Source: Gammaproteobacteria bacterium
GTDB lineage: Bacteria; Pseudomonadota; Gammaproteobacteria; UWMA-0217
Assembly: GCA_026981985.1 (NCBI GenBank)
Contig: JALSHZ010000135.1
Location: 1-40,323 of the forward strand
Direction: 5' to 3'
Length of the DNA stretch: 40,323 bases
Shown: positions 1 through 40,323 of the stretch, in pieces
Layout: the number at the start of each line of letters is the position of its first letter
Numbering within the stretch: position 1 is the stretch's first letter
Notes under the pieces: model-generated
Databases searched by the model: none
Seen by the model: only the letters and a program-made list of their open reading frames with translations
What the model was told of the DNA's origin: nothing
Program-made: the position numbers and the translations under genes

Positions 1-117
1 ATGTTTTGTCGTATTCGGGGCTATTTATCCACTTGTCGAAAACAAGGGCTGAGTGCATCCGATGCGTTGGCGTTGGTTTTTGCGGGAAAATTACCCCATT
101 TTGATTTAATGGGCTGA
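1..117 (+). CDS. possible C-terminal end of an IS66-type transposase (cut by window edge)
   Basis: An open frame runs from the first base to a TGA at 115-117 and encodes 38 residues starting MFCRIRGYLST and containing a RKQGLSASDAL stretch and a FAGK segment. This pattern resembles the extreme C terminus of IS66-family transposases, where a 'RIRGY-ST-RK-G' segment is followed by 'AL--AFAG'. The resemblance is from memory and the piece is short. The frame is open at the edge, so most of the gene may lie outside the window or the piece may be a relic. It is visibly more AT-rich than the neighbouring genes, as expected for a mobile-element remnant. No terminal inverted repeat could be identified in the 112 bases that follow. 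Confidence 0.4.
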   Translation: MFCRIRGYLSTCRKQGLSASDALALVFAGKLPHFDLMG

Positions 118-229
118 GTAGTTACCCGGAATCGATGCGCGAATACCCGGAGTCAATTCACACTGCGCCATGCACAGCATCGCGCCACCATGAAAAACTG
201 GCGTGAACCTCAGTCCAAAGTAAGCATCA

Positions 230-2230
<2,001 letters not shown>

Positions 2231-2298
2231 GTTTGCGGAATGTGTGAAAATGGGCACTCAATCTTACACGACAAGCGGCCTCAATCCGGGAAACCTCC

Positions 2299-3486
2299 AT
2301 GATCATTGACCTCTCCGAACGTATCCAGCGAGTCAAACCCTCCCCCACCCTGACGATCTCTGCCAACGCAGCCAAACTGAAACGCGAGGGTGTCGATGTC
2401 ATCAGCCTCGGCACCGGCGAGCCGGATTTCGACACCCCCAAATTCATACAGGATGCGGGAATTGCGGCCATCCGCGGAGGACAGACCCGCTACACGGCAG
2501 TGGACGGCACGCCCGAGCTGAAGGAAGCCGTGATCGCCAAGTTCAAACGCGACAACGCGATGGACTACGAACCCGATCAGATTCTGGTATCGGGCGGGGG
2601 CAAGCAAAGCTTCTTCAATCTCTGCCAAGCCTTGCTGAACAGCGGGGATGAAGTCATCGTGCCAGCACCCTACTGGGTGTCGTACCCGGATATGATCCTG
2701 CTGGCCGATGCGGTGCCGGTGATCGTCGAGGCTTCACAGCAGCAGAACTTCAAGCTGACACCAGAACAGCTCGATGCAGCGATCACGCCCAAGACGCGGC
2801 TGCTCGTCATCAACAGCCCATCCAATCCAACCGGTGTCTGCTACAGCAGTGACGAACTGCGCGCGCTCGGCGATGTCCTGCTGCAGCACCCCCACGTACT
2901 GATCGCCACCGACGACATGTATGAACACATTCTCTTTGGCGACAGGCAGTTCACCAATATCGTCATGGCCTGCCCGGAGCTTTATGAACGCACCATCGTG
3001 TTGAACGGTGTCTCCAAAGCCTATGCAATGACCGGATGGCGCATTGGCTACGCTGGCGGCCCGAAACCGCTGATTCAGGCAATGAAGAAAATGCAGTCGC
3101 AGAGCACATCAAACCCCTGCTCCATCTCCCAGGCCGCCGCAGCCGCCGCGCTCAGCGGTGACCAGAGCTGTATCGCCGACATGGTCGCGCAGTATGAAAA
3201 GCGCCATGATTTCGTCTACAAAGCGCTCGATGCCATACCCGGCCTCAGCTGCCTGCCATCCGATGGCACCTTCTACAGTTTTCCCAATGCCCAAGGTGCC
3301 ATCGAAGCGGTCGACGGTATCGACAATGACGTCGTACTGGCCGAGTACATCCTGCAGGAAGCCAAAGTCGCTGTCGTCCCCGGCTCCGCCTTCGGCCTGC
3401 CCGGTCATTTCCGCGTCTCCTATGCCACCAGCATGGAAAATCTGCAGGAATCCTTGAGCCGAATCGCAAAACTGTTCGCCAGCTGA
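2299..3486 (+). CDS. aspC: pyridoxal-phosphate aspartate aminotransferase (class I, subgroup Ib type)
   Basis: The predicted reaction is transfer of the amino group between aspartate and 2-oxoglutarate in the cytosol. The 395-residue protein has the class I fold. The substrate-loop motif GTGEPDFDTP is near residue 38, SPSNPTG near 173, the PLP phosphate and Asp region ATDDMYEH near 203, and the Schiff-base lysine K240 lies in SKAYAMTGWRIGY. The N-terminal pattern (ERIQRVKPSPTLTI) is that of subgroup Ib enzymes such as Thermus AspAT, rather than the Ia enzyme of E. coli, so the symbol is by function. Some Ib enzymes also act on prephenate, and that cannot be excluded. A GAAACCTCC run precedes the ATG. 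It is divergent from uvrB and followed 49 bp later by tRNA-Asn. Confidence 0.88.
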   Translation: MIIDLSERIQRVKPSPTLTISANAAKLKREGVDVISLGTGEPDFDTPKFIQDAGIAAIRGGQTRYTAVDGTPELKEAVIAKFKRDNAMDYEPDQILVSGGGKQSFFNLCQALLNSGDEVIVPAPYWVSYPDMILLADAVPVIVEASQQQNFKLTPEQLDAAITPKTRLLVINSPSNPTGVCYSSDELRALGDVLLQHPHVLIATDDMYEHILFGDRQFTNIVMACPELYERTIVLNGVSKAYAMTGWRIGYAGGPKPLIQAMKKMQSQSTSNPCSISQAAAAAALSGDQSCIADMVAQYEKRHDFVYKALDAIPGLSCLPSDGTFYSFPNAQGAIEAVDGIDNDVVLAEYILQEAKVAVVPGSAFGLPGHFRVSYATSMENLQESLSRIAKLFAS

Positions 3487-3494
3487 AACGAGTG

Positions 3495-3523
3495 TTGACC
3501 ATCGCGAATCCAATCTATATTAT
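3495..3523 (+). promoter_or_regulatory. probable sigma-70 promoter of tRNA-Asn
   Basis: TTGACC at 3495-3500 and TATTAT at 3518-3523 are separated by 17 bp, close to the sigma-70 consensus. A GC-rich discriminator (CGCGCC) follows the -10 element, the arrangement typical of stable-RNA promoters under stringent control. Transcription would begin a few bases before the tRNA at 3536. Confidence 0.6.
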
Positions 3524-3535
3524 TCGCGCCTCAAT

Positions 3536-3611
3536 TCCCCGATAGCTCAGTTGGTAGAGCAGTAGACTGTTAATCTATTGGTCCGTGGTTCGAGTCCACG
3601 TCGGGGAGCCA
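3536..3611 (+). tRNA. tRNA-Asn (anticodon GTT), CCA encoded
   Basis: The 76-nt sequence folds as a complete cloverleaf. A seven-pair acceptor stem joins TCCCCGA and TCGGGGA. The D arm contains AGCTCAGTTGGTAGAGC, the anticodon loop reads CTGTTAA with GTT as anticodon, and the T arm is GTGG-TTCGAGT-CCAC. The discriminator is G and the CCA end is encoded. Its last 23 nt form the left attachment site of the element that follows, so the 3' end present here is the copy brought in by, or shared with, the element. The gene remains intact and should be functional. Confidence 0.98.
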
Positions 3612-3614
3612 AAT
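3589..3614 (+). repeat. attL core (tRNA-Asn 3' end)
   Basis: The 26 nt from the T loop through the encoded CCA and three further bases recur at 12718-12742. The only difference is one missing G: the run of four Gs here is three Gs there. The direct repeat flanks the integrase-bearing element, which defines it as the attachment-site pair. Use of a tRNA T-arm and 3' end is normal for P4-type integrases. Confidence 0.9.
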
Positions 3615-3643
3615 ATACGCCCGGAGACGTTCAGCTTCGATCT

Positions 3644-3669
3644 AAAGCCCTGATTTCAGGGCTTTTTTT
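3644..3669 (+). terminator. Rho-independent terminator after tRNA-Asn (element-side copy)
   Basis: AAAGCCCTGA at 3644-3653 pairs with TCAGGGCTTT at 3656-3665 and is followed by a T run to 3669. A near-identical hairpin lies beyond the right end of the element at 12768-12798. The copy here therefore belongs to the element and the far copy is likely the original chromosomal tRNA terminator. Confidence 0.85.
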
Positions 3670-3713
3670 ATGCCTGTGTGTCCGTGCTTGTACGGCCCAA
3701 TCCTTTGACAACC

Positions 3714-3771
3714 GGGGCAACCCGGGGGCAACATTTGGCCTAGTTGCCCCCTCGCCAAAGGAGTTGCCCCC
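3714..3771. repeat. left arm-type repeats GGGGCAAC (two direct, two inverted)
   Basis: GGGGCAAC occurs at 3714-3721 and GGGGGCAAC at 3724-3732. The complement GTTGCCCCC occurs at 3743-3751 and 3763-3771, the last ending three bases before the int ATG. The same 9-mer recurs in direct orientation near the right end at 12644-12652. Multiple short direct and inverted repeats just inside each att site fit integrase arm-binding sites. Because they cover the int promoter and ribosome-binding region, they could also allow autoregulation. The assignment is inferred from position and repetition. Confidence 0.6.
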
Positions 3772-3774
3772 AAA

Positions 3775-5001
3775 ATGGCCCTTACCAACGTCTTTCTGAA
3801 GAACGCCACCCCCAAGGGCAAGCCCTACAAGGTTTTCGATGGTGAAGGGCTCTATATCGAGATTCGCCCGAATGGGGGCAAGTGGTGGCGGCTCAAGTAT
3901 CGATATGGGGGCAAGGAGAAGCGCATCTCCCTTGGCACCTACCCGGAGATCAGCCTGAAGCAAGCCCGATCAGAACGCGCCAAGGCCAAAGACCTGCTGG
4001 CGCGGGGCGTCGATCCCTCGGAGGACCGCAAGCTTTCCGAGAAGGTGGAATCCGGCGAGAACAGCTTTGAACGTGTCGCGCGGGAGTGGTTCAGCAAGTT
4101 CAGCCCCAAGTGGTCAGACGGCTATGCCAACAAACTGCTTACCCGGCTGGAAAAAGACCTGTTCCCCTGGATAGGGGCGACCGACATTGCCGACATCACA
4201 CCACCTGAACTCCTCAAGGTGTTGCGAAGGATAGAAGCGCGTGGCGCGCTGGAGAAGGCGCACCGGGCGCGGAACGACTGTAGCCGGATATTCCGCTATG
4301 CCATCGCCACCGGACGCGCTGAACGCGACGCCGCCGCCGATCTGAAAGGCGCTATTGCCCCAAAAGTCACACGGCACCACCCCACGATCACCGACCCCGT
4401 GGAAATCGGAAAGCTGATGCGCGCCATCGACAGCTTCGAGGGCTCTTTCGTCGTGCGCTGCGCCCTGCAACTGCTTCCCATCCTCTTTGTGCGCACCGGT
4501 GAGCTGCGGCATGCCGAATGGTCAGACTTCAATCTGAACGAACAACTGTGGTGCATCCCGCCCGAGAAGATGAAGATGCGGGAAAAACACATCGTCCCCC
4601 TGCCGCATCAAGCTGTGTCCATCCTCGAAGAACTGCATGCCCTTACCGGCTGTCATGACCTGGTGTTCCCCGGCGCACGCTCCACCTCACGCCCCATCAG
4701 TGAAAACACTATCAACGCCGCGCTACGCCGACTTGGCTACGAAAAAGGCGAAATGGTCGGCCACGGCTTCCGCAGCATGGCATCCACCCGACTGAACGAG
4801 TCAGGGCTGTGGCATGCAGACGTGATCGAGCGCCAGCTTGCCCATGGCGAGAGAAATAGCGTGCGGGCAAGTTACAACTACGCCCAGCACCTCGAAGAAC
4901 GCAAGCAGATGATGCAATGGTGGGCCGACTACCTGGACAAACTGAGAAGCGGCGCGGAGGTGGTACCTATCCGGCAAAAAAACACGAATACGCGGGGGTA
5001 A
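3775..5001 (+). CDS. int: P4-type tyrosine integrase
   Basis: This site-specific recombinase should insert and excise the element at tRNA-Asn. The 408-residue protein has an N-terminal DUF4102 arm-binding domain (about 1-90, with DGEGLYIEIRPNGGKWW and ISLGTYPEISL), a core-binding SAM-like domain (about 95-200) and a C-terminal catalytic domain. Catalytic residues are visible as R245 in RTGELRHAEW, H330 and R333 in HGFRSMAS, H357 in QLAHG, and the nucleophile Y367 in RASYNYA, followed by the family's EERKQMMQWWADYLD tail. Length is normal for the family. AAAGGAG precedes the ATG by about 11 bases. The gene lies directly beside attL and reads away from the tRNA. Confidence 0.96.
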   Translation: MALTNVFLKNATPKGKPYKVFDGEGLYIEIRPNGGKWWRLKYRYGGKEKRISLGTYPEISLKQARSERAKAKDLLARGVDPSEDRKLSEKVESGENSFERVAREWFSKFSPKWSDGYANKLLTRLEKDLFPWIGATDIADITPPELLKVLRRIEARGALEKAHRARNDCSRIFRYAIATGRAERDAAADLKGAIAPKVTRHHPTITDPVEIGKLMRAIDSFEGSFVVRCALQLLPILFVRTGELRHAEWSDFNLNEQLWCIPPEKMKMREKHIVPLPHQAVSILEELHALTGCHDLVFPGARSTSRPISENTINAALRRLGYEKGEMVGHGFRSMASTRLNESGLWHADVIERQLAHGERNSVRASYNYAQHLEERKQMMQWWADYLDKLRSGAEVVPIRQKNTNTRG

Positions 5002-5044
5002 GCACGCAACAAAACCCCCAAAACCCGAGAATCAGTAACTTATA

Positions 5045-5083
5045 GACGCCCCGGGAAGGCGCGGCAACGCCAGACCGGGACTT
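5045..5083 (+). promoter_or_regulatory. structured 5' leader hairpin upstream of the radC operon
   Basis: CCCGG at 5050-5054 pairs with CCGGG at 5075-5079, and GGCG at 5058-5061 pairs with CGCC at 5068-5071 around a CGGCAA loop. The two helices are separated by a symmetric GAA/AGA internal loop that can form sheared G-A pairs. It lies 34 bases before the ATG at 5117 and leads a gene set ending in radC inside a mobile element. A 'radC' structured RNA class has been described in such leaders. Membership is plausible from context only, since I cannot run a covariance model. Confidence 0.45.
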
Positions 5084-5116
5084 TCACAACCCAAGCCTGA
5101 ATAGGAGGCTCAAATC

Positions 5117-5437
5117 ATGACGATCCGCATTATAGACGGCAAACGCTACAACACCGAAACCGCCACACTCGTGGCGCGGTGGTCGAACAACTACCCACCT
5201 AGCGATCTCCAGCATTGCGCTGAACAGCTCTACCTTACCCTGCGCGGCAACTGGTTCACCGAAGGCAAAGGCGGCCCGATGAGCAAGTATTCCCGGCCTG
5301 CCTTTGGTGGTGGCTGGACCGGAGATGCCAATGCAATCACCCCACTATCGCCCGACGAAGCCCTTGCATGGCTCGAAGAGCGCAACGAGGTTGACGCCAT
5401 CGAGCGCTATTTCAGTGGCAACGTGGAGGATGCGTGA
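5117..5437 (+). CDS. conserved mobile-element protein, function unknown
   Basis: The gene encodes a 106-residue soluble acidic protein beginning MTIRIIDGKRYNTETA. It contains the segments CAEQLYLTLRGNWFTEGKGG and LSPDEALAWLEERNEVD. This pattern (a 'GKRYDTETA' start, an 'ELY-T--G-YF--G-GG' middle and an 'AL-WLE' end) is one I associate with small proteins common on integrative elements and plasmids of many phyla. I know of no established function. A strong AGGAGG lies eight bases before the ATG. The next gene starts inside its stop codon. Being first in an operon with radC behind a structured leader suggests early expression after transfer or induction. Confidence 0.75.
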   Translation: MTIRIIDGKRYNTETATLVARWSNNYPPSDLQHCAEQLYLTLRGNWFTEGKGGPMSKYSRPAFGGGWTGDANAITPLSPDEALAWLEERNEVDAIERYFSGNVEDA

Positions 5438-5640
5438 TGAGCTTCCTGATCAATTGGCGCGATGGCACCCGTGAAGGGCGCTGTATCTCCATGCCAGACG
5501 AATATCACGGCCTGGTTACTGAGGTGGACGCCGACCGGATCGCGCAGCAGCTGCGCACCGAACAGGGTAAAGAGCCCCACCACCAGAGCATACGCGGCCG
5601 CCTGATTCGGCTTGCAAAACAGCGGAGGGTATCGAAATGA
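5437..5640 (+). CDS. small hypothetical protein
   Basis: The predicted product has 67 residues starting MSFLINWRDGTREGRC. It has an acidic middle and a basic C terminus (RGRLIRLAKQRRVSK). The ATG at 5437 overlaps the preceding stop codon by one base (TGATG). A GTG three bases earlier is also possible, but the overlap favours ATG. The final codons overlap the radC start by four bases. The basic tail could bind nucleic acid, but no domain is recognisable. Translational coupling on both sides supports it as a real gene. Confidence 0.65.
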   Translation: MSFLINWRDGTREGRCISMPDEYHGLVTEVDADRIAQQLRTEQGKEPHHQSIRGRLIRLAKQRRVSK

Positions 5641-6134
5641 GCGCGACACTTGGAAAGGTTCAGCTTGGCGCCAGGCAATACCGCTACGAACTGAGCGACG
5701 CCGACGCCCTGATCAGTGCGGCGCTGAACTGTATCCGGGAGAGCTGCCACCGAGAACCCTACAAGATGGTCAATCCGGGGATGACCGGGCGATTCTTCCA
5801 GCTGAAGCTTGCAGAGAAGAAGCAAGAGGTATTCGCCACTGCCTTTCTCGACAACCGTCATCGCCTGATCGAGTACCGCGAGCTGTTTTTTGGCACCATC
5901 GATGGTGCATCCGTTCACGCGCGGGAGGTGGTGCGCGTGGCACTCGAACTGAACGCAGGTGCGGTGATAATCGCCCACAATCACCCAAGCGGTGACCCTT
6001 CACCCAGCATGGCAGATGAGCGCATCACCCGTAGGCTGGCGGATGCACTGGAATTGGTAGATGTTCGTGTGCTGGATCACATCGTAGTTGGCGCAGAAGG
6101 TTTTGTATCGCTGGCCGAGCGCGGCATGCTGTAA
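5637..6134 (+). CDS. radC: RadC-family JAB/MPN domain protein
   Basis: This 165-residue protein keeps the JAMM metal-binding motif. H114 and H116 lie in AHNHPSGDPSPS, S124 and D127 follow at the expected spacing (HxH-x7-S-x2-D), and a glutamate is available in the upstream KKQEVF strand. The N-terminal helix-hairpin-helix region of chromosomal RadC is missing, as is usual for mobile-element copies of this length. The once-proposed repair role of RadC is not supported in E. coli, and the biochemical activity of element-borne copies is unsettled. The start overlaps the preceding stop by four bases (ATGA). It closes the early three-gene set and is followed immediately by the structured RNA candidate at 6142-6198. 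Confidence 0.9.
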   Translation: MSATLGKVQLGARQYRYELSDADALISAALNCIRESCHREPYKMVNPGMTGRFFQLKLAEKKQEVFATAFLDNRHRLIEYRELFFGTIDGASVHAREVVRVALELNAGAVIIAHNHPSGDPSPSMADERITRRLADALELVDVRVLDHIVVGAEGFVSLAERGML

Positions 6135-6141
6135 CCCGTTT

Positions 6142-6198
6142 GCCACACCTATCCCGACGGGGAGAAAAGCCGGTCCACCTTCACCGGCCTGGTGTGGC
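6142..6198 (+). ncRNA. three-way-junction RNA candidate, C4/CI-antisense-like
   Basis: An outer stem pairs GCCACACC (6142-6149) with GGTGTGGC (6191-6198). Inside it lie a short hairpin CCC-GAC-GGG (6153-6161), a purine-rich linker GAGAAAA, and a second hairpin pairing GCCGGT (6169-6174) with ACCGGC (6183-6188) around the loop CCACCTTC. Loop bases ACCTTC (6177-6182) are complementary to GAAGGT (6220-6225), the likely Shine-Dalgarno of the next gene. Loop bases CACCTT (6176-6181) are complementary to AAGGTG (7078-7083) before the AlpA gene. A compact antisense RNA upstream of its targets in a P4-like element recalls the C4/CI RNAs. The class assignment is inference; the folding is directly visible. 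Confidence 0.55.
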
Positions 6199-6230
6199 GT
6201 CTTATTGAGGGTTGGTGCAGAAGGTACGCT

Positions 6231-6953
6231 ATGCCCCGCAGACAAGAATTCAGTGAGTATGTCCCGGAACACATCAAGGCCATGATTATTGCGTGGAGGT
6301 GGGTGAAAGACGGCCAATGGCTGGCCCCCATCACCGGGCAAAAGAAAATTGCAAAAACGCTATGCCTCAGCACGACTGATGAAGCCCGGCAAGCATGGAC
6401 TTTCTTTTCTCCAAAACACTACCAGCTCACACTAAATGGACGTACCGTAGAGGATAAAACTGCCTCGACACAGGCTGCACAGCAGTCATTCGTCCGCTGT
6501 CTTTTTTTAGCAGATATTGCGCTGAATCGCTGGGATGAGCGTTCAATCATTACGCCCGCGCGGCTGGTACAGATTCAGGAAAAATCGGCCGAACTATCGG
6601 AACTGATTTCGGGTATCGAAGAGAAGATCCCACGCGAACCTAAGGGATGGCGACTCGTAGATGATCGCAGAGAAACGACTTATCGAAACGGCTTTGATAT
6701 TCAAGGGGGGTTAGCGCAATTGCACCGATGGGCACAGGACTATACCCCGCCAGATAACACCCTCGCAGACCCGGCATCTTCCAAGATAAAACGATTGGAC
6801 CGCCTGAGGTGGTTTGCCAGACAAATGCTGAATGGGAACCCAGCACAAAAAGCAACGTCATTGGCGGCGCTGACCAATCTCGTTTTTTCGGATGAGCCGG
6901 AATGTGCCAACGGTGGTATCTCCAAGGAGATCATCCGCAAGGGAAAGCTCTAA
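6231..6953 (+). CDS. hypothetical protein of the element, function unknown
   Basis: The product has 240 residues if translation starts at the ATG at 6231 (MPRRQEFSEYV), which has GAAGGT six bases upstream. A GTG at 6192 in the same frame is less likely because it sits inside the RNA-like structure. The protein is soluble and mainly helical by composition, with Trp-rich N-terminal segments (IAWRWVKDGQW, ARQAWTFFSP) and no membrane segment or recognisable catalytic motif. Base composition is visibly more AT-rich than neighbouring genes, hinting at a separate origin. It stands alone between radC and the AlpA-like regulator, a usual place for accessory cargo such as anti-defence, regulatory or exclusion genes. 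I do not recognise a family. Confidence 0.65.
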   Translation: MPRRQEFSEYVPEHIKAMIIAWRWVKDGQWLAPITGQKKIAKTLCLSTTDEARQAWTFFSPKHYQLTLNGRTVEDKTASTQAAQQSFVRCLFLADIALNRWDERSIITPARLVQIQEKSAELSELISGIEEKIPREPKGWRLVDDRRETTYRNGFDIQGGLAQLHRWAQDYTPPDNTLADPASSKIKRLDRLRWFARQMLNGNPAQKATSLAALTNLVFSDEPECANGGISKEIIRKGKL

Positions 6954-6961
6954 TGCCGGCA

Positions 6962-6986
6962 TGTACAAAAAAAGCGATTTTGTACA
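6962..6986. promoter_or_regulatory. perfect palindrome, candidate operator upstream of the AlpA-like gene
   Basis: TGTACAAAA at 6962-6970 and TTTTGTACA at 6978-6986 are perfect inverted repeats separated by seven bases. Half-site centres are 16 bp apart, close to one and a half helical turns. There is no T run after it, so it is not a typical terminator, although it lies nine bases after a stop codon. An operator for a dimeric regulator is the most natural reading. The cognate protein is unknown. Confidence 0.5.
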
Positions 6987-7024
6987 CGCGGGATAGTTCA
7001 GGGGAGATATAGGGTTCGCCCACA

Positions 7025-7085
7025 TGAGGCGGACGCAATAGAACCCAATCTAACCGCCTCACCTTCAACCAACTCGAAAGGTGAG
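7025..7085 (+). promoter_or_regulatory. mutually exclusive hairpins controlling the AlpA ribosome-binding site
   Basis: TGAGGCGG (7025-7032) can pair with CCGCCTCA (7054-7061). Alternatively CTCACCTT (7058-7065) can pair with AAGGTGAG (7078-7085). The two helices share bases 7058-7061, so only one can form in full. The second helix covers the Shine-Dalgarno GAAAGGTGAG of the gene starting at 7088. The arrangement is that of a translational switch: the upstream helix frees the ribosome-binding site and the downstream helix masks it. Confidence 0.5.
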
Positions 7086-7087
7086 TG

Positions 7088-7345
7088 ATGAAAAACTGTG
7101 AGCAAGGCGCACCCGCAGCGCCATCCATTCCAGCCCTGCCAGAAACGGGCTTTGTTCGACTTCCCCAAATCATCGGCGACAAGCGCCAGCCTGGTGTTTT
7201 CCCCATCAGCAAAACAACCTGGTGGCAAGGCATCAAGGACGGTATTTACCCGCAGCCGGTCAAGCTGTCGGCTCGCTGCACCGCATGGCGCGCCGAGGAT
7301 ATCCGCACGCTGATCGAGCGTACAGGACGGGATTCCAATGCCTGA
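7088..7345 (+). CDS. AlpA-family helix-turn-helix regulator / excisionase-like protein
   Basis: The 85-residue protein carries the AlpA/MerR-like winged helix signature. GFVRLPQIIGD is followed by FPISKTTWWQGIKDGIYPQPVKLSARCTAWRAEDIRTLIE, in which the recognition helix is SKTTWWQGI and the wing is YPQPVKLS. AlpA proteins act as small DNA-binding activators or directionality factors in P4-like elements and cryptic prophages. The ATG at 7088 is preferred over the GTG at 7085 because of its spacing from the AAAGGTGAG ribosome-binding site. That site can be masked by a leader hairpin, and a 25-bp palindrome lies about 100 bases upstream. The 3' end overlaps the nuclease gene by eight bases, so it heads the replication and recombination operon. 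Confidence 0.88.
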   Translation: MKNCEQGAPAAPSIPALPETGFVRLPQIIGDKRQPGVFPISKTTWWQGIKDGIYPQPVKLSARCTAWRAEDIRTLIERTGRDSNA

Positions 7346-8144
7346 AATTCACAACCTCCCGGAAGCCGACTATCACGCCGACCCGGCCCTGAGCTGTTCA
7401 AAGCTCAAGCCACTGAGCAAAAGCCCGGCACACTTCCTGCACGCGCTGGAGCAACCGCACACAACCACACCGGCCATGGCCCTGGGCTCCCTGCTGCATT
7501 CGGCGGCACTTGAAGGACCGGCGAGCATTGCCCGTCACTATGCGGTTACGCCGCAGGTGGATCGCCGCACCAAGGCGGGAAAGGCCGAATATGCGGAATT
7601 TCTCGAAACATCTGAAGGCAAGACCATCGTCACGGCCGAGCAAATGGAGCTGGCCGAAGGCATGGCGGCAGCGATTGCAGAAAACGCGACGGCCACGAAG
7701 TTACTGGAGCAGTGCGCCACCCGCGAAACTTCCTTTTTCTGGCAAGCCGATGACGTACGGATGAAGGCGCGCCTCGATGCCTGTTCACCCGACGGGATTA
7801 TTGTGGACCTGAAAACAATCGGCACGCCCATCGACCAGTTTCAGCGCCAGGCATATAACCTGCAATACCATTTGCAGGCCGCGATTTATTCGGAAGCTTA
7901 CCGGGAAGTGCGTGGCACTGAACCCGAGGCATTTGTATTTATCGTGGTGGAATCCGCCCCGCCCCATGGCGTCGCCTGCTTTCTTGCCAGTGCCGAACTC
8001 ATCGGCGCGGGAGATACTTTGTTTGGTGAGCTTTTGGACACCTACAAGGCATGCACCAAAAAAGGAGAGTGGCCCGGCTATCCCGATGAATTGCGGATGC
8101 TGGACCTGCCCGCTTGGGCGAAGGGAGGGCGGATCAATGACTGA
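7338..8144 (+). CDS. RecE-like PD-(D/E)XK exonuclease (DUF3799 type)
   Basis: The predicted role is a 5'-3' double-strand exonuclease that generates 3' single strands for the adjacent RecT annealase. The 268-residue protein resembles the nuclease domain of RecE. It has an early LSCSKLKPLSKSPAHFLHAL segment and the nuclease core with D147 in KARLD, D157 and K159 in IIVDLKT, and the NLQYHLQAAIYSEAY helix with its conserved Q-Y-Q pattern. A helical insert with an AEGMAAAIAENA segment precedes the core. It overlaps the AlpA gene by eight bases and the recT start by eight bases. The pairing with recT strongly supports the function. Which end it digests is inferred from the family. Confidence 0.88.
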   Translation: MPEIHNLPEADYHADPALSCSKLKPLSKSPAHFLHALEQPHTTTPAMALGSLLHSAALEGPASIARHYAVTPQVDRRTKAGKAEYAEFLETSEGKTIVTAEQMELAEGMAAAIAENATATKLLEQCATRETSFFWQADDVRMKARLDACSPDGIIVDLKTIGTPIDQFQRQAYNLQYHLQAAIYSEAYREVRGTEPEAFVFIVVESAPPHGVACFLASAELIGAGDTLFGELLDTYKACTKKGEWPGYPDELRMLDLPAWAKGGRIND

Positions 8145-8772
8145 TCAGCACATCATCAAACCAGCAGCGGCAGAACAGACCCCCGCGCCTTTCTCGAACG
8201 ATCTGGCCCTTGAATCCAGCATGCGGGCAGCCAAGGCGCTGAACAGCAGCTCAATCGTGCCGGAGTCGTTTCAGGGCGCGCGCAACATGGGAAATGTATT
8301 GATTGCCCTGGAGCTGGCGCAACGTCTTGGCACCAGCCCTATGGCCGTCATGCAAAACCTGCACATCATCCACGGCAAGCCCGGTTTCAGCGCGCAGTTC
8401 ATGATTTCTGTCGTCAACAGCTGCGGGCGATTTTCGCCATTGCGCTTCCGCATGACTGGAGAGGGTGACGGGCGCCAGTGCATCGCCTATGCCACCGACC
8501 TGGAATCAGCTGAAACCGTGGAAGGACCAGCCGTATCAATTGCCATGGCAAAAGCCGAGGGCTGGCTGAATAAATCCGGCAGCAAATGGCGCAGCATGCC
8601 TGAACTGATGTTGCGATACCGCGCCGCCGCCTTTTTTGCCCGCCTCTATGCGCCCGATCTGATGATGGGCTTCATGACCACAGAAGAACTGGCCGACATT
8701 CGCGCACAGAACAAACGCGCTGCGGCTGACGCCCTGATGAAAAAGCTTCAGGGCAAGGAGCAAGAAAAATGA
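8137..8772 (+). CDS. recT: RecT-type single-strand annealing protein
   Basis: This protein should anneal complementary single strands and promote strand exchange with the nuclease encoded just upstream. The 211-residue product starts at the ATG at 8137 (MTDQHIIKP). The same frame is open far upstream, but that part only shadows the nuclease gene. Family signatures are MQNLHIIHGKPGFSAQFMIS, VNSCGRFSPLRF, and SKWRSMPELMLRYRAAAFF followed by RLYAPDLMMGF. The C-terminal tail is basic and helical. It is somewhat shorter than E. coli RecT (269), which is common in phage-like relatives. It overlaps both neighbours, giving stoichiometric coupled translation. Confidence 0.9.
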   Translation: MTDQHIIKPAAAEQTPAPFSNDLALESSMRAAKALNSSSIVPESFQGARNMGNVLIALELAQRLGTSPMAVMQNLHIIHGKPGFSAQFMISVVNSCGRFSPLRFRMTGEGDGRQCIAYATDLESAETVEGPAVSIAMAKAEGWLNKSGSKWRSMPELMLRYRAAAFFARLYAPDLMMGFMTTEELADIRAQNKRAAADALMKKLQGKEQEK

Positions 8773-9335
8773 TTCCACCAAAAGAAAGCCCGGCAACAAG
8801 GGCCGGGCGCAGTGCAGTGGTGTCGCGTAACAGTGAACATAATACCACCGCCCCGGGAAAATTCGATATGGACACCCTCAAGGCGAGAATCGACGCACTC
8901 GAATTCTACCGCTCCCGCAATGGCACCATGCCCCCTACCCGCAAACAAGCGGGATGGGTGGACGGTGGGCTATGCCCCTTCCATGCCGATCAGAAGATTG
9001 GATCATTCAAGGTGAACCTCGACACTGGCGGCTTCCACTGTTTCAGCTGCGGCACAAAGGGCGGTGACGTGATCGACTACGTGATGCAGCGTGATGGCCT
9101 GGACTTCCTCGCAGCCGTCAAGCAGCTGGCCCCTGACATGGAAATAACCGCCACCCGAGACGGCAGGCCACGGCTATCACTGCGCGATGCGCTGAACTGC
9201 CTGGAATACGAATCGACCCTGGTCATGGCTGCCGCTGGCGCACTGGCCCGGGGTGAACAGCTGGACGCCAAGGAGCGGCGCCGCCTGGGTATCGCGTACC
9301 GACGCATTCAGGCGGTGAAAGAGGTGACGCAATGA
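8769..9335 (+). CDS. CHC2 zinc-finger protein (stand-alone DnaG-type primase N-terminal domain)
   Basis: The 188-residue protein has a CHC2 zinc ribbon formed by C69, H72, C91 and C94 (CPFH and CFSC), followed by the KGGDVIDYVM helix that continues this fold in primases. No Toprim catalytic domain follows, so on its own it is at most a DNA-binding or primer-initiation subunit, probably acting with the DUF3987 protein encoded next. The start at 8769 overlaps recT by four bases. An internal ATG at 8868 (MDTLKARIDALEF) would begin closer to where DnaG proteins begin, and the first 33 residues look disordered, so that start cannot be excluded. Replication of the excised element is the likely role. 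Confidence 0.85.
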   Translation: MIPPKESPATRAGRSAVVSRNSEHNTTAPGKFDMDTLKARIDALEFYRSRNGTMPPTRKQAGWVDGGLCPFHADQKIGSFKVNLDTGGFHCFSCGTKGGDVIDYVMQRDGLDFLAAVKQLAPDMEITATRDGRPRLSLRDALNCLEYESTLVMAAAGALARGEQLDAKERRRLGIAYRRIQAVKEVTQ

Positions 9336-10903
9336 GAAATCCCATACAGGACTACGAGCGCTCCCTTGCAGCCGTTGATCGCCACATGCAGGCGAATTCG
9401 CCAGGCGCGCCACCAACAGACTGGCCCGACCCCGACCCGCTACCGTCTGATCTTCCCGAAGTGGCGCAGTTCACCGCCAAACTGTTGCCCGAGTCGCTGC
9501 GGCCCTGGGTGATGGACATTGCCCGGCGGATGCAATGCCCGCCAGATTATCCCGCTGTGGCCGCCATGGTCGGGCTGTCTTCCGTAATTGGCCGCAAGGT
9601 GGGGATTCGACCCAAAGCGCGTGATGACGGCTTCGAGGTGATCCCCAACTTGTGGGGGTTGCTGATCGGGCGACCATCAGAACTCAAAAGCCCGGCCATG
9701 GCGGAAGCGCTCAAGCCGCTGAAACAGCTGGAAGCCAAGGCGCGTGGACAACATGAGCAGGATTTGCAGCAGCACGCCATCGATACCCAGCTGGCGGAGA
9801 TGCGCAAGGATGAGGACACCAAGGAGGCAAGGCGCGCCGTCAAGGAGGGCAAGAACGGTCTGGCCCGCGACCTGCTGCGCCAGGCACAGGAGGCAATCCC
9901 GGAGCAGCCAACCCGCCGCCGCTATATCGTCAACGATGCCACGGTGGAGAAGCTGGGGGAGCTGTTGAACCAGAACCCGACCGGCCTGTTGCTGGAGCGT
10001 GACGAGATATCAGGCTTCCTTCGTGGGCTGGATCGGGAAGACCGCAGCAACGACCGTTCCTTTTACCTGGAAGCCTTCAATGGGCGCGGGGGTTACACCT
10101 ATGACCGCATTGGGCGCGGCACCATCGACGTGCCGGCCGTCTGCCTGTCGATCATTGGCACCATCCAGCCCGGCAAGCTGATTCCCTATGTGGGCAACGC
10201 AGTACGCCAGGGCATGGGGGACGATGGCCTGATTCAGCGCTTTCAGCTGATGGTCTACCCGGATAGCCGTAAGGATTGGGCTTACCGCGACAACTTCCCG
10301 GCGCATGAGGCGAAAGCCATGGCGCGGGAAGTGTTCGAGCGGCTGGCCTGCATGGAACCACCGGCACCCCTTGAAGGTGATGATGTTTGGTTCATCCGAT
10401 TCGACGAAGAAGCACAACAGCTGTTCATCGATTGGCTGACCGAGCTGGAACGCAAGATCAGGGAACCGGACATTCACCCGGCCATCGAGGCACACCTTGC
10501 CAAATACCGCAGCCTTGCCCCATCGCTTGCGCTGGTCATCGAGCTGGCGGAAGGAGACGCAGAGCAAGTATCAGCCACCGCTTTTAGGCGCGCAGCTGCC
10601 TGGTGCGACTACCTCGAATCCCATGCCCGGCGCGTCTATGGAATGGCAACTGATACAGGCATCACCAACGCACGAGCAATCCTCACCAAGATCAAGCTGG
10701 GCCAACTACCCCGACCATTCAAGCAACGCGATATCCAACGGAAAGACTGGAGCGGGCTTACCTCAGCAGAGGCAATCCGCGACGCCCTGAGCAATCTTGA
10801 AGACTATGGGTGGATTCAACCGATAACTTCCCGCCGAGCCACTGGCGGCCGGCCATCGACCGAGTACCACGTGAACCCAGCGATTGATGGAGGCGAGTCA
10901 TGA
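9332..10903 (+). CDS. DUF3987 helicase-like protein (replication)
   Basis: This 523-residue protein has the features of DUF3987 ATPase-like proteins common in phages and plasmids. An atypical P-loop IGRPSELKSPAM is at about residues 112-123, with S-x-x-K-S in place of the usual G-K-S. An acidic strand LLLERDEISGFL near 219-230 is the Walker B candidate. The DVPAVCLSIIGTIQP strand follows near residue 265. A charged coiled-coil insertion lies between the two ATP motifs (about 130-195), and a winged-helix-like end (AIRDALSNLEDYGWI) is at the C terminus. It follows the zinc-finger gene with a four-base overlap, so the pair probably supplies a split primase/helicase function. The activity is inferred from the family and context. 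Confidence 0.85.
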   Translation: MRNPIQDYERSLAAVDRHMQANSPGAPPTDWPDPDPLPSDLPEVAQFTAKLLPESLRPWVMDIARRMQCPPDYPAVAAMVGLSSVIGRKVGIRPKARDDGFEVIPNLWGLLIGRPSELKSPAMAEALKPLKQLEAKARGQHEQDLQQHAIDTQLAEMRKDEDTKEARRAVKEGKNGLARDLLRQAQEAIPEQPTRRRYIVNDATVEKLGELLNQNPTGLLLERDEISGFLRGLDREDRSNDRSFYLEAFNGRGGYTYDRIGRGTIDVPAVCLSIIGTIQPGKLIPYVGNAVRQGMGDDGLIQRFQLMVYPDSRKDWAYRDNFPAHEAKAMAREVFERLACMEPPAPLEGDDVWFIRFDEEAQQLFIDWLTELERKIREPDIHPAIEAHLAKYRSLAPSLALVIELAEGDAEQVSATAFRRAAAWCDYLESHARRVYGMATDTGITNARAILTKIKLGQLPRPFKQRDIQRKDWSGLTSAEAIRDALSNLEDYGWIQPITSRRATGGRPSTEYHVNPAIDGGES

Positions 10904-11022
10904 CAAATTTCACGAAAACCCCTTACCCGTGCCCCGACAAAACCGACAGAACCCCTTTTGTAGGTTTTGTCGGTTGCTTACCCCCGCGTATTTGGAAAAA
11001 AAGGGGGGTGGATCATGGGTAA
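10900..11022 (+). CDS. tiny ORF spanning an inverted repeat
   Basis: A 40-codon frame begins at an ATG that overlaps the DUF3987 stop by four bases (ATGA) and ends eight bases inside the next gene. The product is basic and contains KTDRTPFVGFVGC, encoded largely by the inverted repeat at 10934-10973. Peptides with a 'T-P-F-V-x-F-V' core recur, as I recall, in short proteins after DUF3987 genes in other elements. The peptide may simply be the by-product of a conserved DNA or RNA structure. Coupled start and spacing argue for translation, but a peptide function is unproven. Confidence 0.45.
   Translation: MTNFTKTPYPCPDKTDRTPFVGFVGCLPPRIWKKRGVDHG
10934..10973. repeat. perfect 11-bp inverted repeat inside the tiny ORF
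   Basis: CCGACAAAACC at 10934-10944 and GGTTTTGTCGG at 10963-10973 are perfect complements with an 18-base loop. The loop begins with a degenerate copy of the left arm (GACAGAACC). There is no T run, so it is not a simple terminator. It could be an mRNA structure between DUF3987 and the next gene, or a protein-binding site such as a replication iteron or operator. Confidence 0.55.
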
Positions 11023-11449
11023 GTGGCTGGAGATGCTGGAGACCGAAAGCCCTGACAATGCGGCCGATACCAAGGGCAACACCCACTCAACGGGTGCAAT
11101 CGTGATTCCCGTGAACCCCGCCACCGGCATCGAGCTGGACGAGCCGGCCATCATGCAGGCAATGGAGCAGGCTTGTATCGGGCTGGCGATCCTGCCCCAG
11201 GAGTTCAGGGCAGTCATCGATGACGACGAAGCCATGTGGTGCGCTACCGGGCGAATTCCCGCCAAGACAGCCAGAGCCTACGCTCGCCTGTTCGCGCAAC
11301 AGCTGGCACAAGACCCCGCCCACCCTTCCAGCCATGGGAAGGTGACCTGCTGGGCTTGCCGCCACTATCGGGCGCGGCGCTGTCTGCGCTCCAGCACTGC
11401 AAGCCCTGATCAGTGGATCGAGTGCAGCGATTATCGGGGGGTTAGGTAA
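11015..11449 (+). CDS. hypothetical protein with C-terminal Cys-rich (zinc-binding?) segment
   Basis: The 144-residue product starts at the ATG at 11015 (MGKWLEMLETE), with a GGGGGGTGG run just upstream. The frame is open further upstream but without a good ribosome-binding site. The N-terminal two thirds is acidic and helical (PAIMQAMEQACIGLAILPQEFRAVI, PAKTARAYARLFAQQL). The C terminus has CWACRHYRARRC and a further Cys in ECSDYRG, together a plausible four-Cys zinc knuckle. No family is recognised. It lies in the replication and recombination chain and its stop overlaps the next start by one base, so a DNA-binding accessory role is likely but not shown. Confidence 0.7.
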   Translation: MGKWLEMLETESPDNAADTKGNTHSTGAIVIPVNPATGIELDEPAIMQAMEQACIGLAILPQEFRAVIDDDEAMWCATGRIPAKTARAYARLFAQQLAQDPAHPSSHGKVTCWACRHYRARRCLRSSTASPDQWIECSDYRGVR

Positions 11450-11868
11450 TGGGCGCCAGCAGCAGAACCAAGGGCGCCAGTGGCGAGCGTGAGTTTGCCG
11501 GGCTGCTCCACGATCATCTTGGTGTGCGCCTGGTGCGCAATCTCGAACAATCCCGCAGCGGAGGGCATGACCTGATCACCCACCCGGATGAAGCTGGCCC
11601 CGTTGCCGACATGCTGCGCCGCTATGCCATCGAGGTGAAGCGTTACAGCAAGCCCACTGATTCACTCATTGGCCGCTGGTGGCGTCAAACCGAGCAGCAG
11701 GCCCAAGAGGTGGGCGCGTTGCCCTGCCTTGCCTACCGGGGCAACAGAGCAGCGTGGCGCGTTGTCGTGCCACTGGCTGCACTGATGGACACCATCACCG
11801 ACGACGGGCTGACGTATGCGGCAACCCTCAGCCTGGAAGGCTTCTGCGCCCTGGTGCGTGAGGGATGA
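11449..11868 (+). CDS. PD-(D/E)XK nuclease, Holliday-junction-resolvase-like
   Basis: The 139-residue protein has the compact nuclease fold seen in archaeal Hjc-like resolvases and phage relatives. The first helix SGEREFAGLL carries E13, the strand SGGHDLI carries D41, IEVKRY carries E62 and K64, and the helix RWWRQTEQQAQ carries Q80. The expected role is to cut branched DNA left by recombination or replication of the element. A hairpin of strands ending RVVVPLAALM completes the core. The start shares one base with the preceding stop (TAATG), so it is in the same transcript. Specificity for four-way junctions cannot be read from sequence. Confidence 0.8.
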   Translation: MGASSRTKGASGEREFAGLLHDHLGVRLVRNLEQSRSGGHDLITHPDEAGPVADMLRRYAIEVKRYSKPTDSLIGRWWRQTEQQAQEVGALPCLAYRGNRAAWRVVVPLAALMDTITDDGLTYAATLSLEGFCALVREG

Positions 11869-12069
11869 AAGGAAAAGGTACTGGGAAGCCTATGCGTGTT
11901 TCGGCTGGGTGACGCGCGAAATACCCCTAGAGATCAACCCGGAGCCATGGTTGACAAATGACAGATGCAGCCAGCTTTTGCGGATGACTGCTTACCCCCT
12001 CACCCGGGAATGAACCGGACTGACAGATGACACGCCAGACAACATAAATGTAAATCGGAGACACAGACA

Positions 12070-12480
12070 ATGATGACAGCAAGCATATACGGCCGCCTTG
12101 GCCGTGACGTGAAAGAGATTCAGACCAAATCGGGCAAGGCAATGGCGGTGGTGGGTGTCGCCGTCGATGTTGGCAAACCAAGCGAGCAGGAAACGCTATG
12201 GCTCGATCTGGTCGCGTTTGGCACCATGGCGGATAGACTGCTGCGGCACCAGAAGTCAGACATGGTGGCGGCATCAGGGCGAATCACCTTGAACCACTGG
12301 ACTGACAACCAAGGCGAGGATCGGGAAACGTGGCAACTGATCGTCGATACGCTTGTAAGCGCAAGAACAGTCAGGCCGGGCATGCACAGGCAAAACCCCG
12401 TGAGCAATGACGTACCCGGCGCCCCCCTGCCGTTCGATCAGCCGCCACCAGTCAATGAGCAGCGACCGCCCCAAGGATAA
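12070..12480 (+). CDS. ssb: single-stranded DNA-binding protein
   Basis: The 136-residue protein begins with an OB-fold of the SSB type. MTASIYGRLGRDVKEIQTKSGKAMAVVGVAVD is followed by TLWLDLVAFGTMADRLLRHQKSDMVAASGRITLNHW, and a Pro-rich disordered tail comes after the fold. The tail lacks the acidic DDDIPF tip used by cellular SSB to recruit host proteins, although an internal PLPFDQPPP could be a degenerate version. It probably coats single strands made by the RecE/RecT-like pair or during replication. GGAG lies nine bases before the first of two adjacent ATGs. A 201-base gap separates it from the nuclease gene, so it may have its own promoter, but no convincing -35/-10 pair was seen. Confidence 0.9.
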   Translation: MMTASIYGRLGRDVKEIQTKSGKAMAVVGVAVDVGKPSEQETLWLDLVAFGTMADRLLRHQKSDMVAASGRITLNHWTDNQGEDRETWQLIVDTLVSARTVRPGMHRQNPVSNDVPGAPLPFDQPPPVNEQRPPQG

Positions 12481-12717
12481 GCAGCGAAGTGAAAAGATAC
12501 TGTTGGGACTCATTCGCAGTCGGAGTGCAACGGCCAGCCGGCCTTATCAGATCGGCAGCAATTGCCGGACAATGAATGCGCAAGTTCAAATTTTTTGAAG
12601 CGTTAACCGGCCCAAATCATTCAGGGGGTAGCACAATCAATCCGGGGGCAACTTTGGGGGCAGCCGAACAGAGAGAAAACACTATTTTCCTTTACTATCC
12701 GTTACCTATTAACTTGA
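12481..12717. other. right end of the element, non-coding, with arm-type repeats
   Basis: No credible gene lies between ssb and attR. The stretch holds GGGGGCAAC at 12644-12652, identical to the 9-mer at 3724-3732 and in the same orientation. Close variants are GGGGGCAG at 12656-12663 and GGGGGTAGC at 12624-12632. The shared flanking pattern CCGGGGGCAAC followed by a TTTGG-like run is seen at both ends. These are the likely right-hand arm sites for the integrase. Confidence 0.55.
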
Positions 12718-12742
12718 TTCGAGTCCACGTCGGGAGCCAAAT
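12718..12742 (+). repeat. attR core (displaced tRNA-Asn 3' end, one base lost)
   Basis: The 25 nt repeat the tRNA-Asn T arm through CCA and the following AAT (compare 3589-3614), with one G of the acceptor run deleted. There is no tRNA body upstream, so this is the displaced 3' end of the original gene. The deletion would break the acceptor stem, which shows that this copy is no longer under selection as tRNA and that the insertion is not very recent. Confidence 0.88.
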
Positions 12743-12767
12743 TCCGGTTCGGTGTTGCCGCAACCAT

Positions 12768-12798
12768 AAAAAAAGCCCTGATGTTCAGGGCTTTTTTT
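12768..12798 (+). terminator. Rho-independent terminator, probable original tRNA-Asn terminator
   Basis: A stem pairs the AAAAAAGCCCTGA side (12769-12781) with the TCAGGGCTTTTTT side around a TGT loop, ending in a long T run. Because of the flanking A run it can act in both directions, and it may also stop transcription from the minus-strand glycosyltransferase gene that ends at 12821. Its core GCCCTGA/TCAGGGC matches the terminator at 3644-3669 next to the intact tRNA. Confidence 0.85.
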
Positions 12799-12820
12799 AT
12801 GTCTAGCTATTCTGTTCCAG

Positions 12821-13822
12821 CTATTTGTATTCGATGATTTCGAAGCTGTTGCGGCGCTTGTCGCGATAGTACTTCATCAAGCCGATGACATTCGCGAACT
12901 TGCCAATCAGCGTGTACTTGGCGTAAGTCATTGCATGCTCTGGCGTATCCCCCTCACTGAGACGATAGCGGTACATCCGCCATGCCAATACCGGATAGCC
13001 GAGCAGCAGCAGCAGGCTCATGCCGTGGGTTGGCAGCGCCAGCAGCAAGGCGGTTGCTGGAACCAGCAAGCCCCAGAACCAGGTGCTGAATTCCTCACGC
13101 AGCGCTTCACGGTCACGTCGGCCTGGATTCAGGTTGGCCCAGGCGCCGATGGCGTGCCCTGCCCTGACAGCACGTGTCCACCACTGCCGAAAGGTGCTGA
13201 TTTCGGCGTCGTGGTAGGCCATCGCATGATCGAGCTTGTGAATGCTATAACCCGCTTCCTTGATACGCGTGGCGAGTTCAGGTTCTTCACCAGCGATCAG
13301 GTCGGGGTTGAAGCCGCCAACCTCATCAAGCACGTTGGCGCGAATCATCGAAATGCCACCAAACTTGCCGATATCGGTGATTTCACCCGCCGCCGACTTC
13401 CACTCCAGCGCACACATGCGGTTATAGATCGACGCATCCGGTTCCATTTCCTGTAGATGGCCGGTCACCGCGCCGTAGTCCGGATTGTTGCGCAGGCTGA
13501 TTTCGCCAATCTCCAACCAGCCGGGAGCCAACTTGCAGTCACCGTCGATGAACTGGATATATTGGACCTGCGGGTTGCGCTGCCGCAGCCGCGCGTAACC
13601 CTCATTGCGACCACGCGCAGCCGAGAAAGGGATGGCAGGATCGAGGTTGACGACATCGACATTGTGGGCCGCGGCCAGCTCCGGGCTGCCATCGGTAGAA
13701 CCTGAGTCGACATAGACCACCGGCACACGCAATTCAGCCAGCGATTCCAGACAGGCGCGCAGGCGCTCGCCCTCGTTTCTGCCGATAACAACGATGCCGG
13801 TGGAAGGTTGTACCTTACTCAT
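12821..13822 (-). CDS. family 2 glycosyltransferase, membrane-associated
   Basis: The 333-residue protein has a GT-A Rossmann-like domain. The nucleotide-binding start is STGIVVIGRNEGERL, VVYVDSGSTDGS lies near residue 36, and the metal-binding FIDGDCKL (DGD at 93-95) follows. The acceptor-side motif is GEEPELATRIKEAGY and the late QWWTRAVRAGHA is typical of GT2. Two hydrophobic helices follow near residues 235-275 (FWGLLVPATALLLALP and MSLLLLLGYPVLAW), so it is anchored at the inner membrane. The sugar and acceptor cannot be deduced; cell-surface polysaccharide assembly is the usual role. The ATG at 13822 is preferred to a TTG 75 bases upstream because it gives the normal GT2 N terminus. It is divergent from moeA. 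Confidence 0.85.
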   Translation of the reverse strand: MSKVQPSTGIVVIGRNEGERLRACLESLAELRVPVVYVDSGSTDGSPELAAAHNVDVVNLDPAIPFSAARGRNEGYARLRQRNPQVQYIQFIDGDCKLAPGWLEIGEISLRNNPDYGAVTGHLQEMEPDASIYNRMCALEWKSAAGEITDIGKFGGISMIRANVLDEVGGFNPDLIAGEEPELATRIKEAGYSIHKLDHAMAYHDAEISTFRQWWTRAVRAGHAIGAWANLNPGRRDREALREEFSTWFWGLLVPATALLLALPTHGMSLLLLLGYPVLAWRMYRYRLSEGDTPEHAMTYAKYTLIGKFANVIGLMKYYRDKRRNSFEIIEYK

Positions 13823-13991
13823 CTGAATGCGACTGCTCCTTGATCGTGGGATAAGTCTACCGCTTGTCAACACGATGTTCAGCTTACCAATGCTCAAAAC
13901 GCCATCAGCCTGAGCAAACTAACCAAGCTGGTTCTGGTGACAGCAGCTCTGCGGCATAATAGCGGGCCCAGTAGCGTAATCGGCCTTTTCC

Positions 13992-15248
13992 ATGACAAAC
14001 AGCACACCACAAACTTGTGACACCCCGATGAATGGCATGATCGATGCCGACACCGCGCTACAACGCTTGCTGGACGCCGCTCATCCCGTTTCCGAAACAG
14101 AAACCGTGTCGATTCTGGATGCACTCGGGCGCACCGCTGCCGAGGATGTCGTCTCGACCATCGACGTCCCGGGCCATGACAACAGCGCGATGGATGGCTA
14201 CGCTGTGCGATCTGCTGATATCACGGCAGCAGGAACTATGCTGCGGGTTACCCAGCGGATTGCCGCAGGCAGCACCGGCTTACCGGTTGAAGCGGGCACG
14301 GCTGCACGAATTTTTACCGGTGCGCCCATTCCAGCCGGCGCCGACGCCGTTGTCATGCAGGAAAACTGCGTACTTGACGGGGATAGCGTCATCATCAACC
14401 AGACCGTGGAACCCGGCCTCAATATCCGGCCACAAGGGAATGATATGGCAGTTGGTCAGACCGCCATCGAAACCGGCACACGGATTGGGCCGGCGCAGAT
14501 GTCGCTGGCAGCAGGTGTCGGCGTGGATCAGCTTGCCGTTTTCCGACGTCTGCGGGCAGCGATTCTCTACACTGGTGATGAAATCATCGAGCCAGGCCGG
14601 CCACTCCAGCCCGGGCAGATCTACAACTCGAACCGCTACGCCCTGCGCGGACTGTTACAGGCGCTCGGTATCGACGTCACCGTGGATCAGCATGTGGAGG
14701 ATGATTTCGAGGCCACCCGTACCGCGTTTCTGAATGCATCGAAGCAGGCAGATTTGATCATTTCCAGCGGCGGCGTATCGGTTGGCGGCGAAGATCACGT
14801 CAAACCGGCCATCGAAGCCGAGGGAACGCTCGACCTGTGGAAGATCGCCATGAAACCGGGCAAACCCTTGGCATTCGGTTCCATCGGTGATGCCACCGTG
14901 TTTGGACTGCCAGGGAACCCTGTCAGTGTTTTCGTCACCTTCCTGCTGTTTGTGCGCCCCTATCTATTGAAAACCCAGGGCTGCAGCGATTACCTGGCCG
15001 AACCTATTCCCGTGAAGGCGGGATTCGACTGGAACAAACCGGGGATCAGGCGCGAGTTCGCCCGCGCAAGGGTTTCCGTCAATGCCGACAATATGCTCGA
15101 AGCCGTGCTGTTTCCCCGCATGGGATCCGATGTATCCAGCTCCGTCGCGTGGGCGGATGGCCTGGTAGTGATTCCTGAGCAGCAAATTGTTGCTATTGGG
15201 GACACGGTCGATTTTCTGGGGTTTGCTGGACTGATGGCGGGCTTCTGA
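13992..15248 (+). CDS. moeA: molybdopterin molybdenumtransferase
   Basis: MoeA inserts molybdate into adenylylated molybdopterin to complete the molybdenum cofactor. The 418-residue length is typical. Diagnostic motifs are present in order: VPGHDNSAMDGYAVR, ARIFTGAPIPAGADAVVMQE, the YTGDEI strand and YNSNRYAL, ISSGGVSVGGEDHVK in the MPT/Mo-binding domain, and FGLPGNPVSVF. The C-terminal beta-barrel ends with VIPEQQ. It is monocistronic in view, divergent from the glycosyltransferase gene. No other moa, mob or mod gene is in the window, so its regulation and the target molybdoenzyme are not visible here. The start has no strong Shine-Dalgarno; an in-frame ATG at 14028 or 14037 could be used instead. 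Confidence 0.95.
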   Translation: MTNSTPQTCDTPMNGMIDADTALQRLLDAAHPVSETETVSILDALGRTAAEDVVSTIDVPGHDNSAMDGYAVRSADITAAGTMLRVTQRIAAGSTGLPVEAGTAARIFTGAPIPAGADAVVMQENCVLDGDSVIINQTVEPGLNIRPQGNDMAVGQTAIETGTRIGPAQMSLAAGVGVDQLAVFRRLRAAILYTGDEIIEPGRPLQPGQIYNSNRYALRGLLQALGIDVTVDQHVEDDFEATRTAFLNASKQADLIISSGGVSVGGEDHVKPAIEAEGTLDLWKIAMKPGKPLAFGSIGDATVFGLPGNPVSVFVTFLLFVRPYLLKTQGCSDYLAEPIPVKAGFDWNKPGIRREFARARVSVNADNMLEAVLFPRMGSDVSSSVAWADGLVVIPEQQIVAIGDTVDFLGFAGLMAGF

Positions 15249-15268
15249 GCCCGGAGGTTGGCAGGATG

Positions 15269-15308
15269 GCATCCACCTGTTGCACAAGCAGTTGCAACAG
15301 GTGGATGC
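15269..15308. terminator. 16-bp perfect inverted repeat between convergent genes
   Basis: The arms at 15269-15284 and 15293-15308 are perfect complements with an 8-base loop. The element lies 20 bases after the moeA stop and seven bases before the end of the convergent small membrane-protein gene. It has no clean T run, but position and stem strength fit a bidirectional termination or mRNA-stabilising hairpin. Confidence 0.65.
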
Positions 15309-15315
15309 GAACAGA

Positions 15316-15522
15316 TCAGTCTTTCAGACCCATCTTGCGCAGAATACTGGCCAGCGGACAGAAGCCGGTAAAGCCCGACTGAAACAGATTGAACCCGACA
15401 AAGGCAGTCAGCCATAGCCAGCTCATTTTGGTGATGTCGATCTGCCCCATCATATGCGCCAGCGCCAGGCTGAGCATGACCATGAATCCCGCGAAAATCG
15501 TGACTACTCGATTGACTGTCAT
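15316..15522 (-). CDS. small inner-membrane protein, DUF2892 (YgaP-like transmembrane domain)
   Basis: The 68-residue protein consists of two membrane helices, VVTIFAGFMVMLSLALAHMMG and MSWLWLTAFVGFNLFQSGFTG. The DUF2892 signature FQSGFTGFCPLASILRKMGLKD closes the C terminus. The same domain is fused to rhodanese in YgaP and often stands alone near sulfur or thiol genes. The CP in GFCPL is the conserved feature. The start at 15522 follows the start of the domain; the open frame runs further upstream without a plausible N terminus. Function is not known beyond membrane location. It is convergent with moeA and separated from it by a strong hairpin. Confidence 0.85.
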   Translation of the reverse strand: MTVNRVVTIFAGFMVMLSLALAHMMGQIDITKMSWLWLTAFVGFNLFQSGFTGFCPLASILRKMGLKD

Positions 15523-16021
15523 ATCGTGTTCTCTCTGGTTTGTTTGAATTACTTGGGAAAATTTCCCGATATTGAAATGAGGAGCGCCGAGATCAGGCGC
15601 CACACAAGTTGAATTGCACAGTATTCTAGCGCGGATACTGCGCCAGGATGCAACAAGCTGCTGCCGCCGGCTGATCACATCATCCCGGAATCGTCCAGGG
15701 CAAAGCTTTTTACAATGCAAGGGTATTTTTGTACTATCGATACCGATAGCGATCCTGAAGCGATACGCGAAGAATCCGCAGTATCCCCCAGCAGCGTTAG
15801 GAAAATCATAAAGACCCTCCCGGTCTGCAACTGAAAGTCAACGCTGGCGTGATTCGCTTCACAGCAGACATGCCCACAAGTATTAGCGCCCCCGGGTTGT
15901 GACAGCAACACCGGATCCGGCGATACAGACGGCCTTCGCCCCCCTTTCAGACCACCACCCATTGGGTGAACAGGGAGTCCGGGCACTGGCTCAACAACAG
16001 ATTCTTACCAAAGGCTCAGCA
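15523..16021. other. 499-bp intergenic region without a supported gene
   Basis: This stretch separates the divergent DUF2892 and tetrahaem cytochrome genes and probably holds both promoters. The only local symmetry noted is the imperfect CTATCGATACCGATAG around 15736-15751. An in-frame extension of the cytochrome gene to 15899 lacks a credible start and looks like non-coding sequence. I see no FNR-type site, RNA gene or repeat that I can support. Confidence 0.5.
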
Positions 16022-16591
16022 ATGATGGATTACGACTCCCCCCCGACAAAGCGCAGAAAGCTTCCCTGGATCCTTCTGGCACTGGTATTTCTTGGCGGCA
16101 TCGTCTTCGCTGGCGCCTTTAGTGCCGGGCTGCATTACACCAATGAAATGGAATTTTGTACTTCCTGCCATTCGATGCAGTGGAATCTCGAAGAATACAA
16201 GGAGACCGTCCATTACAAGAGTGCATCAGGCGTTCGCGCGACTTGCTCTGACTGCCACGTGCCGAAGGAGTTTGTTCCCAAAATGATTGCCAAGGTCTAC
16301 GCCGCTAAAGACGTTTACCACGAGATACTGGGCACCATCGACAACAAGGAAAAATTCGAGCAGCACCGCTGGGACATGGCCAGCCGCGTATGGGCCAAGA
16401 TGAAGGCAAATGATTCCAGAGAATGCAGAACCTGCCACGATTTCGAGGCCATGGATTTGAGCGAGCAGGATCGCAGCGCCCGGAAAAAACATGCCAGCGC
16501 ACCAGACAAGGGCAAGACCTGCATCGACTGTCACAAGGGTATCGCACATGAGGAACCCGACGAACCCGATGAAGACGAGGACGCAACCTGA
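16022..16591 (+). CDS. NapC/NirT-family tetrahaem c-type cytochrome (quinol dehydrogenase)
   Basis: The 189-residue protein has a short cytoplasmic N terminus, one membrane anchor (LPWILLALVFLGGIVFAGAFSAG, about residues 14-36) and a periplasmic domain with four haem-binding motifs: CTSCH (46-50), CSDCH (75-79), CRTCH and CIDCH. This layout is that of NapC, NirT and CymA proteins, which pass electrons from menaquinol or ubiquinol to periplasmic reductases. The tail is very acidic (EEPDEPDEDED). The terminal reductase is not adjacent, so the partner is unknown. The ATG at 16022 is chosen because it directly precedes the anchor and has AAGG upstream. The ankyrin gene follows after 86 bases in the same direction. 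Confidence 0.9.
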   Translation: MMDYDSPPTKRRKLPWILLALVFLGGIVFAGAFSAGLHYTNEMEFCTSCHSMQWNLEEYKETVHYKSASGVRATCSDCHVPKEFVPKMIAKVYAAKDVYHEILGTIDNKEKFEQHRWDMASRVWAKMKANDSRECRTCHDFEAMDLSEQDRSARKKHASAPDKGKTCIDCHKGIAHEEPDEPDEDEDAT

Positions 16592-16677
16592 AGCAGCGGC
16601 GCATGACAACGGTCATCGCGGTAAAATCCCATATGAACTATGCTGAATTCAATTCAATCTATTGCCAGGCACCAGCC

Positions 16678-17634
16678 ATGAAGCACTTGAAGATAGCGGC
16701 TCTGTTGCTGCTCGCCCTGTTCGCACTGCCGCTGATCGCTGCAGAGAAATCCATACTGGAGGCGCAGCTTCGTGCTGCGGCGGCCGATGGCGATGTCGAG
16801 ACCGTCGCCCGACTACTCGATACCGAAGACATCGATATCAACAGCCAGAACAAAGCCGGCGTAACCGCACTGATGCTGGCATCGGGCGAAGGCCACATCG
16901 ATGTTGTCAGCGAACTGCTTAATCGTGGGGCGAACGTCAACATCCGCGATCACGATGGCGAGACGGCGCTGACTTTTGCCGCAGAAAACGGCCATTTCGT
17001 CATTACCGCGCTGCTACTGGAACGCGGCGCCGACCTCTATGCGCGTACCCGGGCCGGCTGGAGCGCACTGATGCTTGCGGCCAACTACGGCTTGGCGGAC
17101 ATGGTCGAGCAACTGCTCTACAAGGGCGCGGATTTCCGTGCCGCTGACAAGAAAGGACGCACTGCCAGCCTTCTCGCTGCTGAACAGGGGCATACCGATA
17201 TCGTCGCCCGCCTGCTCAAAGCGGGCTCCCAAGTGAACTGCCGAGACAATCATCACACCACACTGTTGATGGTTGCTGCTGGAAAAGGCAACACAGAACT
17301 ATGCAAGTTGCTGCTCGACAAGGGCGCTAATGTGGATATGCAAGACATAGACGGCGCCACCGCCTTGATCTGGGCTGCGAGCGAAGGCAACAGCGATGTC
17401 GTCAAGATGCTGCTCGACTACGGTGCCAACCCTGATATTCAGGATGCCGACGGCACCACGGCGCTGATGGAGGCCGCCAATGCGGGCAATGCCGATATCG
17501 TGAAGTTACTACTTGAGCACAAGGCCGATCCAGCACTTAAGAACAGTGCCGGCAAAGATGCATTGGCCATCGCAAAGAAAAAGGGGCATGACGACATCGT
17601 CAAGCTACTCACGGAAAAAACACCCGCCTCGTAA
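16678..17634 (+). CDS. exported ankyrin-repeat protein
   Basis: The 318-residue protein starts with a clear Sec signal peptide (MKHLKIAALLLLALFALPLIAAEKS, cleavage likely after LIAA), so it should be periplasmic. The rest is about nine consecutive 33-residue ankyrin repeats, recognisable by TALMLAxxxGHxDVVxxLLxxGANVNxxD. The middle repeats are very regular and the first and last are capping variants. No enzymatic domain is present, so a scaffold or binding role is expected. Ankyrin proteins of this size are found next to periplasmic catalases or cytochromes in some proteobacteria; here the neighbours are a tetrahaem and a dihaem cytochrome. The start at 16678 is fixed by the signal peptide, although the frame is open to 16603. 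Confidence 0.9.
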   Translation: MKHLKIAALLLLALFALPLIAAEKSILEAQLRAAAADGDVETVARLLDTEDIDINSQNKAGVTALMLASGEGHIDVVSELLNRGANVNIRDHDGETALTFAAENGHFVITALLLERGADLYARTRAGWSALMLAANYGLADMVEQLLYKGADFRAADKKGRTASLLAAEQGHTDIVARLLKAGSQVNCRDNHHTTLLMVAAGKGNTELCKLLLDKGANVDMQDIDGATALIWAASEGNSDVVKMLLDYGANPDIQDADGTTALMEAANAGNADIVKLLLEHKADPALKNSAGKDALAIAKKKGHDDIVKLLTEKTPAS

Positions 17635-17949
17635 TACCGAAGCTCTCGCACTCAGCAGGAGTGGTGCGGCACCGTGACCCCCGCTGGAAACGGTAATCCA
17701 GTCACAGAGATGTGGAGCAATGGCATAAGCTGCCCTCTCTGATGCTGGATTCCGGCGTCAAACCGGAATGACAGGGAGCATGTAGTTGAGGTGGTGTACC
17801 TGTTGATTCGGTGAAATCTGAGCAGTTACGGCTCTATTTCTCTACCTGCTGAATAGTTACTCTGAGACTCTACTTAGTGCCATTTCCTCTCGCGGGGCTT
17901 TTCCATTGGAGGAAACCAACCGACGTACCGTTCCCGCAAACGACTCCGG
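17635..17949. other. 315-bp intergenic region with a short dispersed-type palindrome
   Basis: No gene is supported between the convergent ankyrin and dihaem cytochrome genes. ATTCCGG (17749-17755) and CCGGAAT (17763-17769) form a small hairpin in a context (CTGGATTCCGG ... CCGGAATGACA) that resembles intergenic palindromic repeats widespread in proteobacteria. Whether it is repeated elsewhere in this genome cannot be judged from one window. Confidence 0.4.
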
Positions 17950-18717
17950 TTAGCGAACGTACTCTGGAAAATCAGGATTCTTCCAACCGGGTGCCGCTCG
18001 CTTCTCCTCGGGAACAGGCAGACGCGAGGCATAGTCCATGACGGCTTTCAGGTCGCGCTCACTGAATGTCTTTGCTTGCTTCACCATCTTCCGATCTGCA
18101 TTTCGCCGCTTACCGTCACGTATCCACTCATACTGGCGAACCATATATTTGTAGTGTTGGCCGTACAGCGATGGTACAAGATCTTCTGGGTCTCCCTCGC
18201 CTTGCTTGCCATGACATTCGGCACAGTGATCCTCGTACATTTTCTTGCCGTGTTCCAGATCCTCCCCACTACCATGACCAACGTCCGTCGTCATCGGCAG
18301 TTTGGCGATATAGCCTGCGACATCGGAGATGTTCTGCGGCGTATCGAGCATCTGCCCGGTAGCAAATGGAAACATCGTCGGATTGTCCCGATTGCGTGAA
18401 CGAATATCTTCCAGCTGCTTGATAATCACGCCACGCAACTGACCGGCAATCTGGGGGTACTGACCATCCTTCGTGCCCCAGCCTTCCGGCGCATGACAGA
18501 CGACGCAGACCTTGTATTCCTGCTTGCCATGTTCCAGGTTACTTTCGAGCCCGATGGCTTCCGCATACATGTGCAGATCCCGTTCATGGCCATCAGCCAA
18601 CACATGGGACGCTAGCGACACCAGCAAAGCACCGGCTATTGCCACTGCCAACCGTCTGACCGCCCCAACTTGCGGCTGACCTGAAGGCTGATTCAATTCT
18701 GCATGTTGTTTGCGCAT
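17950..18717 (-). CDS. dihaem c-type cytochrome (c4/c553-like)
   Basis: The 255-residue protein has a hydrophobic export segment (RRLAVAIAGALLVSLASHVLADG) ending near residue 42, followed by two class I cytochrome c domains. The first haem site is CVVCH and the second CAECH. Each is followed by a Met-containing stretch that may supply the sixth ligand (FPFATGQM in the first). Tandem domains with QIAGQL and SLYGQH loops are typical of cytochrome c4-like electron carriers between a bc1 complex and oxidases or reductases. The ATG at 18717 is preferred; a GTG nine bases earlier is possible. It is convergent with the ankyrin gene. The redox partner is unknown. Confidence 0.88.
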   Translation of the reverse strand: MRKQHAELNQPSGQPQVGAVRRLAVAIAGALLVSLASHVLADGHERDLHMYAEAIGLESNLEHGKQEYKVCVVCHAPEGWGTKDGQYPQIAGQLRGVIIKQLEDIRSRNRDNPTMFPFATGQMLDTPQNISDVAGYIAKLPMTTDVGHGSGEDLEHGKKMYEDHCAECHGKQGEGDPEDLVPSLYGQHYKYMVRQYEWIRDGKRRNADRKMVKQAKTFSERDLKAVMDYASRLPVPEEKRAAPGWKNPDFPEYVR

Positions 18718-18924
18718 ATCCGGCACCCTGTGAGTTTGGCTAAACGTTCGAGCCTTTAGTGTACCCGAATCCCAAATAAATCCGAATCGGGAATTGATCT
18801 GGCCCTTCTACCCAACGCTCTCCCTGTACGCGGAAAGCGAGTCGAAAAAACGGCGAAAATTGAGAAGGCAACGGGACTATGAATTTCTGTGCCGAGATGG
18901 CCAAGACAGGCTATGATCCCGGCC

Positions 18925-19761
18925 ATGAAAATTCTGCTGTTTTCAGACGTGCAGGCCAATGTTCCGGCAATGGAGGCGATGCTCGAAGAAATCGAAGACT
19001 GGAATCCGGATCTGGTGATTTTGGATGGTGATCTGATCAACCGTGGGCCTTGCAGCGTCGCCTGTCTCGACCTGTGGCAGCAGCTCGCGGCCTCACGGCG
19101 CTGCCACGCCTTGCGCGGTAATCACGAAGACTTCGTCTACTACTGCAGCCAGCATCCCCCCGCGTCACCCGGCGAAGCCGCGATCCGTGCATTTACCGAC
19201 TGGACGGTGAAACAGCTGGGTGAACGTGTCGGCGAATGCCGCCCCTGGCCCGATCATTTGCTGCTCCATGCACCGCGGGAGATGACGCGCTGGATTCATG
19301 TTACCCACGGCACACTTCAAGACAATCGTCACGGCATTCGCAAAGAGATGTCCGATGAGGAGATTGCCGCCGTGATCCCGCAGGGCGTCGACTATTTCTT
19401 TACTGCCCATACCCATCGCCCGATCTACCGTGAGGTCGGTCAGACGAAAGTGCTGAACATTGGTTCGGTTGGCTCACCCTTCGATGGTGACCCTCGTGCC
19501 AGCTACGCCCGCCTCGTCTGGACGGGATCAGCTTGGCAGGCTGATATCAAGCGCTTCCCCTACGACCGCGACCGCGCCAGACAAGACTATTTCAGCTCCG
19601 GATTCTACGACGAGGGCGGCCCCATTGCCCGGCTGATCTACGAGGAATGGAACCGCGCACAAAGCCTGATACCCTTCTGGCACCAGCGCTACCGCGACGC
19701 CGTGTTGCGCGGCGACATTTCCGCCGAACAGGCAGTCGATGAATTCATTGCCAACCTCTGA
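18925..19761 (+). CDS. YfcE/MJ0936-type metallophosphoesterase with altered first motif
   Basis: The 278-residue protein shows the calcineurin-like phosphoesterase motifs in order: LLFSDVQANVPAMEA, LDGDLINRGP, LRGNHEDF, VTHGT and FTAHTHRP. The first motif reads D8-V-Q10 where most family members have D-x-H, so one metal ligand is Gln instead of His. All other metal ligands are kept, so activity is possible with altered metal use. Substrates of such enzymes are phosphodiesters or phosphoproteins and cannot be predicted. A C-terminal helical extension (LIYEEWNRAQSLIPFWHQRYR) goes beyond the minimal fold. The ATG at 18925 starts the first beta strand. The ABC exporter follows after 12 bases, so they are probably co-transcribed. 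Confidence 0.85.
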   Translation: MKILLFSDVQANVPAMEAMLEEIEDWNPDLVILDGDLINRGPCSVACLDLWQQLAASRRCHALRGNHEDFVYYCSQHPPASPGEAAIRAFTDWTVKQLGERVGECRPWPDHLLLHAPREMTRWIHVTHGTLQDNRHGIRKEMSDEEIAAVIPQGVDYFFTAHTHRPIYREVGQTKVLNIGSVGSPFDGDPRASYARLVWTGSAWQADIKRFPYDRDRARQDYFSSGFYDEGGPIARLIYEEWNRAQSLIPFWHQRYRDAVLRGDISAEQAVDEFIANL

Positions 19762-19773
19762 TTCAATCCAATA

Positions 19774-21561
19774 ATGCACCCAGTCGCCAAGCGTACCGAC
19801 TCACCACCACTTGCCAACAGCAGCTGGACCAATATCCGCAAGATGCTGCCCTATATCTGGGACTATCGTGGGCGGGTGTTGCTGGCGCTGGCCGCATTGG
19901 TCATCTCCAAGCTGGCGATGGTCGGCGTGCCACTGGTGCTGAAGGAGATCGTCGATACGCTCGATGGTGCCCCCGAAAAGATGCTCTATCTACCGATCGG
20001 CCTGCTGCTCATCTATGGTGTTCTGCGGCTGATCAACAGCGCCTTCAACGAGCTGCGTGACGTGATCTTTTCGCGTGTGCGCTACCATGCCATGCACCGG
20101 CTCTCGGCCGAAGTCCTGAGCCACCTCTACGAGCTGCCGCTACGCTTCCACCTGGAACGCAAGACCGGCAACATTTCGCAGGATCTCAACCGCGGCGCCC
20201 AGAGCGTCAGCTCGATACTGAACTACCTGGTGTTCAATATCGTCCCGACGGCAGCCGAGTTCCTGCTCGTCGCATTCATTTTGCTGAGCCGCTATGACGT
20301 GGTCTTCTCCATCGTCACCTTCGCAACCGTTGGCCTCTACGTCGCTTTTACGCTGGGCATTACCAATTGGCGTATGCACTTCCGCCATGAGATGAACCGG
20401 CTGGAATCGGAGGCCAATGGCAAGGCGATCGACGGCCTGCTGAACTACGAAACCGTCAAGTATTTCACCAACGAGGCACTGGAGCTGAAACGCTACAACC
20501 ACACGCTCGATCGTTGGGAAGACGCGGCCATCAAGAGCCAAGCAACCATGTCGCTGCTCAATGCCGGTCAGGGCGCCATTATTGCCATCGGTGTTACCGG
20601 TGTGATGGTGTTTGCTGCTCGTGGGGTAGTCGATGGTGAGCTGACGCTGGGCGACCTGGTGCTGATCAACACCATGATGCTGCAACTGTTCCTGCCGCTG
20701 GGCTTTCTTGGGGTCATCTATCGTGCCTTGCGCTATGCACTGGCCGACATGGACATGGTGTTCAGGCTGCTGGAACAGAAACCCGAGATCACTGACGCCC
20801 CCGATGCCAAACCGCTACAGGCAAACGGCGGCAAGGTCGAATTCCGCCATGTTGATTTCCACTACAATCCGGATCGCCCGATTCTCCATGACATCGACTT
20901 CACCGTGCATGAAGGCGAAAAGGTGGCCATCGTCGGGCCTTCAGGCTCGGGAAAATCGACGCTGGCGCGCTTGCTGTTTCGCTTCTACGATGTCACCGGC
21001 GGCGCCATCTGCATCGACGGACAGGATATCCGCGAGGTGACGCAGCAAAGCCTGCGCAAAGCCATCGGCATCGTGCCCCAGGATACCGTGCTGTTCAACG
21101 ACACACTGCTGCACAACCTGCAATACGCCAACCCCGATGCGACGCTGCCAGAGATCCACGCAGCCGCACGCATTGCCGATATTCATGATTTCATCATGTC
21201 ACTGCCGCAACAGTATGAAACCATCGTCGGCGAACGCGGGCTGAAGCTCTCCGGGGGGGAAAAACAGCGCATCGCCATCGCCCGGGCAATCCTGAAAAAA
21301 CCCCGCATCCTGCTGTTCGACGAGGCGACGTCCAGCCTCGACACCCAGTCTGAACAGAACATACTCACCGCACTGGAGCGGGCTTCAAAGGGCACCACCA
21401 CACTGATGATCGCCCATCGCCTGTCCACCATCGTCAACGCCGACCGGATTCTGGTCATGCAGCAAGGACGCATTCTTGAACGCGGCTCCCACAGTGAGCT
21501 ACTCGCTGCTCAGGGCTTGTATGCGCAGCTCTGGTCGATGCAGCAAGATGAGAAACAGTAG
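19774..21561 (+). CDS. Atm1-type ABC exporter (fused membrane and ATPase domains)
   Basis: The 595-residue half-transporter has a six-helix type IV exporter domain (about 25-330) and an ATPase domain. Walker A GPSGSGKST is at 388-396. The Q-loop PQDTVLF, the signature LSGGEKQRIAIARA, Walker B ILLFDEATSSLD and the switch His in IAHRLST follow. The NYETVKYFTNEALE segment in the membrane domain is the hallmark of Atm1/HMT1 transporters, which export glutathione-linked sulfur or metal conjugates and protect against heavy metals. It is expected to work as an inner-membrane homodimer. The start is placed at the only ATG that keeps the full N-terminal helix, although no strong ribosome-binding site is seen, consistent with coupling to the phosphoesterase gene. 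Confidence 0.92.
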   Translation: MHPVAKRTDSPPLANSSWTNIRKMLPYIWDYRGRVLLALAALVISKLAMVGVPLVLKEIVDTLDGAPEKMLYLPIGLLLIYGVLRLINSAFNELRDVIFSRVRYHAMHRLSAEVLSHLYELPLRFHLERKTGNISQDLNRGAQSVSSILNYLVFNIVPTAAEFLLVAFILLSRYDVVFSIVTFATVGLYVAFTLGITNWRMHFRHEMNRLESEANGKAIDGLLNYETVKYFTNEALELKRYNHTLDRWEDAAIKSQATMSLLNAGQGAIIAIGVTGVMVFAARGVVDGELTLGDLVLINTMMLQLFLPLGFLGVIYRALRYALADMDMVFRLLEQKPEITDAPDAKPLQANGGKVEFRHVDFHYNPDRPILHDIDFTVHEGEKVAIVGPSGSGKSTLARLLFRFYDVTGGAICIDGQDIREVTQQSLRKAIGIVPQDTVLFNDTLLHNLQYANPDATLPEIHAAARIADIHDFIMSLPQQYETIVGERGLKLSGGEKQRIAIARAILKKPRILLFDEATSSLDTQSEQNILTALERASKGTTTLMIAHRLSTIVNADRILVMQQGRILERGSHSELLAAQGLYAQLWSMQQDEKQ

Positions 21562-21698
21562 TAGTTGATCCGGGCACGAGAAAACCCTGTGCGGCCTCCC
21601 TGCCCCGGAAAAGTGCCCAAGTTAGCTGTCTTTCTCGATAACGAACCCAGGTCAATGATTATGTTATTATTTCGGCATTATTGGATCTCGTTGGAAAC

Positions 21699-24542
21699 AT
21701 GATGTTCCCCAAGCGCCCGTTGACCCGTTCGCTGGTTCTCTCCCTGACGCTGGCAATGCCTTTCCCACTCCATGCGATCGGTGTGGGCGATATCGATATT
21801 CAGTCGCATCTGAATCAGCCACTGTTGGCGCAAATCAGGATCCTCGCCTCCAAGAGCGAGGGCATTCGCGCCAGTGATCTGACTGTCCGCGCCGCCAGCC
21901 GGGCACAACACAGCAAATACGGGCTGGACTATCCATCCACCTTGAGAGGCGCGAAATTCCGCGTCACGCAACAGGGCAATGGCAACTTTCTCGTGCGCGC
22001 AACGACCAGCTACCCCATCAAGGAGCCGCTGCTGAATTTCCTGCTCGAAGTGGATTGGGGCAAGGGAAAACTCTACAAGGAAGTTGCACTGCTGCTCGAC
22101 CCGCCTGGCTACCAGCAACTACCCGTCACCCCACCGAAAGCCGTTGCGAACTCCGTCCCGGCAACACCGCTGCCAGAGCCAAACCAAGTTGCCGAATCCT
22201 CCTTCGCCGAAACCGACAGCTACCAGCCGATTTTTACCGGCACACCAACGCCGGTCTCACCAAGCAGGTCACTCAATACCGATGTCTACGATTTAGCACC
22301 GGACGACCTTGCACCAACGCCTGTAGCAAAGACGAAACCCAGGAAAAAGACTCGCAAGAAAGTTGCCCGTGCCAGAACACAAGCCGTCCACAAACCCGCA
22401 CTGAAAGACGGCCAATACGGCCCCGTCAGAGCCGGTGACAGCCTCAGCAAGATTGCGCGCCGGGTGGCCGGCCCAGGCGCCAGCAAGGAAACCGTCAAGG
22501 CCTTGATGGATGCCATCTATGCGGCCAACCCACAGGCGTTTGCCGGCTCGATGGATGCGCTGGAAAAAGGCACTTATCTGGCAATCCCGTCAGAGACGGA
22601 TATTTCTCTCGGCGCAAGCTATCTCGCTACATCGGCAGCGATCGGCATTAGTGATTTCGTCGTTACCGTGGATGGCGATAACGATATCGTCATCGATGAC
22701 AGCGTGACCACGCCTGCCGCCGCCCCAGCAACCGAACCCAGCGCCAACCAGCCAGAGGAACCTTCACCGACACCTCCAGTTACCGTAGCAGAATCACCCC
22801 GCGGCGAGCTGAAAATTCTGCCCCCAGACGAGACCGCCGCCGCCATTTCGCGTCGCATGTCGGAGCGGATGGCAGCACTCGATCGCAAGGCCGATGCCAG
22901 CAAGCCGGTAACCGAGCCGGTCGAAACAGTCGACAACGACCCATCGGTCGCCGAAACCGTCACCATCGCGTCAGACCAAAGCAGTGGCAACAAGAATGAT
23001 CTTGCGGGCAGCATTGCCGCGCTACGCACTGAAGTCGCCAGCCTGAAGGCCGAACGCAACAAACTGCTCGATCGCGTAGCCACGACCGAAGCCAAACTCG
23101 AAGGCACCGAAGAAGCCCTGCACCGACTGGAGCTGAAAATCGAGGCACTCACCAAGGCGCTTGGCGATCGCACTACAAGCGACTATGGTGCGCTGCTGGC
23201 CAAATGGCTCCCCTGGCTACTGCTGCCGCTACTGCCATTGCTGCTTTTTCTGGCTTGGCGCAGACGTCGCGCCGAATCCGTCGATGAAATCGCCGCGCCG
23301 GCCACGCCAATCCCCCCTGCGGGCAACGGCGCTGTCAATAGCGAAGCCCCGGCAGATATCCTCGGCGACGACATAGAGACCGTAGAAAGCGCCTCGCGTG
23401 GGATTGATATCGACGCACTGGAAAACCCGGTGCAATCTGAGCTATCGGAACCCACCACCACAAGCAGCGACGCCAGCCAGGCAGAGCCGCAAGATACCTT
23501 GACCATGACCATGGGCGCCGCACCACCCCCTGACCAGGTCCAGGCCATTGCCTCACCCTCACTGTCGGCTACGGAACCCGGATCACTCGACGGCGATCTG
23601 GACTCACTGCTGCGACCTGCACTCGATGAGATCGATCACGCACCGGTGGCCAGCGATACCCAGGAGACCATGCGCCCGCAGCAAGGTGACGCAGAAAATG
23701 AAGCCACCCAGATTCTCAACCTCGATAGCGGTGACGACGCTCACCTCGATAGCGCAGAGGAAGCAGAAATCTATCTCGCCTATGGTCAGTTTTCGCTGGC
23801 GGAAGAAACCATCAACAAGCTCCTCGCCAAAGATCCCGACAACGATCGTCACAAACTCCTGCAACTAAAATTGTTCGCGGAAACGGGCAGAATGAACGAG
23901 TTGCAAACACTCACGATCGACCTGCTGCAAAAGTACCCTGACCCGGACAACGGCATGCATCAGCAGGTACAGAACATTTCCAATCAGGCCTTCACGAAGA
24001 AGGCGATGCGGGAGAAAACCCTCAGCGACCAGGATGCTGTGCCCGTGCAGCCGGAATCAACGCAGCAAACACCGGCAGCTGCCGATCCCACCCTGGCACA
24101 GATGTCGGTCGAGGCAGACAAGCTGAGCGCGACCTATGCGGACGATATCGTCGACTACATGTCTGAAGAGACGCTCCCTGACCTCGACCTCGCCAGTCTG
24201 GACGAAAACCTCGAAGAAACCGTTTTCGAAGATCCGCTGCGTGATACTTCCGATACAGCCCCCAGCCTGGAACTGGACGACGAGGACTTGACTGACTCCG
24301 ATCTTGATTCATTGACGGTAGACATGGAGCTCAGGCAAGCAAAACTCGAAATCGATACCGAAGGAGACGACAAGACCGTTCACGAAGACCATATCGAGGA
24401 ATTTTCCGACACCGATCTACGGCTCGAACCCATCAACATCGACGACCCGGAACCCGCTGGCGACCGACTCGACATCAAATTTGACCTCGAATCCGAACTG
24501 GACAAGTACGACACAAAGGTTAACCCGAAAGACAAGGAATGA
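21699..24542 (+). CDS. fimV: FimV-type polar hub / pilus assembly protein
   Basis: The 947-residue protein has the full FimV layout. A signal peptide (ending PFPLHA) is followed by the conserved N-terminal domain (IGVGDIDIQSHLNQPLLAQI). A LysM-like segment comes next (YGPVRAGDSLSKIARRVA ... YAANPQAFAGSMDALEKGTYLAIP). A Pro/Thr/Ala-rich stretch, a periplasmic coiled coil (LRTEVASLKAERNKLLDRV), one membrane helix (WLPWLLLPLLPLLLFLAW) and a very acidic cytoplasmic region follow. The latter includes the TPR-like FimV C-domain motif EAEIYLAYGQFSLAEETINKLL. In Pseudomonas FimV organises the pole for type IV pili and cAMP signalling. The usual C-terminal FimV domain is followed here by a further 200 acidic residues. 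ATGATG at 21699 follows GGAAAC. Confidence 0.93.
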   Translation: MMFPKRPLTRSLVLSLTLAMPFPLHAIGVGDIDIQSHLNQPLLAQIRILASKSEGIRASDLTVRAASRAQHSKYGLDYPSTLRGAKFRVTQQGNGNFLVRATTSYPIKEPLLNFLLEVDWGKGKLYKEVALLLDPPGYQQLPVTPPKAVANSVPATPLPEPNQVAESSFAETDSYQPIFTGTPTPVSPSRSLNTDVYDLAPDDLAPTPVAKTKPRKKTRKKVARARTQAVHKPALKDGQYGPVRAGDSLSKIARRVAGPGASKETVKALMDAIYAANPQAFAGSMDALEKGTYLAIPSETDISLGASYLATSAAIGISDFVVTVDGDNDIVIDDSVTTPAAAPATEPSANQPEEPSPTPPVTVAESPRGELKILPPDETAAAISRRMSERMAALDRKADASKPVTEPVETVDNDPSVAETVTIASDQSSGNKNDLAGSIAALRTEVASLKAERNKLLDRVATTEAKLEGTEEALHRLELKIEALTKALGDRTTSDYGALLAKWLPWLLLPLLPLLLFLAWRRRRAESVDEIAAPATPIPPAGNGAVNSEAPADILGDDIETVESASRGIDIDALENPVQSELSEPTTTSSDASQAEPQDTLTMTMGAAPPPDQVQAIASPSLSATEPGSLDGDLDSLLRPALDEIDHAPVASDTQETMRPQQGDAENEATQILNLDSGDDAHLDSAEEAEIYLAYGQFSLAEETINKLLAKDPDNDRHKLLQLKLFAETGRMNELQTLTIDLLQKYPDPDNGMHQQVQNISNQAFTKKAMREKTLSDQDAVPVQPESTQQTPAAADPTLAQMSVEADKLSATYADDIVDYMSEETLPDLDLASLDENLEETVFEDPLRDTSDTAPSLELDDEDLTDSDLDSLTVDMELRQAKLEIDTEGDDKTVHEDHIEEFSDTDLRLEPINIDDPEPAGDRLDIKFDLESELDKYDTKVNPKDKE

Positions 24543-24638
24543 TATCGGGCAAACCCACCCGCTTGTCTGGCCGTATCCCTCAGTTACTTGTAGAATCGAG
24601 CGACTGAAAAGCAATTGTCCAAGTGGGGGAACAATTCA

Positions 24639-25211
24639 ATGAGTCTGCTGGAAACCATCATCTCCGCCCAGGGCGGCGCACTGGTCAAACAATTGGCCAA
24701 CAGCAACGGCGTCGACCCTGAATCCGCGCTCAATATTCTTGCCAAGCTCGTCCCCGGGCTGACCCAGCAAATGAAAGCCAACAGCAGCGCGCCCAAGGGA
24801 CTCGAATCGCTAATGAAAGCGCTGGAATCCGGTAGCCACCAGCGCTATCTCGAACGTGAAACCGAAGCCTTTACACCGCAAGCCATTCAGGACGGGAACG
24901 CCATTCTTGGCCACCTGCTGGGCAGCAAGGACAGAAGCCGTCAACTCGCCGCAGCCGCCGCAGCCGAAACCGGCATTGGTGACAGCATCATCAAGAGAAT
25001 GCTGCCACAGATTGCCACCATGGTCATGGGTGCAATGAGCACACAGACCCGTTCCAATGGCGGCGCCCTGAACGATCTGCTGGGCATGCTCGGCGGTAGC
25101 GGACAGGAAAAGCAGGCCATGGGCATGCTGGCATCCTTTCTCGATCGCGACAATGATGGCTCAGTCATCGACGATGTCATGGGCATGGCCGCGCGGATGA
25201 TATTCAAATAA
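24639..25211 (+). CDS. DUF937 protein
   Basis: The 190-residue protein begins MSLLETIISAQGGALVKQLANSNGVD and has the repeated helical hairpin typical of DUF937. The first unit (about 1-95) contains LAKLVPGLTQQM, and the second contains ILGHLLGSKDRSRQLAAAAAAETGIGDSIIKRMLPQIATMVMGAM. The C terminus carries GALNDLLGMLGG and an Asp-rich DRDNDGSVIDDVMGMAARMIFK. Function is not established for the family. GGGGGA lies upstream of the ATG at 24639, which fits better than an ATG 24 bases earlier in frame. It lies between fimV and the BON-LysM gene in the same direction. Confidence 0.85.
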   Translation: MSLLETIISAQGGALVKQLANSNGVDPESALNILAKLVPGLTQQMKANSSAPKGLESLMKALESGSHQRYLERETEAFTPQAIQDGNAILGHLLGSKDRSRQLAAAAAAETGIGDSIIKRMLPQIATMVMGAMSTQTRSNGGALNDLLGMLGGSGQEKQAMGMLASFLDRDNDGSVIDDVMGMAARMIFK

Positions 25212-25272
25212 CCGGAAACGAAGTCAAGTTAAGCAGTTTCCATAACGACACCACACTCAGAGGAGCAACACC

Positions 25273-25707
25273 ATGGGACTTTTCGATTTTGCGCGCAACA
25301 TGGGCAAGAAGCTGTTCGGCGGCGATGAAGATCCAGCAGAAAAAATCAAGGAACATATCGAAGAAGACAACCCCGGCATCGATGACCTGGAAGTCACTTA
25401 CGAAGGCGGCAAGGTCGTCATCGCCGGCAACGCAAGCTCGGCTGACGCGCTCGAAAAAGCCGTGCTGATGGCCGGCAATATTGAAGGCGTCGAAGCCGTC
25501 GATACCAGCGCCGTGACCGCACCCGTGCAAACTATAACCGTCGAGTTCTACACCATCCAGAAAGGCGACACGCTCTCCGCCATCGCCAAGGCATTCTACG
25601 GCAAGGCGAGTGCCTATCCGAAGATATTCGAAGCCAATCGCGAGGTCATCAAAGACCCCGATCTGATCTACCCTGGCCAGGTCATCCGGATTCCGGAGGA
25701 AGACTGA
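25273..25707 (+). CDS. kbp: BON-LysM protein (Kbp/YgaU-like)
   Basis: The 144-residue protein combines a BON domain (about 20-85, with IDDLEVTYEGGKVVIAGNASS and GNIEGVEAVD) and a C-terminal LysM domain (about 93-141, YTIQKGDTLSAIAKAFYGKA ... LIYPGQVIRIPEED). E. coli Kbp (YgaU) has exactly this order and is a cytoplasmic potassium-sensing protein of similar size. No signal peptide is present here, in agreement. The start MGLFDFARNMGKKLFGG matches the family and AGAGGAG lies ten bases upstream. The gene ends in a strong terminator at 25716-25745. Confidence 0.9.
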   Translation: MGLFDFARNMGKKLFGGDEDPAEKIKEHIEEDNPGIDDLEVTYEGGKVVIAGNASSADALEKAVLMAGNIEGVEAVDTSAVTAPVQTITVEFYTIQKGDTLSAIAKAFYGKASAYPKIFEANREVIKDPDLIYPGQVIRIPEED

Positions 25708-25715
25708 GTAGCGCT

Positions 25716-25745
25716 AATGGCCTGGCCACGCCAGGCCATTTATTT
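25716..25745 (+). terminator. Rho-independent terminator after the BON-LysM gene
   Basis: AATGGCCTGGC (25716-25726) and GCCAGGCCATT (25730-25740) form an 11-bp stem with a CAC loop, followed by TATTT. It begins nine bases after the stop and ends just before the next start at 25748. It therefore also occupies the leader of the next gene, which must have its promoter very close or depend on read-through. Confidence 0.85.
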
Positions 25746-25747
25746 CG

Positions 25748-26248
25748 ATGCCTAAAGAAATCTCTCCTGCCGAGCTACAACAGGAAGCCCGAGCCTTTCG
25801 CGATGGCTTTGCCACCGTACTGCTGGCCACCAGCGATGATAATGCGCTTCCGGATGCCAGCTACTCCCCTTGCATCGTCGATGCAGACGGCCGAATCGCC
25901 ATTTTCGTCTCCGAGCTGGCCAGCCACACCCGTAATCTTTTCGCCAACCCACGAGCCAGTCTGATGTTCATTGCCGATGAATCAGCATCACGCAACCTGT
26001 TTGCCCGTCGTCGGCTGATCCTTGCAGCGACCGCAGAACATCTTTCACGCGAACACGAAGACTGGGCTGCGCTGATGACGCAGATGCGTGAACGCCACGG
26101 CAACACCATCGACTTGTTGATGTCGCTGCCCGACTTTCACCTCTTCCGCTTTTCCGTAAACGGCGGTACCTGGGTACGCGGATTCGGGCAGGCTTTTACC
26201 GTTTTGAACAGTCAGCTGGAGATTTCAGCTGAACGGCGGACTCGGTAG
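25748..26248 (+). CDS. pyridoxamine-phosphate-oxidase-fold protein, HugZ-like
   Basis: The 166-residue protein has the split beta-barrel of the PNPOx/flavin-reductase-like superfamily, with FATVLLATSDDNALPDASYSPCIVDADGRIAIFVSELASHTRNL and ASLMFIADE. The C-terminal signature FHLFRFSVNGGTWVRGFGQAF is that of HugZ-type haem-degrading proteins and related haem-utilisation proteins. The C-terminal His of HugZ that binds haem is not obvious here, so haem degradation is possible but unproven, and an FMN-binding oxidoreductase is an alternative. No strong Shine-Dalgarno is seen because the upstream sequence is a terminator stem. It is convergent with the VOC gene. Confidence 0.75.
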   Translation: MPKEISPAELQQEARAFRDGFATVLLATSDDNALPDASYSPCIVDADGRIAIFVSELASHTRNLFANPRASLMFIADESASRNLFARRRLILAATAEHLSREHEDWAALMTQMRERHGNTIDLLMSLPDFHLFRFSVNGGTWVRGFGQAFTVLNSQLEISAERRTR

Positions 26249-26286
26249 AGGACGGTGCTACACCGATATGCCTGCCGATCAAACCG

Positions 26287-26667
26287 TCAGCCAACACCAA
26301 TAAATTCCAGCGCATTCCCGTCCGGATCGCGACAGAACAGCGCCTGACGCCCGGACCGGCTGCGCGTATAAGCAACCCCGGCATGCTCCAGCCGTTCAGT
26401 CAGCACATCAATGTCAGCCACCCTGAAAGCGGCATGCTGATCGCGGCCACCATGTTCCGGGCGTATCGCCCCGGCGCAGGGGTTTGGTAGTACCAGCAGA
26501 TGAATCTGCTGGCCATCACCCACCTCCAGCCAGGCGCCATCGAACACCAGTTCGGGGCGATCCGCTGTTTCCATGCCAAGCACAGCGCAGTAGAAATCGA
26601 GCGCACGTTGAAGATCGTCCACCAGCAGGCTGACATGGTGCATTCCAAGATAAAGACTCTCTGGCAT
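26287..26667 (-). CDS. VOC-superfamily (glyoxalase/dioxygenase-fold) protein
   Basis: The 126-residue protein contains the paired beta-alpha-beta-beta-beta modules of the vicinal oxygen chelate fold. Module one is MHHVSLLVDDLQRALDFYCAVLGME. Module two is HAAFRVADIDVLTERLEHAGVAYTRSRSGRQALFCRDPDGNALEFIGV. Likely metal ligands are the His of MHHVSL, the His of DQHAAF and the Glu of NALEF. The size fits a single-domain lyase, isomerase or resistance protein, and the substrate is unknown. The ATG at 26667 has GGAGG eight bases upstream, which decides it against longer in-frame starts that would overlap the divergent dapC. Confidence 0.85.
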   Translation of the reverse strand: MPESLYLGMHHVSLLVDDLQRALDFYCAVLGMETADRPELVFDGAWLEVGDGQQIHLLVLPNPCAGAIRPEHGGRDQHAAFRVADIDVLTERLEHAGVAYTRSRSGRQALFCRDPDGNALEFIGVG

Positions 26668-26731
26668 TTCGCCTCCCCACGGCAGATATGCTGATATAAT
26701 CGGCGGCTTCATTCTAACCCCTGCTCGCCGC

Positions 26732-27931
26732 ATGAACCCAGACCTGCAAAAATTGCAGCCCTACCCTTTCCAGAAACTGGCGAGGCTGTTCGAGAACTGT
26801 GAAGCACCGACCGACAAATCCCCGATTCGTCTGTCGATTGGCGAGCCCAAGCATCCAACGCCCGATATCATTCACGATGCTATCATCGAACATTTGCAGC
26901 AGCTCTCCAGCTATCCGCTGACGATCGGCATGGCGGCATTGCGCGAGGCCATCGCCACTTGGCTGACGCGGCGCTTCTCCCTGCCCGACGGCAGCGTCGA
27001 CCCCGAGCGCCATGTACTGCCCGTCAACGGCACTCGGGAAGCACTATTTGCTTTCGCCCAATGTATCGTCGATCGCAGCACCAGCGATCCCGCCGTGCTG
27101 ATGCCCAATCCGTTCTACCAGATCTATGAAGGCGCAGCCCTGTTGGCGGCTGCCAGGCCGGTATTGCTGGACTGCACCGCTGAGAATCACTTTATTCCCG
27201 ATTTCGACCGTGTCGATGCAGCACAGTGGCAAGACTGCCAGTTGCTCTACCTCTGCTCACCCGGCAACCCTACCGGCGCAGTCATCGATGAGCAGACGCT
27301 GCAAAAATTGGTCGCACTGGCGGAAAAATACGATTTTATCATCGCCAGTGATGAGTGCTATTCCGAAATCTATTTCGATGAACAGCGGCCACCGGCCGGG
27401 TTGCTGGGCGCTGCTACTGCCATGGGTAATACCGACTATTCACGCTGCGTTGTCTTTCATAGTCTGTCGAAACGATCCAATGCACCGGGCTTGCGCTCGG
27501 GTTTTGTTGCCGGCGATGCCGAGGTGCTGAAGAAATTCCTGCTGTATCGCACCTATCATGGCTGCGCCATGTCACCTGTTGCGCAGTTCGCCAGCATCGC
27601 TGCATGGAACGACGAGACACATGTCGCCGATAATCGCCGACGCTATCGTGAAAAATTCGAGGCCTTCAAGAATATTCTGGCAGATACCCTACCGTTGCAG
27701 ATGCCCGATGCCGGTTTTTATTTCTGGGCAAAGACGCCGATCGACGATAAGGAATTCGCCTGCAAGCTGCAGCAACAACAAAATGTCACCGTATTGCCTG
27801 GCAGCTATCTGTCACGCGATACGGTCAACGGCAATCCGGGACACGGATACGTACGTATGGCTCTGGTCGCAGGGCTCGATGAATGCGTAGAAGCCGCTCA
27901 CCGAATCAAGCAAACGATTGAAACCTTATAA
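26732..27931 (+). CDS. dapC: succinyldiaminopimelate transaminase
   Basis: DapC converts N-succinyl-2-amino-6-ketopimelate to N-succinyl-LL-diaminopimelate in lysine and peptidoglycan synthesis. The 399-residue class I aminotransferase has the DapC-type start [20 protein letters not shown]. It also has [11 protein letters not shown], the [10 protein letters not shown] loop, [12 protein letters not shown], the Schiff-base lysine in [17 protein letters not shown] near residue 248 and the C-terminal GYVRMALVA. The position directly before dapD confirms DapC rather than a general aspartate aminotransferase. It opens the operon dapC-dapD-arsC-like-dapE. The ribosome-binding site is weak. Confidence 0.94.
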
Positions 27932-27945
27932 CGGAGAACAAGCTA

Positions 27946-28767
27946 ATGAGTGATTTGCAAACCGTCATTGAAGAAGCCTTTGAACGCCGCGCCGATATTA
28001 CGCCGGCCAATGTCGACGCACCAACGCGCGCTGCGGTAAACGAGGCGATTGCCATGCTCGATAGCGGCGTCGCGCGTGTCGCAGAAAAGAAGGATGGTCA
28101 GTGGGTCGTCAACGAATGGCTGAAAAAAGCGGTGCTGCTGTCATTCCGCATCAACGACAATCAGGTAATTCGCGACGGCTACACCAATTACTACGACAAG
28201 GTCGCGCCAAAATTCGCCGACAAGACTAGCGAGCAATTCCGCGCCGAAGGCGTTCGCGTGGTACCACCTGCCGCCGCCAGATACGGTTCCTATATTGCGT
28301 CCGGCACGGTGCTGATGCCGTCCTATGTCAATATCGGTGCCTATGTCGATTCCGGCACCATGGTCGATACCTGGGCAACCGTGGGCTCCTGTGCTCAAAT
28401 CGGAAAAAATGTTCACTTGTCCGGCGGCGTCGGCATCGGCGGTGTGCTCGAACCCTTGCAGGCATCACCGACCATTATCGAAGACAATTGCTTTATCGGC
28501 GCCCGCTCCGAGGTCGTTGAAGGCGTGATCGTCGAGGAAGGCGCTGTCATCTCCATGGGCGTCTATATCGGCCAGAGCACGCGGATTTATGATCGCGAAA
28601 AAGACGAAGTCATTTACGGTCGTGTCCCCGCGGGTTCGGTCGTCGTATCCGGCAACCTGCCATCGAAGGATGGAAAATACAGCCTCTACTGCGCCGTCAT
28701 CGTCAAACGCGTCGATGAAAAAACCCGCTCGAAAGTGGGCATCAACGAACTGCTGCGCGACATCTGA
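27946..28767 (+). CDS. dapD: tetrahydrodipicolinate N-succinyltransferase
   Basis: DapD transfers succinyl from succinyl-CoA to tetrahydrodipicolinate, the committed step of the succinylase branch of lysine synthesis. The 273-residue length matches E. coli (274). The protein has an N-terminal helical domain ([21 protein letters not shown]) and a left-handed beta-helix of hexapeptide repeats ([51 protein letters not shown]). A C-terminal strand region ends in [10 protein letters not shown]. It begins 14 bases after dapC with GGAGAA upstream and acts as a trimer in the cytosol. Confidence 0.97.
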
Positions 28768-28778
28768 GGCTGATAAAC

Positions 28779-30265
<1,487 letters not shown>

Positions 30266-30274
30266 CAGATTCCC

Positions 30275-31246
30275 ATGATTCTCGCGGGCGACATCGGCGG
30301 CACAAAAACCTTGCTGGCTCTCTACGAGCCAGGCACCAAGCAACTGAACGAAGTCGTCTGCAAACAGTATCCCAGCGCCGACTACGCAAATTTTTCCGAT
30401 CTGTTACAGACATTTCTACACGCTACCAATCCACGCAGGCTCGAGGCAGCCGCCCTCGGCGTCGCCGGCCCGGTGATCGACCAGCACTGTGTCACGACCA
30501 ATCTGCCATGGGTCATTTCTACCACTGAACTGCAACAGTCGCTTCAGATCGACAAGGCATATTTGCTGAATGACCTGCAAGCAACGGCCTATGGCATGCT
30601 TCATCTGCCCAGCAACGACTTTTGCTGCCTGAACAAAGGCAGCAAAGTGAGTGGTAACGTCGCCGTCATCGCAGCGGGAACCGGACTGGGCGAGGCAATT
30701 CTCTACCATGAGGGAGAAGATCGCTGGCACCCGATTGCAACCGAGGGTGGACACTGCGAATTTGGCCCACAAAATGCGCTACAGGACCGTCTGTTGCAGT
30801 GGCTACGAGACCGCTACCCAGAACATGTCAGCATCGAACGGATCTTGGCGGGTCCCGGCATCAGTAATCTGTATCAATTCCTGCTAGAGGAAAAACGGGC
30901 GACGCCTGGCGACGATCGACCGCCGCTGCCCGATGCCAAGACAATCAACGAACTCGCCTTCAAGAAAGACGACCCGATTGCACTGGAGGCCCTGATACTG
31001 TTTACCGAGATATACGGCGCCGAAGCTGGCAACTTGGCGTTGAAAAGTTTTTCCCGTGGCGGTGTCTTCATCGGCGGTGGCATTGCACCAAAAATCCTTC
31101 CGCTGCTGCGTGACGGCCATTTCATGCGGGGATTCAGCAAAAAGGGACGATTCAGCGCCGTCCTGCAAGACATGCCGGTCAATCTCTCCTTGAACGAACT
31201 GACCGGCCTGCTCGGCGCCGCCTGGTTCGCATTCAATCATCGCTAG
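30275..31246 (+). CDS. glk: glucokinase
   Basis: Glucokinase phosphorylates glucose with ATP to glucose 6-phosphate. The 323-residue protein is of the proteobacterial Glk type. It has the phosphate-1 motif ILAGDIGGTKTLLAL, the glucose-binding LLNDLQATAYGM, the adenosine-side VIAAGTGLGEAIL, and the metal and sugar motif WHPIATEGGHCEFGP. The late GGVFIGGGIAPKI completes the site. It starts nine bases after dapE and probably belongs to the same transcript, which would be an unusual link between lysine synthesis and sugar uptake. No sugar transporter or regulator is adjacent. Confidence 0.94.
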   Translation: MILAGDIGGTKTLLALYEPGTKQLNEVVCKQYPSADYANFSDLLQTFLHATNPRRLEAAALGVAGPVIDQHCVTTNLPWVISTTELQQSLQIDKAYLLNDLQATAYGMLHLPSNDFCCLNKGSKVSGNVAVIAAGTGLGEAILYHEGEDRWHPIATEGGHCEFGPQNALQDRLLQWLRDRYPEHVSIERILAGPGISNLYQFLLEEKRATPGDDRPPLPDAKTINELAFKKDDPIALEALILFTEIYGAEAGNLALKSFSRGGVFIGGGIAPKILPLLRDGHFMRGFSKKGRFSAVLQDMPVNLSLNELTGLLGAAWFAFNHR

Positions 31247-31257
31247 CGACGCATTCG

Positions 31258-31524
31258 ATGACTGCCTGGTACGTCTACATGCTCCGCTGCAGCGACGGCT
31301 CTTTATATACTGGCATCACCAATGACGTTGCACGCCGGGTGGCGGAACATGCAAACGGCAAGCGAGGCGCACGTTACACGCGGGGCCGCAGACCGGTCAC
31401 GCTGGTTTATCAGGAAGCCTGTGATGACAAATCAGCGGCATTGAAGCGGGAAATCGATATCAAGAAACTGTCGAAAGATAAAAAGCAGGAATTGGCACGC
31501 ACCACGATAATGCCCAGCTCGTAG
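31258..31524 (+). CDS. GIY-YIG nuclease-domain protein (YhbQ-like)
   Basis: The 88-residue protein is a minimal GIY-YIG domain. WYVYMLRCSDGSLYTGITNDVARRVAEHANG carries the two Tyr motifs and the catalytic Arg. ARYTRGRRPVTLVYQEACDDKSAALKREIDIKKLSKDKKQEL supplies the late Glu-containing helix. E. coli YhbQ and UPF0213 proteins have the same size. A role in DNA end or damage processing has been suggested for the family but is not well defined. It starts 11 bases after glk. Its stop codon lies inside an extended palindrome (31520-31577). Confidence 0.92.
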   Translation: MTAWYVYMLRCSDGSLYTGITNDVARRVAEHANGKRGARYTRGRRPVTLVYQEACDDKSAALKREIDIKKLSKDKKQELARTTIMPSS

Positions 31525-31577
31525 GGGCAGCGCCACTTCAAGGTGCTCGCCAACTGGCGTTTGTGGTGCACCCTACG
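31520..31577. repeat. extended imperfect palindrome between convergent genes
   Basis: CGTAGGG (31520-31526) and CCCTACG (31571-31577) form the outer stem, and CGCCA-AC-TGGCG forms an inner hairpin around 31548-31559. It fills the gap between the GIY-YIG gene and the convergent greB gene. The layout recalls REP-type or bidirectional termination structures. There is no T run on either side. Confidence 0.45.
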
Positions 31578-31591
31578 AAAAGGGCTGTGGC

Positions 31592-32095
31592 TCAAGCTAC
31601 GGGCTTGTAGCGAATTTCAACAATCTCGTAACTGTGCAGCCCGGAGGGGGTGTGTACTTCCACCTCATCGCCTTCATATTTTCCCATCAACGCCTTGGCC
31701 AGGGGCGAATCCATGCTGATGTATTCCGGCTGATGATCGATCTCGTCGGGGCCGACAATGCGGTAGGTAACTTCCTCACCGTACTCATTGGCCAGGGTTA
31801 CCCAGGCAGCGAAATAGACACGCTCATTGCTGGCTGGTGAGCGATCGACGACCTTGAGTATCGGCAGGCGCTTTTGCAGGTAGCGAATACGGCGGTCTAT
31901 TTCACGCAATTCCTTCTTACGGTAGATATATTCTGCATTCTCTGAGCGATCACCTTCGGCGGCCGCCGCCGACAATGCGATGGTCACCTCTCTGCGGCGC
32001 TGCCAGATCGCCTTTTCCTCTGCCTTCAGCGCAGCGAAGCCTTGCGGGGTAATATAGGCGGACTTTGGCGGCGCTGGCGCACGATAGCGGCCCAT
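31592..32095 (-). CDS. greB: transcription elongation factor GreB
   Basis: GreB binds the RNA polymerase secondary channel and stimulates cleavage of backtracked RNA. The 167-residue protein has the N-terminal coiled coil with the acidic tip (AEGDRSENAEYIYRKKELREIDRRIRYL) and the globular C domain (VYFAAWVTLANEYGEEVTYRIVGPDEID, SPLAKALMGKYEGDEVEV). The IYRKKELR pattern in the coiled coil and the basic start MGRYRAP are typical of GreB rather than GreA. It is the last gene of a six-gene minus-strand operon, one base after the YacL-like gene. The operon groups RNA-related functions. Confidence 0.94.
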   Translation of the reverse strand: MGRYRAPAPPKSAYITPQGFAALKAEEKAIWQRRREVTIALSAAAAEGDRSENAEYIYRKKELREIDRRIRYLQKRLPILKVVDRSPASNERVYFAAWVTLANEYGEEVTYRIVGPDEIDHQPEYISMDSPLAKALMGKYEGDEVEVHTPSGLHSYEIVEIRYKPVA

Positions 32096-32096
32096 A

Positions 32097-32420
32097 TCAA
32101 TCCTGTTCGATAAACGCCTTCCATGCCTGCAACGCCTTCAGCACGGTAGCTCGGCGCAGCCGGGTTTCTTCCGCGTCTTCCAGCGCATGGCACAATAATA
32201 CTACGTCGTCGCCATCAAACGACATCGCAAAACTGTTGCCAACAAAATCGTAGCTTTCCCGGGTGTTTCCCTCTGGGTCCGCAAGTATCTCCACCAGTTC
32301 GTCACAGGTCTCCAGGTCATCCTGAATATCCGATTCCAGAAATTGGGCCAGGGTTCGTGTGTCTTCGCCCCGTGCACGCGGTGCGCCATCATTGTCACGA
32401 TAAAAGTCGATTACCATCAT
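32097..32420 (-). CDS. YacL-like (UPF0231) protein
   Basis: The 107-residue acidic protein begins MMVIDFYRDNDGAPRARG. It continues with LAQFLESDIQDDLETCDELVEIL, an SYDFVGNSFAMSFDGDDVVL strand pair and an LKALQAWKAFIEQD C-terminal helix. The arrangement (a short strand with FYRD, a helix with 'W/FLE-DI--', a Gly-rich beta hairpin carrying DGD, and a terminal helix) matches the UPF0231/YacL family, of unknown function. It overlaps the EndoU-like gene by four bases (ATGA) and is one base from greB. Assignment rests on pattern similarity rather than a decisive motif. Confidence 0.7.
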   Translation of the reverse strand: MMVIDFYRDNDGAPRARGEDTRTLAQFLESDIQDDLETCDELVEILADPEGNTRESYDFVGNSFAMSFDGDDVVLLCHALEDAEETRLRRATVLKALQAWKAFIEQD

Positions 32421-32917
32421 TTTTTTCGATCACGTATGTAAATAGGATAGGCGGTATTGATCTTGCCATTTTTCAGCAGATAACCCTCGATGGAGAAACC
32501 ATGCCCGGAAGGCCCGCGCCACGGCGTTGTCTTGCCTTTTTCACGGTGCTTGTAGGCATGGAGTACCGCCTTGATGATGGTTTTGGGCGCCATGTCATCA
32601 GGGAACATGGAAGAAAACTTTTTTTTCCACTTTTTTTCCCGGCGATCGTAGATCTCGACCTGTGCGGTGTAGACACCTGCCTTGTTGGGCTTCGACTTGA
32701 TGCGGACGATTCGCGCCGTTTCAACAGCCTTGCCGTCGAACAGTGCATGAAAGCCCACCGGCTTGCCGCGCCGATTGATCTCACCCTGAAAAATATGCGT
32801 TACATTGACTGGCGGTTTGGTATTGCTCCAGATCTTCTTCTCTGCCTGCGCCAGTAGCGGCAGCAGCAGGAGTATCAGCAGAAGCAGTTTCGACAGTTTT
32901 GTCATGAATCTCGTCAT
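32417..32917 (-). CDS. exported EndoU-like RNase-fold protein
   Basis: The 166-residue protein has a signal peptide (MTRFMTKLSK then LLLLILLLLPLLAQA), with cleavage likely before EKK. The mature part matches bacterial EndoU domains. THIFQGEINRRGKPVGFHAL carries His41 and His57, 16 residues apart as in XendoU. Further matches are GVYTAQVEIYD, the SSMFPDDMAPKTIIKAVLHAY helix, and the end GFSIEGYLLKNGKINTAYPIYI, where a Lys and the Thr-Ala-Tyr-Pro strand fit the catalytic C terminus. EndoU domains are usually toxin tips of CDI or polymorphic toxins. Here it is a whole small protein without toxin delivery or immunity genes, inside a housekeeping operon. The ATG at 32917 overlaps the yaeQ stop (ATGA). 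Activity is not shown. Confidence 0.72.
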   Translation of the reverse strand: MTRFMTKLSKLLLLILLLLPLLAQAEKKIWSNTKPPVNVTHIFQGEINRRGKPVGFHALFDGKAVETARIVRIKSKPNKAGVYTAQVEIYDRREKKWKKKFSSMFPDDMAPKTIIKAVLHAYKHREKGKTTPWRGPSGHGFSIEGYLLKNGKINTAYPIYIRDRKK

Positions 32918-33453
32918 TCCTTGCATTTGGAAATCTCGACCTGAATCGACTGCGTGTCATCCGCCAGCCAGATCAGACCATCCTGGATCGTGCATTGTAG
33001 CCGCATTGTTCTTTTTGTTAAATCAACAAGTTGCTGGCTGACATCGTCACAAATCTTCACGATCTCAAGGTTGTCATAGCGCCGCAGCTTGTTTTTCACC
33101 TGTGTCCACCACACATCGCAGGCACGGCTGCTGTAACAGTAGACCTTGACTTCCCTTGCTCGACCACAGGCTTTGCGAATGCGCTTTTCGTCAGGTTGCC
33201 CCAGATCGATCCACAGCTCGATCTCATCACGGTAGTTCTTCAACCAAAGGTCGGGTTCATCCTCACTGCTGAGTCCGCGGGTAAACGTGAGATGTTCATC
33301 GGCATTCAGCGCAAATACAAGCAAACGCACCATCATGCGCTCATCGGTCTCCGACGGGTGCCTCGCCAGGGTCAGATTGTGAGTCTGATAATAGTTGCGG
33401 TCCATGTCGGAGATAATCAGCTCCGCCTTGAATATCGTCGAATTAGTCGCCAT
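32914..33453 (-). CDS. yaeQ: YaeQ-family protein
   Basis: The 179-residue protein shows the YaeQ pattern: MATNSTIFKAELIISDMDRNYYQTHNLTLARHPSETDERMMVRLLVFAL, EDEPDLWLKNYRDEIELWIDLGQPDEKRIRKACGRA and VKVYCYS. YaeQ has a PD-(D/E)XK nuclease-like fold, and E. coli YaeQ was linked to RfaH-dependent transcription, but its biochemical role is unsettled. In E. coli yaeQ also lies directly beside arfB, and that pair is conserved here. The start is six bases after the arfB stop and the end overlaps the EndoU-like gene. Confidence 0.94.
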   Translation of the reverse strand: MATNSTIFKAELIISDMDRNYYQTHNLTLARHPSETDERMMVRLLVFALNADEHLTFTRGLSSEDEPDLWLKNYRDEIELWIDLGQPDEKRIRKACGRAREVKVYCYSSRACDVWWTQVKNKLRRYDNLEIVKICDDVSQQLVDLTKRTMRLQCTIQDGLIWLADDTQSIQVEISKCKE

Positions 33454-33459
33454 TGGGCG

Positions 33460-33855
33460 TCACCCTTCCGCGTAATTTTTTTGTCTTTCCCCGACGTGTC
33501 TTGCTATCCCCCGCCTGCGCTTCGCTGCCTTGCCGGGTCGCGTCGGAATACGTTTCTTGCGTGTTTGCGCCGCCTGATTGACCAGAGCCTGTAAGCGCTG
33601 CAAGGCCTCGTCCCGGTTTTTCTCCTGGCTGCGATGCGTCTGCGCCTTGATGACGACGATGCCGTCTCTGCTGATCCGCCGATCATGCATTTGCAGCAGC
33701 CGCTGCTTGAGCGTTTCTGGCAATGACGATGCACGTATATCAAAACGCAGGTGGATCGCGGAAGAGACTTTATTGACGTTCTGGCCACCTGCACCCTGGG
33801 CACGAATGGCGGTGATTTCAACCTCATCCTCGGGAATCTTGATCTGCGGCATCAT
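33460..33855 (-). CDS. arfB: peptidyl-tRNA hydrolase ArfB (ribosome rescue)
   Basis: ArfB enters the empty mRNA channel of stalled ribosomes and releases the nascent chain. The 131-residue protein has the class I release-factor motif GGQ at about 23-25 in [22 protein letters not shown]. The [17 protein letters not shown] segment follows. A strongly basic C-terminal tail ([27 protein letters not shown]) senses the vacant channel. It is slightly shorter than E. coli ArfB (140) but complete. The start overlaps the truD stop (ATGA). No separate stop-codon recognition domain is present, in keeping with the family. Confidence 0.95.
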
Positions 33856-34922
33856 CGGCTTACAAGCTCTCGCAGCAGCGCCGTCGCATAGCTGCCCGGC
33901 GGCAGCGAAAACGAGAGCGCGAGTGTTTCTTCATCCAGCCATTGGGATTGCAGCTGTTGCGGCATCACTCTCAGCGCACGTCGGGATGCCGCGACGCGTT
34001 GCTTGCTCAATCCTTTCACGATAGCAGCATGAGCCTCCAGCACGAGCTGCTCCAATTCTGCGGCTTCGCCTGTCGTCTGTGTCTTTCCGGCCGTGCCTGG
34101 CAGTGGGTCCGACGGATGAATCTCACCCTTTTCGGCGCGTTGCAAGAGGGCATCATCGACCGTGTCGACAGAGAAAAGGCTGTTGCTTTCTCCGAGCAGC
34201 ATTAAATCTCCCAGTAATGGGCGATACCAGTTACCCCGTTCGACGCGCAATGCCAGCACATCGTTGAACACCAGACTGCGTGCCGAGGAAATCAGCAGGC
34301 TACGTTGTTCCCGATCCTTCACCCGCCGCTTGCCACGCAGCATCTGCCGCGCCTTGGTGATATTCGCGCCATCCCTGCCAAAACGCTGCTCGCCAAAATA
34401 GTTCGGAAATCCCTGCGCTTGCAGCCGAGCCAGCGTTTTCGCGACGGCTTCGTGATCGCCACGACACTGCCGCAACACGATCTCAAACCGGTTGCCTTTC
34501 AACGCACCACGACGCAGCTTGCGTGAATGGCGCTGCTGGTCCAGCACTTCAACTCCGTCGGCAAGTACCTCAGGCAATCGCGGCGTTTCACGGCCCGGCA
34601 GATGAATGCTGAACCACTGTTCCGTAACCGCCTGCCGATCCTTCTGGCCAGCGTAGCTGACATCCCCCTTGCGCGCTCCCGTCGCGCGTGAGAGAAGGCT
34701 CGCCACACCGACGGTGTTCCAGCCGGTCTTGCGAATATTCACCCACAGGTGCTCCCCTTCGCCCTCCGGCAGTAACAGGGGTAACTCGGTAACACGAAAA
34801 TCGGCGGGGGTTTGCTTGATCACGCCATGATCAAGCGGGGGTTCCGCCGTGCATGGCCATGTCGGCAGCGGTGAATCAGACGCGAAACCGGTCGCGGCTA
34901 ACGCCAGACGCTTGTCAACCAC
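33852..34922 (-). CDS. truD: tRNA pseudouridine(13) synthase TruD
   Basis: TruD isomerises U13 in tRNA-Glu. The 356-residue protein has the conserved start region ([17 protein letters not shown] ... [17 protein letters not shown]). The catalytic Asp lies in [50 protein letters not shown] and the C-terminal [14 protein letters not shown] follow. A GTG at 34922 has a perfect GGAGGT five bases upstream and is preferred to the ATG at 34943, which places the ribosome-binding site inside the coding frame. It heads the operon truD-arfB-yaeQ-EndoU-like-yacL-like-greB. The 118 bases upstream hold no gene and probably the promoter. Confidence 0.94.
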
Positions 34923-35061
34923 GACCCACCTCCGACCACGCATTCAGTCAATGTCTTTCGATGTACGCTTTTCAATGTCAGAGCCCGAAACGAGTAAGCG
35001 GTAGTGGTCGGGATTGTAACACTTGCCAGCGACCGACAATGCGAATGCGAGCAATGGAGAT

Positions 35062-36462
35062 TCACGCTAGTGGAAAACTATCATGCAACGATGGCATGCG
35101 AATTTCGGTGTTTCGCAGATGGGCGGCCAGAGCGGTCATCGATGCCTCTTCACCATGAACGAGATAGGTCGTCTGCGGGCTGCCGGTTTTTCTGTGCCAC
35201 GCGACAAGATCCTGCTGATCAGCATGGGCTGAAAATCCGCCAATGGTGTAGATCTCTGCATTGACGCTGATCTCTTCACCGAAAATTTTGACGGTTTTCG
35301 CGCCGTCAATGATTCGCCTTGCCAACGTCCCCTGAGCGGCATAGCCAACGAATATCACGCTGCTGCGCCGATCCCAGAGATTGTGTTTCAGGTGATGCCG
35401 CACCCGACCGCCGGTACACATGCCTGAGCCAGCCATGATCACGGCACCGCCGTCGATGCTGTTGATGGCCATGGACTCTGCCGTTTCCCGGGTAAAATGC
35501 AGACCCGGTAGCCAGAACGGATCCTGCCCATTACGCGTCAGCGCCAAGGCTTCGTGATCAAAACACTCGGGGTGGCGGGAAAATATCTCCGTCGCGGATA
35601 TCGCCATTGGCGAATCGAGAAACACGCTGATATGTGAATGGATTTTGTGCTGTTCTACACCTTCGCGCAGAAAATAGAGAATCTCCTGCGCTCGCTCCAA
35701 TGCAAACGTGGGGATGATAACATTGCCACCACGTTCCATCGTCGCATTGATGGCGTCATAGAGTTCTGCCACCGAAGGCTGCAATTCCTTGTGGTTACGA
35801 TCGCCGTAGGTTGACTCCATCACCACCGTATCCACGGGTGGTGGTTTATCCGGGTCACCGAGAATGACTCGTCCGTGATAGCCAAGATCGCCTGAAAACA
35901 GTGCGCGATGCTGACGGCCCTGCTCTTCAAGCGCCAACACAATACTGGCAGAACCAAGAATATGCCCGGCGTCGAGAAAGGTGGCACTGATGCCGTCCGC
36001 AATCCGCAGCGGTTTGCGGTACTCGGCATGACGGCCAAAAACCTCGAAACTGTTGAGCGCATCCAGAATCGAGTACAGCGGTCCCACCGCTGTGGAAGGC
36101 TTGCGCCCGCTACGGCGCTTCAATTTCCGTTGCCGATAGCGCGCCTCCTCTTCCTGCAGGCTTGCTGAATCGAGTAACACCAGCCGCGCCAGCTCGAACG
36201 ATGCTGCCGTGCTGATCACTTCACCCTTGAAGCCCTGTTTGGCCAATAGCGGAATACGGCCACAATGATCGAGATGGGCATGGGTCAACAGCAAATAGTC
36301 GATTGAAGATGGCTCGAAGCCGAATGGTTGTGCATTCTCCTCGGCCAGTTCCCGCCCGCCCTGGTACATGCCACAGTCGATCAGAATACGTTTGCCACAA
36401 CACTCCAGCAAATGACAGGAGCCGGTTACACCACGGTCGGCGCCGTGGAACGAGATTTTCAT
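35062..36462 (-). CDS. beta-CASP metallo-beta-lactamase-fold hydrolase (RNA-processing type)
   Basis: The 466-residue protein starts with the family pattern MKISFHGADRGVTGSCHLLE. It has the metal motif HAHLDHCG (H61, H63, D65, H66), FLDAGHILGSASI and FSGDLGYHGR. The beta-CASP domain carries MESTYGDRNH, VIIPTFALERAQEIL and VFLDSPMA. Late motifs are MAGSGMCTGGRVRHHL, VGYAAQGTLARRI and the His of GGFSAHADQQDL. Close relatives are predicted 3'-5' exo- or endo-ribonucleases similar to archaeal CPSF-like proteins and to YciF/Epr-type bacterial proteins, and substrates are unknown. AGGAGGG lies upstream of the ATG. The next gene upstream is the stress-type membrane protein, 26 bases away and in the same direction. 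Confidence 0.9.
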   Translation of the reverse strand: MKISFHGADRGVTGSCHLLECCGKRILIDCGMYQGGRELAEENAQPFGFEPSSIDYLLLTHAHLDHCGRIPLLAKQGFKGEVISTAASFELARLVLLDSASLQEEEARYRQRKLKRRSGRKPSTAVGPLYSILDALNSFEVFGRHAEYRKPLRIADGISATFLDAGHILGSASIVLALEEQGRQHRALFSGDLGYHGRVILGDPDKPPPVDTVVMESTYGDRNHKELQPSVAELYDAINATMERGGNVIIPTFALERAQEILYFLREGVEQHKIHSHISVFLDSPMAISATEIFSRHPECFDHEALALTRNGQDPFWLPGLHFTRETAESMAINSIDGGAVIMAGSGMCTGGRVRHHLKHNLWDRRSSVIFVGYAAQGTLARRIIDGAKTVKIFGEEISVNAEIYTIGGFSAHADQQDLVAWHRKTGSPQTTYLVHGEEASMTALAAHLRNTEIRMPSLHDSFPLA

Positions 36463-36488
36463 GTCACACCCTCCTGTCTCAGCAATAG

Positions 36489-37058
36489 TCAGATCGTTAC
36501 CGGAAAATCATAGCTCTCATCGGCACCGGCCCAGCGGATTTTTATCAAGCATTGTTCCACCTCTTCTGCGTCGCAATGCAGGAGCACCACATAGGCGCCC
36601 TCCCCAACCGCATTCTCTATCCCATGCAATGCATCGCTGGGAATGCCCATGCGATGAAGTGCGCTGGCCAGGCCAGTCAAGGCGGCCGCGCCCGCCATGG
36701 CGCTCCCCGTCAACACCCCGCCGGCAACGGCCCCAGCGATCGCCTCGACGATCGGCCCTGCTGCCAGCAGCGCCCCGACACCAGGAAGCACGAACATTCC
36801 AGTCGCCCCAGCGAGCAAGCCCCAGATCGCTCCCCAGAATGCACCATGCTCACCCCACACCTTGATACGCTCATTGTCGCTGGCATAAGAAATTCCGAGC
36901 ATGTCATCGCCGCTGCCACCAGAACGATGCAGCAGCGATATTCTGTCCGGCGGAAAATCATCTGCAATCAGTTTTTCGACCAGCGCAGTTGCCTTATTGC
37001 TTTCACGGAACACACCAATGGCCAGATGCAAGCGAGCCTTGTTATCTGTTTCTGTCAT
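36489..37058 (-). CDS. membrane protein with YflT/DUF1269-like general-stress features
   Basis: The 189-residue protein begins with a small alpha/beta domain (ARLHLAIGVFRESNKATALVEKLIADDFPPDRISLLHR) that resembles the heat-induced-stress YflT-type domain. Gly- and Ala-rich hydrophobic segments follow (AFWGAIWGLLAGATGMFVLPGVGALLAAGPIVEAIAGAVAGGVLTGSAMAGAAALTGLA), which look like one or two glycine-zipper membrane hairpins. A C-terminal soluble part (GIENAVGEGAYVVLLHCDAEEVEQCLIKI) closes it. A strong AGAGGTGG lies upstream of the ATG. It probably shares a transcript with the beta-CASP gene and is divergent from the DsrC homologue. Function is not established. Confidence 0.75.
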   Translation of the reverse strand: MTETDNKARLHLAIGVFRESNKATALVEKLIADDFPPDRISLLHRSGGSGDDMLGISYASDNERIKVWGEHGAFWGAIWGLLAGATGMFVLPGVGALLAAGPIVEAIAGAVAGGVLTGSAMAGAAALTGLASALHRMGIPSDALHGIENAVGEGAYVVLLHCDAEEVEQCLIKIRWAGADESYDFPVTI

Positions 37059-37214
37059 TTTCTACCACCTCTTATCTCTGTCAGTCGAAATGTCATCATT
37101 CGGCAGGAGCGGAAGCAACAATTATCATGGACATCGCCACCAGTTGCTTGCAATCCTGCCACCCTACCCCCATTAATCAGGCAACCCAAAGAAAAATTCA
37201 AGGAGAACACGACA

Positions 37215-37577
37215 ATGAGCTTGACAGTCAATGGCAAAACCATCGCAACCGACGAAGAAGGCTATCTGCTGAATCCTGATGACTGGGACGAAGATGTCGC
37301 CAAAGCGTTGGTCTGTGCGTATGAGGAAGAAGGCAACCCAAAAATCACTGCCGAAGGATGGGCGCTGATCCAGTATTTCCGCGACTACTATGAAGATCAT
37401 CAGGTTCATCCCACCATGCACAAGATGCTGCGGGAACGCGCCAAAAAAGAAGGCAAGGATTTTCACGAGGAAGAGGCATTCAGAGACTACCTCTATCAAC
37501 TGTTTCCGAAAGGCCCGGTTCCCACGCTGTGCAAGTTGGCGGGATTGCCGAACCCGAAAGAGGAAATTGAAACGTAG
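37215..37577 (+). CDS. DsrC/TusE-family protein lacking the penultimate cysteine
   Basis: The 120-residue protein aligns along its length with the DsrC family: VNGKTIATDEEGYLLNPDDWDEDVAKALV, ITAEGWALIQYFRDYYEDHQVHPTMHKMLRE and the swinging-arm end YLYQLFPKGPVPTLCKLAGLPNP. DsrC ends with two conserved cysteines and TusE keeps only the penultimate one. Here Cys106 occupies the inner position (PTLCKLAG), but the tail reads KEEIET with no terminal cysteine. It therefore cannot form the DsrC intramolecular disulfide or act as a TusE persulfide carrier in the usual way, and falls among the regulatory-type DsrC homologues. No dsr or tus gene is adjacent. AAGGAG precedes the ATG, and the gene is divergent from the stress-type gene. 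Confidence 0.9.
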   Translation: MSLTVNGKTIATDEEGYLLNPDDWDEDVAKALVCAYEEEGNPKITAEGWALIQYFRDYYEDHQVHPTMHKMLRERAKKEGKDFHEEEAFRDYLYQLFPKGPVPTLCKLAGLPNPKEEIET

Positions 37578-37594
37578 TTTTACGGGATTGGTGT

Positions 37595-37616
37595 CGCCCT
37601 CCTGCTACGGAGGGCG
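37595..37616. terminator. short strong hairpin after the DsrC-like gene
   Basis: CGCCCTCC (37595-37602) and GGAGGGCG (37609-37616) form an 8-bp GC-rich stem with a TGCTAC loop, starting 18 bases after the stop. It lacks a T run, so it may be a weak or Rho-assisted terminator or an mRNA 3' stabiliser. Confidence 0.5.
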
Positions 37617-37696
37617 GCTACTTCCCCCCGCCTCATCGCATCATCTGCATCTTCGTTTCAATGGTGTTTCTGCGCAGCGATCGGTAGCCTAACCGG

Positions 37697-38554
37697 ATGA
37701 ACTGGACGATAACTGCCGGATTGATCGCACTGGCAATACCATTACTCGCCATCCTGTTGCTGCACTGGTCACTCGGCGCACGCCGCTTGCGCTTGCGCCA
37801 GCAACCCGCAGACTTCAGTCTTATTGCCGACAAACTGCACATTCCTCTCGGGAAACGGCACAAACTATTCGCCTGGTGGATTCCCGCCAAAGATTCACGA
37901 CGCACTGTGATCGTCTTGCACGGCTGGGGCAGCAGTGCCTCCCAGTTGCTACCACTGGCACCACCGTTTCATCGGGCCGGCTTCAATGTTCTGCTATTCG
38001 ATGCCCGAAATCATGGCCTTAGCGACAGCCATGGCATTTCTTCGATGCCCGCATTTGCCGACGATCTGGCGCATGTGCGGCACTGGATCAGTCACGCCAG
38101 GCCAGACGCGACACAGGCAATTTATCTGATTGGCCACTCGGTCGGCGCCGGTGCCGTATTGCTCGAAGCAGCACGCCACCCCAGATATCGCGCTGTCATC
38201 AGCCTGGCGGCCTTCGCTCACCCCGATCTATTGATGCGCCGCTACCTGCACCGATTTCACCTGCCGCGCTGGCTGGTGTCCGCTATCCTGAAATACATCC
38301 AGTGGGTCATCCGGCACGACTTCAATGATATTGCCCCGGTCAATACCATTCGGCAGGTCAATTGCCCGGTGTTACTGGTACACGGCAAGGCGGATACCAC
38401 GGTGCCTTACACCGATGCGGAGATGATTTTTTCGTCCTGCGCAGAGGGCCAATGTCAGCTGCTGCTGGTCGACGATGCAACCCACGAGTCAATCGACAAG
38501 ATCGAAGAACATGGTGACAAACTCGTGGAGTTTTTCTGCAGAAAAAACCAATGA
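37697..38554 (+). CDS. alpha/beta hydrolase with N-terminal membrane anchor
   Basis: The 285-residue protein has one N-terminal hydrophobic helix (ITAGLIALAIPLLAILLLHWSLG), after which the catalytic domain follows. The oxyanion strand is VIVLHGWGSS and FDARNHGLSDSHG follows. The nucleophile elbow GHSVGAG gives Ser148. The acid is Asp in LVHGKADTTVPY and the base is His in DDATHES. The triad is complete, so it is an active serine hydrolase, possibly acting on esters or lipids at the membrane. The substrate is not predictable. It stands alone, convergent with the unknown gene that ends at 38567. Confidence 0.85.
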   Translation: MNWTITAGLIALAIPLLAILLLHWSLGARRLRLRQQPADFSLIADKLHIPLGKRHKLFAWWIPAKDSRRTVIVLHGWGSSASQLLPLAPPFHRAGFNVLLFDARNHGLSDSHGISSMPAFADDLAHVRHWISHARPDATQAIYLIGHSVGAGAVLLEAARHPRYRAVISLAAFAHPDLLMRRYLHRFHLPRWLVSAILKYIQWVIRHDFNDIAPVNTIRQVNCPVLLVHGKADTTVPYTDAEMIFSSCAEGQCQLLLVDDATHESIDKIEEHGDKLVEFFCRKNQ

Positions 38555-38566
38555 CGACCTGAGTTA

Positions 38567-39730
38567 TCAAATCATCAACAAACGGTCAGGAACAAGACTG
38601 CTCGCCAGCATGACGCGATTGATGTCAAGGTGCTCGCGCCAACTCGCTGCACGCTGATTGCCGGATGCAAGCCAGAACGCTTCAATATCGGTATGTAGCG
38701 GCGCAATCCGCATGAGGAAATCACGTTGTTTGTCGGCTTGATCTGCTTTTGGCACATATTCTGGATGCGCTGCCACTGCGTGGAAAACCCTGTCGATGGC
38801 TTGCAAGCCAATCGCAAGCCCGAGTTCGCGAAACGCAAGCCGGTACTCTGCAGGAAGCGCCAGCGAATTTTCCCGCAGCAATTGCTGCACACTCCATGTA
38901 ATGTCGTCGATTAGCCGGGCAACGCTGAGCGCATCGGTTGACACACCACGTTGGCGTATTTGCAAATATTTCCAAGTATCCGCAAGCAGGCCGCCGATAC
39001 CGAGCGCATCCGTCGTCGCCCAGGACTGACCGGCACACATCAATTCAAGCGCCGCAATTTCTGACGCCAGTGTCAACCCAGCATCTTCGGCTTCACTGCG
39101 ATTGCATTCCAGTTCGAGAAACGTGAGCAAGCCATCGAGGGGATCATGTTGCCCCATCGACGGGACGAGCGGGCGGGAAAGATCCACGCTCATTTTCCAG
39201 TACATTCGTTTCGGTTGCGCAGGCCCGACGGAATAACTGAAAGCCGCAAAGGCAGTGTGGGCCAGTTCCACGGCCCAGCGCAGAGAATCCGGATTCCCGG
39301 TCTCCTCGAAGGCGACATTCAGCGCATGCATCCATTTCGTCAGGTAGTGAAAATACTGACCGTCACGATCCCATTCGCGTTGTTCATCGAAAGGCTCGCC
39401 GATGCCGCGTTCATTCAGCTTTTTTCCAATGCGCAGCCCGGCAATGGTGGGATGCTGTCTTGCTTCGCCATTATCGAGTCCACTGAGCCAGCCTTGTCGG
39501 TCACTGTCCGGATGGTGTCGCCCTAGCACATCGTGGACCTGATCGATCAGCGCCAAGGCCAGGGTTCGATAGTGTTCGTCGCCGCTCGATTTTGCCAGCT
39601 GAAAGAAATTGCAGACCGCGAATGCGTCTGTCCACAAATAGCGCCTTGGTGTTTGTGTCGGATCGGAAAGCCCCGTATCACGCGCGAAGCTTTCCATGAT
39701 TCGAACGGCGTGCTCTATTTGATCGTTCAA
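38567..39730 (-). CDS. unrecognised helical protein, possible (alpha/alpha) barrel
   Basis: The predicted 387-residue soluble protein is rich in amphipathic helices and aromatic residues: RRYLWTDAFAVCNFFQLAKSSGDEHYRTLALALIDQVHDVLGRHH, DGQYFHYLTKWMHALNVAFEETGNPDSLRWAVELAHTAF, and MSVDLSRPLVPSMGQHDPLDGLLTFLEL. Repeating helix pairs with conserved Trp, Tyr and Asp recall (alpha/alpha)6-barrel proteins such as glycosidases or sugar epimerases, but no catalytic motif can be named. There is no signal peptide, so it is cytoplasmic. The start is a TTG overlapping the pcm stop; an ATG at 39697 (MESFARDTG) is an alternative. It follows pcm directly, so the two are co-transcribed. Confidence 0.75.
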   Translation of the reverse strand: MNDQIEHAVRIMESFARDTGLSDPTQTPRRYLWTDAFAVCNFFQLAKSSGDEHYRTLALALIDQVHDVLGRHHPDSDRQGWLSGLDNGEARQHPTIAGLRIGKKLNERGIGEPFDEQREWDRDGQYFHYLTKWMHALNVAFEETGNPDSLRWAVELAHTAFAAFSYSVGPAQPKRMYWKMSVDLSRPLVPSMGQHDPLDGLLTFLELECNRSEAEDAGLTLASEIAALELMCAGQSWATTDALGIGGLLADTWKYLQIRQRGVSTDALSVARLIDDITWSVQQLLRENSLALPAEYRLAFRELGLAIGLQAIDRVFHAVAAHPEYVPKADQADKQRDFLMRIAPLHTDIEAFWLASGNQRAASWREHLDINRVMLASSLVPDRLLMI

Positions 39731-40323
39731 CGCGCTGCGTCCTCAGCGTCACGCCAGCCCGCCTCACCCACCAGTGGCACGAACCGGACACCACCGAGAT
39801 CGTCGTACTCGAAACGCTCCTCATCGATGCGCCGGATGCGAAGCAACGTCTGGCTGTCGAGCGTCGCACCAACGGGAATCACGAGCCGCCCGCCAATGCC
39901 GAGTTGCTGCTTCAAAGGCTCCGGCACTTCGGGCGCGGCGGCCGCAACAACAATACCATCGTAGGGCGCGTGCTCCGGCCAACCAAGCGTCCCATCCCCG
40001 TGTCTGACATGAACATTGTCGTAACCCAACGATTGCAGTCGCTCCCGAGCGCTATCAGCCAATTCACCAAAGCGCTCCACGGTGTAGACTTCGGCACAGA
40101 TCTCGGCGAGCACAGCCGCTGCATATCCTGAACCCGTGCCAATCTCAAGCACACGGTCTTGCGGTCGCAATTCGAGCGCCGCAGTCATCAACGCCACAAT
40201 ATAGGGCTGGGAAATGGTCTGCTGAGCCTCGATCGGCAATGGCCGATCCTGGTAAGCATAGGGGACAAGTTCTTCGGGGACAAATGCCTCTCGCGGCACG
40301 GACGCCAGCGCATCTAGCACACG
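39727..40323 (-). CDS. pcm: protein-L-isoaspartate O-methyltransferase, 5' end outside window
   Basis: Pcm methylates isoaspartyl residues in damaged proteins using S-adenosylmethionine. The visible 198 codons include the substrate segment LDALASVPREAFVPEELVPYAYQDRPLPIEAQQTISQPYIVALM. The AdoMet-binding motif VLEIGTGSGYAAAVLA, the acidic loop VYTVERFGELADSARERL and YDGIVVAAAAPEVPEPLKQQL follow, then the C-terminal GGRLVIPVG. Only the first few residues are missing, as the frame is still open at the right edge. In many gammaproteobacteria pcm lies near surE, truD and nlpD; truD is in the window but about 5 kb away. The stop overlaps the start of the unknown gene. Confidence 0.94.
   Translation of the reverse strand, partial: RVLDALASVPREAFVPEELVPYAYQDRPLPIEAQQTISQPYIVALMTAALELRPQDRVLEIGTGSGYAAAVLAEICAEVYTVERFGELADSARERLQSLGYDNVHVRHGDGTLGWPEHAPYDGIVVAAAAPEVPEPLKQQLGIGGRLVIPVGATLDSQTLLRIRRIDEERFEYDDLGGVRFVPLVGEAGWRDAEDAAR

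Follow-up and report, generated by a model that had tools for sequence, protein, structure and literature searches.

Results

The window, by which we mean the whole stretch of 40,323 nucleotides analysed, contains an island of about 9.1 kb that lies in a tRNA-Asn gene and is bounded by att repeats (Table 1), the repeat at 12715-12742 being the sole other copy of the tRNA-Asn 3' end repeat in the genome. The island genes comprise a tyrosine integrase, radC, a gene here called X, an alpA-like gene and genes for DUF3799 PDDEXK, CHC2 zinc finger, DUF3987, RusA-like and SSB proteins, together with a weak RecT-like match. Because no capsid or terminase gene was recognised among those scanned, the island is best described as satellite-like, a candidate phage satellite. 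A perfect inverted repeat between X and alpA (TGTACAAAA-N7-TTTTGTACA, 6961-6985) is possibly an operator for alpA or for a later promoter.

The X protein of the window has no match in Pfam, PHROG, NCBIfam or PADLOC and no relative among the viral contigs or phages searched; with all these searches empty, assigning it a function by homology was dropped. The structure predicted from its single sequence had a pLDDT of 38 and was unusable.

Table 1. Coordinates of the RNA, its putative target sites and the surrounding features of the island
Feature	Position	Strand	Basis or remark
tRNA-Asn	3536-3611		
attL side, tRNA-Asn 3' end	3589-3612	+	repeat shared with 12715-12742
Tyrosine integrase	3775-5001	+	PF00589, PF22022, PF13356
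radC-like gene	5637-6134	+	PF04002, E 2.9e-42; ends 7 nt 5' of the RNA
int-alpA RNA core (P1, P2, P3)	6142-6198	+	Rfam RF02996 match; computed fold
P1, outer stem	6142-6149/6191-6198	+	8 bp
P2, hairpin	6152-6163	+	4 bp
Unpaired GAAAA between P2 and P3	6164-6168	+	
P3, hairpin	6169-6188 (stem 6169-6174/6183-6188)	+	6 bp
P3 loop CCACCUUC, putative antisense segment	6175-6182	+	8 nt; family loop/site co-variation
Tail site GAGGGU, putative first target	6207-6212	+	family z 16 (genomes), 29 (viral contigs)
Target hairpin, Shine-Dalgarno (SD) in 9-nt loop	6213-6231 (stem 6213-6217/6227-6231)	+	fold of 6142-6245; relatives
SD site GAAGGU of gene X, putative second target	6220-6225	+	family z 11 (genomes), 14.5 (viral contigs)
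Gene X, presumed regulated gene	6231-6953	+	ORF, 240 aa
alpA-like gene, downstream in presumed operon	7088-7345	+	PF05930, E 4.6e-4, narrowly missing the curated cut-off
attR-like repeat of tRNA-Asn 3' end	12715-12742	+	93% over 28 bp

Structure and family of the RNA

The minimum-energy fold of 6142-6198 is a three-way junction of -29.5 kcal/mol (z -4.0), and none of 200 shuffled versions was equally stable. The stretch 6142-6211 matches the full Rfam model (1-71) of RF02996, the int-alpA RNA, with 67.7 bits (E 4e-12; cut-off 35.8 bits), and Rfam and the minimum-energy fold give the same structure independently. The three-way junction is thus real and 6142-6198 is an int-alpA RNA, a catalogued family without an explained function: Rfam types it as an sRNA, the model states no function, and its structure line leaves the loop and the tail unpaired. 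The location is also that of the family, with int at 3775-5001, the RNA starting at 6142 and alpA at 7088; an alpA-like gene lies 0.5-1.4 kb 3' of the RNA in about 60 of 127 int-alpA copies.

The coordinates and the three-way junction with an 8-bp outer stem, as read by a first-pass annotation made from the sequence, are therefore borne out, and the compensatory changes that it proposed to look for in relatives were found. Of the unpaired GAGAAAA that it placed between the hairpins, GAAAA is indeed unpaired, and the first two bases belong to P2. Its assignment to the C4 RNAs fell, in that the C4 covariance model (RF01695) gave no match within 5900-7200, even at E<=5, and RF02996 matched instead. 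A bulge in the outer stem that could act as a second antisense segment is likewise absent from P1.

A second int-alpA RNA occurs on another contig of the same genome (L002, G000:C8:6381-6452) at another integration site, downstream of the 3' end of a tmRNA. Its loop, AACACCUCAC, differs from that of the window, and its SD, GAGGTG, matches its own loop.

Pairing of the P3 loop with the tail and with the Shine-Dalgarno site

The bases ACCUUC of the P3 loop (6177-6182) can pair with both the tail and the SD site downstream of the RNA. With the tail, a further putative target that the first-pass annotation had overlooked, they can form six contiguous pairs, one of them G.U, so that the Watson-Crick-only run of the window loop against its own tail is just 3. 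The SD site GAAGGT ends 5 nt 5' of the ATG of X, within CAGAAGGUA, which sits in the loop of the target hairpin. The earlier annotation located this SD, and that of alpA (AAGGTG, 7078-7083), correctly and proposed that the loop pairs with both; six nucleotides of the alpA SD can indeed pair with the window loop. A 6-nt match to an SD in a single sequence could be due to chance. As a separate observation, a CACCTT just upstream of the alpA SD could pair with AAGGTG as a local hairpin (7061-7083), which may bear on the match between the loop and alpA.

From whole genomes, 127 int-alpA copies were parsed and 109 non-redundant ones kept. The longest Watson-Crick run was measured between the loop, extended by one base on each side, and the downstream regions, namely the tail (0-18 nt past P1) and the SD zone (19-48 nt), as well as three control regions; the null was the same measure after swapping partners among copies. 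A second sample was drawn from viral contigs with patterns that covered only P1, P2 and J23 and never used the loop; it gave 180 parsed copies, of which 120 were non-redundant and new. Two pattern scans of genome contigs, the first of which yielded nothing and the second of which was too loose, were left out of the samples.

In the 109 genome copies, the mean run of the loop was 5.31 with the tail, where mismatched partners reached 3.79 (z 16.4), and 5.06 with the SD zone, where they reached 4.08 (z 11.2). The three control regions gave no signal (|z| <= 1.1); for the upstream region from -40 to -10, z was 0.2. The viral contigs gave z 28.8 for the tail and 14.5 for the SD, with control regions at most 2.2 in any subset. 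The signal was kept in loops without CCT, both in the genome copies (tail z 6.0, SD z 5.2) and in the viral contigs (n=58; tail z 20.0, SD z 10.5), which argues that the pairing is not a generic anti-SD match. When relatedness was controlled for by swapping partners solely inside clusters of near-identical scaffold, z was 11.7 for the tail, 7.6 for the SD and -0.1 for the control; and in a comparison of each copy's own site with that of its nearest relative carrying a different loop, the own site won 69:13 at the tail and 47:25 at the SD. Pairing of the P3 loop with the tail and with the SD of the next gene is thus well supported by co-variation across some 230 copies, and this family-level test shows the pairing proposed earlier with the SD of X, the gene for a protein of no recognised family, to be under selection and that with the alpA SD not to be. 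A scan from -300 to +1300 found loop co-variation solely in the first ~50 nt downstream.

The tail co-varies with the loop more strongly than the SD does in both samples, and the match is kept at the tail alone in 55 of 229 copies and at the SD alone in 23. The two sites also differ in their surroundings. The stem flanking the SD copy co-varies both in the genomes (z 9.3) and in the viral contigs (z 11.9), and an SD held in a co-varying hairpin loop looks like a kissing target; the stem flanking the tail copy does not co-vary (z -0.3). The tail site starts 5-10 nt past the outer stem, and in most copies the SD-site complement ends 4-11 nt 5' of the start codon. Since the loop bases used for the tail and for the SD overlap by 91%, one RNA can hold only one site at a time, and the two pairings are mutually exclusive.

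Exchange of gene X

BLAST clustering divides the 88 X proteins into 65 groups. In the copies compared, a swap of X comes with joint changes of the loop and both sites, as seen where near-identical scaffolds stand before unrelated X genes. Relative to the loop of L081 (CCUUCA), that of L083 (CCUUUCA) has one base inserted, and the site pairs match (GAAGG and GAAAGG, respectively); in L048 and L079, CCUCA goes with GAGG, and in L044, CCUUCA goes with GAAGG. X differs between L081 and L083 and between L044 and the pair L048/L079, whose own X genes are homologues. Given these matched changes of loop, tail and SD before differing X genes, the RNA moves together with its sites, as one unit, while the gene behind it is exchanged.

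In one sub-group (L088, L095, L097, L098, L099, L105, L109 and L117), loops of the AUUCCUGG type accompany the SD CAGGA and related X genes, and one of the X proteins scanned resembles ParB-like partition proteins (phrog_1033).

Discussion

Our results suggest that the int-alpA RNA is the element's own off-switch. It is probably an antisense regulator of the C4/CI type, whose P3 loop recognises the SD of X as well as a second copy of it. The ACCUUC of the loop would pair with the SD presented in the target hairpin and with the copy in the tail; pairing with the SD should keep ribosomes off X, and an untranslated X may, by polarity, lower transcription of the alpA-recombination-primase operon, with the result that the integrated island would be kept silent; immunity would be the presumed biological role. 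Such polarity, as in P4 CI, is plausible given the operon order of X, alpA, recombination and primase genes. Of the C4/CI-like mechanism put forward in the first-pass annotation, an antisense loop facing the adjacent SD, with two sites on the transcript, holds across about 230 copies, while membership in RF01695 and the alpA target do not.

In most copies the gene upstream, usually an integrase, stops 3-30 nt short of the RNA, and no promoter-like consensus precedes the RNA, the base composition being flat from -60 to -10 and A/T-rich solely in the last 3 nt; a promoter of its own was rejected on this ground. After P1, T averages 44% in 8 nt and reaches at least 6 in just 12% of copies, which led us to reject a canonical intrinsic terminator, and the region, which is poor in G (7%), was taken to be an unpaired linker. 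In the absence of both a promoter consensus and a canonical U-tract, a free RNA would need processing, as reported for C4, and, if it exists, is probably released from a longer int/radC transcript.

A cis-acting leader switch is the main alternative, and the pairing evidence fits it equally well. The loop would pair in its own transcript either with the tail (X on) or with the SD (X off), the state being set by upstream translation, RNA processing or a factor, and no free sRNA would be required. The closeness of the upstream genes with no promoter consensus in between, the mutual exclusion of the two pairings and the excess of tail over SD co-variation would all suit such a switch, as would the tight spacing of the tail from P1, with a linker of 5-10 nt in 169 of 185 copies, which is about enough to reach the P3 loop; linker length, tested against P3 length as a sign of a cis pseudoknot, correlated weakly with it (r 0.22). 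However, presentation of the SD in a co-varying hairpin loop is typical of kissing antisense RNAs and unneeded in cis, and the closest mechanistic relatives, C4 and CI, act in trans as processed RNAs. For these two reasons we rank trans-acting antisense control above the cis switch, which we consider rather unlikely. Under control in trans the tail could be where the RNA docks first; under control in cis it could provide the second arm of a pseudoknot switch.

Direct control of both X and alpA by the same loop, as first annotated, is very improbable: AAGGUG at the alpA SD does pair with six loop nucleotides in the window, but permutation across the 48 loci with an alpA-like gene gives z -0.3 for the alpA SD, and hence its rejection as a direct target, whereas z is 10 for the SD of X at those loci, and no further co-varying site lies between -300 and +1300. 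That the structure acts at the DNA level, as a single-strand origin or recombination site, or is a plain attenuator with a generic anti-SD match, could be imagined for an element that integrates and replicates and whose family has CCUU in many loops, but is equally implausible, given that loops without CCU still fit their own SD and tail, that the complement has the spacing from the start codon expected of an SD and that the linker is without a canonical U-tract.

A broader reading, which we offer tentatively and hold to be somewhat less probable than not, is that the RNA, the tail and the SD hairpin form a portable cassette of exchangeable specificity, a two-state switch that would constitute a second antisense-immunity system beside C4/CI. 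One guide with a duplicated target, widespread in prophages and satellites before unrelated genes, would then set the dormancy of alpA-type elements by switching between two states, a pseudoknot of loop and tail and a kissing contact of loop and SD. Immunity groups were also sought through loop avoidance in co-resident copies, with no signal: such copies do not avoid cross-pairing (5.07 against 4.49 for other genomes), in a test that is confounded by lineage.

Comparison with known systems clarifies where int-alpA stands. C4 of phages P1 and P7 (RF01695) shares with it the outer stem around two hairpins, the position in a co-transcribed leader and a P3 loop that complements the next gene's SD. 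In eight clear C4 copies inspected by eye (L126, L127, L132, L134, L136, L143, L150 and L155), the P3-loop complement lies directly 5' of the next ATG in all eight, and a bulged GCCAAC with a downstream UUGGC-like sequence is seen in most. The outer stem of C4 is 17 bp long, and the bulge, which matches UUGGC, gives it two antisense segments; in int-alpA the stem is 8 bp long, and a single antisense loop goes with a duplicated target. C4 acts in trans as a processed RNA of ~77 nt and blocks an antirepressor operon. Its processing from a longer transcript is stated in the title of Citron and Schuster 1992 (cited in PMC8546580). The CI RNA of satellite P4 is processed as well; by pairing with seqA and seqC it makes transcription of the replication operon terminate prematurely (PMC4825925). 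P4 CI has one antisense segment and, on its own transcript, two sites complementary to it, and lies ahead of the replication operon of a satellite; in int-alpA, tail and SD likewise co-vary with the same loop bases. The CI sites, however, flank CI on both sides, whereas those of int-alpA are both downstream, its upstream region giving no signal.

The PICMI satellites resemble the window island in being small and in carrying int, alpA with a variable gene ahead of it, and a primase of the DUF3987 type, but they insert in fis and not in tRNA-Asn (PMC10803314). The gene that follows int overlaps it by a few bases in most PICMIs, which leaves no room for an int-alpA RNA, and the PICMI paper reports no RNA (PMC10803314). 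How the early regulon is switched on by the helper is a question that its authors raise (PMC10803314); a putative antisense RNA just before the early regulon of related elements would make the question of silencing and of waking by a helper directly testable.

The RNA family is known, and the predicted loop-tail, loop-SD and SD-hairpin pairings are, as far as we have checked, newly added. Outside the discovery paper (Weinberg et al. 2017, doi 10.1093/nar/gkx699), to which our search did not extend, no literature on int-alpA function was found, and an earlier mention of these pairings in that paper is possible. One paper names int-alpA, untested, among the RNAs predicted for two STEC genomes. 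The RNA is found in about one in ten of the genomes sampled (39 of 369 in the class, 52 of 398 in the phylum) and in hundreds of viral contigs. An orphan RNA family thereby gains a concrete candidate target, and hence a testable function, and the matched loop/SD pairs may serve as natural translation controllers whose specificity can be exchanged.

Some loci carry more than one such RNA. L103 has tandem int-alpA RNAs, two copies 692 bp apart, each before a similar X gene, and L119 has three within 2.5 kb, in two of which P1 is damaged and no SD match is present. A true C4 is also present on another contig of the genome studied here (L126, G000:C128:7760-7842, RF01695 with 75.1 bits), and its loop UCCUAGUC is complementary at 8 of 8 positions to GACUAGGA before the next ATG.
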